Of a DNA stretch of 51,288 bases, positions 1-51,288 are shown piece by piece. The DNA is taken from the NCBI GenBank assembly GCA_020161755.1, contig JAIUOS010000028.1:1-51288 (forward strand). Direction: 5' to 3'. The first letter of the stretch is position 1, and the number at the start of each line of letters is the position of its first letter. Below the pieces are notes generated by a model. It was not told the DNA's origin and made no database searches. It worked only from the letters and a program-made list of their open reading frames with translations. The translations under genes were made by a program, and so were the position numbers. This stretch comes from Actinomycetota bacterium (GTDB lineage: Bacteria > Actinomycetota > Actinomycetes > Propionibacteriales > Propionibacteriaceae).

Positions 1-77
1 CCCGCAACTACCGCGCAGGCATCGTCCTGGCCGGCATCATCCTCCACCTTCGCGACCAGTTATGCGACACGCCCTAG
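1..77 (+). pseudogene. C-terminal tail of a probable IS transposase (gene cut by window edge)
   Basis: Only the last 24 codons are present, in the frame starting at base 3 and ending with TAG at 75-77. The peptide reads NYRAGIVLAGIILHLRD and ends QLCDTP, which resembles the C-terminal helix of IS5-type DDE transposases as I remember them. That family assignment is tentative because the catalytic part lies outside the window. The stop codon overlaps the stop of the convergent integrase gene: the shared bases CTAG serve both. An insertion sequence ending here would have supplied or abutted the end of the integrase gene. Whether the transposase is complete to the left cannot be seen. Confidence 0.4.
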
Positions 78-1234
78 TCCGCGAGGAGCTTCGAGAGGCT
101 CTCCGCAATGAGCTGATCGCGTCCCTTGGCGGTGTGTTGGTAGAGCAGGGCGGCGTTGGCGGTCGAGTGCCCGAGGCGAGCCTGGAGATCCGCGAGGGTC
201 GCTCCCTGCTGGGCGGCCATCACGGCCCCGGTGTGGCGGAGGTCGTGGAAGCGCAGGTCGGAGCGGCCAGCGACAGTCGCGGCCTTCTTGAAGTAGCTCG
301 TGATCGTGGAGGGCCATTGCTGGCGTCCGTTGGCGGCGGGGAAGAGCAGGCCTTCCTGGCCGGGCGCAGCGTAGGTCTCGAGGTGCTCCTTGATCATCGG
401 GATCAGGTGTGGCGGGATGGCCACGTCGCGGATGCCGGCCTCCGACTTCGGCGGCTCGACCTGAATCTTGCGGTTCACCCAGACCACACCGCGGCGCACC
501 TGGATCACGCCGGTCCACCGTCCGTTGGCGTGGCGCAGCTTGATGTCCTTGCGGCGCAGCTCCGCGATCTCGCCGTAGCGCAGCGCGCACCAGGAGGCGA
601 GCAGCACCATCAGCTTCCACTTCTCCGGCATGTTCTCGACGATGACGTCGAGTTCCTCGATCGAGGCGGGCTCGAGCCGGCGTCGCTTCGGCTGGTAGCC
701 GGCACCGCGGATGTGTACCGGGCTCGCCTCGATCAGGTCCTCATCGACGGCACTGTTCATGATCGCCCGCAGCAGGCCGTACGCCTTCGAGTTCGCGCGT
801 GGTGTGTCGCCGTTGCCCTCCATCGTGTCCTCGTACCAGCGGCGCACGGCGCCCTTGGTGATGTCGCGCATCCGCATTCGGCCGAAAGTCGGCACCAGGT
901 GGTGCTCCAGCGTCGCCTCGTAATTCGCCCTGGTGGACGCCCGCAGCGGCTCGCCCTTGTCGGTGCGGCGCTTGGCGATCCACTTCTTCGCGTACGTCTC
1001 GAAGTCGGGCGTCGTCGCCACCGCCCGCGCCTTTTCGGCTCGGTGCTTGGGGGGAGACCACTCGTTGGCCTCGATCAGCTTGCGCTCCTCGTGGAGCCAG
1101 CCCTCGGCGTCGATCTTCGCCTGGAAGGTGGTCGGTGCCACGTGTCGCAGCAGGTCCGGGCCGGTGTAGACGGCCTGGTGACGACCCGAAGCGAGCTTGC
1201 GGATCGACCCGAACTCACGGCGTTCGCGGCCCAT
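74..1234 (-). CDS. int: Phage-type tyrosine site-specific integrase
   Basis: A 386-aa tyrosine recombinase that would integrate and excise a mobile element. The N-terminal arm-binding and core-binding region (about 1-180) contains a SAM-like helical domain. The catalytic domain carries the family residues: Arg in CALRYGE near 218, the HxxR box HDLRH near 331, LGHS shortly after, and the nucleophilic Tyr in LLYQHT near 365. The ATG at 1234 has a good GGAGG upstream. The gene lies just inside the 3' end of a CAU tRNA and is transcribed away from it, the usual layout of a tRNA-integrated element. The element body therefore lies to the left, outside this window. A perfect 11-bp inverted repeat sits in the leader. 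The C-terminus ends at a normal position, so the gene appears intact despite meeting a transposase stop. Confidence 0.92.
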   Translation of the reverse strand: MGRERREFGSIRKLASGRHQAVYTGPDLLRHVAPTTFQAKIDAEGWLHEERKLIEANEWSPPKHRAEKARAVATTPDFETYAKKWIAKRRTDKGEPLRASTRANYEATLEHHLVPTFGRMRMRDITKGAVRRWYEDTMEGNGDTPRANSKAYGLLRAIMNSAVDEDLIEASPVHIRGAGYQPKRRRLEPASIEELDVIVENMPEKWKLMVLLASWCALRYGEIAELRRKDIKLRHANGRWTGVIQVRRGVVWVNRKIQVEPPKSEAGIRDVAIPPHLIPMIKEHLETYAAPGQEGLLFPAANGRQQWPSTITSYFKKAATVAGRSDLRFHDLRHTGAVMAAQQGATLADLQARLGHSTANAALLYQHTAKGRDQLIAESLSKLLAD

Positions 1235-1249
1235 CGGAGCCTCCGATCC

Positions 1250-1281
1250 TTATTGCACGACGTACGCCTATCGTGCAATAA
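1250..1281. promoter_or_regulatory. Inverted repeat in the integrase leader (operator or recombinase site)
   Basis: Arms TTATTGCACGA and TCGTGCAATAA are perfectly complementary over 11 bp with a 10-bp spacer. They lie 16 bp upstream of the integrase start and about 85 bp from the tRNA end. The position fits an operator autoregulating the integrase, or arm-type sites near the attachment junction. The sequence does not decide between them. Confidence 0.5.
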
Positions 1282-1364
1282 GAGGGGTCTGAAGTGCAAC
1301 CTTCTGGCCTGTTGCGGCTGGGTCGCGCGAAGGTAAGATGCCTAGTGAACAAGCAGTAATCTGC

Positions 1365-1441
1365 TGGTGGGGCGGGCGGGGCTCGAACCCGCGACCCAGG
1401 GATTATGAGTCCCCTGCTCTGACCGGCTGAGCTACCGCCCC
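1365..1441 (-). tRNA. tRNA with CAU anticodon (Met or Ile2), element attachment site
   Basis: A 74-nt cloverleaf plus an encoded CCA at 1365-1367. Acceptor GGGGCGG pairs perfectly with CCGCCCC, and the anticodon loop reads CTCATAA. A CAU anticodon can be elongator Met or the lysidine-modified Ile2. The stem after the D arm (AGAGCAGGGGACTCATAATC) looks somewhat like Ile2 tRNAs, but I cannot settle identity without comparison. The 3' end faces the integrase gene, so this tRNA is the likely attachment site and the integrated element restores its 3' end. Confidence 0.9.
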
Positions 1442-1534
1442 GGAGCGTTCGCAGCCAAGCTATCGGTGGCTCGGGGAAGTGTCCAAGCCGGGCGGTACGG
1501 TGCTTCCGACGCGGTCGTTGCGGAGGGGGAAGGG

Positions 1535-1792
1535 ATGGACGCTGCCCGAGCGCAGTGGGAGCAGCCGGTGTTCGAGGCCGGCCTGGAAGTGGTCGCCGTC
1601 GACCTGATCACGAGGGTGGTTCAGGACGTCTTCGTCGGGCTCGACCCGGTGGCGCTCGTCCACTCGCTCGATGATGTGGACCTCACCCCGGACGAAAGGC
1701 TGCGCGTCGCATCGCTGATCGACCGTGCGGTGGTCGAACTGGACGTGAGCTTCCGCGCAGAGGACGGTGGGCCTGTGTTGGCGGAGGGCTGA
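1535..1792 (+). CDS. Small hypothetical protein
   Basis: An 85-aa acidic protein starting MDAARAQWEQ; I do not recognise a family. The ATG at 1535 has a purine-rich GGAGGGGGAAGGG immediately upstream. An upstream in-frame start at 1466 has no comparable site. The middle (EVVAVDLITRVVQDVFVGL) looks helical and amphipathic, followed by a charged segment. It is the first gene beyond the tRNA on the chromosomal side and faces the GH13 gene, with a structured repeat between them. The reading is supported by its ribosome binding site and the absence of a better gene on the other strand; it remains only probable. Confidence 0.5.
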   Translation: MDAARAQWEQPVFEAGLEVVAVDLITRVVQDVFVGLDPVALVHSLDDVDLTPDERLRVASLIDRAVVELDVSFRAEDGGPVLAEG

Positions 1793-1802
1793 CGGGCTCG
1801 GC

Positions 1803-1850
1803 GGCCCTTCGTGACGCGTTCGCTCGTTCCTCGCGAACGCTCCTCAGGGA
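1803..1850. repeat. GGCCCTTCGTGACGC hairpin repeat, copy 1
   Basis: Begins GGCCCTTCGTGACGC, contains the hairpin GCGTTCG / CGAACGC and ends CTCCTCAGGG. It lies between the convergent hypothetical gene and the GH13 gene. The same layout recurs at 25966-26010 with a compensated stem, and as an inverted half-copy pair at 7984-8028. Confidence 0.75.
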
Positions 1851-1877
1851 CCGTTCGAGGTAGCGGCGCGCAGCTCC

Positions 1878-4076
1878 TTACGCCGGGCGGACCACCATCG
1901 CGAGGCCGCCGAAGGCGGGGAGTTCGACGGTGAAGCCGCCGAGGGCGTCCACGTCGTCCACCTTGCGGCGGGTGGCCAGGTCGGTCACCCGGCCCTGGGG
2001 GAGGTGCTCGCTCTGTACGCGTCCGGTGATCTTCTCCGGGCCGAAGTTGAGCGCTGTGATCTGCACCACGTCCGACTCGAGGCGGTTGACCAGCACGAGC
2101 ATGCTCTTCCACGGCACGTCGGGCACGTCCAGCAACGTCCCGGTCGCGATGCCGCTGCGCTTGCGGATCTTCAGGATCTCCGCGAGCCGGCTCGCGAACG
2201 AGTTCGGGTTCGTGAGCTGGTCGGTCAGGTTCCCGTACAGCGCCGTCGCCAACGGCAGCCCGGACGCCGACTTCTTCGCCTCCGGTGCACTCCCGGTCAG
2301 GTCGTACGCCCCCCGCTCGATCCAGCGGGTGTCGCCGGTCCCGATCAGGCCCCTCACCTTGCCGCGGTCCAGCGGCAGCGCGCCCACCAGGTCCCACCCG
2401 GACAGCGCGAACACCCCCGGCTGCCACGCGTTGTACATGCACAGCAGCAGGTGCGCGTTCATGATGCGGCGCACGTCCGCGTCCGTGATCTCGTCCAGGT
2501 CGGTGATCCCCAGGGACGCGGTGATGATCGACGCCGTCGTGCACGCGATCCCGTTCTGCACGAACAACGCGTTGTACGGCGCCGCGTCACCGGTCAGCTT
2601 CAGCCGCATCGTCTCCCGCACGTACTCGGCCAGCTCGGCGCCGGTGGTCTCCCCACCGTCCAGCTCGTACGCCTCGTCGCGGTGCGGCCCCGCCCAGTGC
2701 ACGAGCTCGTAGGTGAGCTCGTCGTGGTTCTGGAGCGCGTGCACCAGCGCCGCCGGGTCCACCCCGATCCGCAACGCCTCCCGCAGCGACAGCCGGAGGA
2801 ACTCGGTGTCGCCGGTCGCCATCGCGAACTGGTAGGCCGGCCGTGTCACGAAGTCGTACGACAGGTCCGGCCCGACCGCGCTCGTGCTGCGGATGTCGTC
2901 CATCCCCAGGTTCAGCTCCTGGAACGTGAAGCCGCCCACCTTGCGCACCATCGAGCCGATCAGCTGGTTCGCCGCCTGGCTCAACGGGTGGCCCTCCGAC
3001 CAGCCGGGGGAGTCCACCGACTTCTCCACCCCGAGGAACCCGTTCGCGTCCAGCCGCAGCCCGCCCGAGCCCAGGTCGAGCAGCGAGTGCAGCGCGTCGC
3101 CCATCACCATCCGCATGCCCGCGAATGTCGGGTCCAGCCAGTTGATCGTCGGCTGGCCCTCCTTGAAGTAGTGCAGGTACACCCAGCGGCGCAGCCGTCC
3201 CTTGTAGTCCCACACCGGCCGGGTCACCGACCAGTTGGTCTCCTTCACCCCGGGCTCGTAGAAGATCACCCGCTGGAGCTCGCCGATGATGTAGCCGGCC
3301 TCGGCCAGCTTGCGCTCCACCTCGGCGCTCAGGTTCACCGAGTCCGCGCCCTCGGGGACGTCGGGCAGCAGGTCCCACGCCTCCTCGGGGATGTCGATCA
3401 TGTGGTAGATCCCCGGGTAGTCCAGGTAGTTCAGCTCGGCCAGCCGGAAGTCCGCGCCCTTGCCGGTGTGGCCGGGCACGATGTCGTCGATGATCGTGCC
3501 GTGCCGCCGGGCGGCGGTCGCGCACATCGCGCGGAACTCCTCCTCGGTGCCGAACGCCGGGTCGATCTGCATGCTGATGCGGTCGAAGTGCCCGTCCACG
3601 CTCGGCGTCGGTTCCCAGCCGCTGATGCCGCCGGCCAGCTTCAGCGGCCCGGTGTGGATCGCTTCGATGCCGATCTTCGCGAACGCCGTCCACAGCTCGT
3701 CGTCGCCGAGCGCCCCGATGAACGACTGCCCGGGCCCGGTGATCTGCGACAGCGGGTACGCCGTGAACCAGACGGACGCCTGGCGTACCGCCGCCCGCGG
3801 ATCCGGGTGCGCGTACGGCGCCGCCCACATCGCGTGGTGCCCGGCCAGCTGACGTCCGAGCAGGGTGGCGTCGTGCAGCATCGACTGCTCCTCCAGCCAC
3901 GCCACGTACGCGGGGTTGCGACCGTCCGGCTCGAAGGGCGGGGGCAGCGGGCCCACCTCCGTCTCGCGACGCTTCGCCTTCGGGCGGAGCCGCTCGGGGC
4001 GGGCGGCGTAGGGGGCCGGCTCGGGTCCGTCGAAGACCGGGTCGGGCTCGGCGGGGCTGAGTTCATCGACGCTCAT
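1878..4076 (-). CDS. GH13 family enzyme, trehalose-synthase (maltose glucosyltransferase)-like
   Basis: A 732-aa alpha-amylase-superfamily protein. The three GH13 catalytic acids are visible: nucleophile Asp in [11 protein letters not shown] (about 343), acid/base Glu in FTFQELNLG (about 386) and stabilising Asp in LQNHDELT (about 451). The NHDELT box followed by a hydrophobic stretch is the form typical of trehalose synthase (maltose-trehalose interconversion), which is why I prefer this call. However, the N-terminus lacks the short standard TreS opening and instead has about 70 charged/proline-rich residues plus a divergent barrel start, and the protein is longer than the usual ~600 aa. Substrate is therefore not certain. 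No maltokinase, treY/treZ or otsA lies nearby. It is 53 bp downstream of the HdeD gene on the same strand. Confidence 0.75.
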
Positions 4077-4129
4077 TCGAGAAACCTAGCGCCGAATCGC
4101 CCCGCTGGCCCGTCCCCGGGCCACGCGTT

Positions 4130-4702
4130 TCAGCTCGGGCTGAACCGCAGCGCGCGCACGATCTGGACGACGCCCAGGATCACCAGCGAGAACCCCAGCA
4201 GCAGCGCCAGCACGGCGACGCCCCACAGCGGCGAGATGAGCAACATGATGCCGGCCACGATGCTGATGATCGCGTACAGGATCGCCCATACCCGGGACGC
4301 GGCGCCGCCCAGCATGGTGAGGCCGGCGATGCCCTCCATGATCCAGGAGATGCCGATGAAGATGCCCAGCAGGATGCCCAGGCCGGCGGCGGTCGCGCCC
4401 AGGTTGGCGAACGCCACGATGGACGAGATCAGGAAGACCACGCCGAGTACCAGGTAGCCGACCCGCGCCCAGCCGCCCAGCTTGCGGGAGAAGATGCCGA
4501 TGGCGAGGTTCACGATGCCGGCGATCAGGGCGTAGGCGGCGACGATGCCGGCCACCACGACCGCCGTCTTGCCGGGCCACACCAGGATCACGATGCCGAC
4601 GATCAGCGACACCAGGCCGCTGACGCCGAGCGCAGCCCGGATGCCGTTGGTGACAGATTCCTCGACGGTCCTGTCTTGTTGCTCGAACTGGTTGGCGGTC
4701 AT
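4130..4702 (-). CDS. HdeD family (DUF308) membrane protein
   Basis: A 190-aa integral membrane protein with six hydrophobic segments in three similar pairs (for example GLVSLIVGIVILVWPG and ILLGIFIGISWIMEGIAGL), the pattern of the HdeD/DUF308 family. Enterobacterial HdeD is linked to acid stress; a role here is not established. I chose the ATG at 4702 because GAGGAG lies 6 bases upstream; an in-frame start at 4753 lacks one. The gene lies between the fluoride-channel genes and the GH13 gene on the same strand and could be transcribed with them. Confidence 0.85.
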   Translation of the reverse strand: MTANQFEQQDRTVEESVTNGIRAALGVSGLVSLIVGIVILVWPGKTAVVVAGIVAAYALIAGIVNLAIGIFSRKLGGWARVGYLVLGVVFLISSIVAFANLGATAAGLGILLGIFIGISWIMEGIAGLTMLGGAASRVWAILYAIISIVAGIMLLISPLWGVAVLALLLGFSLVILGVVQIVRALRFSPS

Positions 4703-4811
4703 TCGAATCTCCTCACGTGCCGTTCGGTCGTGCCTGCGGACACCTCCATTCATAGAGCATCGACCGGGTCCGTGGGCGGTTTCCGGCCGCGCGTGCCGTG
4801 AATCCGGTCGA

Positions 4812-5180
4812 CTACCGGCTGCCCAGCCAGTAGCCGAGCGCGGCGAAGGCCACGCTCAGCACGAGCATGCCGGCGGCGTGGGCGAGCACCGACCAGGCCC
4901 GTCCGGCGCGGAGGAGCCGGGCCGCCTCGACCGAAGCCGTGCTGAACGTGGTGTAGCCGCCCATGAACCCGGTGCCGAGCACCTGTTTGACGCCCGGATC
5001 GCCGGTGTGGAACGTCCACCAGCCCGTGATCACGCCGAGCAGGAACGAGCCGGTCACGTTGATCGCCAGCGTGCCCAGCGGCATGACCGCGTTCGCCGTG
5101 CGGCGTCCCACCTGGGCGTCGACCACGAACCGGGTCACCGCGCCGAGCCCGCCGGCGAGGGCGATGAGGAATGGGATCAT
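4812..5180 (-). CDS. crcB: Fluoride efflux channel subunit CrcB/Fluc (second of the pair)
   Basis: A 122-aa small membrane protein with four transmembrane segments. It shows the family motifs: GGLGAVTRF in helix 1, the conserved Asn in LAINVTGSFLLG, and GFMGGYTTFSTAS, the phenylalanine-box/sodium-site segment. Fluc channels work as antiparallel dimers that let fluoride leave the cell. The start ATG overlaps the stop of the upstream crcB by four bases (ATGA), implying translational coupling and equal dosage, as in Gram-positive bacteria that use a heterodimer. The riboswitch at 6234-6302 is expected to control it. Confidence 0.94.
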   Translation of the reverse strand: MIPFLIALAGGLGAVTRFVVDAQVGRRTANAVMPLGTLAINVTGSFLLGVITGWWTFHTGDPGVKQVLGTGFMGGYTTFSTASVEAARLLRAGRAWSVLAHAAGMLVLSVAFAALGYWLGSR

Positions 5181-5614
5181 CGGACGGCTCCGCGCCGGCG
5201 CCGGGAGCCGCGCAGGAGCACGCGCACCGCGCGGGCGCCGGCGAAGGCGGCCGCCAGACCGAGGACCACGCTCGCGACGGCGTAGCCGAGGCCGGTCAGC
5301 CACGCCCCGGCACCGAGCAGGTTGAGCGTCTCCACCGAGAACGTGCTGTACGTGGTGTAACCGCCGAGCACCCCGGTGCCGACGCCGAGCCGCAGCCCGC
5401 GCCGCCACCCGTGGTCGGGTCCGGTCTCGGCGAGCAGTTCGAGCAGGATCCCCAGGGCGAGCGCGCCGGACACGTTGATCCAGAACGTGGTCCACGGCCA
5501 GCCGCCCGGCGGCGCGGGCTGGAGCGACTCGAGCGCCGAGCGCACCCCCGTCCCCAGCATCCCGCCGACCAGGATGACCCCCAGCCAGGCGGGTCGCACC
5601 GGGAGGCGCAGCAT
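5177..5614 (-). CDS. crcB: Fluoride efflux channel subunit CrcB/Fluc (first of the pair)
   Basis: A 145-aa paralogue of the adjacent channel gene. It has GGMLGTGVRS in helix 1, FWINVSGALALG with the conserved Asn, and GVLGGYTTYSTFSVE in helix 3. An Arg-rich C-terminal tail (LLRGSRRRRGAVR) is predicted cytoplasmic. Start: the ATG at 5614 is the best canonical codon; a GGAGGG lies about 20 bases upstream, so the exact start is less certain than for its neighbour. It overlaps the next crcB by four bases and follows the universal stress gene by 35 bp. The two paralogues probably form one heterodimeric channel. Confidence 0.92.
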   Translation of the reverse strand: MLRLPVRPAWLGVILVGGMLGTGVRSALESLQPAPPGGWPWTTFWINVSGALALGILLELLAETGPDHGWRRGLRLGVGTGVLGGYTTYSTFSVETLNLLGAGAWLTGLGYAVASVVLGLAAAFAGARAVRVLLRGSRRRRGAVR

Positions 5615-5649
5615 CCGGAAGCCGGGGATCGCGTGGCCCTCCGGCGGGG

Positions 5650-6192
5650 CTACCACGGAGCCGGGGCCTTCCAGTCGACGACAGAGAGTGGGACGACGAG
5701 GACCGGCCGGTGCTGGTGGCGGGCCAGCTGCAACCCGACCGACCCGGCCATGAACTCGCGCAGGCGCTCGGTCGAGGAGACCCGCTTGGCGCCGACGATG
5801 ATGGCGGACGCCTCGACGGCCCGGGCCAGGTGGGTGAGGGCGCGGTCGGCGCGTCCGGCGAGGTAGCGGAACTCCCACGGGCCGGTGTGGTCGGCGAGGA
5901 CCCCGCCGAGGAACGCGCGGATGTCCTGGTCGCGCTGCATCCAGCTGTCGTCGGCCTGGTCGGGGTCGAGGTCGGAGTGGCGGACGGTGCCGTCCGGGTA
6001 CTCCTCGTCGACGACGCGGGCCTGGTCGGCGTAGCCGAAGTAGAGGGGGACGCCGCCGAGGGCCTCCGACCACGCCACGGCGGTCAACGCGACGAGCTCC
6101 GGCTGGCCGGGGACGACCCCGACCACCAGGGGCCGCCCGGGGACCGGCACCATGCGCTCCGGTGTCGGCTGTGGCACGTGATGGAACAACAC
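5650..6192 (-). CDS. Universal stress protein, UspA family
   Basis: A 180-aa single-domain Usp protein. The nucleotide-binding signature near the C-terminus is recognisable: IIVGAKRV, then REFMAGSVGLQLARH, then the last strand RPVLVVPLS. Start: the GTG at 6192 is preceded by TGGAGG with a short spacer. It is the first gene after the fluoride riboswitch and is followed closely by two crcB genes, so it is probably fluoride-induced. UspA-type genes are among those recorded downstream of fluoride riboswitches. Its exact role in fluoride stress is unknown. Confidence 0.88.
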   Translation of the reverse strand: MLFHHVPQPTPERMVPVPGRPLVVGVVPGQPELVALTAVAWSEALGGVPLYFGYADQARVVDEEYPDGTVRHSDLDPDQADDSWMQRDQDIRAFLGGVLADHTGPWEFRYLAGRADRALTHLARAVEASAIIVGAKRVSSTERLREFMAGSVGLQLARHQHRPVLVVPLSVVDWKAPAPW

Positions 6193-6233
6193 GGCACCTC
6201 CAGGTCAACGGCGCAGGCTGAGTCCGCGCCACG

Positions 6234-6302
6234 GTATGCGCAGGAACCATCAGCCGGCCGGCGGTTCGGGACGAGCCCGGGCGGGATCCATCACCCGGCC
6301 TT
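6234..6302 (-). ncRNA. Fluoride riboswitch (crcB motif)
   Basis: On the minus strand the RNA shows the hallmarks of the crcB motif in order. First GGGTGATGGATCCCGCCC, where GGGTG pairs with CGCCC (P1). Next AACCGCC and a short GGC-closed hairpin. Finally GGCTGATGGTTCCTGCG, matching the conserved CTGATG...CCTAC-type tail. The pseudoknot between GGATCC and GGTTCC has one U-U mismatch in the middle. A GGCGC/GCGCC hairpin follows before the ribosome binding site of the stress gene and could be the expression platform. Fluoride binding would switch on the usp-crcB-crcB genes. The location immediately before crcB genes makes the call strong. Confidence 0.87.
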
Positions 6303-6354
6303 CAGCCTAGCCACGCCCGCCCCCCTCGTGAACCGCCTCCCACCGGACCGGATT

Positions 6355-6480
6355 GGGGACGGTTCCTATCTCGGTCCGGGTCCGAGTTGAGAACCGTCCC
6401 CGTTTCCCGCCGGATTCTGGCGGATCGAAGAACCGTCCCCGTTTCCCGCCGGATTCTGGCGGATCTGAGAACCGTCCCCG
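6355..6480. repeat. GGGGACGGTT repeat array, locus 1
   Basis: On the minus strand, GGGGACGGTTC units recur with a 39-nt period (plus-strand GAACCGTCCCC at 6391, 6430 and 6469). Each has the palindromic core CCGCCGGATTCTGGCGG. The left end (6355-6401) is a second unit type with the core CTCGGTCCGGGTCCGAG. The array lies between the enolase stop and the fluoride riboswitch. Related copies are at 12826-12882, 21438-21565 and 51093-51211. Confidence 0.9.
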
Positions 6481-6490
6481 ACCCGGTCGG

Positions 6491-7756
6491 CTACCGGTCC
6501 AGGCCGTAGGGCAGCCCGGGGTCCTGGACCTCGATCTGGACGAGCCGGTTGTACTTCGCAACCCGCTCGCCGCGGGCGGGGGCGCCGGTCTTGATCTGGC
6601 CGCAGCCGGTGGCCACCGCGAGGTCGGCGATGAAGGTGTCCGGGGTCTCACCCGAACGGTGCGACACCATCTGGCCGTAGCCGGCATCGTGGCAGATCCG
6701 CATCGCCTCGAGCGTCTCGGTGACGGTGCCGATCTGGTTGACCTTGATCAGGGCCGCGTTGGCGATCCCGTCGGCGATCGCCGCGGTGATGATCGCGGGG
6801 TTGGTGCAGAAGTTGTCGTCGCCGACCAGCTGGACGCGGTCGCCGAGCTCGGCGGTGAGCTGGTTCCAGCCTTCGGGATCCTGCTCGCCGAGGCCGTCCT
6901 CGATGCTCCAGATCGGGAAACGGTCGAGCATCTCGGCGTAGCGGGCGATCATCTCGCCGCTGGACAGGTGGCTGCCGTTCACCCGGTAGCCGCCGTCGCG
7001 GTAGAACTCGGAGGCCGCCGGGTCCAGGGCGATGCCGACGCCCTCGCGTCCGGTGGGGTAGCCGGCGTCGGAGATCGCGGCGACGATCAGTTCCAGCACC
7101 TCCTCGGGCTCGGCGAGGTTGGGGGCGAAGCCGCCTTCGTCACCCAGCCCGGTCGCATGCCCGCCGGCGGCGAGACGCGCACGCAGCGCCTGGTACACCT
7201 CCGCGCCGGCGCGGACGGCCTCGCGCATCGAGGACGCACCGAGCGGGCACACCATGAACTCCTGGAAGTCCAGCGGGTTCGGGGCGTGCGCGCCGCCGTT
7301 GAGCACGTTGAAGCAGGGCACCGGCAGCCGCCGGGCCTGGCCGACACCGGGTAGCCAGTCGTACAACCGCCGACCGGCGGACGCGGCGAGCGCGCGGGCC
7401 AGGGCCATCGAGGTGCCGATGATCGCGTTGGCGCCGAGCCTGGCCTTGTTCGGGGTGCCGTCGAGGTCCCGCATCGCCTGGTCGACCTCGGCCAGGTCGG
7501 ACCACTGCCGTCCGGACAGGGCGCCGTTGAGTTCCCCGTTCACGTTCGCCACGGCCCTCGACACCCCGGCGCCGCCGAACCGGGCCGGGTCACCGTCCCT
7601 GAGTTCGACCGCTTCCCGGGTGCCGGTGGACGCGCCGGACGGCACCCCGGCATCGGCCACCGTGCCGTCGCCCAGACCCACCGTGACCGACAGGGTCGGC
7701 CGTCCGCGCGAGTCCAGGACCTCGATCGCCTGCACGCCACTGATCTCGAAAGCCAT
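6491..7756 (-). CDS. eno: Enolase (possibly a second, fluoride-associated copy)
   Basis: A 421-aa phosphopyruvate hydratase converting 2-phosphoglycerate to phosphoenolpyruvate. Catalytic and metal residues are intact: Glu in GDEGGFAPN (about 206), Asp in ALDPAAS, Glu in SIEDGLGE, Asp in LVGDDNF, Lys in ALIKVNQIGT (about 339) and the SHRSGETPDTFIADL loop. Several normally invariant stretches deviate (DDNFCTN, GGAHAPNPLDFQEF), suggesting a diverged paralogue rather than the main copy. I cannot see the rest of the genome to confirm. ATG 7756 was chosen because AAAGGTGG lies 5 bases upstream; the GTG nine bases earlier would sit on that site. Enolase is the classic target of fluoride inhibition, and the gene is directly upstream of the riboswitch-usp-crcB genes. 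Confidence 0.93.
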   Translation of the reverse strand: MAFEISGVQAIEVLDSRGRPTLSVTVGLGDGTVADAGVPSGASTGTREAVELRDGDPARFGGAGVSRAVANVNGELNGALSGRQWSDLAEVDQAMRDLDGTPNKARLGANAIIGTSMALARALAASAGRRLYDWLPGVGQARRLPVPCFNVLNGGAHAPNPLDFQEFMVCPLGASSMREAVRAGAEVYQALRARLAAGGHATGLGDEGGFAPNLAEPEEVLELIVAAISDAGYPTGREGVGIALDPAASEFYRDGGYRVNGSHLSSGEMIARYAEMLDRFPIWSIEDGLGEQDPEGWNQLTAELGDRVQLVGDDNFCTNPAIITAAIADGIANAALIKVNQIGTVTETLEAMRICHDAGYGQMVSHRSGETPDTFIADLAVATGCGQIKTGAPARGERVAKYNRLVQIEVQDPGLPYGLDR

Positions 7757-7983
7757 TTCGGCCACCTTTCACGCCACCGGCTCCACCGTGGAGTCCGGGA
7801 ACGTGCACCGCCCGGCCGACGCGGGGGATCGGGGCGAGACCACAGGAAAGCCCCACCTCCGTGTTCAGCCCAGCTGTACACGAGGTAGGGACCGTTGGTC
7901 ACCGTGGTGACGGTTTGTTGAGGGCGAGCCCCACCGCCCGAGTCGACTCTAGCCGACCCGGGATCCGGTGGCATGGCAGAGGT

Positions 7984-8028
7984 CGGCCCTTCGTGACGCC
8001 GGCCGAGCCAGCGCGTCACGAAGGGCCG
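7984..8028. repeat. Inverted pair of GGCCCTTCGTGACGC half-repeats (copy 2)
   Basis: Arms CGGCCCTTCGTGACGC and GCGTCACGAAGGGCCG are perfectly complementary over 16 bp with a 13-bp spacer. The arm is the opening of the repeats at 1803 and 25966, but the inner TTCG hairpin is replaced by a second arm. It could act as a strong hairpin; there is no T-tract. Confidence 0.8.
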
Positions 8029-8043
8029 CTGGAACGCCACTCC

Positions 8044-8212
8044 TTACCGGGTTTCTCGGCTTATCACGGCCGTCGGCGACCGGCGCGAAGGTGCTTGCTG
8101 AGTTTCTCGGGTTGTCAGGCCGGATTCCTGCCCCGTAAGCCGAGTTTCTCGGGAACCGCCGTAGAGGCAGGCGCGAACCGCCCTGATAAGCCGAGGAACG
8201 CGGGAACCACTC
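8044..8212. repeat. Imperfect repeat cluster with GTTTCTCGG core
   Basis: Four related stretches: GGGTTTCTCGGCTTATCA, GAGTTTCTCGGGTTGTCAGG, AAGCCGAGTTTCTCGGGAAC and TGATAAGCCGAGGAACGCGG. The first and last are near inverse complements. The cluster lies in the enolase/endonuclease V intergenic region. It may be a worn mobile hairpin element; I do not know the family. Confidence 0.55.
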
Positions 8213-8258
8213 GCCGGGGACGTGACCAAGGCAGGATCCACGGTGGTACAGATCGGGG

Positions 8259-8831
8259 ATGGCGTCGGTGGAGAACTCAGGAGCGGGAGTGGGCACCGCA
8301 GCTGCGACCATCGGCGCCGTCGACGTCCACTACGACGCCGACTGGCCGGCGCGGGCGGCACTCGCGGTCTGCCACGACCTCACCCTTTCGAGGGTGGTCG
8401 CCGAGCACACGGCCGACATCGCGCACCCGGCCCCTTACGAACCCGGCGCGCTCTACAAGCGGGAACTGCCGTGCATCCGGGCGGTGCTGGCACTTGGTCC
8501 CCGCCTCGACCTCTTGATCGTCGATGGCTACGCCACGCTCGATCCCCAGGGACGCCCGGGGCTCGGTGCCCACGCGGCGGACGCCCTCGGGATCCCCGTC
8601 ATCGGAGTCGCGAAGACGCCGTTCCGCGGCGCCACCCACGCCGCCGAGGTGATCCGTGGCACGTCGACGCGACCGCTCTATGTCACGACCGCCGGCGGGC
8701 TCGCGATCGCCGATGCCGCAAGGATCGTGGTCGACCTGGCCGGCGCGAACCGCATTCCCACGGCGCTGGCGCGGGTCGACAACCTCGCTCGTGGTCGTGT
8801 GCTTCCGTCCAACGACCTGCTCACGACCTGA
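8259..8831 (+). CDS. nfi: Endonuclease V (deoxyinosine 3' endonuclease)
   Basis: A 190-aa protein of the endonuclease V family, which nicks DNA one nucleotide 3' of deoxyinosine and starts repair of deaminated adenine. Visible motifs: the first metal Asp in AVDVHY (D22), the wedge segment PYEPG (Y60), Glu in KRELP (E69), Asp in LIVDGYA (D89), and the GLGAHAADALGIPVIGVAKT strand-helix. It is shorter than the roughly 220-aa E. coli enzyme, and the C-terminal part (IPTALARVDNLARG) is divergent, so the last catalytic residue is not clear. The ATG at 8259 follows CGGGG. Single gene; a tRNA-Asn follows on the opposite strand. Confidence 0.88.
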   Translation: MASVENSGAGVGTAAATIGAVDVHYDADWPARAALAVCHDLTLSRVVAEHTADIAHPAPYEPGALYKRELPCIRAVLALGPRLDLLIVDGYATLDPQGRPGLGAHAADALGIPVIGVAKTPFRGATHAAEVIRGTSTRPLYVTTAGGLAIADAARIVVDLAGANRIPTALARVDNLARGRVLPSNDLLTT

Positions 8832-8898
8832 CGTGGGTAGCCGAACAAGCGTCACGACGGCATCGTGAAAGGCCTAGTCGGAGCGAGAGGAATAGGGG

Positions 8899-8971
8899 CT
8901 CCCCCGCCTGGACTCGAACCAGGAACCTGCGGATTAACAGTCCGACGCTCTGCCAATTGAGCTACAGGGGA
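8899..8971 (-). tRNA. tRNA-Asn (GTT)
   Basis: A 73-nt cloverleaf with acceptor TCCCCTG / CGGGGGA (one T-G pair), anticodon loop CTGTTAA giving GTT, a normal T loop TTCGAGT and discriminator G. No CCA is encoded. Confidence 0.95.
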
Positions 8972-9007
8972 TCGCGCTGGGCGCGGGTCGTTACGTTACC
9001 AGAACTT

Positions 9008-9505
9008 CTACCCGAGGTCGTACTCGGCGCGGAGCCGCTCCAGCTCCAGCGCGACCACCGGATCCGCCTCCACGGCGGAGGCCTGAACCCCCTTGCCGGG
9101 GCTGACTCGCCAGATCAGTTCGGTACTGGTCCGGCCGAGGTCGCGGCGGGCCGTGATCACCGCTGTGCCGGACGTGGCGAGGTCCACGGTGCGCACACAG
9201 GCGATGCTGGCGGTGACCCGCTCGTTGAACAGGTCGGGAAGCATCCCCGGCTCGTCCAGGCTGAGCGCGGACGCGTCCCCGTCCACGGTCGTCCAGCGCA
9301 GGGTGCGGGACGGCTGGTCCCACCCGCCGCGTTCGATCTCGTGCCAGGGCAGCTTCGTCCAGCCGTCCGCGCGCGGGAACACGAGGCAGTCGGCCAGGCC
9401 CAGGACGTCGCCGCGGGCGGACTTCGCGGACGCCAGCACGCGGCGGCGTCCGACCAGCTGCTTCAGGGCGGGGTCGTCGATCGTGGTGCGTCCGAAGAGG
9501 GCCAT
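9008..9505 (-). CDS. Conserved hypothetical actinobacterial protein
   Basis: A 165-aa soluble protein, predicted mostly beta (GLADCLVFPRADGWTKLPW, SRTLRWTTVDGDASAL), with no membrane segment or catalytic motif I recognise. The C-terminus is charged and helical (VVALELERLRAEYDLG). It resembles uncharacterised proteins common in actinobacteria, but I cannot name a family. The ATG at 9505 has TGGAGG 5 bases upstream. It is the third gene of a tight leftward set (decarboxylase, Nudix hydrolase, this gene), 11 bp after the Nudix stop. A function with the Nudix enzyme is possible but unproven. Confidence 0.75.
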   Translation of the reverse strand: MALFGRTTIDDPALKQLVGRRRVLASAKSARGDVLGLADCLVFPRADGWTKLPWHEIERGGWDQPSRTLRWTTVDGDASALSLDEPGMLPDLFNERVTASIACVRTVDLATSGTAVITARRDLGRTSTELIWRVSPGKGVQASAVEADPVVALELERLRAEYDLG

Positions 9506-9516
9506 GCCTCCAGAGG

Positions 9517-9900
9517 CTACAGCGCGAACGCGAGGCGTCGGACGGCCGGCAGGTCGGGGGCGGCCCAGCCCAGCCAGACCAGCCGGTCGCGCCGGAACCA
9601 GCCGAGCTGGTCGTGGTCCGAGCTGTGCGTGGGCGCCTCACCGAGCGGACGCACGAAGTAGCACGACAGGGTGATCTCGGCGCCGGCGACCATGGTGGTG
9701 CTCCGGTCGAGCAGCTCGCCGACCTCGATCTCCACCCCGAGTTCCTCGGCGATCTCCCGCTCCAGGGCCGCCGCCGGCTCCTCGCCCGGTTCGAGCTTGC
9801 CACCGGGGAACTCCCAGCACCCACCGGCCGCCAGCCCGGACCGGCGACGACAGGCCAGCACCCGCTCACCATCGGTGAAGACCGCTGCGACCACGTCCAT
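9517..9900 (-). CDS. mutT: Nudix hydrolase, MutT/8-oxo-dGTP diphosphatase type
   Basis: A 127-aa Nudix domain protein. The Nudix box is complete: GGKLEPGEEPAAALEREI followed by AEELGVEI (GX5EX7REUXEEXGU). The short single-domain form, WEFPGGK before the box and VLACRRR near the N-terminus are typical of MutT-like enzymes that clean the nucleotide pool of 8-oxo-dGTP. Start: the ATG at 9900 is preceded by a purine-rich GAGGGGGCGGGG; a longer in-frame reading has no such site. It lies 10 bp after the PLP decarboxylase stop and is probably co-transcribed with it. Substrate specificity is inferred from family only. Confidence 0.9.
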   Translation of the reverse strand: MDVVAAVFTDGERVLACRRRSGLAAGGCWEFPGGKLEPGEEPAAALEREIAEELGVEIEVGELLDRSTTMVAGAEITLSCYFVRPLGEAPTHSSDHDQLGWFRRDRLVWLGWAAPDLPAVRRLAFAL

Positions 9901-9910
9901 CCCCGCCCCC

Positions 9911-11269
9911 TCAGGCTGCCGCGCGCTGCAAGGCCTCCAAGGTGGCGCGGACGTCGGCGTCCGTGGTCGACCAGTTGCACAGGGCGACCCGCAGTACGGC
10001 CCGATCATGCCACCGTGAGCCCGTGGTCCACGCCGTCCCATCCGCAAGCATCCGCTCCACCACCTGCCGGGTGCGCTCGTCGCTGCCGAACGACGCGCAG
10101 ACCTGGGTGAACACCACGTCGTTCAGCACCTCCACGCCCGGGATCCGCGCCAGGCCCCCGGCGAACATGCCGGCGTGCCGGCAGAACCGCTCGACGAGCT
10201 CGGCCACCCCGCTGCGCCCCAGGGACGCCAGCGCCGCCCACACCGTGGTGCCGCGGGCGCGTCGCGACATCTCCGGCACCCGGTCGAACGGCTCGCCGGC
10301 CTCGTCCTGGATCAGGTAATCGCCGTGCATGCCCATCGAACCGCGCAGCGCTGCCACGTCCCGCACGATCGCGATGCCGCAGTCGTAGGGCACGTTCAGC
10401 GTCTTGTGCGCGTCGGTGGCCCAGGAGTCGGCCGCCTCGTACCCCGCGGTGAGGTGCCGCAAACGAGGGGACGCGGCCGCGAACAGCCCGAACGCGCCGT
10501 CGATGTGCACCCACGCGCCGGCCGCGTGCGCCACCGGGATCGCGGCGGCGAAGTCGTCGAAGCAGCCCGAGTGGACGTTGCCGGCCTGGAGCACCACCAC
10601 GGTCGGCGTGCCGGTGCCGTGCGCGAGCGCGTCGGCCAGGGCGTCCACGCGGATGCGTCCCTGCTCGTCGGCGGCCACCGCCTCGGGCGCGCCGAGCCCC
10701 ATCAGCCGCAGCACCTTGTCGACCGAGTCGTGCCGCTCCGCCCCCACCAGCACCCGGACGCCCGGCGAGTCGGTCAACCCGCGCTCCCGCACGTCCCAGC
10801 CGGCCGCGCGCAGCACCGCGTCCCGCGCGGTGACCAGGCAGGTGAAGTTCGCCATCGTGCCGCCGGTCGGCATGCCCACGCCGCACTGCGGCGGCAGCCC
10901 GAGCAGGTCGAGCAGCCAGCGGTCGGCGAGGTCCTCCAGCGCGACCGTCGCCGGCGTGACCGCCCGCAGGGCGCTGTTCTGGTCCCACGCGCTGACCAGC
11001 CAGTCCGCGGCCAGAGCCGCCGGCACCGTTCCGCCCATCACCATGCCGTACCAGCGTCCGCCGGGGATCGCGGTGAGTCCCGGCCCGGCGGCCGTCCCCA
11101 GCAGTTGGACGACCTCGCTCGCCGGACGCGGGCCGTCGGGCAGCTCACCGAGGGCCGCCATCACCTCGGACGCGGACGCCTGCGGCGGCACGTCCCGCTC
11201 CGGGAGTGAGTCCAGCCACTCGACCGCCAGGCGGTGCGCGGTGTCCAGTGCGTCGTGCAGTTCGCTCAT
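9911..11269 (-). CDS. PLP-dependent group II decarboxylase family protein
   Basis: A 452-aa fold-type I PLP enzyme of the aromatic-L-amino-acid/glutamate decarboxylase family. The cofactor lysine is in DAHKTLNVPYDCG; the upstream Asp/His pair is in WVHIDGAFG, and GMPTGGTMANF is the phosphate-binding loop. Family members decarboxylate aromatic amino acids, glutamate, aspartate or diaminobutyrate. Which substrate this one uses is not visible, and it could also be an aldehyde-forming relative. The ATG at 11269 follows a G-rich GAGGGGGGG. Two small genes follow with 10-11 bp gaps, suggesting an operon. Confidence 0.88.
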   Translation of the reverse strand: MSELHDALDTAHRLAVEWLDSLPERDVPPQASASEVMAALGELPDGPRPASEVVQLLGTAAGPGLTAIPGGRWYGMVMGGTVPAALAADWLVSAWDQNSALRAVTPATVALEDLADRWLLDLLGLPPQCGVGMPTGGTMANFTCLVTARDAVLRAAGWDVRERGLTDSPGVRVLVGAERHDSVDKVLRLMGLGAPEAVAADEQGRIRVDALADALAHGTGTPTVVVLQAGNVHSGCFDDFAAAIPVAHAAGAWVHIDGAFGLFAAASPRLRHLTAGYEAADSWATDAHKTLNVPYDCGIAIVRDVAALRGSMGMHGDYLIQDEAGEPFDRVPEMSRRARGTTVWAALASLGRSGVAELVERFCRHAGMFAGGLARIPGVEVLNDVVFTQVCASFGSDERTRQVVERMLADGTAWTTGSRWHDRAVLRVALCNWSTTDADVRATLEALQRAAA

Positions 11270-11334
11270 CGGAACCCCCCCTCGGGCAACCCCTCATTGT
11301 GGTCGGGAACCCCGCTCGGGCGCGCTCCCAGTTC

Positions 11335-13803
11335 TTACGTAGGCGTCTCCCAGGCCACGTCGTCGGGACGCTGGTCGCGCCGCCAGCCCTTCCACACCGG
11401 GTGCCGCAGCCGGTGCGTGCCAGTGAGCTCGGTGTAGAAGACCTCGCCGACCAGGTCCGGCTCGACCCAGTGCGTGTCCTTCGCGTCCTCGGCGGGGACG
11501 CCGGTGAGCGGGGACGTTCGCCTCGCCAGCGGCGTCATCAGCCGCAGGCTCTCGGCGAGGCCGGCATCGGTGAAGCCGGAGCCGACCCGTCCGACGTAGC
11601 GCAGGTCGTCGCCGTCGGGGATGCCGAGCAGCAGCGCACCGATGGTGCCGGCCCGGTTCCCGGTGCCCGTCCGCCAGCCACCGACCACGACGGATTGGCT
11701 GCGGCGGTGCTTGATCTTCAGCCAGGTGCGGCCGCGCGTCCCCGGCTGGTAGACCGAGCCGCGGCGCTTGGCCACCACCCCCTCCAGGCGGAACGCGAGG
11801 CTCGCGTCGAGCGCGGCGACCAGGTCGCCCTCGAACACCGGCGGCACCTGCACCCGGGAGCCGGCCGTCGGCTGGAGGCCTTCGAGCAGGGCGCGGCGCT
11901 CCTCGTACGGACGCCGCTCCAGCGACTCGTCGTCCAGCCGCAGCAGGTCGAACAGCAGCAGGTGCGCGGGTGCCCGGCTCGCCACGGCTGAGATGTCGGT
12001 GGCCCGGGTGAGGTTGATGCGTGGCTGGAGCAGGCCGAAGTTGGGCGCCCCGCCGTCGTCGAGCACCACGATCTCGCCGTCCAGGACCGCGTTGCGGACC
12101 GGCAGCGCAGCCAGGGCCGGCACCAGGTCGGGGTAGCGCGCGGTCTCGTCGCGGCCACGGCGGCTGAACAGTGTCACGACGCCCTCGTCGACATGGGCGA
12201 CGACCCGGACACCGTCCCACTTCATCTCGAAGTGCCAGTCGTCGGGGTCGCCGATCGCGTCCGGCGTGGCGAGGGTGGCGAGCATCGGCTCGATGTCCTG
12301 CGACGTTGGAGCGGAGGGCGGGGGTGGGGTTCGCTCGTCTGGGGACGGGGGCGTGATCACCATGCGGTGCATCAGCCAGTCCTTGCCGGTCCGGATCAGG
12401 GCGAACTTGGCGGGTTCGCCGCCGAGCCCGCCGTCCGGGCGTCCGTGGAGGGTGACGATGACCTCCTTGTCGCGCCACTTCTCCAGCTCGTAGGTTCCGG
12501 CGTCCCAGATCGTCACCGTGCCGCCGCCGTACTCGCCGGCCGGAATCGTGCCCTCGAAGCGTCCGTAGTCGAGCGGGTGGTCCTCGGTCTGCACGGCCAG
12601 GTGGTTCGTCCGCGGATCGGTCGGCGGCCCCTTCGGCACCGCCCAGCTCACCAGCACTCCGTCGTGCTCGAGCCGAAAGTCGTAGTGCAGCCGCCGCGCA
12701 TGGTGCTCCTGCACCACGAACGAGCGTCCGTCGGACGGGGCGGGCGGCTCGGCCGGCACCGGCTCCGGTGTCTTCGCCGGGTCGCGCATGCTGCGGTAGG
12801 TGGCCAGCTTGTCGGGCCGCGCCCCGGGACGGTTTTCGGATCTGTCCCCATTCGGTCCGGGACCGAGATAGGAACCGTCCCCGGCTTGGGGAAGGCTCAT
12901 GTCTCGGTCTCCCCCGGGGTCGAGGGCGGCGATCAGGTCGCCGCGCTCGCGGACGCGGTCCAGCACCTCGGCCAGTTCGAGCTGCCGCAGTCCGGGATCG
13001 GCGAGTTCCTCCCAGGTGCGGGGAGCGGCCACCGTCGGCCGCGTCCGTCCCCGCAACGAGTAGGGCGTGATCGTGGTCTTGTTGCCGTTGTTCTGGCTCC
13101 AGTCGATGAACACCTTGCCGCCGCGGTCGGACCGCCGCATCACCGCCGTGACCCTGTCGGGGTGCTCGGTGGCCAGCGACTGCGCGAGCTCCCGGGCCAG
13201 CTCGGACGCGCCCTGGGTGTCCATCGTGCCGTCGAGGTGGGTGTAGAGGTGGATGCCCTTGCTGCCCGACGTCACCGGGTAGGCGGTCAGGCCGGCCCCC
13301 TCCAGCACCTCGCGCACCCAGCCGGCGACCTCCGCGCACTCGGCGAGCGTCACGCCCTCGCCCGGGTCGAGGTCGAGGACGAGCCGGTCCGGCGGCAGGG
13401 GAGTGCCGTCCTCGGCGAACCGCCACTGCGGCACGTGCAGCTCCAGCGCCGCCAGCTGCGCGAGCCAGACCAACGTGGCCAGGTCGTTCGCCACCGGGTA
13501 GTCGTTCACGCCGTCGGAGTGCGCGATCGGGTACCGCTTCACCCACTCCGGCGTGCCCCGCGGCAGGTTCTTGGCGAAGAACACGTTGACGTGGTCGCCG
13601 TCGGCACCGACGCCGTCCGGCCACCGCTTGCGGGTCATCGGACGCTGCGCGACGTGCGGCACCAGCACCGGGCCGATCTCCGCGTAGTAGGCGATCACCT
13701 CGCCCTTCGTGGTGCCGGTGGCAGGGTAGAGCACCTTGTCGAGGTTGGTCAGCGCCAGCGTGCGGCCGTCGACGGTCACCTGCTGGCTGCCCGCGGCGGC
13801 CAT
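11335..13803 (-). CDS. ligD: Multifunctional ATP-dependent DNA ligase D (NHEJ)
   Basis: An 822-aa three-domain enzyme of bacterial non-homologous end joining. Order: polymerase/primase (about 15-300, starting LTNLDKVLYPATG, with catalytic LVLDLDPGEG), phosphoesterase (VVQEHHARRLHYDFRLE, about 365-390) and ligase at the C-terminus (adenylated Lys in HFEMKWDGVR, about 525; SVVVGGWRTGTGNR in the OB region). The POL-PE-LIG order is that of mycobacteria. No ku gene is adjacent. Unusually, the linker after the polymerase domain (about 306-323) is encoded by a copy of the GGGGACGGTT repeat found elsewhere in intergenic DNA. ATG 13803 follows AGGA; a GTG at 13821 is possible. Confidence 0.94.
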   Translation of the reverse strand: MAAAGSQQVTVDGRTLALTNLDKVLYPATGTTKGEVIAYYAEIGPVLVPHVAQRPMTRKRWPDGVGADGDHVNVFFAKNLPRGTPEWVKRYPIAHSDGVNDYPVANDLATLVWLAQLAALELHVPQWRFAEDGTPLPPDRLVLDLDPGEGVTLAECAEVAGWVREVLEGAGLTAYPVTSGSKGIHLYTHLDGTMDTQGASELARELAQSLATEHPDRVTAVMRRSDRGGKVFIDWSQNNGNKTTITPYSLRGRTRPTVAAPRTWEELADPGLRQLELAEVLDRVRERGDLIAALDPGGDRDMSLPQAGDGSYLGPGPNGDRSENRPGARPDKLATYRSMRDPAKTPEPVPAEPPAPSDGRSFVVQEHHARRLHYDFRLEHDGVLVSWAVPKGPPTDPRTNHLAVQTEDHPLDYGRFEGTIPAGEYGGGTVTIWDAGTYELEKWRDKEVIVTLHGRPDGGLGGEPAKFALIRTGKDWLMHRMVITPPSPDERTPPPPSAPTSQDIEPMLATLATPDAIGDPDDWHFEMKWDGVRVVAHVDEGVVTLFSRRGRDETARYPDLVPALAALPVRNAVLDGEIVVLDDGGAPNFGLLQPRINLTRATDISAVASRAPAHLLLFDLLRLDDESLERRPYEERRALLEGLQPTAGSRVQVPPVFEGDLVAALDASLAFRLEGVVAKRRGSVYQPGTRGRTWLKIKHRRSQSVVVGGWRTGTGNRAGTIGALLLGIPDGDDLRYVGRVGSGFTDAGLAESLRLMTPLARRTSPLTGVPAEDAKDTHWVEPDLVGEVFYTELTGTHRLRHPVWKGWRRDQRPDDVAWETPT
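12826..12882. repeat. GGGGACGGTT-type repeat unit inside the ligD reading frame
   Basis: On the minus strand the segment opens GGGGACGGTTCCTATCTCGG, the same 20 bases as the second unit type at 6355, followed by a CGGTCCCGGACCG palindrome. It stays in frame and encodes DGSYLGPGPNGDRSENRPG in the polymerase-phosphoesterase linker. Confidence 0.85.
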
Positions 13804-13856
13804 GCCGTCATCCTGACACACCGGGACGACAGCGCCCCTGGCGCGACGCGACCGGC

Positions 13857-14585
13857 TCAGACCAGCCCGGCGGTGGCCGCGGCCAGGGTCGCGCCGATCA
13901 GCCCGGGCACCACCAGGGTCGCGAACCGGTCGTAGTCGGTGGGGGTCTTGTTGATCAGCACCAGCCGGTCGCCGGTGAACAGCCGCACCAGACCCGCCGC
14001 CGGATACACCACCAGCGACGTGCCGCCGACGACCAGGGTGTCGGCGGACGCCAGGTGCTCAGCGGCCCGCTCCAGCACCGCCTCGTCCAGCGGCTCCTCG
14101 TACAGCGCCACGTCGGGGCGGATCTGGCCGCCGCACCCGCAGCGGGGGACACCCGTGCCCGCCAGCATCGTGTCCAGGCCGTGGCGGGCGCCGCAGCGCA
14201 GGCAGCTGTTGCGGTGCACGCTGCCGTGCAGCTCGACCACCGTGCGCGACCCCGCCGCCTGGTGCAGCCCGTCGATGTTCTGGGTGATCACCGCGTCCAA
14301 CCGGCCGGACGCCTCCAGCCGGGCCAGCGCGTCGTGTGCGGCGTTCGGACGGGCGTCCGGGTACAGCAGGTGGCTGCGGTAGTAGTCGTAGAACTCGGCC
14401 GGGTGCCGGGTGAAGAAGCTGTGGCTGAGCACCTCTTCGGGGGCGTGGCGGGTGCCGGTGTCGCGGCTGTACAGCCCGTCGCCGGAACGGAAGTCGGGGA
14501 TGCCGCTCTCGGTGGAGACCCCGGCGCCGCCGAAGAACACGATCCGGCGACTGCTCGCCAGGATCTCGCGCAGCGTCTCGCCCAC
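13857..14585 (-). CDS. cobB: NAD-dependent protein deacylase, Sir2 family (sirtuin)
   Basis: A 242-aa sirtuin that removes acyl groups from lysines using NAD. Motifs in order: GAGVSTESGIPDFRS (NAD loop), TQNIDGLHQAAG, catalytic His in ELHGSVHRN, a zinc site with four cysteines (CLRC ... CGC), GTSLVVYPAAGLV, and a C-terminal Rossmann strand LVLINKTPTDYD. The absence of the Tyr/Arg pair of CobB-type desuccinylases after the first motif favours a deacetylase-type enzyme, but I did not align it. GTG start at 14585. It shares strand and close spacing with ligD (53 bp downstream) and the kinase-like gene (38 bp upstream); sirtuins and end joining are often discussed together, but a link here is only inferred. 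Confidence 0.93.
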   Translation of the reverse strand: MGETLREILASSRRIVFFGGAGVSTESGIPDFRSGDGLYSRDTGTRHAPEEVLSHSFFTRHPAEFYDYYRSHLLYPDARPNAAHDALARLEASGRLDAVITQNIDGLHQAAGSRTVVELHGSVHRNSCLRCGARHGLDTMLAGTGVPRCGCGGQIRPDVALYEEPLDEAVLERAAEHLASADTLVVGGTSLVVYPAAGLVRLFTGDRLVLINKTPTDYDRFATLVVPGLIGATLAAATAGLV

Positions 14586-14623
14586 GCGGTGAGCCTATGC
14601 CGTCACCACCGCCCGCGACCGGC

Positions 14624-15271
14624 TCAGGCCTTGGACGCCTTCCGGGCCAGCACGGTCGCCGCCGTCCGGGCCAGCACCGGGTCGACCTCGAGGGCGGACG
14701 CGGACCGTGCACCGTCCGCGGGCAGCGCGGCCACGGCCGTCCGGATCTGTGCGATCGCCTCGGCGTCGGAGGACGCCTCCGAGTCGATCACCAGGTCGAA
14801 GCCCGACTCGTCGGCCCAGCCGGCGTTGTAGAACAACCGGACGAACCGCGCGCGCAGCTCGTCGTCGGCCTTGATCAGTTCGGCGGCCTCGCCCGGTGCG
14901 ATGCTGTTGCGCTTGGCGATGCGCCGCGCGCGGACCGCGTCCGGTGCCTTGATGAACACGTTGACCACGTCCGCCATGTCCTGGAGGACGCGGAAGCCGC
15001 CGCGTCCGAGGATCACCACGTTGCCGCGCGCCGCGAAGGCCGCGATGGTCTGGTTCATCATCTCGATGGTGGTGGCGCTGTCGGCGTTGAACAGCTCCCA
15101 GATCTTGGGCTTGTGGTCGTGGAGGACGTCGAGCCGGGTGACGCCGTACTGCCGGATCACCTTGTTGATCGTGGACTTGTCGACGAAGTCGAAGCCGAGT
15201 TCGGCGGCGAGTTGCCGGGCGATCCGGGCGCCATGGCTGCCGAGCTGCCGGGAAACGGTGATGACGGGCAT
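14624..15271 (-). CDS. Cytidylate kinase-like P-loop protein
   Basis: A 215-aa protein of the cytidylate-kinase-like family (the group annotated from PF13189). The N-terminus ITVSRQLGSHGARIARQLA is the degenerate P-loop seen in this family; FVDKSTINKVI follows. VVILGRGGFRVL and the Arg-rich lid VRARRIAKRN are present. True Cmk proteins phosphorylate CMP; members of this group often have unknown substrates. The ATG at 15271 has a strong GAGGAGG 7 bases upstream; an in-frame start at 15298 is unsupported. The leader contains an AT-rich stretch with the small palindrome TATTGACAATA. Confidence 0.82.
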   Translation of the reverse strand: MPVITVSRQLGSHGARIARQLAAELGFDFVDKSTINKVIRQYGVTRLDVLHDHKPKIWELFNADSATTIEMMNQTIAAFAARGNVVILGRGGFRVLQDMADVVNVFIKAPDAVRARRIAKRNSIAPGEAAELIKADDELRARFVRLFYNAGWADESGFDLVIDSEASSDAEAIAQIRTAVAALPADGARSASALEVDPVLARTAATVLARKASKA

Positions 15272-15312
15272 GACTTCCTCCTCGTGCGGGCGGACCACGA
15301 TGTCGGCCTATG

Positions 15313-15323
15313 TATTGACAATA
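15313..15323. promoter_or_regulatory. AT-rich palindrome in front of the cytidylate-kinase-like gene
   Basis: TATTGACAATA is a perfect 11-bp palindrome in an AT-rich island of otherwise GC-rich DNA, 42 bp upstream of the start at 15271. It is a candidate promoter/operator for the leftward gene. No matching regulator is nearby. Confidence 0.35.
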
Positions 15324-15410
15324 ATCCATTTGCGCACGATCCGGGAGGGGGCGGCGCAGATCGGACAGCCAGGTCGGACGCTGGGGGCGCGGGCGTCCTG
15401 CGGTTCGGAC

Positions 15411-16241
15411 TCAGCCGAGCAGGTCCAACACCGTGCGGCCGACCCCGTCCGCGTCGTTGCCCGGAACCACGGGGAAGCCGGCCGAAAGCAGCGACGGGTG
15501 GCCGTTCGCCACCACGAACCCGCGGCCGGCCCACGTCAGCATCGCCAGGTCGTTGGGCATGTCGCCGAACGCCACCACGTCGGACGCCGCGACGCCGAGC
15601 GCCGCGCACAACCGGGCGAGCGTCGAGGCCTTGCTGACCCCCGGGGCGGTCAGCTCGAGCATGCCGTAGCTGCTGGAGACCATCGCGAACGTGAGCGTGA
15701 GCCGGTCGGCCACCACGCGTGCCGCGCGGTCGCACAGGGCGTCGGAGTCGAGGCCGGAGTGAAAACCGAGCACCTTGATCACCGGGCCGAGCCGGTCGAG
15801 CAGCTCGGGGACCGCGCCCAGGACCACGCCCGGCTCGCCGCGTTGGCGGGTGGGGCAGTCGGGTTCGCACCCGAAGCCTTCGGGGGTCTCGAAGCCGAAG
15901 CTGATGCCGGGGATCGCGTCCCGAAGGTCGGCGGTGACGGCGCGCGCGACCGCGGCGTCCAGCGGGAAGCTCTGCACGATGCTGCGCGCGGCGAGGTCGA
16001 ACACGGCGGCGCCGTTGCTGACGATGACCTCGGGGTGCGCGCCGGCCAGGTCGTCGAGCACGTCCAGCCAGCGCACCGGACGCCCGGTGGCGACCACGAA
16101 CGGGATGCCCAGCGCGGACGCCCGGCGGGCGGCGTCCAGGTTCATCCCGGAGACCCGGTGGTCCGACCCGAGGAACGTGCCGTCGAGATCGGTGACGATC
16201 AGCCGTGGACGCCGGGCGACGGCGTCCGCCACCGCGGTCAC
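15411..16241 (-). CDS. HAD-superfamily (Cof-type) sugar phosphatase
   Basis: A 276-aa HAD hydrolase of the Cof/IIB subclass. Motif I is IVTDLDGTFL, motif II is VVATGRP, and motif IV GDMPNDLAMLTWAG with the preceding Lys (KASTLARL) completes the site. The large cap between them is the C2 type. Such enzymes dephosphorylate sugar phosphates, flavin or pyridoxal phosphate; the substrate cannot be named. The GTG start at 16241 overlaps the stop of the upstream gene by four bases (GTGA), indicating translational coupling. The shared transcription unit suggests a common but unknown context with the membrane-anchored protein upstream. Confidence 0.87.
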   Translation of the reverse strand: MTAVADAVARRPRLIVTDLDGTFLGSDHRVSGMNLDAARRASALGIPFVVATGRPVRWLDVLDDLAGAHPEVIVSNGAAVFDLAARSIVQSFPLDAAVARAVTADLRDAIPGISFGFETPEGFGCEPDCPTRQRGEPGVVLGAVPELLDRLGPVIKVLGFHSGLDSDALCDRAARVVADRLTLTFAMVSSSYGMLELTAPGVSKASTLARLCAALGVAASDVVAFGDMPNDLAMLTWAGRGFVVANGHPSLLSAGFPVVPGNDADGVGRTVLDLLG

Positions 16242-17122
16242 AGCCGGGAGTTCGGGGTGGGCGAGCCGCGCCCGGACGGGGAGGCCGTGCCCGGCGACGG
16301 GGAACCCGACGACGGCGAGCCGGACGGGGACGGCGACGCCGACCCGGGCGACGGCGACCCGGGCGACGGCGACGCCGAGGACGGCGACGGCGAGCCCGAC
16401 TCCGGAGACGGCGACCCGGACTGCGGCGAGCCGGACGCACTGGTCGGCACCGGCGGCGGCGGGGAGACCGGCGGCGCCTGCTGGAAGATCAGGATCGAGA
16501 TCAGCACGGCGAGCGCGGCCAGCAGCAGCATCAGCAGCCAGGAGGCGAGGATCGACAGCCAGCCGGCGCGGTCGTGGCGTCCGGGCCAGGGCAGCGGCCA
16601 CAGCTTGGCGATGCCGGGACGCACCCGGTCGATCCAGTGCAGCTGGTAGTCGGGCCCGGCGGGCGTGCCCTGCAGCGGGACGTCGGACAGGTCGACCTCG
16701 GCCAGGATCCGGACGGCCTCGGCCATCGAGGCCGGCGACGCGTCGTAGGCCAGCGCCACCCAGGGCGTGGCCGGGGTCTCCTCGCCGATCCGGGGGTCGT
16801 CGTCCAGGTCGTCGGTGTAGCGCAGGCCCAGCCGGCCGTCCTTCTGGCCGTGCCCGCCGCGGGCCAGGACGGTGTCGATGTGCATCCGGTCGACGGTGCC
16901 GGCGAACCGGTCGCGCGCACCCGCGTCCGCGGCCGCGCCTTCGGAGAGCAGCACCAGCATGGTGGGGGTGTTGGCCTGGTCGTGGCCGATGTAGGCCACG
17001 CCGGACGGGGCGGCGACCAGCCGCGCGTCCAGCCAGTAGGCGCCGACCTTCGGCGGATCGGACGGGAGCAGCGGAGACAGCAGCGGCGGCCGGGCGTCGT
17101 CCGGCTGCTGCGGTGTGCTCAT
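16238..17122 (-). CDS. Membrane-anchored hypothetical protein with Ser/Pro/Gly-rich tail
   Basis: A 294-aa protein of unknown function. The N-terminal 170 residues form a soluble domain (KVGAYWLDARLVAAPSGVAY, RFAGTVDRMHIDTVLARGG) that loosely recalls the N-lobe of actinobacterial Ser/Thr kinases but has no catalytic motifs. One transmembrane helix follows (ILASWLLMLLLAALAVLISI), then about 80 residues built from SGSPSP/SPGS repeats, presumably outside the membrane. ATG 17122 was chosen; an upstream GTG at 17149 sits on its own GGAGG. The repeats are low-complexity at both DNA and protein level. The HAD phosphatase overlaps its 3' end. Confidence 0.7.
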   Translation of the reverse strand: MSTPQQPDDARPPLLSPLLPSDPPKVGAYWLDARLVAAPSGVAYIGHDQANTPTMLVLLSEGAAADAGARDRFAGTVDRMHIDTVLARGGHGQKDGRLGLRYTDDLDDDPRIGEETPATPWVALAYDASPASMAEAVRILAEVDLSDVPLQGTPAGPDYQLHWIDRVRPGIAKLWPLPWPGRHDRAGWLSILASWLLMLLLAALAVLISILIFQQAPPVSPPPPVPTSASGSPQSGSPSPESGSPSPSSASPSPGSPSPGSASPSPSGSPSSGSPSPGTASPSGRGSPTPNSRL

Positions 17123-17178
17123 CTCGTCCCATTCGTCGCACGCGGGCACCTCCCCGCGGTGCCCCCATTGTGCCGTAC

Positions 17179-17254
17179 CCGCCGAACGCCTCCGTTCCGG
17201 TCAAACGCTCCAGCCCCTGAGGTGGCGTTTGACCGCAACGGAGGCGTTCGGCGG
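17179..17254. repeat. Long inverted repeat, 30-bp arms with one mismatch
   Basis: The left arm (17179-17208) contains CCGCCGAACGCCTCCGTT and the right arm (17225-17254) contains AACGGAGGCGTTCGGCGG. The arms match over 30 bp except one C/C position, around a 16-bp loop. It is in the divergent region between the membrane-anchored protein and moxR, so it is unlikely to be a terminator of either. Confidence 0.85.
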
Positions 17255-17285
17255 ATGGGGGGGACGGGCCCGGTACGGTCACAGG

Positions 17286-17328
17286 GGGTGCACAGGGCCA
17301 GCCGGTATCGTTGGCGCACCTGTGCACA
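17286..17328. promoter_or_regulatory. Inverted repeat upstream of moxR
   Basis: GTGCACAGG and CCTGTGCAC face each other around a spacer of about 23 bp, some 30-70 bp before the moxR start. This is the expected promoter region and the repeat may be an operator. No regulator is recognised. Confidence 0.35.
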
Positions 17329-17356
17329 TCGACTCAGACCAGCAGGAGAGACTCGC

Positions 17357-18457
<1,101 letters not shown>

Positions 18458-18462
18458 CGCAG

Positions 18463-19512
18463 ATGAGCGTGCAGCCCGGATTCGCCCCACCGCCCGAGGA
18501 GTTCGGCGCGGTGGAGTCGGTGCTGCACGAACCGCGCGCGGCCACCATTCCGCTGCACAAGCTCGCGCCGGAGGCGGCGCTGCGACGGCTGGAGCTGACC
18601 GTCGTCCGGCGCCTGGAGGGCTTCCTGCACGGCGACCACCAGGGCCTGCTGCCCGGCCCCGGGTCGGAGGCCAACGACGCCCGCATGTACGTGCCGGGCC
18701 AGGACGACGTCCGCAAGATCGACTGGGCGGTCACCGCGCGCACCACCGTCCCGTACGTCCGGGACACCATCGCCGATCGCGAGCTCGAGATCTGGGCGCT
18801 GCTCGACGTCACCCCGTCGATGAACTGGGGCACCGAGGGCGTCACCAAGCGCGACCTCGGCATCGCCGCGATCGCAACCATCGGGTTCCTCAGCCAGCGG
18901 ATGGGCGACCGGTTTGGCGGCCTGGTGATGCGTCCCGACCAGATCAAGCGCTACCCGGCCCAGTCCGGACGCACCGCCCTGTACGGGCTGCTGCGCCGGC
19001 TGCTGACCGAGCCGATCGTGTCCGACCACACCACCGGCCCGTACTCGTTGGCCGCGGGCATCCAGCGGATGGCGCGCACCGAGCGCCGTCGCGGCATGCG
19101 GCTGGTCGTCTCCGACTTCCTCACCCCCGGCGACTTCGAGCTGGACCCGAACGTCGAGCCGGAGTGGGAGCGTCCGATGCGCCAGCTGGCGGTGCGCAAC
19201 CAGGTGCTGGCCGTCGAGGTGGTCGACCGCCACGAGATCGAGTTCGCGGACGTCGGCGACCTGCTGATCCGCGACCCGGAGACCAACTTCGAGCGGTACG
19301 TGAACACGTCCGACGACGCGGCCCGCGAACGCATGGACGCGGCCACCGCGGCCCAGCGCGAACGCATCCGGATCGCGCTGCGGCGAGCCGGGGCCGCGCA
19401 CATCCAGTTGCGTACCGACAGAGACTGGGTGCATGACATCGCACGCTTCGTGCTGGCCTACCGCCGGACGGCCAGCATGCTGCACCAGCCGCCGGCGGGG
19501 GTGACGAAGTGA
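18463..19512 (+). CDS. DUF58 domain protein
   Basis: A 349-aa cytoplasmic DUF58 protein. The signature region is seen: GLLPGPGSEANDARMYVPGQDDVRKIDW, with the conserved DD-R-IDW element, followed by a VWA-like fold with a partial metal site (LLDVTPSMNWG). DUF58 proteins accompany MoxR ATPases; their molecular role is not settled. The ATG at 18463 lies 5 bases after the moxR stop. Its own stop overlaps the next GTG start. No signal peptide or membrane helix is evident. Confidence 0.93.
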   Translation: MSVQPGFAPPPEEFGAVESVLHEPRAATIPLHKLAPEAALRRLELTVVRRLEGFLHGDHQGLLPGPGSEANDARMYVPGQDDVRKIDWAVTARTTVPYVRDTIADRELEIWALLDVTPSMNWGTEGVTKRDLGIAAIATIGFLSQRMGDRFGGLVMRPDQIKRYPAQSGRTALYGLLRRLLTEPIVSDHTTGPYSLAAGIQRMARTERRRGMRLVVSDFLTPGDFELDPNVEPEWERPMRQLAVRNQVLAVEVVDRHEIEFADVGDLLIRDPETNFERYVNTSDDAARERMDAATAAQRERIRIALRRAGAAHIQLRTDRDWVHDIARFVLAYRRTASMLHQPPAGVTK

Positions 19513-20474
19513 ACTTCGACTGGTTCCCGACGTTCATCGCCCCCGAGCGGCTGTGGGTGCTGCTGGTGGTGCCGCTGATGATCGCCGCCTACATCTACCT
19601 GGTGCTGCGCAAGAAGAAGACCGGGATGCGGTTCACCAACACCGCGATCCTGTCCCGGGTGGTGCCCAAGCAGTCGCAGTGGCGTCGGCACCTCGCGGTC
19701 GCGCTGTCGCTGGCGGCGCTGGTCGCGCTCAGTTTCGCGTGGGCGCGTCCCAACGGCATCGAGATGGTGCCCCGGGAGCGAGCTACCGTGGTTCTGGTGA
19801 TCGACATCTCGCAGTCGATGCAGGCCACCGACGTGAAGCCGACCCGGCTGGACGCCGCCAAGGAGGCGGCGCTGGCCTTCGTGAAGGCGCTGCCCGCGCA
19901 GTACAACGTCTCGATCGTCAGCCTGTCGGGCAACCCGAACGTGCGGCTGCCACCCACCGTCGACCGCGTGCAGGCCCAGCAGGCGATCAACGGGTTGAAG
20001 CTGCAGGACTCGACCGCGGTCGGCGAATCGATCTACGTGGCGCTGAACTCGCTGCTGCTCGCCCCGAAGGGCACCGACTCGACCCCCGCGCCCGGCGCGA
20101 TCGTGCTGCTGTCGGACGGCCAGAACACGGCCGGACGCGCGCCGTCGCAGGCGGCCGCGGAGGCCAAGAAGCAGAACGTGCCCGTCTACACGATCGCCTA
20201 CGGCACCGACAACGGCCACGTCGACCTCGACGGCAAGCGTGAGCCGGTGCCGCCGGACCGCACCCTGCTGACCAACATCGCCCAGGCGACCGGCGGGCAG
20301 GCGTTCTCGGCGGAGAGCCTCGACCAGCTCAACAAGGTCTACAACAACATCCGCAGCGAGGTCGGTCAGACCCCGACGAAGAAGGAGACCACCGCCCTGT
20401 GGGCCGGCTACGGGCTGGCCTTCGCGGTGGTGGCGGCCCTGGCCGCCGTCTCCCTGGGAACGAGGTGGCCGTAG
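19509..20474 (+). CDS. Membrane VWA-domain protein (BatA-like)
   Basis: A 321-aa protein with two N-terminal transmembrane helices (LWVLLVVPLMIAAYIYLVL, HLAVALSLAALVALSFAW), a von Willebrand A domain with a complete MIDAS (VIDISQSM ... VLLSDGQNT) and a C-terminal helix (YGLAFAVVAALAAVSLG). VWA domains bind ligands through a metal ion. The GTG start overlaps the DUF58 stop (GTGA). It is clearly paralogous to the next gene, so this operon carries a tandem duplication as in Bat loci. Partners are expected to be MoxR and the second VWA protein. No TPR protein (BatB/C/E type) is encoded here. Confidence 0.92.
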   Translation: MNFDWFPTFIAPERLWVLLVVPLMIAAYIYLVLRKKKTGMRFTNTAILSRVVPKQSQWRRHLAVALSLAALVALSFAWARPNGIEMVPRERATVVLVIDISQSMQATDVKPTRLDAAKEAALAFVKALPAQYNVSIVSLSGNPNVRLPPTVDRVQAQQAINGLKLQDSTAVGESIYVALNSLLLAPKGTDSTPAPGAIVLLSDGQNTAGRAPSQAAAEAKKQNVPVYTIAYGTDNGHVDLDGKREPVPPDRTLLTNIAQATGGQAFSAESLDQLNKVYNNIRSEVGQTPTKKETTALWAGYGLAFAVVAALAAVSLGTRWP

Positions 20475-20476
20475 TC

Positions 20477-21433
20477 ATGTGGTTGGAGTTCATGAGGCCC
20501 GAGCGCCTGTGGTGGCTGCTGATGATCCCGCTGCTGGTGGGCCTGTACCTGTTCCTGTTGTGGCGGCGGCGTCGCAAGACCCGTCCGCACGCGATCACGA
20601 ACCTCGAGCGCGTGCTGCCCAAGCAGCAGGCGTGGAAGCGGCACGTGGCCGTGGGTGCGGCCGTGATCGCGCTGGCCGCGTTGAACGTGGCGTTCGCGCA
20701 GCCGAAGGGCGAGGTGGAGGTGCCTCGTGAGCGCGCGACGATCGTGGTGACGATCGACGTGTCCCGCTCAATGCTCGCCGAGGACGTCGCACCGAACCGG
20801 CTGGCCGCGGAGAAGAGCGCTGCGCAGTCGTTCCTGCAGATGCTGCCCACCGGGTTCAACGTGGCGCTGGTGAGTTTCTCCGGCTACGCCACGATCCTGG
20901 TGCCGCCGACCACCGACCGCGGTGTGGTGGCGGCGGCCATCGACGGGCTCCAGGTGGCCCCGTCCACGGCGATCGGTGAGGGCATCTACTCCTCGCTGGA
21001 CGCGATGGACCAGGCGCCCCCCGATCCCAACGACCCGGACAGCACTGCGCCCGGTGCGATCGTGCTGCTCAGCGACGGCTACACGAACGTGCCGCGTCCC
21101 TCCGGCCCGGCGGCGGTCGAGGCCGGCAAGCGGCACATCCCGATCTACACCATCGCCTACGGCACCCCGAACGGCTACGTGGAGAACGACGGACGCCGCG
21201 AGCCGGTACCGGTCGACACCGCCGAACTGGCCAACATCGCGCGGCTCTCCGGCGGCAAGGCGTTCACCGCCGCCTCCTCCAGCGAGTTGAAGGAGGTGTA
21301 CTCCTCCGTGGCGCGCCAGGTCGGCTACATGAAGGTCGACCAAGAGGTCACCGAGCAGTACGCCGGCTACGCGGTGCTGTTCTCGATCCTCGCCGCCTTC
21401 GCGGTGATCTCCCTGGGCGCCCGCTGGCCCTGA
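20477..21433 (+). CDS. Membrane VWA-domain protein (BatA-like), second paralogue
   Basis: A 318-aa paralogue of the preceding protein with the same plan: FMRPERLWWLLMIPLLVGLYLF then a second helix, VWA domain with MIDAS (VTIDVSRSM ... VLLSDGYTN), and a C-terminal membrane helix (YAVLFSILAAFAVISLG). The ATG at 20477 starts two bases after the upstream stop and has GAGGTGG further upstream; a longer in-frame reading (from 20399) would overlap the previous gene and is rejected. Both paralogues share TIAYGTxNG and REPVP motifs, evidence of duplication. It ends the moxR operon and is followed at once by a 39-nt repeat array. Confidence 0.92.
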   Translation: MWLEFMRPERLWWLLMIPLLVGLYLFLLWRRRRKTRPHAITNLERVLPKQQAWKRHVAVGAAVIALAALNVAFAQPKGEVEVPRERATIVVTIDVSRSMLAEDVAPNRLAAEKSAAQSFLQMLPTGFNVALVSFSGYATILVPPTTDRGVVAAAIDGLQVAPSTAIGEGIYSSLDAMDQAPPDPNDPDSTAPGAIVLLSDGYTNVPRPSGPAAVEAGKRHIPIYTIAYGTPNGYVENDGRREPVPVDTAELANIARLSGGKAFTAASSSELKEVYSSVARQVGYMKVDQEVTEQYAGYAVLFSILAAFAVISLGARWP

Positions 21434-21437
21434 CCCC

Positions 21438-21565
21438 GGGGACGGTTCTTCGATCCGCCAAATTCTGGCGGGTATCGGGGACGGTTCTTTGATCCGCCGG
21501 ATTCTGGCGGGTATCGGGGACGGTTCTTTGATCCGCCAGATTCTGGCGGGAAATGGGGACGGATC
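21438..21565. repeat. GGGGACGGTT repeat array, locus 2
   Basis: Four starts of GGGGACGG at 21438, 21477, 21516 and 21555, spaced exactly 39 nt. Each unit contains GATCCGCC-rATTC-TGGCGGG, a hairpin core. The array fills the gap between the convergent VWA gene and the YggS gene. Confidence 0.92.
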
Positions 21566-21568
21566 TCC

Positions 21569-22264
21569 TCACCCGCGCGCGCCGAAGATGGCGGTGCCGA
21601 TCCGCACCACGGTGGCCCCGTGGGCGATGGCTGCCTCAAAGTCACCCGACATGCCCATCGACAGCTCGTCCCAGCTCTGGCCGGGCGTCCCCGCGTCCCG
21701 TAGTTGTTGCTGCACGGTGACCACCCGCTCGAAGCAGGCGCTGACCAGCGCGGGGTCGGGAGAGGGCAGCGCGATCGTCATGAGCCCCCGGACGCGTAGC
21801 GCGTCGAAGGCCACCAGCGCCCTCGCGAAGGCCGGGACGGCGTCCGGCCGGAGCCCGAACTTGGAGTCCTCCCCGGAGGAGTTCACCTGCACCAGCACGT
21901 CGAGCTGCCGTCCCGCCGCGTGGAGGCGCCGGTCGAGCTCGGCGGCCAGGGGGAGTGAGTCGAGCGCCTGGAACTCGGACGCGAACCCGGCCACGAGCCG
22001 TGCCTTGTTCGACTGGAGGTGTCCGATCATCACCCATTCCAAACCCGGCACCCCCGCGAGCTCGGACGCCTTGCCGGCCGCCTCCTGCACCCGGTTCTCC
22101 CCGAACCGGGTGCAGCCCGCCGCGTGCGCGGCCAGGACGTCCGCCGCCGGACGGGTCTTGCTCACCGGCAGGAGCCGCACCGCGTCCGGTGGACGCTCGG
22201 CAGCGAGGCAGGCATCGTCGATGCGTGCCCGGACGGCGGCCAGGTTCGCCGCGATCTGCTGCAT
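21569..22264 (-). CDS. YggS-family pyridoxal phosphate homeostasis protein
   Basis: A 231-aa PLP-binding protein of the YggS/PROSC family, a non-catalytic TIM-barrel protein that keeps PLP levels balanced. The PLP lysine is in LLPVSKTRPAA, and the phosphate-binding C-terminal motif is LSMGMSGDFEAAIAHGATVVRIGTAIFG. GENRVQE and WVMIGHLQSNKA are also typical. In many actinobacteria a homologue sits in the division cluster beside sepF; here it stands alone, so it may be a relocated or second copy. ATG at 22264. It is divergent from the DUF3145 gene with about 130 bp between. Confidence 0.94.
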   Translation of the reverse strand: MQQIAANLAAVRARIDDACLAAERPPDAVRLLPVSKTRPAADVLAAHAAGCTRFGENRVQEAAGKASELAGVPGLEWVMIGHLQSNKARLVAGFASEFQALDSLPLAAELDRRLHAAGRQLDVLVQVNSSGEDSKFGLRPDAVPAFARALVAFDALRVRGLMTIALPSPDPALVSACFERVVTVQQQLRDAGTPGQSWDELSMGMSGDFEAAIAHGATVVRIGTAIFGARG

Positions 22265-22394
22265 GCGCCCAAGCTAACCACGCGCGGGCGACCACGATGG
22301 GCTGGTACGCGAGGGACTCGTGGGGCAGAATGGTGCCGTTCCCTTCAGGGGTCGAGGTGGCTGGGGAAGGCACATCTCGGAAGAAGGGGACCCG

Positions 22395-22892
22395 ATGTCC
22401 AGCACGCGTGGGATCGTCCAGATCCACTCCGCGCCGGTAGCGCTGCGCCCGCACCTTGAGTGGGCCGCAGGCGCTGTGTTCGGCGCGCCCGTCGAGTTCG
22501 ACTGGTCGGGACAGCCCGCCGAGACCCGCAGCCTCCGCGCCGAGTACGCGTGGCACGGCGCGCCCGGCACCGGCGCCCAACTCGCCAGCGCACTGCGCGG
22601 CTGCCAGCGCGCCCGCTTCGAGGTGACCGAGGAGCCGTCCGCCGGTCACGAGGGCATGCGCTGGGCGTTCACTCCGCGCCTGGGGATCTTCGCCGCTGCG
22701 ATCAACGCCCACGGCGACATCATGATCCACGAGGAGCGGCTCAAGCGCGCGATCCTCGCCGACGCCCTGGGACGCCAGCCGCTCGCCGAGGGTGTCGCCG
22801 AACTGCTCGGTGCCCGCTGGGACGCCGAACTCGAGGCGTTCCGTCAAGCCGGGGACGGGGCTCCCGTCCGCTGGCTGCACCAGGTGGGCTGA
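22395..22892 (+). CDS. DUF3145 family actinobacterial protein
   Basis: A 165-aa conserved protein of the DUF3145 family, found close to fatty-acid synthesis genes in Streptomyces and relatives. Characteristic stretches are RGIVQIHSAPVALRPH, the acidic FDWSGQPAETRSLRAEY and MRWAFTPRLGIF. Function unknown; no membrane segment. ATG 22395 follows AAGGGGAC; an in-frame start at 22320 has no ribosome site. It converges on the accD end of the fab operon with a candidate terminator between. Confidence 0.88.
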   Translation: MSSTRGIVQIHSAPVALRPHLEWAAGAVFGAPVEFDWSGQPAETRSLRAEYAWHGAPGTGAQLASALRGCQRARFEVTEEPSAGHEGMRWAFTPRLGIFAAAINAHGDIMIHEERLKRAILADALGRQPLAEGVAELLGARWDAELEAFRQAGDGAPVRWLHQVG

Positions 22893-23196
22893 AAGGACCG
22901 CTCCCTTACCGCCCCGTCCGGCCGCGTCCGCGCGCTGTGTCGGGATCCGGCCGCGAACCGCGTCCCAGATGTCCCGGCGGTCCCAGCCGGCGAGTTGGGT
23001 GGACGGATGGCGTCACCGTTCTGCTGCGTCGGGCGGCCCCGCTGCGGGCCCGTGGGTGACGCGCTCCGGACGGCCGTCGCCATTCGGCCGTCCAAGGGCC
23101 TGGGTGTGACGGCTGGGACGTCTGTGATCGCGAGAGCGGTCAGATCGCGTCAGTGGGCGTGACAGGGGCGGTTGATCTCCAGTCCAGGCACCGGGG
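22893..23196. other. Convergent intergenic gap with no gene
   Basis: About 300 bp between DUF3145 and the acyl-CoA carboxylase gene. Apart from one 9-bp perfect hairpin (23068-23093) I see no coding or RNA signal. Confidence 0.6.
23068..23093. terminator. Candidate bidirectional transcription terminator hairpin
   Basis: GGACGGCCG and CGGCCGTCC form a perfect 9-bp stem with an 8-base loop between two convergent genes. There is no T-tract, as is common in high-GC actinobacteria, so termination is inferred from position and stem strength. Confidence 0.5.
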
Positions 23197-24618
23197 TCAG
23201 AGGGGGATGTTGCCGTGGAGGCCGCGGACGCCGGTGTCGGCGGCGCGCACGGCGGCGGCGAGGGCCGAGCGGGTGGTGTCGGGGGCGATGATCTCGTCGA
23301 CGACGCCGATCTCGACGGCCTTCTCCACGCCGCCGGCGATCTTCTCGTGCTCGGCGGCGAGCTCGGCCTCCACCTGGGCCAGCATGTCGCGGGGCACCTC
23401 GGCCAGCTTGCGGCGGTGCAGGATCCGGATCGCCGCCACCGGCCCCATCACCGCGATCTCGGCGCCGGGCCAGGCGAACACCCGGGTCGCGCCGAGCGAG
23501 CGTGAGTTCATCGCAATGTAGGCGCCGCCGTACGCCTTGCGGGTCACCAGCGTCACCCGCGGCACGGACGCCTCCGCGAACGCGTGCAACAGCTTCGCCC
23601 CGCGCCGCACGACGCCGTCCCACTCCTGGCCCACACCGGGCAGGTAGCCGGGCACGTCCACCAGCACCACCAGCGGGACGCCGAACGCGTCGCACAGCCG
23701 GACGAACCGGGCCGCCTTCTCGGCGCTGAGGGAGTCCAGGCAGCCGCCCAGGCGCAGCGGGTTGTTCGCCACCACACCGACGGTGCGGCCGGCCAGCCGG
23801 CCGAACGCCACCGTCACGTTGGGCGCCCAGCGCGCGTGCAGCTCGAACACCGAGCCCTCGTCGAGCAGCCCGCCGATCAGCGGGTGCACGTCGTAGGCGC
23901 GTTTCGCCGACTCCGGCAGCAGCGCGGCCAGGTCGGCGTCCGCCACCTGCGCCGCCACCCCGCCCTGCGCGGCCAGCAGCGTCGTCACCGCACGGGCGCG
24001 CGCGACCGCGTCCGCTTCGTCGTCGGCCACCACGTGCACCACGCCCGACTTGCGTTCGTGGGTGTCCGGGCCGCCGAGCCGCAGCATGTCCACGTCCTCG
24101 CCGGTCACCGAACGGACGACGTCCGGCCCGGTCACGAAGATGCGCCCCTGCGGCGCGAGGATCACGATGTCGGTCAGCGCCGGCCCGTACGCGGCACCGC
24201 CGGCCGCCGCGCCGAGCACGACCGAGATCTGCGGGATCTTGCCGGACGCCTGCGTCATCGCGTGGAAGATGCGTCCGACGGCGTGCAGGCTCAGGACGCC
24301 CTCGGCGAGGCGGGCCCCGCCGGAGTGCCAGATGCCGATGATCGGGACGCGGTCGACCATCGCCCGCCGGTACGCCTGCACGACGACCTCGCAGCCGGCC
24401 ACGCCCATCGCGCCGCCCATCACGGTGGCGTCGGAGCAGAACGCGACCGCCGGCGAGCCGTTCACGGTGCCGGTGGCCGCCAGCATTCCCGAGTCGTCGT
24501 CGGCGCTGATCAGCGCCAGCGTCCCCTCGTCGAACAGCGCGGCGAGCCGGCGGTTCGGGTTGCGCGGGTCCTCCTCGCGCGGCACCCGCGCGGGCTTGGG
24601 GCTGCTCACCTGGGTCAT
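23197..24618 (-). CDS. accD: Acyl-CoA (acetyl/propionyl-CoA) carboxylase carboxyltransferase beta subunit
   Basis: A 473-aa carboxyltransferase with two crotonase-like halves, transferring CO2 from carboxybiotin to acetyl- or propionyl-CoA. Marks: GTVNGSPAVAFCSDATVMGG, oxyanion glycines in SGGARLAEGV and LGAAAGGAAYGPAL, and in the second half VDVPGYLPGVGQEWDGVV and KAYGGAYIAMNS. ATG 24618 has GAGGAG 5 bases upstream; the in-frame GTG at 24630 lies within it. It ends the fab operon, where mycobacteria have accD6. The biotin-carrying alpha subunit is not in the window. Substrate choice (malonyl- versus methylmalonyl-CoA) cannot be read from the sequence. Confidence 0.93.
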   Translation of the reverse strand: MTQVSSPKPARVPREEDPRNPNRRLAALFDEGTLALISADDDSGMLAATGTVNGSPAVAFCSDATVMGGAMGVAGCEVVVQAYRRAMVDRVPIIGIWHSGGARLAEGVLSLHAVGRIFHAMTQASGKIPQISVVLGAAAGGAAYGPALTDIVILAPQGRIFVTGPDVVRSVTGEDVDMLRLGGPDTHERKSGVVHVVADDEADAVARARAVTTLLAAQGGVAAQVADADLAALLPESAKRAYDVHPLIGGLLDEGSVFELHARWAPNVTVAFGRLAGRTVGVVANNPLRLGGCLDSLSAEKAARFVRLCDAFGVPLVVLVDVPGYLPGVGQEWDGVVRRGAKLLHAFAEASVPRVTLVTRKAYGGAYIAMNSRSLGATRVFAWPGAEIAVMGPVAAIRILHRRKLAEVPRDMLAQVEAELAAEHEKIAGGVEKAVEIGVVDEIIAPDTTRSALAAAVRAADTGVRGLHGNIPL

Positions 24619-24680
24619 CTCACTCCTCACCTCGGGGGATGGTCACCTCACCGGACGCCCGGCCCCTGCAGGGGAAGGGT

Positions 24681-25937
24681 TCAGACGGTGGCGTTCGCGT
24701 TCGTGAGCGCGATCGCGACGTTGTGGCCGCCGAAGCCGAACGAGTTGTTGATCGCGGCCAGGTCGCCCTCGGGCAGCGGACGCTTGACGTTCGCGGCGAT
24801 GTCGATGCCGAGGTCGGGCTCGGGATCCTCCAGGTTGATCGTCGGCGGCACCATCCGGTCCCGCAGCGCGAGCAGCGAGGCGATCGTCTCCAGCGCCCCG
24901 GCGCCACCGAGCAGGTGCCCGGTCATCGACTTGGTGGAGGTGACCACGACGTGGTCGGTGTCGTCGCCGAGCGCGGTGCGGATCGACCCGGCCTCGGTGA
25001 GGTCGCCCTGCGGCGTCGACGTGCCGTGCGCGTTCACGTGCTGGATGTCGGACGGGGTGAGCCCCGAGTCCTCGAGCGCCTTGATCATGGCGCCGGACTG
25101 GCCCTCGCCGGTGGGGTCGGGCTGGACGATGTCGTGGCTGTCGGCGGTGATGCCGGCCCCGGCGATCGTGCCGTAGATCTTCGCGCCGCGCGCCTTGGCG
25201 TGCTCGAGGGTCTCGAGCACCATGATCGCCGAGCCCTCGCCCATGACGAAGCCGTCACGGCCGCGGTCCCACGGACGCGAAGCGCCCTCGGGGTCGTCGT
25301 TGCGGCGGCTCAGCGCCTGCATCTGCCCGAACGCGGCGATCGGCAGCGGGTGGATGGTGGCCTCGGTACCGCCGACGACGGCGATGTCGGCCCGGCCCAG
25401 GCGCAGCTGGTCGAGCGCGAGCGAGATGGCCTCGTTGGACGACGCGCACGCCGACACCGGCGTGTGGACGCCGGCCTTGGCGTGGACGGCGAGGCCGACG
25501 TTCGCGGCGGGCGCGTTGGCCATCAGCATCGGGATCGTGAACGGGCTGACGCGGCGGTAGCCCTTGTCGCGCTGGGTGTCCCAGTTGTTCAGCAGGGAGT
25601 GCAGGCCGCCGATGCCGCTGGCGAGCGAGACGCTGAGCCGCTGCGGGTCGACCTCGTCCTCGGCCTCCCAGGTGAAGCCGGCGTCGGTCCAGGCCTCCTG
25701 GGCGGCGATCAGCGCGAGCTGGGTGGACCGGTCGAGGCGGCGCGCCTTGACCCGGTCGATCACCTCGGAGGGGTCGACGGCGACGTAGGCCGCGATCTTC
25801 ACCGGCAGGTCCGCCGCCCACTCCTCGGTGATGGCCCGGACGCCGGACTTGCCGGCGAGCAGGCCGGCCCAGGTGGAGGCAAGGTCGCCGCCGAGCGGGG
25901 TGGTGGCGCCGAGGCCGGTGATCACGATCTCAGTCAT
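24681..25937 (-). CDS. fabF: Beta-ketoacyl-ACP synthase II
   Basis: A 418-aa condensing enzyme that elongates acyl-ACP with malonyl-ACP. The Cys-His-His triad is clear: Cys in TPVSACASSNEAI, His in VNAHGTSTPQGD and His in NSFGFGGHNVAI. The N-terminus ITGLGATTPLGGD is standard. ATG 25937 has GAGGAA upstream. The gene follows acpP after a 146-bp gap that contains a hairpin repeat (25966-26010), and precedes accD by 62 bp. KasA-like function is inferred from position. Confidence 0.97.
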   Translation of the reverse strand: MTEIVITGLGATTPLGGDLASTWAGLLAGKSGVRAITEEWAADLPVKIAAYVAVDPSEVIDRVKARRLDRSTQLALIAAQEAWTDAGFTWEAEDEVDPQRLSVSLASGIGGLHSLLNNWDTQRDKGYRRVSPFTIPMLMANAPAANVGLAVHAKAGVHTPVSACASSNEAISLALDQLRLGRADIAVVGGTEATIHPLPIAAFGQMQALSRRNDDPEGASRPWDRGRDGFVMGEGSAIMVLETLEHAKARGAKIYGTIAGAGITADSHDIVQPDPTGEGQSGAMIKALEDSGLTPSDIQHVNAHGTSTPQGDLTEAGSIRTALGDDTDHVVVTSTKSMTGHLLGGAGALETIASLLALRDRMVPPTINLEDPEPDLGIDIAANVKRPLPEGDLAAINNSFGFGGHNVAIALTNANATV

Positions 25938-25965
25938 GGTTCCTCGAGGTGGTGGGTGGTGAGTG

Positions 25966-26010
25966 GGCCCTTCGTGACGCTTCGCTCGTACCTCGCGAAG
26001 CTCCTCAGGG
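25966..26010. repeat. GGCCCTTCGTGACGC hairpin repeat, copy 3 (inside the fab operon)
   Basis: Same opening and CTCCTCAGGG end as copy 1 at 1803, but the stem is GCTTCGC / GCGAAGC instead of GCGTTCG / CGAACGC. Pairing is kept while the sequence changes. It lies in the transcribed spacer between acpP and fabF and may affect their relative expression. Confidence 0.78.
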
Positions 26011-26083
26011 CGCGGTGGGTGCGGAACCGGACCTGCCGGGACCGGTGAGGGTCCCGACAGGCCGGATCAGCGGTGACGCTGGG

Positions 26084-26326
26084 TCAGCTGTGCGCCTCGA
26101 TGTAGGCGACGGCGTCGCCGACGGTCTTGAGGTTCTTCGACTCCTCGTCGGGGATGGTGACGCCGAACTTCTCCTCGCAACCGACGAGGATCTCGACCAT
26201 CGCGAGGCTGTCCACGTCGAGGTCGTCGACGAAGGACTTGTCGAGCTGGACGTCCTCGACCGGCACACCGGCGACGTCGTTGACGAGCTCGGCGAGCTGT
26301 GCCCGGATCTCTTCGGTAGTGGCCAT
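26084..26326 (-). CDS. acpP: Acyl carrier protein
   Basis: An 80-aa ACP carrying fatty-acyl chains on 4'-phosphopantetheine. The attachment Ser is in DLDVDSLAMVEI; the four-helix pattern and acidic helix II are typical. ATG 26326 has AAGGAG with an ideal spacer; an upstream start at 26341 is unsupported. It sits between fabH and fabF. The length and lack of a C-terminal extension are like Streptomyces ACP rather than mycobacterial AcpM. Confidence 0.97.
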   Translation of the reverse strand: MATTEEIRAQLAELVNDVAGVPVEDVQLDKSFVDDLDVDSLAMVEILVGCEEKFGVTIPDEESKNLKTVGDAVAYIEAHS

Positions 26327-26381
26327 GTTGTTCTCCTTCAACTATGCGGTGGGCTTGCTTTCCCGGACGGGTCCGGGCGAC

Positions 26382-27377
26382 TCAGGGGAGGGTGATGACC
26401 TGCCCGGCGTACACCAGGCCGGCGCCGAACCCGATCACCAGCGCGGTCTGGCCGCTCTTGGCCTCGCCGCTGGACAGCAGCGCGTCCATGGCCATCGGGA
26501 TGGTCGCGGCCGAGTTGTTGCCGTACTGGCGGATCGTGCGGGCGACCACGACGTTCTCGGGCAGCTTCAGGTAGCGCAGCAGGGTGTCGGTGATGCGGTC
26601 GTTCGCCTGGTGCGGGATGAACACGTCCAGCTGCTCGGGGGTGAGGCCCGCGCCGTCCAGGCAGTTCTTGGTGGCCTGCGCGATGAAGCTGGTGGCCCAC
26701 TTGAACACCGCGCGCCCGTCCATGCCGAGCTTGGGCCAGGTGCCGTTCTCGACGGCCGAGTGCCAGTCCGCGGTCTGCCAGATCGCGCCGGCCTGGCCGC
26801 CGTCCGACCCCCACACGACCGGGCCGATGCCGTTGGTCTCGCTCGGCCCGACGATGACCGCGCCGGCCCCGTCACCGAACAGGAAGGCGGTGCCGCGGTC
26901 GTTGAGGTCGGTCATCTCGCTGATCGTCTCGCCGGCGATCAGCAGGACGTAGGTCGCCTGGCCGGAGCGGACGATCGACTCGGCCTGCGCGAGCCCGTAG
27001 CAGAACCCCGCGCACGCGGCCGAGATGTCGTAGGCGGCGGCGTCCGGGATGCCGAGCCGGGTCGCCAGCTGCGGCGCCAGCGCCGGGGTCTGGTGGTAGT
27101 GGGAGATCGTGGAGAGGATCACTGCGCCGATCTGCGTCCGGTCGATGCCGGCCCGCTCGATGGCCTGCTCGGACGCGGCCAGCGACAGCGTCTCGATGTT
27201 CTCGCCCTCACCGATCCAGCGGCGCTCCTTGATGCCGGTGCGCTGGGTGATCCACTCGTCGGAGGAGTCGATGAACTGCAGCAGGTACTCGTTCGGGACC
27301 ACCCGGGACGGGGCGGCGGAGCCGACGCTGAGGATCCGCGCGAAGGGCGCGCCGGTACTGGCCTTGATCTCGGTCAT
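26382..27377 (-). CDS. fabH: Beta-ketoacyl-ACP synthase III
   Basis: A 331-aa initiating condensing enzyme that joins acyl-CoA to malonyl-ACP. The catalytic Cys is in SAACAGFCYGLAQAE, His in FIPHQANDRI and Asn in YGNNSAATIP. ATG 27377 has AAAGGG upstream. It starts 8 bp after the fabD stop. Primer choice (acetyl, or branched as in many actinobacteria) is unknown. Presence of fabH in the cluster is the Streptomyces-like arrangement; the mycobacterial cluster lacks it. Confidence 0.96.
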   Translation of the reverse strand: MTEIKASTGAPFARILSVGSAAPSRVVPNEYLLQFIDSSDEWITQRTGIKERRWIGEGENIETLSLAASEQAIERAGIDRTQIGAVILSTISHYHQTPALAPQLATRLGIPDAAAYDISAACAGFCYGLAQAESIVRSGQATYVLLIAGETISEMTDLNDRGTAFLFGDGAGAVIVGPSETNGIGPVVWGSDGGQAGAIWQTADWHSAVENGTWPKLGMDGRAVFKWATSFIAQATKNCLDGAGLTPEQLDVFIPHQANDRITDTLLRYLKLPENVVVARTIRQYGNNSAATIPMAMDALLSSGEAKSGQTALVIGFGAGLVYAGQVITLP

Positions 27378-27385
27378 GTTCCCTT

Positions 27386-28576
27386 TCAGTCCTGGGCCGG
27401 GTAGAGGCGGAGCAGCGGCTGCCCGGGGGAGACCGGGTCTCCGTCCTCGACGAGCCACTCCGTCACGGTGCCCGCATGGGTGCTGGTGACCTGGATGGTG
27501 TCACGGATGTTGGCCACGGTGCCGATCACCGCGCCGCCGGTCACCGCGGAATCCGCGTCCACGCCGCTGGCGCGGGTGAACTCACCCTTGCCGGGGGAGA
27601 CCACGAGCATCCAGGACGGGGTGGTCGCCATCGGCGACTCGAAGCCGGTGTCGCCGTGCTTCTCGACGAACTCGCGGGCGGCGGGCAGCTGGTCGGGCGT
27701 GTTCAGGCTGAACAGCTCCACGCCCTTGAGGTTGCGCTTGGCGATGCCGGTGAGGGTGCCGGCCGGCGGCAGCTCGAGCAGGCCGGTGATGCCGAGGTCG
27801 GCCATCGCCTGGAGGCACAGGTCCCAGCGCACCGGGTTCGCGACCTGCCGCACGAGCCGGGCCAGGTACTCCCGGCCGGACTGCACGACCTGGCCGTCGG
27901 CGTTGGACAGCAGCCGGGTGCGCGGGTCGTGGGTGGAGATCGCCCGGGCGAGGCGCTCGAGGTGCGCGACGGCCGGCTCCATGTGGACGGTGTGGAAGGC
28001 GCCGGCCACGCTCAGCTGGATCAGCCGCGCCTTGGCCGGCGGGTTGGCCTGGAGGTCGGCGAGCTGCTCGACGGTGCCGGCGGCCACGATCTGGCCGGAG
28101 CCGTTGTTGTTGGCCGGCGTGAGCCCGGCGGCCTCGATCGCGGCGAGCACCTCGGCCTGGTCGCCGCCGACGACGGCCATCATCGAGGTCGGACGCGCGG
28201 CGCTGGCGAGCGCCATCTGCTGGCCGCGCTCACGCACGAACACCATCGCCTGCTCGGCCGACAGGACGCCGGTCGCGGCGGCGGCGGTGATCTCGCCCAC
28301 GCTGTGGCCGGCGGCGACCGCGGTGCGGCGGAAGCCGTCCGCCGGGCTGGGGAACAGCTGGAGCGCGGTGACCAGGCCGGCGGCGACCAGCAGCGGCTGC
28401 GCGATCGCGGTGTCACGGATGGTCTCGGCGTCGGCGTTCGTGCCGTAGTGGGCGAGGTCGATGCCGGCGACCGTGCCCAGCCAGTTCAGCCGGTCGGCGA
28501 ACGCGGGCTCAGCCAGCCAGGGGGTGAGGAAGCCGGGGGTCTGGGCGCCCTGTCCGGGCGCGACGATTGCGAGCAC
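27386..28576 (-). CDS. fabD: Malonyl-CoA:ACP transacylase with C-terminal biotinyl/lipoyl-like domain
   Basis: A 396-aa protein, about 90 residues longer than ordinary FabD. The first 300 residues are a standard malonyltransferase: APGQGAQTPGF, active Ser in GHSVGEITA, Arg in ERGQQMA, and His in GAFHTVHMEP. After about residue 320 a separate domain begins (VIGTVANIRDTIQVTSTHAG, TVTEWLVEDGDPVSPGQPLL) that has the spacing and Gly/Pro pattern of a biotin/lipoyl attachment fold. The usual Met-Lys-Met hairpin is replaced, so no attachment lysine is evident. GTG start at 28576. First gene of the fab operon, 160 bp after the regulator, with a palindrome in the gap. Confidence 0.93.
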   Translation of the reverse strand: MLAIVAPGQGAQTPGFLTPWLAEPAFADRLNWLGTVAGIDLAHYGTNADAETIRDTAIAQPLLVAAGLVTALQLFPSPADGFRRTAVAAGHSVGEITAAAATGVLSAEQAMVFVRERGQQMALASAARPTSMMAVVGGDQAEVLAAIEAAGLTPANNNGSGQIVAAGTVEQLADLQANPPAKARLIQLSVAGAFHTVHMEPAVAHLERLARAISTHDPRTRLLSNADGQVVQSGREYLARLVRQVANPVRWDLCLQAMADLGITGLLELPPAGTLTGIAKRNLKGVELFSLNTPDQLPAAREFVEKHGDTGFESPMATTPSWMLVVSPGKGEFTRASGVDADSAVTGGAVIGTVANIRDTIQVTSTHAGTVTEWLVEDGDPVSPGQPLLRLYPAQD

Positions 28577-28605
28577 GTCTCTACTCTGTCGAACCTCGTG
28601 CGCGG

Positions 28606-28665
28606 AGCCGGAGCGCTCCGCAACGAATTTATAACGGCCGACTTTGTAGGATTCCTACAAGATTG
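28606..28665 (-). promoter_or_regulatory. fabD promoter region with perfect 17-bp palindrome
   Basis: At 28644-28660 lies TTGTAGGATTCCTACAA, a perfect palindrome with one central base. On the minus strand it is followed about 10 bp later by TTATAAATT, a good -10 candidate, then about 50 bp of leader to the fabD GTG. The AT-rich island stands out. Position directly before the operon and downstream of the PucR-type regulator makes it a candidate FasR operator. Confidence 0.6.
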
Positions 28666-28736
28666 ACCTGTGCTGCCCGCGTGGTAGGTGGGGTTGCGGT
28701 TGTGGGATCCGTCTCCGGACGCCTCAAGCGCCGGTG

Positions 28737-29918
28737 TCAGTCGAGCAGCCGGCCCAGGGTGAGGGCGAGGTGCAGGGCGTAGCCGCCGCGCGGGTCGAGC
28801 GGAGAGAAGCCGGTGAGTTCGTGGACGCGGCGCAGGCGGTAGCGGACGGTGTTGGGGTGCACGTACTGGGCCCTGGCGGTGGCCTCGATCGAGCCGCCGG
28901 TGTCGAAGAAGGCGGCCAGGGTGTCGGCGAGGTCGCGTCCGGCCTCGACCACGGGCCGGTACAGCTCGTTGGCCAGGGTGCGGCGCGCGTGGCCGTCGCC
29001 GGCGAGGGCGCGTTCGGGCAGCAGGTCCTCGGCGGCCACCGGACGCGGCGCCTCCGGCCACGCCCGGGCGGCACGCATCCCCGACAGGGCCGCCCGCGCG
29101 CTGCGGGCCGCCTCGACCAGGTCGGCGACGATCGGGCCGACCACCACCTGCCCGGCGCCGAAGTGGCCGACGAAGTCGCCGACCTGGCGGACGAGTTCGG
29201 CGCTGGTCCCCAGCTCGCCGCCGATCACCAGCACCAACCGGTCGCCCTGCGGCGCGGCCAGCAGGTCGAGGGAGTGCCGGGCGGCGACCTGGCGGATGGC
29301 CTCCACCGCGCGTCCCGGGTCGGACGGCGCCGCCCCGATCACCACCGCGATCGCCGGCGGGGACGCCCAGCCGAGCGTGGAGGCCCGGGACACCACCGAC
29401 TCGTCGGCCTCGCCGCGGACGACCGCGTCCACCACCAGGGCCTCGAGGCGGGCGTCCCAGGCGCCGCGCACCTCGGCGGCACGGGCGTAGACCTGGGCGG
29501 CGGCGAACGCGATCTCGCGGGAGTACCGCAAGATGCCGATGCGCAGCGGCGCCTGCTCGTCCTCCGGCAGGCTGGCGATGCGGTCCTCGACGGTGTCGAT
29601 CGTGGTGCGCACCAGGTCGACGGTCTGGTTGAGCGTGATCCGGCGGGCCAGCGCCCGCGGGGCGGCGTCGAACACCGAGCCCGGCGCCTGGTCGCGTCCG
29701 CCGGCGGCGAACCACTCCAGGAAGCCGTCGATGCCCGACCGGGCCACCACCGTGATCCACGAGCGGTGCTCGGCGTCCAGCTCGCCGAACCAGCGGTGCT
29801 CCTCGGCGATCCGGGCCAGCGCCGCGGTGGTCATCTCGGCGGCGGACGCCCCCAGGCGCCGCGCGATGGCCAGCCGTGCCTTCGGCGGGGGCCAGCCGGC
29901 CTCGGTGGCCGTGGTCAC
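28737..29918 (-). CDS. fasR: PucR/CdaR-family regulator, FasR-like activator of fatty-acid synthesis genes
   Basis: A 393-aa regulator. The C-terminal 50 residues are the PucR-type helix-turn-helix (YVHPNTVRYRLRRVHELTG, then DPRGGYALHLALTLGRLL). A GGDEF-like/central region (LVLVIGGELGTSAELV) and an N-terminal helical domain precede it. In Streptomyces a protein of this type (FasR) is encoded next to fabD and activates the fab operon; Rv2242 has the same place in mycobacteria. The gene is read in the same direction as fabD, 160 bp away. Its GTG start overlaps the stop of the DUF1801 gene by four bases. Ligand unknown. Confidence 0.88.
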   Translation of the reverse strand: MTTATEAGWPPPKARLAIARRLGASAAEMTTAALARIAEEHRWFGELDAEHRSWITVVARSGIDGFLEWFAAGGRDQAPGSVFDAAPRALARRITLNQTVDLVRTTIDTVEDRIASLPEDEQAPLRIGILRYSREIAFAAAQVYARAAEVRGAWDARLEALVVDAVVRGEADESVVSRASTLGWASPPAIAVVIGAAPSDPGRAVEAIRQVAARHSLDLLAAPQGDRLVLVIGGELGTSAELVRQVGDFVGHFGAGQVVVGPIVADLVEAARSARAALSGMRAARAWPEAPRPVAAEDLLPERALAGDGHARRTLANELYRPVVEAGRDLADTLAAFFDTGGSIEATARAQYVHPNTVRYRLRRVHELTGFSPLDPRGGYALHLALTLGRLLD

Positions 29919-30265
29919 CCGGCGCGCTCGATCTCGGCCAGGCGCAGGGCGACAATGCGGGCCAGGGTGGCCTCCGGGATCGGCTGCCCGGCACTGAACC
30001 GGATCGTGCCCTTCGACAGCGAGAAGCCGGTCAGTTCGGGCGCCACCTCCGCGACCACCGTCGAGCTGTACGGGAACAGCGACAGGCCGGCGGCCCTCAC
30101 CTGCACCCCGACCAGCGGGCGTCCGCGGTACTTCAGCGCCGGGACCCCGTAGCTGAGGTCCTCGACCGCGTCCGGTGCGGCGGCGAGCGCCCGGTCCCGG
30201 ATCTGGAGCAGGGCCTCGCGGGTCGCGCCGTCGGTGCTGTCGATGAGGTCGGTGAACACACCCAT
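29915..30265 (-). CDS. DUF1801 domain protein (YdhG-like)
   Basis: A 116-aa single-domain DUF1801 protein. EDLSYGVPALKYRGRPLVGV and FSLSKGTIRFSAGQPIPEATLARIVALRLAE are typical. The family includes a Bacillus frataxin-like iron chaperone, but most members have no proven role. ATG 30265. The stop overlaps the fasR start by four bases, so the two are probably translated together. It is divergent from the PHP gene. Confidence 0.88.
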   Translation of the reverse strand: MGVFTDLIDSTDGATREALLQIRDRALAAAPDAVEDLSYGVPALKYRGRPLVGVQVRAAGLSLFPYSSTVVAEVAPELTGFSLSKGTIRFSAGQPIPEATLARIVALRLAEIERAG

Positions 30266-30337
30266 GACCGAATCCTAGGCACTCACCGGCGTTCCCGGGT
30301 GCTGCCCGCGGGACGGCGCCGCGCCTAGTCTGGTGCG

Positions 30338-31366
30338 GTGACGACCCCGCCCGACCCGGTCCGTGCGCTGCGCGAGATCGCGTACCTGATGGAGCGCGTG
30401 CTCGCCGAGCCGTACAAGGTGCGCGCGTTCCGCGGAGCGGCGGACGTGGTGGCCGCCCTCAGCCCTGAGGAGTTCGCACAGCACGCGGCCGCCGGAAGCT
30501 GGCGGAAACTGCCGGGGCTGGGGGAGTCGACCGCGACCGTGGTCGCCCAGGCGCTCGCCGGACGCGTCCCCGACCGCCTCGCGAAACTGCGTGCCGAGGC
30601 CGGCCCGTTGGCCACCGGGGGCGAGGGGTTGCTGGCCCTGCTGCGGGGCGACCTGCACAGCCACACCGAGGCCTCGGACGGCAGCGCCTCGCTGGAGGTC
30701 GTCCGCGAGACGGCGACGCTGCTCGGCCGGGAGTACCTCGCGATCACCGACCACTCGCCGCGGCTCACCGTGGCCAACGGACTCAGCGTCGAGCGGCTGC
30801 GGGCCCAGATCGACGACCTGGCCCGGGTGAACGAGCAGGGTGAGGGCTGCCGACTGCTGCCCGGCATCGAGGTGGACATCCTCACCGACGGCGCGCTCGA
30901 CCAGACCCCGGCGATGCTCGCCGAACTGGAGGTGGTGGTGGCCAGCGTCCACTCCGAGCTGCGGATGGACTCCGAGGCGATGACCCGGCGGATGGTCGCC
31001 GCGATCTCCAACCGGTTCACGAACGTGCTCGGTCACTGCACCGGACGGATGATCGCGGGCGGCCGCGGCACCCGTCCGCAGAGCACCTTCGACGCCGAGG
31101 TCGTGTTCGAGGCGTGCCGCGCCTTCGACGTGGCCGTCGAGATCAACTCCCGCCCCGAACGGACCGACCCGCCCGACGACCTGATCGCGCTAGCGAGCGA
31201 GACCGGGTGCCTGTTCTCGATCGACTCCGACGCCCACGCCCCGGGCCAGTTGGAGTTCCCGGCCTACGGGGCGGCCCGGGCGGCAGCGCTCGGCATCCCG
31301 GCCGAACGGATCGTGAACACCTGGCCGTTGCCCGACCTGCTGGCCTGGACCCACGCCGGACGCTGA
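30338..31366 (+). CDS. PHP-domain phosphoesterase with N-terminal helix-hairpin-helix (PolX-like, no polymerase domain)
   Basis: A 342-aa protein. The first 90 residues resemble the HhH start of family X DNA polymerases ([33 protein letters not shown]). The rest is a PHP domain with its metal motifs: [46 protein letters not shown] and [10 protein letters not shown]. The nucleotidyltransferase core of PolX between the two is missing. Actinobacteria often encode this short form; a nuclease or phosphatase role in DNA repair is inferred. The GTG start lies 6 nt after a TAGTCT -10-like hexamer, suggesting a leaderless transcript. Confidence 0.88.
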
Positions 31367-31460
31367 TTGTGGGCACCGGCTGGCGCTGCCTCCCACCGCG
31401 CCGGGTAAGGTCAGGTTGCGCAACGATCTTGTGCTCGAAATCCCTCTGAAAGGCTCCGCT

Positions 31461-34223
<2,763 letters not shown>

Positions 34224-34307
34224 CCCGTTGCCTTTCAGCGCGGTAGCCTTTCTGGCAGGCTGATTGCCTGACGTTGGAGCATCTGCGAGAGAGAGGGTGA
34301 GGAGCGC

Positions 34308-34733
34308 GTGACTACCGCGCCCAGGTCGACGGCGGAATCGTCGATCGCGACCGCGCTGGGGATCACCCCCGGCCTGGCGGTCCAGGAACTCGGTTGGGAC
34401 ACCGATGTCGATGAGGGCGTGCGGACCGCGGTCCTCGACGTGCTCGGCGACGACTTCGTGTACGAGGCCCTCGAGGCCGTCGACGTCGTGCTGCTGTGGT
34501 GGCGTGAGGAGGACGGTGATCTCGGCGACGGTCTCGTCGACGCGCTCACCGACCTGACCGGACGCGGGCACATCTGGCTGTTCACGCCGCGGATCGGGCG
34601 CGACGGACACGTCGACCCGGCCGACCTGGCCGAGGCCGCACTGACCGCCGGGCTCGCGCTGGCCAACACCGCGTCCGTCTCGAAGGCCTGGGAGGCGCAC
34701 AAGCTGGTGCGTCCCAAGGGCGGCCGCCGTTAA
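34308..34733 (+). CDS. DUF3052 family protein
   Basis: A 141-aa acidic protein of the actinobacterial DUF3052 family. ALGITPGLAVQELGWDTDVDE, VDVVLLWWREEDGDL and a C-terminal ALANTASVSKAWEAHKLVRPKG are typical. Homologues commonly neighbour aceE (Rv2239c in M. tuberculosis). Function unknown. The GTG at 34308 has GAGGAG upstream. The end runs directly into the lipoprotein coding frame. Confidence 0.9.
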   Translation: MTTAPRSTAESSIATALGITPGLAVQELGWDTDVDEGVRTAVLDVLGDDFVYEALEAVDVVLLWWREEDGDLGDGLVDALTDLTGRGHIWLFTPRIGRDGHVDPADLAEAALTAGLALANTASVSKAWEAHKLVRPKGGRR

Positions 34734-34788
34734 CCGGCCCCCGGCGCGCACCGCCTCCGGGCTTCTTGCCACGCTCGTTGCGGGGGCC

Positions 34789-35664
34789 GTGCTCGGCGGT
34801 TGCACGCCGCAACCGTTCCCGTCCGCCCCGGTGACGGTGGGCGCCACGGCGACGGCCGTGCCGTCCAGCCCGACGCCCAGCCCGTCCGGCAGCACCGCGA
34901 CGGCCACGCCGACCGCGGCCCCGCTGGAACTCTCCTCGGTGGTCAACTTCCGCGACGTGGCCGGTGAGGGCGTGAGCCTGGCCGGCGGCGGCCGGGCCGC
35001 GACCGGGGTGGTGTACCGCTCGGCGAAGCTGTCCACCGCGTCCGCGGCCGACGTGGCCCGACTCCGGCGCGCGGGCGTGAGCCTGGTGATCGACCTGCGC
35101 ACCGCGAAGGTCGTCCGTTCCCAGCCCGACCCCACGATCAAGGGCGCGCACCAGGTGCACGTCGACCTGTTCGGGCCGGACGGCGGACGCTCCGGTGACA
35201 ACGCCACCGTGGCCCGGGCCCGGGCGGCGATGCGCCAGATGAACGTCGAGTTCGTGTCCAGCGCGTACGAGCGGGCACGGACCGCCGACGTCCTCGACCT
35301 CGTCGCCGCAGCGGAGGGGCCGGTGGTGGTGCACTGCCAGGCCGGCAAGGACCGCACCGGCTGGATCTCGGCGGTCCTGCTGCTGGTCGCCGGCGCCGAC
35401 CGTGACATCGTGATCACCGAGTACCTGAAGTCGAACACCTACCGGGCGGCGGCGATCGTCGCGTCCTATCGCCGGACACTGAAGGCGGAGGGACTGACCG
35501 CCGCTCGCATCGACCGTGCCTACGAGCGGGTCGAGGCGAGCTACCTCACCGCGGGCCTGGACGAACTGGACCAGAGGTACGGAAGCGTCGAGGGCTACCT
35601 GCGGGACGGGCTGGGCCTGTCGGACGCCACGGTCGCCGCGCTGCGGGATCGACTCACCGCCTGA
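34789..35664 (+). CDS. Tyrosine-phosphatase-like lipoprotein (start codon unresolved)
   Basis: A 291-aa reading from the first canonical start. The catalytic loop VVVHCQAGKDRTGW is the CX5R signature of the bacterial Tyr/Ser phosphatase family (PF13350-like), with VNFRDVAGEGVSL and GVVYRSAKLS before it. The first residues LGGC form a lipobox followed by a Ser/Thr/Pro linker, so it should be a membrane-anchored exported protein. The signal helix (ASGLLATLVAGAVLGGC) is encoded upstream of the GTG at 34789 (from about 34744), yet no ATG, GTG, TTG or CTG precedes it in frame back to the TGA at 34642. The true start must be unusual or the sequence altered. It follows DUF3052 immediately. Confidence 0.8.
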   Translation: MLGGCTPQPFPSAPVTVGATATAVPSSPTPSPSGSTATATPTAAPLELSSVVNFRDVAGEGVSLAGGGRAATGVVYRSAKLSTASAADVARLRRAGVSLVIDLRTAKVVRSQPDPTIKGAHQVHVDLFGPDGGRSGDNATVARARAAMRQMNVEFVSSAYERARTADVLDLVAAAEGPVVVHCQAGKDRTGWISAVLLLVAGADRDIVITEYLKSNTYRAAAIVASYRRTLKAEGLTAARIDRAYERVEASYLTAGLDELDQRYGSVEGYLRDGLGLSDATVAALRDRLTA

Positions 35665-35667
35665 GCC

Positions 35668-37254
35668 TCACTCGAGCCGACCGACCTGGACGTCGGCGCC
35701 CGTGGGGTGCCCGCTGATCTGGGCCAGTGCCCGCAGTTCGACCTGGGTGAAGAGCGCGTCCCGCCGGGCGATCGTGGGCGACTCCACCGAGAAGCTGAAG
35801 TGGGCGTCCAGCCAGAACCCGGACAGGGAGTAGACCCCCCGCACCTTCTTGTCGAGGGTGTAGATGACGCCGACGTCGGTGCCGTCGAGGATCATCCGGG
35901 TGACCTTCGCCTTGGCGTAGCGGGCCAGGTAGTGCGCGGTGGCCGCGTCCGAGTCGTCCCAGTAGCGGTAGCGGATCAGGCCGAGCTTCTCGTCCACGCA
36001 CTCGTAGGTCTCGGTGCCGGCGCGGGCGGCGTCGTTGTACGCGCAGTCGTCCCACTTCGCGTCGAGCGAGGGGTACAGGTAGCGCAGGGCCTCGCGCCCG
36101 GCCGGGGCCGTGCAGTCCGCGAGCGCCGGCACCTCGTCGCCGTTCCAGCACTGGTACGTCAGTGCCGTGGCGGTCGGGGTGCCCGGAGTGGTGGGCACGG
36201 GGCTCGGGACCGCGCCCGGACGGGGGAGCGCGCCGGACAGGTTCAGCGCAGTGACGGTGACCGCCACCGCCACGACCAGGGCGGCCCCGGCGAGGATCCA
36301 GCGGGTGGACCGGCGTCCCCGGGTCGGAGTGGGTACGACGGGGCCGACCGGGGCGGTCGGGATGCTCGCCCGCCGGAAGATCCCGGAGTCGGGCTTGGAG
36401 ACCGACAGCGGCGAGACGCCCTCGGCCGGCGCGAGGGCGCCGCGGGTGAGCGCGAGCACCTCGGCGGCGGTGTCGGGACGGTCGTCCGGGTCCTTGGCGA
36501 GGCAGGCCCACAGGAGGCGGTTGAGGGCGACGATGAGCGGGTCGGAACCGGGCAACTGCGGCACCGGTGACTGGACGTGCGCCATCGCCACCTGGACGTC
36601 GGTGCCGCTGTAGGGGTTGCGTCCGGTGAGCATCGCCCAGAGCACGCACGCGGCCGAGTAGAGGTCGCTGCGCGGGGTCGCGGGTGAGCCGGTGTGGGTC
36701 TCGGGGCTCATGAACGCCCAGGTGCCGGCCACGGTGCCCGTCCGGGTCAGGCCACTCTCCTCGGTGCGGGCGATGCCGAAGTCGCACAGGTACGCGAACG
36801 GCTCGGACGCGTCCGCGCGCAGCAGGACGTTGCTGGGTTTCACGTCGCGGTGCACGATGCCGTGCGTGTGGGCGTCGCCCAGGGCCTCGACGACCTGGGT
36901 GAAGATCTGCAGCGCGGCCAGCGGCGGCAGCGGCCCGTCCTGCTCGATCAGCCGGCTGAGGTCGCCGCCGCCGACGTACTGCATGGCGAGGTACAGGCGT
37001 CCGTCCGCCTCGCCGTGGTCATGGATCTGCACGATGTGCGGGGAGTCGAGCCCGGCCAGGATGGACGCCTCGCGCGTGAACCGGGCGACGAAGCTCGGAT
37101 CGGCCGACAGCAGGGGATCGAGGATCTTCAGTGCGACCGGCCGGTCGAGCGCCAACTGGGTGGCGCGGTAGACGATGCCCATGCCGCCCCGACCGATCTC
37201 GGCGTCGACGCGGTACGCGCCGATCCGATCTCCGATCGCCGGGAAGCCAACCAT
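35668..37254 (-). CDS. Receptor-type Ser/Thr protein kinase (PknB-like)
   Basis: A 528-aa eukaryotic-like kinase. Gly loop IGRGGMGIVY, Lys43 in VALKIL, catalytic loop HGIVHRDVKPSNVL, DFG in YLCDFGIAR and activation-loop end FMSPETHTG are intact, so it should be active. A juxtamembrane linker leads to one transmembrane helix (WILAGAALVVAVAVTVTAL, about 320-338). A roughly 170-residue extracellular domain follows with four cysteines (CWNG, DCTAP, DDCAY, ECVDE) and no PASTA repeats. The ligand is unknown. It converges on the phosphatase-like lipoprotein with only 3 bp between; the lipoprotein would act outside the cell, so antagonism is not implied. Confidence 0.94.
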   Translation of the reverse strand: MVGFPAIGDRIGAYRVDAEIGRGGMGIVYRATQLALDRPVALKILDPLLSADPSFVARFTREASILAGLDSPHIVQIHDHGEADGRLYLAMQYVGGGDLSRLIEQDGPLPPLAALQIFTQVVEALGDAHTHGIVHRDVKPSNVLLRADASEPFAYLCDFGIARTEESGLTRTGTVAGTWAFMSPETHTGSPATPRSDLYSAACVLWAMLTGRNPYSGTDVQVAMAHVQSPVPQLPGSDPLIVALNRLLWACLAKDPDDRPDTAAEVLALTRGALAPAEGVSPLSVSKPDSGIFRRASIPTAPVGPVVPTPTRGRRSTRWILAGAALVVAVAVTVTALNLSGALPRPGAVPSPVPTTPGTPTATALTYQCWNGDEVPALADCTAPAGREALRYLYPSLDAKWDDCAYNDAARAGTETYECVDEKLGLIRYRYWDDSDAATAHYLARYAKAKVTRMILDGTDVGVIYTLDKKVRGVYSLSGFWLDAHFSFSVESPTIARRDALFTQVELRALAQISGHPTGADVQVGRLE

Positions 37255-37388
37255 TCTCTCTCCATCGCCTGGGGTGCTTTCAGACTAGGGGACGGACGTC
37301 GGCCCAAGCGTATCGCCGGGGCGCCGGGTGTCGCTCCGGACGTCCCGCGGCGGCGCGGGCGCGCAGGCACCCTAAGATGTGCCACTGC

Positions 37389-37462
37389 GGGCGCATAGCT
37401 CAGTTGGTTAGAGCACCTCCCTTACAAGGAGGGGGTCGGGGGTTCGAGTCCCTCTGCGCCCA
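37389..37462 (+). tRNA. tRNA-Val (TAC)
   Basis: A 74-nt cloverleaf: acceptor GGGCGCA / TGCGCCC, anticodon loop CTTACAA giving TAC, T loop TTCGAGT and discriminator A. Only CC of the CCA end is encoded. A 56-bp palindrome lies 28 bp downstream. Confidence 0.95.
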
Positions 37463-37482
37463 CCGCGTTCGCCCTTCAGATC

Positions 37483-37546
37483 CCTCCTCGCCACCGAATT
37501 GTCCCTTCGCCACCGGAATTCCGGTGGCGAAGGGACAATTCGGTGG
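37483..37546. repeat. 64-bp repeat with perfect 56-bp palindrome, left copy
   Basis: Bases 37491-37546 form a perfect palindrome with 28-bp arms and no loop; the centre is CCGGAATTCCGG and the ends CCACCGAATTGTCCCTTCG. The full 64 bp are identical to 42541-42604. It lies just after tRNA-Val and before the sugar transporter cassette. A terminator role is possible but there is no T-tract. Confidence 0.93.
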
Positions 37547-37642
37547 CCAACTCGGTGGGACGCCGTCCCGTCGTGGCTCGGCCCGAGCCGGGCAGGGCCG
37601 TCCGTCACTCCCGTCGTGTGCGTCTCACGAGGAGGACCGCTC

Positions 37643-37674
37643 TTGATCCTCGATAAATCATACAATAATATTGT
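37643..37674 (+). promoter_or_regulatory. Promoter of the sugar ABC transporter operon with overlapping palindrome
   Basis: TTGATC at 37643 and TAATAT at 37666 are spaced 17 bp, a good sigma-70-type pair in an AT-rich stretch. ACAATAATATTGT (37662-37674), a perfect palindrome around one central base, covers the -10 box. A repressor bound there would block transcription. No regulator gene lies in the cassette. Confidence 0.55.
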
Positions 37675-37726
37675 CCGAATCGTGGGTCGTTCGGCCCCGG
37701 ATGTCGCACAGAGCGAGGGAGTTCAC

Positions 37727-38803
37727 ATGAGACTGACCAGGATCCTTGGCCTGGCCGCGTTGGGCGCGAGCCTGGCGCTCGCAGGATGCACCACGGCAAC
37801 GACGACGCCGAGCGGAAGCGCAGGCGGGCCGATCACCTTGACCAAGCCGGCATCGGCACCTGAGGTGGGGAAGCGACCGACCGTGACCACCGAGAAGGCC
37901 CAGAAGCAGTACAAGATCGCGATCATCGCCATCGAGAACAACCCGTTCTTCGCCCAGGTCAAGGTGGGCTACGAGGCTGCGAAGAAGGATCTCGAGGCAG
38001 CGGGTGCGACGGTTGACTGGATCAACGCCGGCACCGAGGTCAACGTCGAGAGCGTCGGCAACGCGATGAACGCGGCGGTCGTCGACCAGTACGACGCGAT
38101 CGCCGCCCTGATGCCGGGTGACGGCATCTGCAGCTACGTCAAGCAGGCCGTCGCGCAAGGCGTCCTCGTCGCCGCCTACAACGGGAACGCCACTTGCGCC
38201 CAGGAGTCCGGTGTCGCGTTCTTCCACGGTCAGGACCTGAAGGCAGCTGGAGTCACGGCGGGCAAGCTCATGTGCGAGGCCACCGCCGGCCTCGCGTCCC
38301 AGGACAAGCCCGGAGCGGTTGGTGTCGAGACCGAGGCCTTCGCCTTCCAGGCGCTCGAGGAGCGTCGACTGGGATTCCTGGAGGGCCTCAAGGCGGACTG
38401 TCCGTACGTGACCTCCGTGGGTGATGGGGTCGAGTACCAGGGCTCGACCGACCGCATCGCCTCCGCCACCCGCGACTTCATGACCTCGACCCCCAACCTG
38501 GTGGGCATCTACCTCACCGGCGGGAACCCGCAGGTTGCGGCCCAGACCGTCGGCGCTGCCAAGAAGTCGGACGCGGTGAAGGTGATCGGCTTCGACTTCA
38601 CCACCGAGAACGTCGCCGAGATCAAGAAGGGCAACCTGTACGCGGCCATCGGCCAGGATCCGTACGGGCAGTCCTACGACACGCTCGTGTGGCTGTACAA
38701 CGGCCTGGTCACCAAGACCGCACCCTCGCCGGACTACTTCATTCCGACAGAGGCCGTTGTGGGAACCAAGGCCAACATCGACCAGGTCACGACTGCGGGC
38801 TGA
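37727..38803 (+). CDS. Sugar ABC transporter substrate-binding lipoprotein
   Basis: A 358-aa periplasmic-binding protein of the ribose-binding type (PF13407 group). A lipoprotein signal ends in LALAGC. The mature part begins with the binding-fold strand YKIAIIAIENNPFFAQVKVGYEA, typical of RbsB-like proteins, and VKVIGFDFTTENVAEIKKGNLYAAIGQDPYGQ marks the second lobe. ATG 37727 has GAGGGAG upstream. First gene of a transporter-dehydrogenase operon. Ligand is probably a monosaccharide or polyol; it cannot be named. Confidence 0.92.
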   Translation: MRLTRILGLAALGASLALAGCTTATTTPSGSAGGPITLTKPASAPEVGKRPTVTTEKAQKQYKIAIIAIENNPFFAQVKVGYEAAKKDLEAAGATVDWINAGTEVNVESVGNAMNAAVVDQYDAIAALMPGDGICSYVKQAVAQGVLVAAYNGNATCAQESGVAFFHGQDLKAAGVTAGKLMCEATAGLASQDKPGAVGVETEAFAFQALEERRLGFLEGLKADCPYVTSVGDGVEYQGSTDRIASATRDFMTSTPNLVGIYLTGGNPQVAAQTVGAAKKSDAVKVIGFDFTTENVAEIKKGNLYAAIGQDPYGQSYDTLVWLYNGLVTKTAPSPDYFIPTEAVVGTKANIDQVTTAG

Positions 38804-38818
38804 CCGGAGGAGTTGACC

Positions 38819-40354
38819 ATGCCAGCACCTGTTGCGCTCCGAGCCGAGGGCCTCGGCAAGCGGTACGGAACGATGTGGGCGCTCCACGACGTCACGCTGG
38901 AGCTCCACGCCGGCACCGTTCTCGGACTGCTCGGGGAGAACGGTGCTGGCAAGTCGACGTTCATCAACCTCGTCTCGGGGGCACAGCCCCCGAGCGAGGG
39001 ACGGATCGTGCTCGACGGAAATGCCGTCGAACTCAACGACCCTCGCGAGGCCAGCCGGCTGGGCATCGTGGTGGTCCACCAGGAGCCCAAGCTCGCCAAC
39101 GAGGCGTCCATCGCCGAGAACATCTACCTGCCCGAGCTGTCCGAACAGCGGGCACTCAGCCTGATCCAGCCGCAGCGACTGGTGCAGCGTGCCGCCAAGC
39201 ACCTCGAGGAGCTGGGGTTGGCGGACGATCTGCCTGCGGTCACCACACCGGCCTATCGCCTGAGCGCGGCGCAGCGGCAACTCGTGACGATCGCGCGGGC
39301 GATGGTCTCCGACGTGAAGATCCTCTTCCTTGACGAGCCGAACTCGAGCCTCACTCCCAAGGACACCGCAACCCTGTGGGGTCTGGTGCGCCAGATGCGC
39401 GACCGCGGTGTGGCCGTGGTCGTCGTCAGCCACCGGCTGGTCGAACTGTACGAGGTCATCGACACGGTCGCCGTCCTCCGGGACGGACGCCTGGTCGGCG
39501 AGGCGAGCGCCGCCGAGCTGCCGATCTCGCAGGCGGTGAACCTGATGGCCGGTCGCGAAGTGAGCCAGAGCGGGGTCCGCTCCCGTCGGCGGGAGCAGGC
39601 CGGCGAGGTTGTGCTGCGGCTCGACCACGTCTACACCCGGGCGGTCAAGGACATCACCCTCGCGATCCGATCGGGTGAGGTCCTCGGCCTGGCGGGGCTC
39701 GTCGGCGCGGGCCGAACGGAGATCGGCCGGGCGATCGCCGGGGGTGACCCGGTGCTCGCCGGCACAATCACGCTCGACGGACGCGTCGAGGTCTTCCGTT
39801 CTCCGCAACAGGCGTTGGCGGCCGGGGTCGCCATGACCGGCGAGGAGCGCCGGCTCGCGGTGTTCCCGAGCCATGACGTCGTCTTCAACACTGCTGCCAG
39901 TTCGTGGGGGACCCTCGTTCGATTCGGCCTGGTCAACCGGGCGCGACAGTCTGCCCTGGCCAGGAAGTGGATCGATCGGCTCGCGCTGAAGGGGGCCCCC
40001 GACACGCCGATCATGTCGCTGTCGGGCGGCAACCAGCAGAAGGCCCTCATCTCCCGGTCGCTGGCGGCCCGCCCCCGCGTCGTCGTCTTCGATGAGCCCA
40101 CCCACGGCATCGACGTCGCGACGAAGGCCGAGATCGCCCGACTCATCCGGTCCCTGGCCGACGACGAGGGTCTCGCCGTCGTCCTGATCTCCAGTGAAGT
40201 GGAGGAACTCGTTCAGATCGCAGACCGCGTGGCCGTTGTCCGTGACGGACGCATCGTCATTGAGTCCGAGGGGGCGGACGGGCTGAGTCTCGTCGCCGCA
40301 GCCCTCGGGGAACCCACGCCGGATTCACCGGCCGACCCGAAGGATCTCCCATGA
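38819..40354 (+). CDS. Sugar ABC transporter ATPase, two fused ABC domains (RbsA-like)
   Basis: A 511-aa protein with tandem nucleotide-binding domains. Domain 1: Walker A GLLGENGAGKST, signature LSAAQRQLVTIARAM, Walker B ILFLDEPNSSL. Domain 2: degenerate Walker A GLVGAGRTEIGRA, signature LSGGNQQKALISRSLA, Walker B VVVFDEPTHGID. This asymmetric pattern is usual for RbsA/MglA-type carbohydrate importers. ATG 38819 has GGAGGAG 6 bases upstream. The stop overlaps the permease start by four bases. Confidence 0.96.
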   Translation: MPAPVALRAEGLGKRYGTMWALHDVTLELHAGTVLGLLGENGAGKSTFINLVSGAQPPSEGRIVLDGNAVELNDPREASRLGIVVVHQEPKLANEASIAENIYLPELSEQRALSLIQPQRLVQRAAKHLEELGLADDLPAVTTPAYRLSAAQRQLVTIARAMVSDVKILFLDEPNSSLTPKDTATLWGLVRQMRDRGVAVVVVSHRLVELYEVIDTVAVLRDGRLVGEASAAELPISQAVNLMAGREVSQSGVRSRRREQAGEVVLRLDHVYTRAVKDITLAIRSGEVLGLAGLVGAGRTEIGRAIAGGDPVLAGTITLDGRVEVFRSPQQALAAGVAMTGEERRLAVFPSHDVVFNTAASSWGTLVRFGLVNRARQSALARKWIDRLALKGAPDTPIMSLSGGNQQKALISRSLAARPRVVVFDEPTHGIDVATKAEIARLIRSLADDEGLAVVLISSEVEELVQIADRVAVVRDGRIVIESEGADGLSLVAAALGEPTPDSPADPKDLP

Positions 40355-41406
40355 ATCTCGCCGAGAAGTTCCGGGGCGCATTCCGGCACGTCGAGGTGGC
40401 GCTCATTGTCGTCATCGCAGTGGTCGCGCTCCTGGTGAGCCTGCGGGCGCCCAACTTCCTGAGCCCCGTCAACCTGATCAACCTGCTCCTCGCGATGGTG
40501 ACGATCGGCATCGTCGCCCTCGGACAGGGCTTCGTCATCATGTCGGGCGAACTCGACCTCTCGGTGGCGGCATCGATCGCGTTCTCGGCGGCAGCCGCCG
40601 CCAGTGTGATGCGATCCGGGGCGCCGGTCTGGCTCGGCGTCATCATCGCCATCGGTATCGGCGCGACGATCGGGCTCCTGAACGCGGTGATCGTGCTCGC
40701 CACCGGGGTCAACTCGTTCATCGTCACCCTGGGCACCCTGTCGGTGGTCCAGGGTCTCACGCTGGCGGTGACCGGCGGCCTGCCGATCGCCGTGCCCGAC
40801 GCCCTCGGGCTCCTCGGATCGACGACCCGGATCGCGGGGATCCCGTTCCCGGTGATCGTCTTCGTCGCCCTGATGATCCTCGCGCAGTTGGTCCTCGTGT
40901 ACACCGTCTTCGGGCGGCGGGTGCTGGCTGTCGGCGACAACGTCGACGCCGCCCGCCTGGCCGGCATACCGGTCGTCCTCACCAAGGCGGCGGTCTTCGC
41001 CATCGCGGGCGCCCTCGCGGGGGTCGCCGGGATCCTGAGGGCCGCGTCCCTCGGCACGGCCGAGTCGAGTGCGGGGACGTCCGACCTGCTGCCGATCATC
41101 GCAGCCGTGGTCGTCGGCGGTGCCAGCCTGGTTGGTGGACGCGGCTCGATGACCGGCGTGTTCCTCGGCGCCGTGCTGCTCGGCATGGTGCAGAACGCGT
41201 ACGTGATCCTGAAGCTCTCCAGCTGGCTGCAGCTGGCGACGTTCGGCCTCGTCGTCGTGGCGGCAGGCGTCTTCGACCAGGCCCGGCAGGGACGTATCGG
41301 CTGGGTCAACACGCTGCGCGAACGTCGCTCGGTGAGAGCATCGCTGGCCACTGCTCACGGTGACGCCACTGCCGAATCCACACCACATCAGTCGAAGGAG
41401 TCCTGA
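40351..41406 (+). CDS. Sugar ABC transporter permease (RbsC-like)
   Basis: A 351-aa membrane protein with about ten hydrophobic segments of the branched-chain-amino-acid/ribose permease family. GQGFVIMSGELDLSVAASIAF and NSFIVTLGTLSVVQGL are typical of RbsC-type permeases, as are DVDAARLAGI-like loops (NVDAARLAGIPV). The ATG overlaps the ATPase stop (ATGA). It would pair with the fused ATPase and binding protein as a complete importer. Confidence 0.95.
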   Translation: MNLAEKFRGAFRHVEVALIVVIAVVALLVSLRAPNFLSPVNLINLLLAMVTIGIVALGQGFVIMSGELDLSVAASIAFSAAAAASVMRSGAPVWLGVIIAIGIGATIGLLNAVIVLATGVNSFIVTLGTLSVVQGLTLAVTGGLPIAVPDALGLLGSTTRIAGIPFPVIVFVALMILAQLVLVYTVFGRRVLAVGDNVDAARLAGIPVVLTKAAVFAIAGALAGVAGILRAASLGTAESSAGTSDLLPIIAAVVVGGASLVGGRGSMTGVFLGAVLLGMVQNAYVILKLSSWLQLATFGLVVVAAGVFDQARQGRIGWVNTLRERRSVRASLATAHGDATAESTPHQSKES

Positions 41407-41407
41407 G

Positions 41408-42496
41408 ATGTCCGAAACCATGAAGGCGATCGTCATGCACGGTCCGCGCGATTACCGGCTCCAGACCGTTCCGAAGCCGGTGCCGGGCCCGGGGGAGATC
41501 CTGATCAGAACCGGTGCGGTGGGCCTGTGCGGCAGCGACATCAAGTGCTACACCGGGGCAGCGCTCTTCTGGGGCGAGGACGGCAGGCCCGGCTACGTCG
41601 AGGGGACGCCGATCGCCGGCCACGAGTTCGCCGGTGTCGTCGTGGAACTGGGGGAGGGATCGGCCGAGAAGTACGGCGTCGCCGTGGGGGATCAGGTGAT
41701 CGCGGAGCAGATCCTGCCGTGTGGCACGTGCCGCTTCTGCCGGGAGGGCTCCTACTGGATGTGCGAGCCGAACGAGATCTTCGGCTTCAAGCAGGGACGG
41801 GCAGAAGGCGGGATGGCCGAGTACGCGATTCTTCCGGCGAACGCGATCGTCCACCTCGTCGACCCCCGCCTGTCGGCCGTCGAGGCGGCGTACCTCGAGC
41901 CCCTGTCATGCGCGATCCATGCGGTGGACCGGGCGCAGATCAAGGAAGGGGACGTGGTCGTCGTCGCCGGCGTGGGCAGCATCGGCCTGTGCATGATGCA
42001 GTGGGCCCGGGAGTTCCGGCCGAAGATGGTCATCGCCATCGGTACGCGTCCGTCCCGCCTCGAACTGGCGCGTCGGCTGGGCGCCGACGTGGTGCTGAAC
42101 GTGCGTGCGGACGACGTGGTCCAGGCCGTCCGCGACCTCACCGGCGGGTACGGGGCCGATGTGGTCATCGAGGCCACCGGTGGACTCGACGGCCCCCAGC
42201 AGGCGCTGGAGATGGTCCGCAAGATGGGCACCATCGTCGCCTTCAGCTCGATCAAGGAGAAGGTGCTGGTCAACTGGAACCTGGTCGGTGACCAGAAGGA
42301 ACTCGTCGTCCGGGGAGCCCATCTGGGCCCGGGCTGCTACCCCAAGGCGATCGAGGCCGTGGCGGAGGGTCGTATCGACGTCGCATCGCTGGTCTCCTCG
42401 CAGTTCCCGATGGAGGACTTCGACGCGGCCATCGACGCCGCGATGACGGCCGACGGTGTCAAGGTCATGGTGAGGCCGAGCGGGCTCGACGCCTGA
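41408..42496 (+). CDS. Zinc-dependent medium-chain dehydrogenase (polyol/threonine-dehydrogenase-like)
   Basis: A 362-aa MDR-family NAD(P)-dependent alcohol dehydrogenase. Catalytic zinc ligands: Cys in GLCGSDIKCY, His/Glu in GHEFAGVV. Structural zinc lobe: CGTCRFCREGSYWMC with four cysteines. Cofactor site: VAGVGSIGLCMMQWA. Related enzymes oxidise sorbitol, other polyols or threonine. ATG 41408 has AAGGAG. It follows the permease by one base, so it most likely oxidises the imported substrate. No kinase or isomerase accompanies it; the rest of the pathway must be elsewhere. Confidence 0.93.
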   Translation: MSETMKAIVMHGPRDYRLQTVPKPVPGPGEILIRTGAVGLCGSDIKCYTGAALFWGEDGRPGYVEGTPIAGHEFAGVVVELGEGSAEKYGVAVGDQVIAEQILPCGTCRFCREGSYWMCEPNEIFGFKQGRAEGGMAEYAILPANAIVHLVDPRLSAVEAAYLEPLSCAIHAVDRAQIKEGDVVVVAGVGSIGLCMMQWAREFRPKMVIAIGTRPSRLELARRLGADVVLNVRADDVVQAVRDLTGGYGADVVIEATGGLDGPQQALEMVRKMGTIVAFSSIKEKVLVNWNLVGDQKELVVRGAHLGPGCYPKAIEAVAEGRIDVASLVSSQFPMEDFDAAIDAAMTADGVKVMVRPSGLDA

Positions 42497-42540
42497 CCGT
42501 GGCGACGGGCGGCCGTCCGTGACCCACCCGTCCGCGGACG

Positions 42541-42604
42541 CCTCCTCGCCACCGAATTGTCCCTTCGCCACCGGAATTCCGGTGGCGAAGGGACAATTCG
42601 GTGG
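42541..42604. repeat. 64-bp repeat with perfect 56-bp palindrome, right copy
   Basis: Identical over 64 bp to 37483-37546. It lies between the convergent dehydrogenase and FG-GAP genes. Together the two copies bracket a 5-kb cassette in direct orientation (a palindrome has no strand, but the flanking CCTCCTCG at the left of both copies shows direct repeats). Confidence 0.93.
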
Positions 42605-42618
42605 TCAAGTGGCCGGAG

Positions 42619-44172
42619 TCAGTCGGAGCCGCCGGTGACGCTGCCCAGGGCGGCGCCAAAGCTGTCCGAGCCCGCGGACGGGATGCCGGGGTCACCGACC
42701 ACCCAGGCGCGGGGGGTGCCGCCGCCGAACGGGATCACGTTCACCATCCCGCCGGGGTTGGCGGCGTCCGCCGGGACGCCGACCAGCAGGACGCGTTCGG
42801 CGGCGCCGGCCACCATGCCCAGGCTGTCGCCGAGCATGTCACCGGCGTCGGCCCCGCCCGGGACGCCGGCGCTGGCCTGCGTCCAGGTCGTCTCCGCACC
42901 CAGGTTGTTGGTCGGGAACACCTGCACCAGGCCGACGTTCGCCCCGGACGCGGTGTCCTCCTTGGGTGCGCTGACCGCGAGCCGCGTCCGGACATCGCCC
43001 AGACCGGGTGCGATCCACGCGACCTCGTCGCCGAAGATGTCGCCGGCCTGGGTCGAGTCGGCCACGCCAGGGGTGTCCTGGGTGAGGGCGGTGCCGATCG
43101 TCAGGTCCTCGGTGTCGGAGCTGAACAGCTGCACCATGCCGGCGTTGGCGTCGGAGCCGACGTCCTCACCGGGCGCCCCGACCGCGAGCCGTGCCGTGCC
43201 GCCCACCTGGACGGTGTCGAGGCTGCGTCCGTAGAAGTCACCGGCCTCGGCGGCGCCGGGAACCCCCGGTGCGTCCTGGCCGAGCCCGATCCCGAGCAGC
43301 TCGTCGTCGTAGTAGATGTCCTGCACGAGCAACACCGACCCCGCATCCACCTTGGAACCGACATCCTCGTTCGGGATCCCGATCGCGCAGTCGATCGTGT
43401 CGGCCCACCCGACCAGGTAGGCGCAGGAGACCGCGGCACCGAAGCGGTCACCGTCCTCCGCCGCGCCGGGGATGCCCACGTGGTCCTCGGTGATCCAGTG
43501 GTTCTCGTGACCGCCGTCGTAGGCCGCCCGCACCGCCACCGCCCCGGCGTTGGCGTGCCCGGAGACCGTGGCCCCCGGCACGCCGATCGCGAGCGCGTAG
43601 GCGTCCGGGTTCGGCGTGCCGCCCTGACCGACGTCCTCGACCGCGTCCACGGCGAACCCGAACTGGTCGCCGGCCGCCACGGGCTGGCTGAAGCTCGCCT
43701 GGCTGTAGGCGGTACTGCTGCGCGAGATCGACAACCCGGACGCCCCGCCCCACAACACCTGTACGTACCCGGAGTCGACGGCACCACCGATGTCCTCCAG
43801 CGGCGTGCCCACCACGACGTCGGTGTAGTCGTCGCAGTCGAGGTCGGCGACCGCGAGCGCGCTGCCGAACCCGTCGCCCGCCTCCGCGATCCCGTTGACG
43901 GCCTCCTCGCCCTGCCACAGGACGTCGCGGCCCCCGTCCCCGACGCGACCGTCGCCGTCGCCGTAGAGGATGATGATCCGGCCCGCCCCGGCCAGCCCGT
44001 TGACGGTCGCCGTCGGGTCGCCGACCACGGCGTCGGACCGGCCGTCGCCGTTGAAGTCGGACAAGACGCCTTCCGCGCACCCGTCCGCATCGGCGGACGC
44101 GGTGACCGCGGGACCGGCCAAGGGGATGGCGAGGGCCATCACGATGCCGGTGAGTAGAGCCGAAGTGCGCAT
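42619..44172 (-). CDS. Secreted FG-GAP/integrin-alpha-like beta-propeller protein
   Basis: A 517-aa exported protein. A signal peptide (LLTGIVMALAIPLAGPAVTASA) is followed by seven repeats of about 60-70 residues with FG-GAP character: DFNGDGRSDAVVGDP, DLDCDDYTDVVVGTP, ALAIGVPGA, CAIGIPNEDVG, LAVGAPGEDVG, LAVSAPKEDT and LLVGVPADA. Several carry DxDxDG-type calcium sites. Seven blades would make one closed propeller. No enzymatic motif or wall anchor is visible; a surface-binding or adhesion role is inferred. ATG 44172 has AAGGA upstream. Divergent from the helicase gene. Confidence 0.9.
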   Translation of the reverse strand: MRTSALLTGIVMALAIPLAGPAVTASADADGCAEGVLSDFNGDGRSDAVVGDPTATVNGLAGAGRIIILYGDGDGRVGDGGRDVLWQGEEAVNGIAEAGDGFGSALAVADLDCDDYTDVVVGTPLEDIGGAVDSGYVQVLWGGASGLSISRSSTAYSQASFSQPVAAGDQFGFAVDAVEDVGQGGTPNPDAYALAIGVPGATVSGHANAGAVAVRAAYDGGHENHWITEDHVGIPGAAEDGDRFGAAVSCAYLVGWADTIDCAIGIPNEDVGSKVDAGSVLLVQDIYYDDELLGIGLGQDAPGVPGAAEAGDFYGRSLDTVQVGGTARLAVGAPGEDVGSDANAGMVQLFSSDTEDLTIGTALTQDTPGVADSTQAGDIFGDEVAWIAPGLGDVRTRLAVSAPKEDTASGANVGLVQVFPTNNLGAETTWTQASAGVPGGADAGDMLGDSLGMVAGAAERVLLVGVPADAANPGGMVNVIPFGGGTPRAWVVGDPGIPSAGSDSFGAALGSVTGGSD

Positions 44173-44246
44173 GAGCGGGTCCTTCCTCGTGGTTGGAAGT
44201 GAGAGGACGACGCCGTCCCGGTGATACCCGGACGCGGCACCGCCCG

Positions 44247-46394
44247 ATGCTGCTGCTGTCGGAGGCAGCGCCTACCCTGCTGGACGTGAGCGACGACGAC
44301 CTGGCCACCGAGGCCCTGACCGTCCTGCGCCGGCTGGTCGGCCGCGAGGACGCCGTGTTCCACGACGGCCAGCTCGAGGCGATCACCGCGCTGGTCCGTG
44401 ACCGGCACCGGGCGCTGGTGGTGCAACGCACTGGTTGGGGGAAGTCCGCGGTGTACTTCGTGGCCACCGTCCTGCTGCGCGCGCAGGGGGCCGGCCCGAC
44501 CGTGATCGTGTCGCCGCTGCTGGCGCTGATGCGCGACCAGATCGCCGCGGCCCGCCGCGCCGGCGTCCGTGCGGTCACGATCAACACGGCCAACGCCACC
44601 GAGTGGGGCCAGGTGTACGACGCGCTCGAGCGCGGCGAGGTCGACCTGCTGCTGGTGAGCCCGGAGCGGCTCAACAACCCCACCTTCCGCGAGCGGCAGC
44701 TGCCCGACCTGGCCGCCCGCTGCGGCCTGCTCGTGGTCGACGAGGCGCACTGCATCAGCGACTGGGGGCACGATTTCCGTCCCGACTACCGGCGCATCCG
44801 TGACCTGCTCACCACCCTGCCGGACGCGGTGCCGGTGCTGGCCACCACGGCCACGGCCAACGCCCGCGTGGTCGCCGACGTCACCGATCAGCTGGGCGCC
44901 GGCGGGCACGACGTCCTGACCATCCGTGGCACGCTCGCCCGCGACTCGCTGCGCCTCGGCGTCCTGAAGCTGCCCCACGAGGAGACCAGGGTCGCGTGGC
45001 TGGTGTCCCACCTGGCCGACTTCACCGGCAGCGGCATCATCTACACGCTGACCGTCGCGCAGGCCGAGGACCTCGCCGCGCTCCTGGGCCGCCACGGCCA
45101 CCGGGTCGCCGCGTACACCGGACGCACGGAGCCGGCCGAGCGGGAGGAGCTGGAGGCCCGCCTCCGCGACAACGAGGTGAAGGCGCTGGTCGCCACCTCC
45201 GCGCTCGGCATGGGGTTCGACAAGCCCGACCTGGGCTTCGTGATCCACCTCGGCGCGCCCAGCTCGCCGGTCGCCTACTACCAGCAGGTCGGACGCGCCG
45301 GCCGCGCGGTCGACACCGCCGACGTCCTGCTGCTGCCCACGCCGGCCGACCGGGAGATCTGGCACTACTTCGCCACCGCGTCGATGCCCGAGGAGCGGTC
45401 GGCCATGGCCGTGATCGACGCGCTCGCCGGTGCCGACGGGCCGCTGTCGACCGCGGCGCTGGAGACCATCGTCGACGTCCGCCGCACCCGGTTGGAACTG
45501 CTGTTGAAGGTGCTCGACGTCGAGGGCGCGGTCAGCCACGTCCGGGGCGGCTGGGTGGCGACGGGGGAGCCGTGGGCCTACGACGCCGACCGGTACCGGC
45601 GGGTGGCCGAGGCCCGCAGGCGCGAGCAGGGCCTGATGCTGGACTTCATCAACGGCGGCGGGTGCCGGATGGCGTTCCTGCAGCGCACCCTCGATGATCC
45701 GGCGCCGAAGGACTGCGGCCGCTGCGACGCCTGCGCGGGCGCGTGGTACGCCTCCGGGGTGGCGGCGGAGTCGGTCGCCACGACCCGCACCGAGCTCGAC
45801 CGCGTCGGGGTGGAGCTCCCGGCCCGCACCCTGTGGCCGACCGGCATGGCGCGCCTCGGGGTCCAGGTGAGTGGACGCATCGGCGAGGTCGAGCGGGCCG
45901 AGACCGGACGCGTGCTCGCCCGGTTCACCGATCTCGGCCTGGGCCAGCGCCTCCGCGAACTGGTGACCGGCCCCGACCAGCCGGTGCCGGACTGGGTCCC
46001 GCCCTACTGCTTCCAGGTGCTGCGCGACTGGGACTGGGCGGCCCGGCCCGTCGCGGTGGTGGCGGTGCCGTCGCGCTCCCACCCCGAGCTCGTGGGCTCG
46101 CTGGCCGCCGAGATCGCCCGCCGCGGACGCCTCACCGACCTGGGCACGCTGACGATGGACACCTCCGCGGCCCCGGTCGAGCCCGCCGCGAACAGCGCCT
46201 ACCGGCTCGCGCAGGTGTCGGGCCGGTTCGGCCTGACCCCCGCGCAGCGCGACTGGGCCGCGGCCAACGACGGGCCGCTGCTGCTGGTCGACGACCGTGT
46301 CGATTCCCGCTGGACCATGACGGTCGCGTCCGGCCTGCTCCGTGCGGCGGGGGTGGGCGCGGTTTTGCCGTTCGCCCTGTCCTCGGTGGGCTGA
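44247..46394 (+). CDS. RecQ-family ATP-dependent DNA helicase
   Basis: A 715-aa superfamily 2 helicase. Motif I QRTGWGKS (about 62), motif II DEAHCISDWGHDFRPDYRRI (about 164), TTATAN, and motif VI QQVGRAGRAVDTADVLLL with GRTEPAEREELEARL between. A zinc-binding Cys set follows (C-RMAF ... DCGRCDAC). The C-terminal 200 residues differ from classic RecQ/HRDC and match actinobacterial long forms sometimes carrying a phosphoribosyl-transferase-like fold (LLLVDDRVDSRWTMTVASGLLR); that reading is tentative. Start: ATG 44247 has no strong ribosome site; GTG 44286 is an alternative. Confidence 0.92.
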   Translation: MLLLSEAAPTLLDVSDDDLATEALTVLRRLVGREDAVFHDGQLEAITALVRDRHRALVVQRTGWGKSAVYFVATVLLRAQGAGPTVIVSPLLALMRDQIAAARRAGVRAVTINTANATEWGQVYDALERGEVDLLLVSPERLNNPTFRERQLPDLAARCGLLVVDEAHCISDWGHDFRPDYRRIRDLLTTLPDAVPVLATTATANARVVADVTDQLGAGGHDVLTIRGTLARDSLRLGVLKLPHEETRVAWLVSHLADFTGSGIIYTLTVAQAEDLAALLGRHGHRVAAYTGRTEPAEREELEARLRDNEVKALVATSALGMGFDKPDLGFVIHLGAPSSPVAYYQQVGRAGRAVDTADVLLLPTPADREIWHYFATASMPEERSAMAVIDALAGADGPLSTAALETIVDVRRTRLELLLKVLDVEGAVSHVRGGWVATGEPWAYDADRYRRVAEARRREQGLMLDFINGGGCRMAFLQRTLDDPAPKDCGRCDACAGAWYASGVAAESVATTRTELDRVGVELPARTLWPTGMARLGVQVSGRIGEVERAETGRVLARFTDLGLGQRLRELVTGPDQPVPDWVPPYCFQVLRDWDWAARPVAVVAVPSRSHPELVGSLAAEIARRGRLTDLGTLTMDTSAAPVEPAANSAYRLAQVSGRFGLTPAQRDWAAANDGPLLLVDDRVDSRWTMTVASGLLRAAGVGAVLPFALSSVG

Positions 46395-46780
46395 CTATTT
46401 CATTGCTGCCGCCGGTGCCGCGGGGTGCATTAGCGGGGGAGGGCGTCTGCATTCTTCGGCGGCCGCCGCCCGGCCCGTCCCGGCGGGCCGCGGGGGGAGG
46501 CCCCCAGATTTCATCATCGGGTGAGGGTGGGGTGGGGGAAGGGCCGGCCGCGGCGGGCGTCTCCCCTTGTCGTGCCCCAGAAAAGTAAGGGGCCCGCCAC
46601 GAACCGGAGTTCTGCGGGCACTGCCGGGGGGCAGCCGGTCCAGGCTCGGGGGGAACCTCTGACCGTTGGGGCGGGGTTCGGGGGGAACCGTTCGCCTCGA
46701 TGAGAACTTTACCGCAGGGGGTACCCGCAATTGCAAGTCGTTTCTTGAGATTTCTGGCGACTTTCTTTGGGTCATTTCCG

Positions 46781-46858
46781 GGTCCCCCGAATAGGGGACA
46801 AAGGCCAGTCCCCCCAATAGGGGACAAAGGCCGGTCACCCGTGAAGGGGACATTTATG
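46781..46858. repeat. Three 26-bp tandem units with GGGGACA motif
   Basis: Units begin at 46781, 46807 and 46833. Units 1 and 2 share CCCCAATAGGGGACAAAGG-type sequence with inverted GTCCCC / GGGGAC halves; unit 3 is diverged (GGTCACCCGTGAAGGGGACA). They resemble the AATAGGGGACA ends of known mobile repeat families. Confidence 0.8.
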
Positions 46859-46935
46859 GCAATAAAGTTTCGCATTCGCGCCGAAAGTCCCCCGGGCAGG
46901 TGACACCGCCATGGGTGCACCCGGGGGCTGCGCGG

Positions 46936-46941
46936 TAGAGT
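46936..46941 (+). promoter_or_regulatory. Probable -10 box giving a leaderless prfB transcript
   Basis: TAGAGT ends 8 bases before the GTG start of prfB, where no ribosome binding site is present. This is the pattern of actinobacterial leaderless genes, with transcription starting at the start codon. Confidence 0.45.
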
Positions 46942-46949
46942 GTCTCCCC

Positions 46950-48059
46950 GTGACTGCCGCTGACCTTCAGGCCGATCTGGCCGTCCTGGACCGAACCCTG
47001 AGCTCCATCGAGGCCGTGCTCGATCCCGCCGCCAAGCGCGCGCAGATCGCCGAGCTGCAGGAACAGGCGGCCGCCCCCGACCTGTGGGAGAACCAGGAGA
47101 ACGCGCAGCAGGTCACCTCGAAGCTCTCCCGCCTCCAGGCCGAGGTCGACCGGATCTCGGCGATGCGCGGACGGGTCGACGACCTCGGCGTCCTGATCGA
47201 ACTCGCGGTCGAGGAGGACGACGCCGCCACCCTCGCCGAGGCGCAGAAGGAACTGAAGTCGCTGTCGGCCGACATCGAGGCGCTCGAGATCCGCACCCTG
47301 CTCTCCGGCGACTACGACCAGCGCGACGCCCTGGTGACGATCCGCTCCGAGGCCGGCGGCGTGGACGCGGCCGACTTCGCGGCGATGCTGCTGCGCATGT
47401 ACCTGCGCTGGGCCGAACGGCACGGCTACTCCACCGAGGTCTACGACACCTCCTACGCCGAGGAGGCGGGCATCAAGTCCGCGACGTTCACGGTGAAGGA
47501 GCCGTTCGCCTACGGCATGCTCTCGGTCGAACAGGGCACCCACCGGTTGGTCCGGATCAGTCCGTTCGACAACCAGGGCCGGCGCCAGACGTCCTTCGCC
47601 GGCGTGGACGTGCTGCCGGTCACCGAGGAGACCGACCACATCGACATCCCCGAGGCCGACATCCGGGTGGACGTGTTCCGCTCGTCCGGTCCGGGTGGGC
47701 AGAGCGTGAACACGACCGACTCCGCCGTCCGCATCACCCACCTGCCGACCGGCCTGGTGGTGTCGTGCCAGAACGAGAAGTCGCAGCTGCAGAACAAGGC
47801 CGCCGCGCTCCGCGTCCTGCAGTCGCGGCTCCTGGAACGCGCCCGCGCCGAGAAGGAGGCAGAGATGCGGGAGCTGAAGGGCGAGGGCGGTAACTCCTGG
47901 GGCTCGCAGATGCGCTCCTACGTGCTGCACCCCTACCAGATGGTCAAGGACCTCCGCACCGACCACGAGGTCGGCAACCCTGACGCCGTGTTCGACGGCG
48001 ACATCGACGGTTTCATCGACGCCGGGGTGCGCTGGCGCCGGCAACAGGGCGAGCGCTGA
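46950..48059 (+). CDS. prfB: Peptide chain release factor 2
   Basis: A 369-aa class I release factor that ends translation at UGA and UAA. The peptidyl-hydrolysis motif GGQ is in [17 protein letters not shown] and the codon-recognition tripeptide SPF in [15 protein letters not shown], which identifies RF2 rather than RF1. The reading frame is continuous: the autoregulatory +1 frameshift of E. coli prfB is absent. GTG 46950 lacks a ribosome site, consistent with a leaderless message. It precedes ftsE-ftsX, the standard actinobacterial order. Confidence 0.97.
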
Positions 48060-48171
48060 ACACGCGGGAGATGAGCGCGATGGGTTCGGAGTCGTCACAT
48101 AAGGTGTCCGGAGGCCGGCCTCGGCGGACGTCGAGGAACCTTCCCCATCGCCTACCCGGTCGGACATCACT

Positions 48172-48858
<687 letters not shown>

Positions 48859-48885
48859 TCCGCGATCCCGGCGAGGGGTGGTCCG

Positions 48886-49791
48886 ATGAGGCACACATTC
48901 TCTGAAACCTGGTCGGGTCTGCGACGCAACTTGTCGATGACCCTGGCCGTGGTGGTCACCATGTGGGTGTCGCTGACCCTGTTCGGGGCCGGCCTGCTGG
49001 TCGCCCAGCAGGTGGAGCGGCTGAAGGACGACTGGTACGACAAGGTCGAGATCAGCGTGTTCATGTGCGTCCCCGACTCCCGCGGCGGCAACTGCGTGGC
49101 CGGCGAGGCCGCCACCGACGTCCAGCGGGACGTGGTTCGCCAGACGCTCGAGAGCAACCCCGAGGTCGACCAGGTCTTCTACGAGACCCGTGACCAGGCG
49201 TACCAGCAGTTCCGGGAGTACTACGCCGACAACGACCCGATCCTGAAGTCGACCACGGTCGACATGATGCAGGACTCGTTCCGGGTGAAGCTGAAGAATC
49301 CGCAGGAGTACCAGGGCGTCGTCTCGGCGGTCAGCGGCCTTCCCGGCGTCCAGCAGGTGCAGGACCTGCGCAAATTCCTCGATCCGTTGTTCGCGTGGCT
49401 GAACCTGGCGCGGTGGGCGACGGTGGGGCTCAGTGCGCTGCTGCTGCTCGCGGCCGCGCTGCAGATCGGCAACACCATTCGCATGGCCGCCTATTCGCGC
49501 CGCCGCGAAATCGGCATCATGCGCCTGGTGGGTGCGTCGAACTGGTACATCATGCTGCCGTTTCTGCTCGAATCGCTGCTCGCGGCGGTCGGCGGCGCCG
49601 CGCTGGCCTGCCTGACGCTGGCCGCGGTGGAGAAGTTCGTGATCATCGACCGGGCAGCCGTAGAAATACGCACAATCCGCTGGATCGACTGGTCGAATGT
49701 CGGGTGGTCCATGGCGAGCCTCGCCGTGGTCGCCGTGGTTCTTTCTATTATTCCGACATTGATTGCGACCCGGAGGTTCCTCCGGGTATGA
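48886..49791 (+). CDS. ftsX: Cell division protein FtsX
   Basis: A 301-aa membrane protein with four transmembrane helices and a large extracellular loop between the first and second (about 45-170; the loop has two cysteines, FMCVP and GNCVAG). The loop contacts the peptidoglycan hydrolase that FtsEX controls. The conserved MRLVGASNWYIMLPFLLES and IPTLIATRRFLRV at the C-terminus fit FtsX. ATG 48886 has GAGGGGTGG upstream. It lies 27 bp after ftsE and just before the M23 peptidase gene. Confidence 0.97.
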   Translation: MRHTFSETWSGLRRNLSMTLAVVVTMWVSLTLFGAGLLVAQQVERLKDDWYDKVEISVFMCVPDSRGGNCVAGEAATDVQRDVVRQTLESNPEVDQVFYETRDQAYQQFREYYADNDPILKSTTVDMMQDSFRVKLKNPQEYQGVVSAVSGLPGVQQVQDLRKFLDPLFAWLNLARWATVGLSALLLLAAALQIGNTIRMAAYSRRREIGIMRLVGASNWYIMLPFLLESLLAAVGGAALACLTLAAVEKFVIIDRAAVEIRTIRWIDWSNVGWSMASLAVVAVVLSIIPTLIATRRFLRV

Positions 49792-49818
49792 ACGAGAAAC
49801 AACCGATTGGGGCAACTC

Positions 49819-51087
49819 GTGCTGGTGACTTCCCCCACCGCACGCGGAGCCCGGGGTAGCCGCCTCGGCCCGCTGCTGACCGCTGTACGCGCAATTCTGA
49901 TAGCCGGGCTCGTGTTCGGGCTGGTGGGTTCGTCGAGCCCGTCCGCCAGGGCCGAGAACCTGAAGGACGCCCGGGCGCGGGTGAAGAAGGCCATGGTCCA
50001 GGCCAAGAAGGACGTGTCCTCGGACAAGAAGGCGGTGTCCAAGGCCACCGACCGGCTCGAGGCCTCGCAGTCGCAGCTGGACAAGGCCCGGTCCGAACTG
50101 GCGTACGTGCGCAAGAAGCTCGCCGCGGCCAAGGCCCGGGACGCCGCGGTCGCCGCGGACCTGGCCGCCGCCCAGGACGCCTTCGACATCGCCGCGGCGT
50201 CCGTCCTCAAGGCCCAGGAGGACGTGGACGCGCAGCGGGCGCTGGTCGGGCTGGTCGTCCGCTCGGCGTACCAGCAGCACACCGACCTGACGAAGCTGAG
50301 CATCGTGGTGGGCGCCGAGTCGACGTCCGACCTGGCGCAGCGCGTGCAGTGGACCACCACGCTGTTCGACAGCTCGACGAGCCAGCTCGACCGCCTCACC
50401 GAACTGCAGGCCGGTCTGGAGACCGCGCGGACGGCACGGGCCACGGCCGAGGCGAAGCTGACCGACCAGCGCCGGGCGAGCGCCGCCCACGTCGCGGAGG
50501 TGAAGAAGCTGACCGCGCAGGCCGCGTCCCGCAAGGCGGCGCTGAAGAAGCTGGTCGCGACGAACGCGAAGCTGAAGGCCAAGGCGCAGGACGAGCTGGA
50601 GACCAGCCGCAAGCAGTACCGGGCCCTGGAGAAGCAGGAGGCCAGGATCGCGGCCAAGCTCCGCGGCGACGGCTACAACATCGTCAACCGCGGCGGTTTC
50701 ATCAAGCCGGTGGACGCGCCCGCGGGCTCGCCGTTCGGCCTGCGCTACCACCCGATCCTCCACTACTGGCGGATGCACTGGGGCACCGACTTCGGTGCCG
50801 CCTGCGGGGCGCCGATCCGGGCGATGGCCAACGGCAAGGTGATCTCGGCCGGCTGGACGACCTACGGCTTCGGCAATTACACGATCATCAGCTACGGGCG
50901 CATGTTCGGTGCGCAGCTGGCGAGCGGCTACGCCCACCAGTCGAAGGTGCTGGTGCACGCCGGCCAGCGGGTGAAGCAGGGCCAGATCGTGGGGTACGTC
51001 GGCACCACCGGCCTGAGCACCGGCTGCCACCTGCACCTCCAGATCTACCGCAACGGCGTCCGCGTCAACCCGATGCGCTACCTCTGA
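49819..51087 (+). CDS. EnvC-like M23 peptidoglycan peptidase with coiled coil
   Basis: A protein of about 422 aa. An N-terminal signal (LTAVRAILIAGLVFGLVGSSSPSARA) leads to about 230 residues of Lys/Ala-rich coiled coil, then an M23 (LytM) domain: FGLRYHPILHYWRMHWGTDFGAACG with the zinc His and Asp, and the HLHLQIY motif with the third ligand region. All zinc ligands seem present, so it could be active, unlike E. coli EnvC. The order ftsE-ftsX-coiled-coil-M23 suggests it is the FtsEX-activated septal hydrolase. The start is uncertain: GTG 49819, GTG 49825 or TTG 49807. The ORF's end meets a 39-nt repeat array. Confidence 0.92.
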   Translation: MLVTSPTARGARGSRLGPLLTAVRAILIAGLVFGLVGSSSPSARAENLKDARARVKKAMVQAKKDVSSDKKAVSKATDRLEASQSQLDKARSELAYVRKKLAAAKARDAAVAADLAAAQDAFDIAAASVLKAQEDVDAQRALVGLVVRSAYQQHTDLTKLSIVVGAESTSDLAQRVQWTTTLFDSSTSQLDRLTELQAGLETARTARATAEAKLTDQRRASAAHVAEVKKLTAQAASRKAALKKLVATNAKLKAKAQDELETSRKQYRALEKQEARIAAKLRGDGYNIVNRGGFIKPVDAPAGSPFGLRYHPILHYWRMHWGTDFGAACGAPIRAMANGKVISAGWTTYGFGNYTIISYGRMFGAQLASGYAHQSKVLVHAGQRVKQGQIVGYVGTTGLSTGCHLHLQIYRNGVRVNPMRYL

Positions 51088-51092
51088 CCCCC

Positions 51093-51211
51093 GGGGACGG
51101 TTCTTCGATCCGCCAGATTTTGGCGGGTATCGGGGACGGTTCTCCAAATCCGCCAGATTCCGGCGGGTTTCGGGGACGGTTCTTCGATCCGCCAGATTCC
51201 GGCGGATAAGG
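51093..51211. repeat. GGGGACGGTT repeat array, locus 3, interrupted at its right end
   Basis: GGGGACGG begins at 51093, 51132 and 51172 (spacing 39 and 40). Each unit carries the ATCCGCCAGATTcTGGCGG hairpin core. Where the fourth unit should begin (about 51211), the sequence changes to GGGGCTCTTCAC, the end of a probable insertion sequence. Confidence 0.9.
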
Positions 51212-51288
51212 GGCTCTTCACAATCCAGGGTGTAGTTGGGGTCTGAATCCGCCGGTCTCGAGCAGCGATCTCGCTATGTAGTTGGTGA
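51212..51288. mobile_element. Possible ISL3-type insertion sequence end (cut by window edge)
   Basis: The sequence GGCTCTTCACAATCC at 51212 resembles terminal inverted repeats of ISL3-family elements, which typically start GGCTCTT. It replaces the next expected unit of the repeat array. Only 77 bases are visible and no transposase, so the family is tentative. Confidence 0.35.

Follow-up and report, generated by a model that had tools for sequence, protein, structure and literature searches.

The window, by which we mean the whole stretch of 51,288 nucleotides analysed here, holds in our reading a fluoride-resistance locus of two units, a canonical fluoride riboswitch followed by usp and a two-gene Fluc channel, and a variant fluoride riboswitch followed by the second enolase gene, here called eno2. 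We give this reading a probability of a little over three in four. It builds on the motifs and their covariation, on gene linkage, on the presence of another enolase and on a base pairing in competition with the pseudoknot, all of which this analysis showed.

The first-pass annotation had claimed a near-consensus crcB-motif RNA before usp-crcB-crcB and had named a covariance-model search as the check. Done over the whole window, that search places an RF01734 match of 39.1 bits (cut-off 34, E 2.1e-7) at 6304-6234 on the minus strand, the strand of all features described below unless stated otherwise. A6 (6291) and U38 (6252), A40/U48 and the pseudoknot (strands 6289-6284 and 6248-6243) are all present, the last with one U-U mismatch, and there is an extra, P2-like GGG/CCC hairpin at 6278-6268. 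No second copy of RF01734 was found elsewhere in the 4.08-Mb genome at E<=0.001 (the assembly is 96% complete). The mismatch, which had been singled out for attention, is real (GGAUCC/GGUUCC) but not special. We regard the central pseudoknot pair as tolerant because a pyrimidine mismatch occupies it in 7 of the 29 canonical aptamers compared, U-U in the window and in L047, L049 and L050 (the last with one additional base in its tail) and U-C in L044, L055 and L067. The canonical aptamer was correctly described, and taken alone it is a typical example of a class already known.

The GGCGC/GCGCC hairpin said to precede the ribosome site is also found in the sequence (6230-6226/6214-6210), and by eye the homologous leader of L008 has GGGCGC/GCGCCC as its counterpart. 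It is part of a candidate expression platform at 6245-6210, in which another stem, UCC(U)GCGC (6245-6238) with GCGCGGA (6229-6223), would be mutually exclusive both with the pseudoknot and with this hairpin. When the leader was folded, the usp ribosome site (GGAGG, 6201-6197) did not switch cleanly between an open and a closed state. The usp gene itself (6192-5650) is assigned to the universal stress proteins by PF00582 (30.8 bits, cut-off 24, E 5e-7, in a match that covers residues 95-168 only) and has no match in NCBIfam.

The genes that follow encode the Fluc subunits, crcB1 at about 5656-5177 (PF02537 E 5.9e-25, motif GGYTTYSTF) and crcB2 at 5180-4812 (E 1.5e-23, motif GGYTTFSTA). The start of crcB1 is probably the GTG at 5656, which overlaps the end of usp, and the four-base overlap between the two crcB genes that had been described earlier is present as ATGA at 5180-5177. 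Both proteins are above the PF02537 cut-off but do not reach the curated cut-off in NCBIfam for any listed family (for TIGR00494, 64.9 and 79.6 bits against 80.45), and their genes are the sole two crcB genes found in the 96% complete assembly. In what we take to be Bpe numbering of the motif positions, CrcB1 has Y in place of F82 and keeps F85, and CrcB2 keeps F82 and has A in place of F85. These positions fit the heterodimeric channel that had been expected, and we predict a CrcB1/CrcB2 heterodimer with one intact pore. The earlier interpretation of usp-crcB-crcB as driven by a fluoride riboswitch is supported by the covariance score, by the fluoride-regulon gene context and by these Phe positions. 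Beyond crcB2 on the same strand lies a gene for a DUF308 membrane protein (4717-4130, PF03729), with an HdeD-type NCBIfam match far under cut-off; the link of HdeD to acid resistance, taken from the model name, would fit an acid load from HF.

The second unit begins with an aptamer that the first-pass annotation does not mention, as it does not mention the upstream enolase. Before eno2, at about 7944-7879 (match from 7947), an E-value scan found RF01734 at only 20.9 bits, below its cut-off of 34, and no other Rfam family falls in this leader (4000-9000, E<=1). The P1/P3/pseudoknot architecture of RF01734 is present (pseudoknot strands 7932-7927 and 7893-7888), as is the linchpin A40/U48, and the aptamer departs from the family in its score and in having G6 (7934), C38 (7897) and C41 (7894) where the canonical form has A6.U38 and U41. 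The first two changes and, usually, the third distinguish variant from canonical aptamers in general. A covariance model built from 25 variants, which we call R1, gives 77.8 bits here, the window sequence being part of the model. From this score, the alignment and the covariation, and as far as these tools show, the RNA before eno2 is a new form of the known fluoride aptamer, with fluoride as its presumed ligand. Our literature search, which does not exclude earlier ones, found no description of a G6.C38 fluoride aptamer.

An alignment of 25 variants found by motif pattern search (A1) has 99.5% of its 400 cells paired, and pairing drops to 40-56% when the partners are slid. Both sides have changed in six pairs (2.5 in shuffles on average), and covariation stands at 0.335 against a shuffle mean of 0.174. 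Two points limit this evidence: the sequences came from a motif search, and P1 and P3 hold all the two-sided changes; the pseudoknot has three pairs that vary on one side, three that are invariant, and none changed on both. For pair 6-38 we compared 118 aptamers, made up of 29 canonical aptamers and 89 R1 matches of at least 39 bits, mostly one per genome. The pair is G-C in 83, A-U in 33, G-U in one and A-G in one (L050, shifted by an insertion). It is thus complementary in 117, where shuffles give 93 on average and 102 at most, and among 496 position pairs it has the highest mutual information; as the shuffles take no account of relatedness, these numbers overstate the evidence. A40 is found in 116 of these aptamers and U48 in all 118. 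Position 41 is complementary to position 6 in 111 of the 118, and since it tracks position 6 in this way, subgroup ancestry inflates the 6-38 statistics; exceptions run in both directions among the 123 R1 matches read (A6.U38 with C41 in 10, G6.C38 with U41 in 5). The change at position 41 is the most worrying for the variant, because NMR showed that fluoride strongly stabilises the imino proton of that U, numbered U38 in PMC8004769.

R1 matches occurred in 34 of the 197 family genomes, in 68 of the 394 class genomes and, at a stricter threshold, in 24 of 396 in a phylum sample; matches below 33 bits, which are possibly chance, are kept in the counts (G118, G154, G250 and G370 in the class, G430, G467 and G536 in the family). 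On the same 394 class genomes RF01734 matched 25, 12 of them above cut-off, and 61 of the 68 R1-marked genomes had no RF01734 match over the cut-off, four of the 61 being marked by weak matches only. R1 also catches canonical RNAs, with A6.U38 in 12 of the 123 matches read. Outside the class the phylum sample gave 16 matches, and all 11 that were read are A6.U38; the G.C form therefore occurred, as far as these samples go, within the class alone. When RF01734 was run on 20 variant loci it gave 19.5-23.7 bits in seven and nothing at E<=1 in 13, and further variants scored 22.5-32.5 bits (L051, L058, L059, L062 and L063) or 28.9 bits (L054, with G.U at 6-38). Streptomyces sp. F8 pFRL5, S. nigrescens SNP1 and Embleya NBC_00888 scored 62.9-65.2 bits with R1 and 18.2-21.5 with RF01734, and in pFRL5 the variant precedes crcB-DUF190-crcB, the DUF190 gene between both crcB genes being at 1398-1748 of L212. 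S. fungicidicus p1, which has the same crcB-DUF190-crcB order, has no R1 match, and viral contigs gave no match to one strict exact variant pattern.

The product of eno2 (7756-6491, with a probable start at the ATG at 7756) is above the equivalog cut-off of TIGR01060 (547 bits, cut-off 300), and enolase active-site motifs, with their presumed residue roles, are present in the nine motif blocks read. The genome has another enolase, split over two contigs in a setting that by eye looks, from its open reading frames, like mazG-eno-ftsB, and eno2 is therefore a paralogue. In a TIGR01060 search of 23 genomes, 19 had an enolase adjoining fluoride-type aptamers (18 with an R1-eno2 arrangement, plus G113, where a canonical match lies ~0.5 kb before the enolase), and all 19 had a further enolase match, in fragments only in G574 and G455. 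The four same-genus genomes without an R1 match had one enolase each. The aptamer-linked copies of G409 and G493 seem to be disrupted or truncated. The linkage is not universal. From 33 eno-relative loci, 29 leaders were readable, of which 14 had the motif on the eno strand and 13 had none, including those of Humibacillus L021, L022 and L025, whose enolases are eno2-like; in L019 and L020 the motif is on the strand opposite eno, before a mutS-like gene. Separately, GGGGACGGTTCT repeats with a period of 39-40 bases form three clusters in the window, at 6479-6390 between eno2 and the canonical aptamer and, on the plus strand, at 21438-21566 and 51093-51183 (12 matches with at most one mismatch, 0.47 expected).

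As to the enzyme, we rather favour the view that eno2 adds a mere dose of fluoride-sensitive enolase, and is not a fluoride-tolerant isozyme. The motif blocks inspected are enolase-like, and the review PMC11139923, which says that enolase is frequent in fluoride-riboswitch operons, takes it there as extra enzyme production. Against this, the eno2 lineage is separate, with 55% identity to the housekeeping enolase of G541 and with GDD-N-F-C-TN in 18 of 18 eno2-lineage rows versus GDD-L/F-F-V-TN in 8 of 8 housekeeping rows. The differing position is presumably next to a metal ligand. However, the mark tracks lineage and not the aptamer: it is found in the aptamer-less L021, L022 and L025, whereas GDD-I-F-V/C-TN occurs in the enolases linked to aptamers in G408 and G415 and in that of the G113 fluoride island. 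Fluoride tolerance of Eno2 is a guess; no paper on a fluoride-resistant enolase came up in our literature search, an absence that is no proof.

The genes downstream of the aptamers were assigned by tblastn with eight query proteins, within 1,500 nt on the same strand. Among 69 G.C matches in the class, crcB followed in 55 (one also with usp and one also with enolase) and enolase alone in one; the remainder had MFS genes (2), a contig end (2) or no gene assigned (9). The 39 G.C matches of the family, window included, preceded enolase (20), mutS-like (4), crcB (3), MFS (3) and usp (1) genes, with none assigned in eight, and the 12 A.U matches preceded mutS-like (6) and MFS (1) genes, with none assigned in five. 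The weak matches in G154, G250, G430, G467 and G536 are among the G.C matches without an assigned gene; by eye, some of the unassigned matches lie before phosphoglycerate mutase, dynamin-like GTPase or antiporter genes and others before nothing recognisable. The mutS genes were among the earliest partners of the crcB motif (PMC2864571), and with crcB, enolase and mutS-type genes downstream of the variant, the linkage points to fluoride. Some contigs carry several aptamers. L008 and contig C312 of G572, which have the same length of 80 kb, represent a fluoride island with six fluoride-type aptamers on a single contig, before eno2, usp-crcB-crcB, mutS-like, dynamin-like GTPase, antiporter-like and MFS genes, the last three partly by eye, and contig C201 of G113 (L071, L108) has several within about 13 kb, one of them, by eye, before a very divergent CrcB-like gene and then a PAP2-like gene. 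A weak R1 match of 36.2 bits with G6.C38 lies directly before a PPE-like gene (L167, G205).

From this gene linkage, we infer that the variant is an actinobacterial form of the fluoride riboswitch and binds fluoride. A more far-reaching proposal, which we consider improbable, makes the G6.C38/C41 RNAs a riboswitch class of their own in the Actinomycetes, one whose response has changed in affinity range or in ligand. This class would be the main regulator of fluoride channels there and would control, among other genes, one for a dedicated, fluoride-tolerant enolase isozyme marked by GDD-N-F-C-TN. It is unlikely that the ligand has changed altogether, so that the G6.C38/C41 core would sense Mg2+, another anion or a metabolite of lower glycolysis, while serving genes that are important under fluoride as well. 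As a rule the variant does differ at two positions of the fluoride pocket, and conserved changes in the core of a subgroup of riboswitches can be the sign of a new ligand; but the fluoride channel gene crcB lies downstream in those 55 of 69 class matches, and canonical A6.U38 aptamers coexist with the variant in, for example, G572, G541 and G513. The 6-38 change is moreover compensatory, and fluoride contacts phosphate-held Mg2+ and not the bases, according to PMC8752731.

In the eno2 leader, CCCUACCUCGUG (7890-7879) pairs with CACGGAGGUGGGG (7863-7851) in a hairpin (7890-7851) that competes with the pseudoknot; the duplex beats shuffles (p 0.015) and forms in the free fold. MAFFT and RNAalifold left the hairpin arms of the eno2 leaders out of register, with an apical 4-bp helix alone in the consensus from 15 of the 20 leaders supplied, and for this reason we used a per-leader duplex test with shuffles. 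Of the 20 eno leaders, 15 had a competing duplex at p<=0.05, as had 36 of the 55 crcB leaders, leaving 5 and 19 respectively without a significant one. In many crcB leaders the aptamer 3' strand (e.g. CCCUACUUGCG) has its complement in the ribosome-binding stretch (CGAGUAGGAG) upstream of the start codon. Start and ribosome site could be placed in 46 of the 55 (three were beyond the distance limit and six had no site), and in these, when both pseudoknot strands were held, mean openness of the site rose from 0.26 to 0.48, with 33 leaders opening and three closing. Holding the 3' strand alone gave 0.51, the 5' strand alone 0.26 and other aptamer positions 0.29 (8 of 46 open), and in only 22 of the 46 leaders was the effect of holding the pseudoknot larger than that of every one of ten controls. 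This opening of the site in the folding model argues fairly for translation control of crcB. Since some 95 nt separate the eno2 hairpin from the start codon and a long U-run is missing, transcription or co-transcriptional control is faintly suggested for eno2. A leader-peptide reading of the GGAGG inside this hairpin was rejected, because no conserved start codon follows it in the leaders printed and inspected by eye.

That the leader element is a protein-binding or processing site descended from a fluoride aptamer, with no ligand sensing, would agree with the distance and the missing U-run of the eno2 hairpin, but it is highly improbable given that ligand-pocket positions are constrained, pair 6-38 covaries, the linchpin A40/U48 is kept and pseudoknot-exclusive pairing recurs in unrelated leaders. 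In the two-unit fluoride reading, the canonical riboswitch would control usp and the two-gene Fluc channel, and the G6.C38 (mostly C41) variant would control the second enolase, a glycolytic enzyme that is inhibited by fluoride. Fluoride with Mg2+ would close the pocket of the variant; the closed pocket would keep the CCC of the aptamer 3' strand in the pseudoknot, so that the downstream element is freed and expression is on. The element freed would be the ribosome site in the crcB leaders and, before eno2, a terminator-like hairpin, and the extra enolase might keep glycolysis running under fluoride.

If the variant binds fluoride, a search with RF01734 at its cut-off misses many of the fluoride riboswitches in a major class that includes Streptomyces. 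The variants would then also be naturally occurring double mutants of the base pair at which the fluoride pocket is closed, and therefore the shares of base identity and of the phosphate-Mg2+ cage in the pocket would become testable. If it does not bind fluoride, it is a new class of riboswitch, with a ligand still to be identified. The link to enolase, in turn, supplies a candidate fluoride-tolerant version of an enzyme that is a classic target of fluoride.

Several known systems can be set beside this locus. The variant is like RF01734 in P1, P3, the pseudoknot, the linchpin A40/U48 and the kinds of downstream gene, and unlike it in having G6.C38 for A6.U38, mostly C41, and a low RF01734 score. 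A tertiary pair that may be either G-C or A-U has a precedent, though in another RNA, in the reversed Watson-Crick Levitt pair 15-48 of tRNA (PMC5372741, PMC9976931).

The CrcB pair resembles the heterodimeric Fluc channels (PMC5636608, PMC5417652) in its adjoining genes and in Phe losses that are confined to one pore. Every Fluc pore gets one Phe from each subunit, and with this geometry (PMC5417652) one pore of the window and of L008 has F+F and the other Y+A; the substituted residues, Y and A, differ from the Leu or Met of the Lactobacillus and Staphylococcus pairs (PMC5636608, PMC5417652). There were 59 crcB loci among the R1 matches, with both Phe motifs readable in 53. One pore only keeps both Phe in 41 of these, neither pore in 11 and both pores in one, and in 39 of the 41 the intact pore is opposite to that of the window. 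This single-pore pattern agrees with the proposal in PMC5636608 that one pore of heterodimers is possibly lost.

A further known system is the fluoride operon of Enterobacter cloacae FRM, in which ppaC-uspA-eno-gpmA-crcB is under a fluoride riboswitch (PMC5533749), and this published precedent supports our reading of the window as a fluoride locus. Both there and in the window usp, enolase and crcB come under fluoride-riboswitch control, which for the window is predicted. The E. cloacae system has one riboswitch and one six-gene operon (PMC5533749), whereas the window has two aptamer types, two units and a paired crcB.
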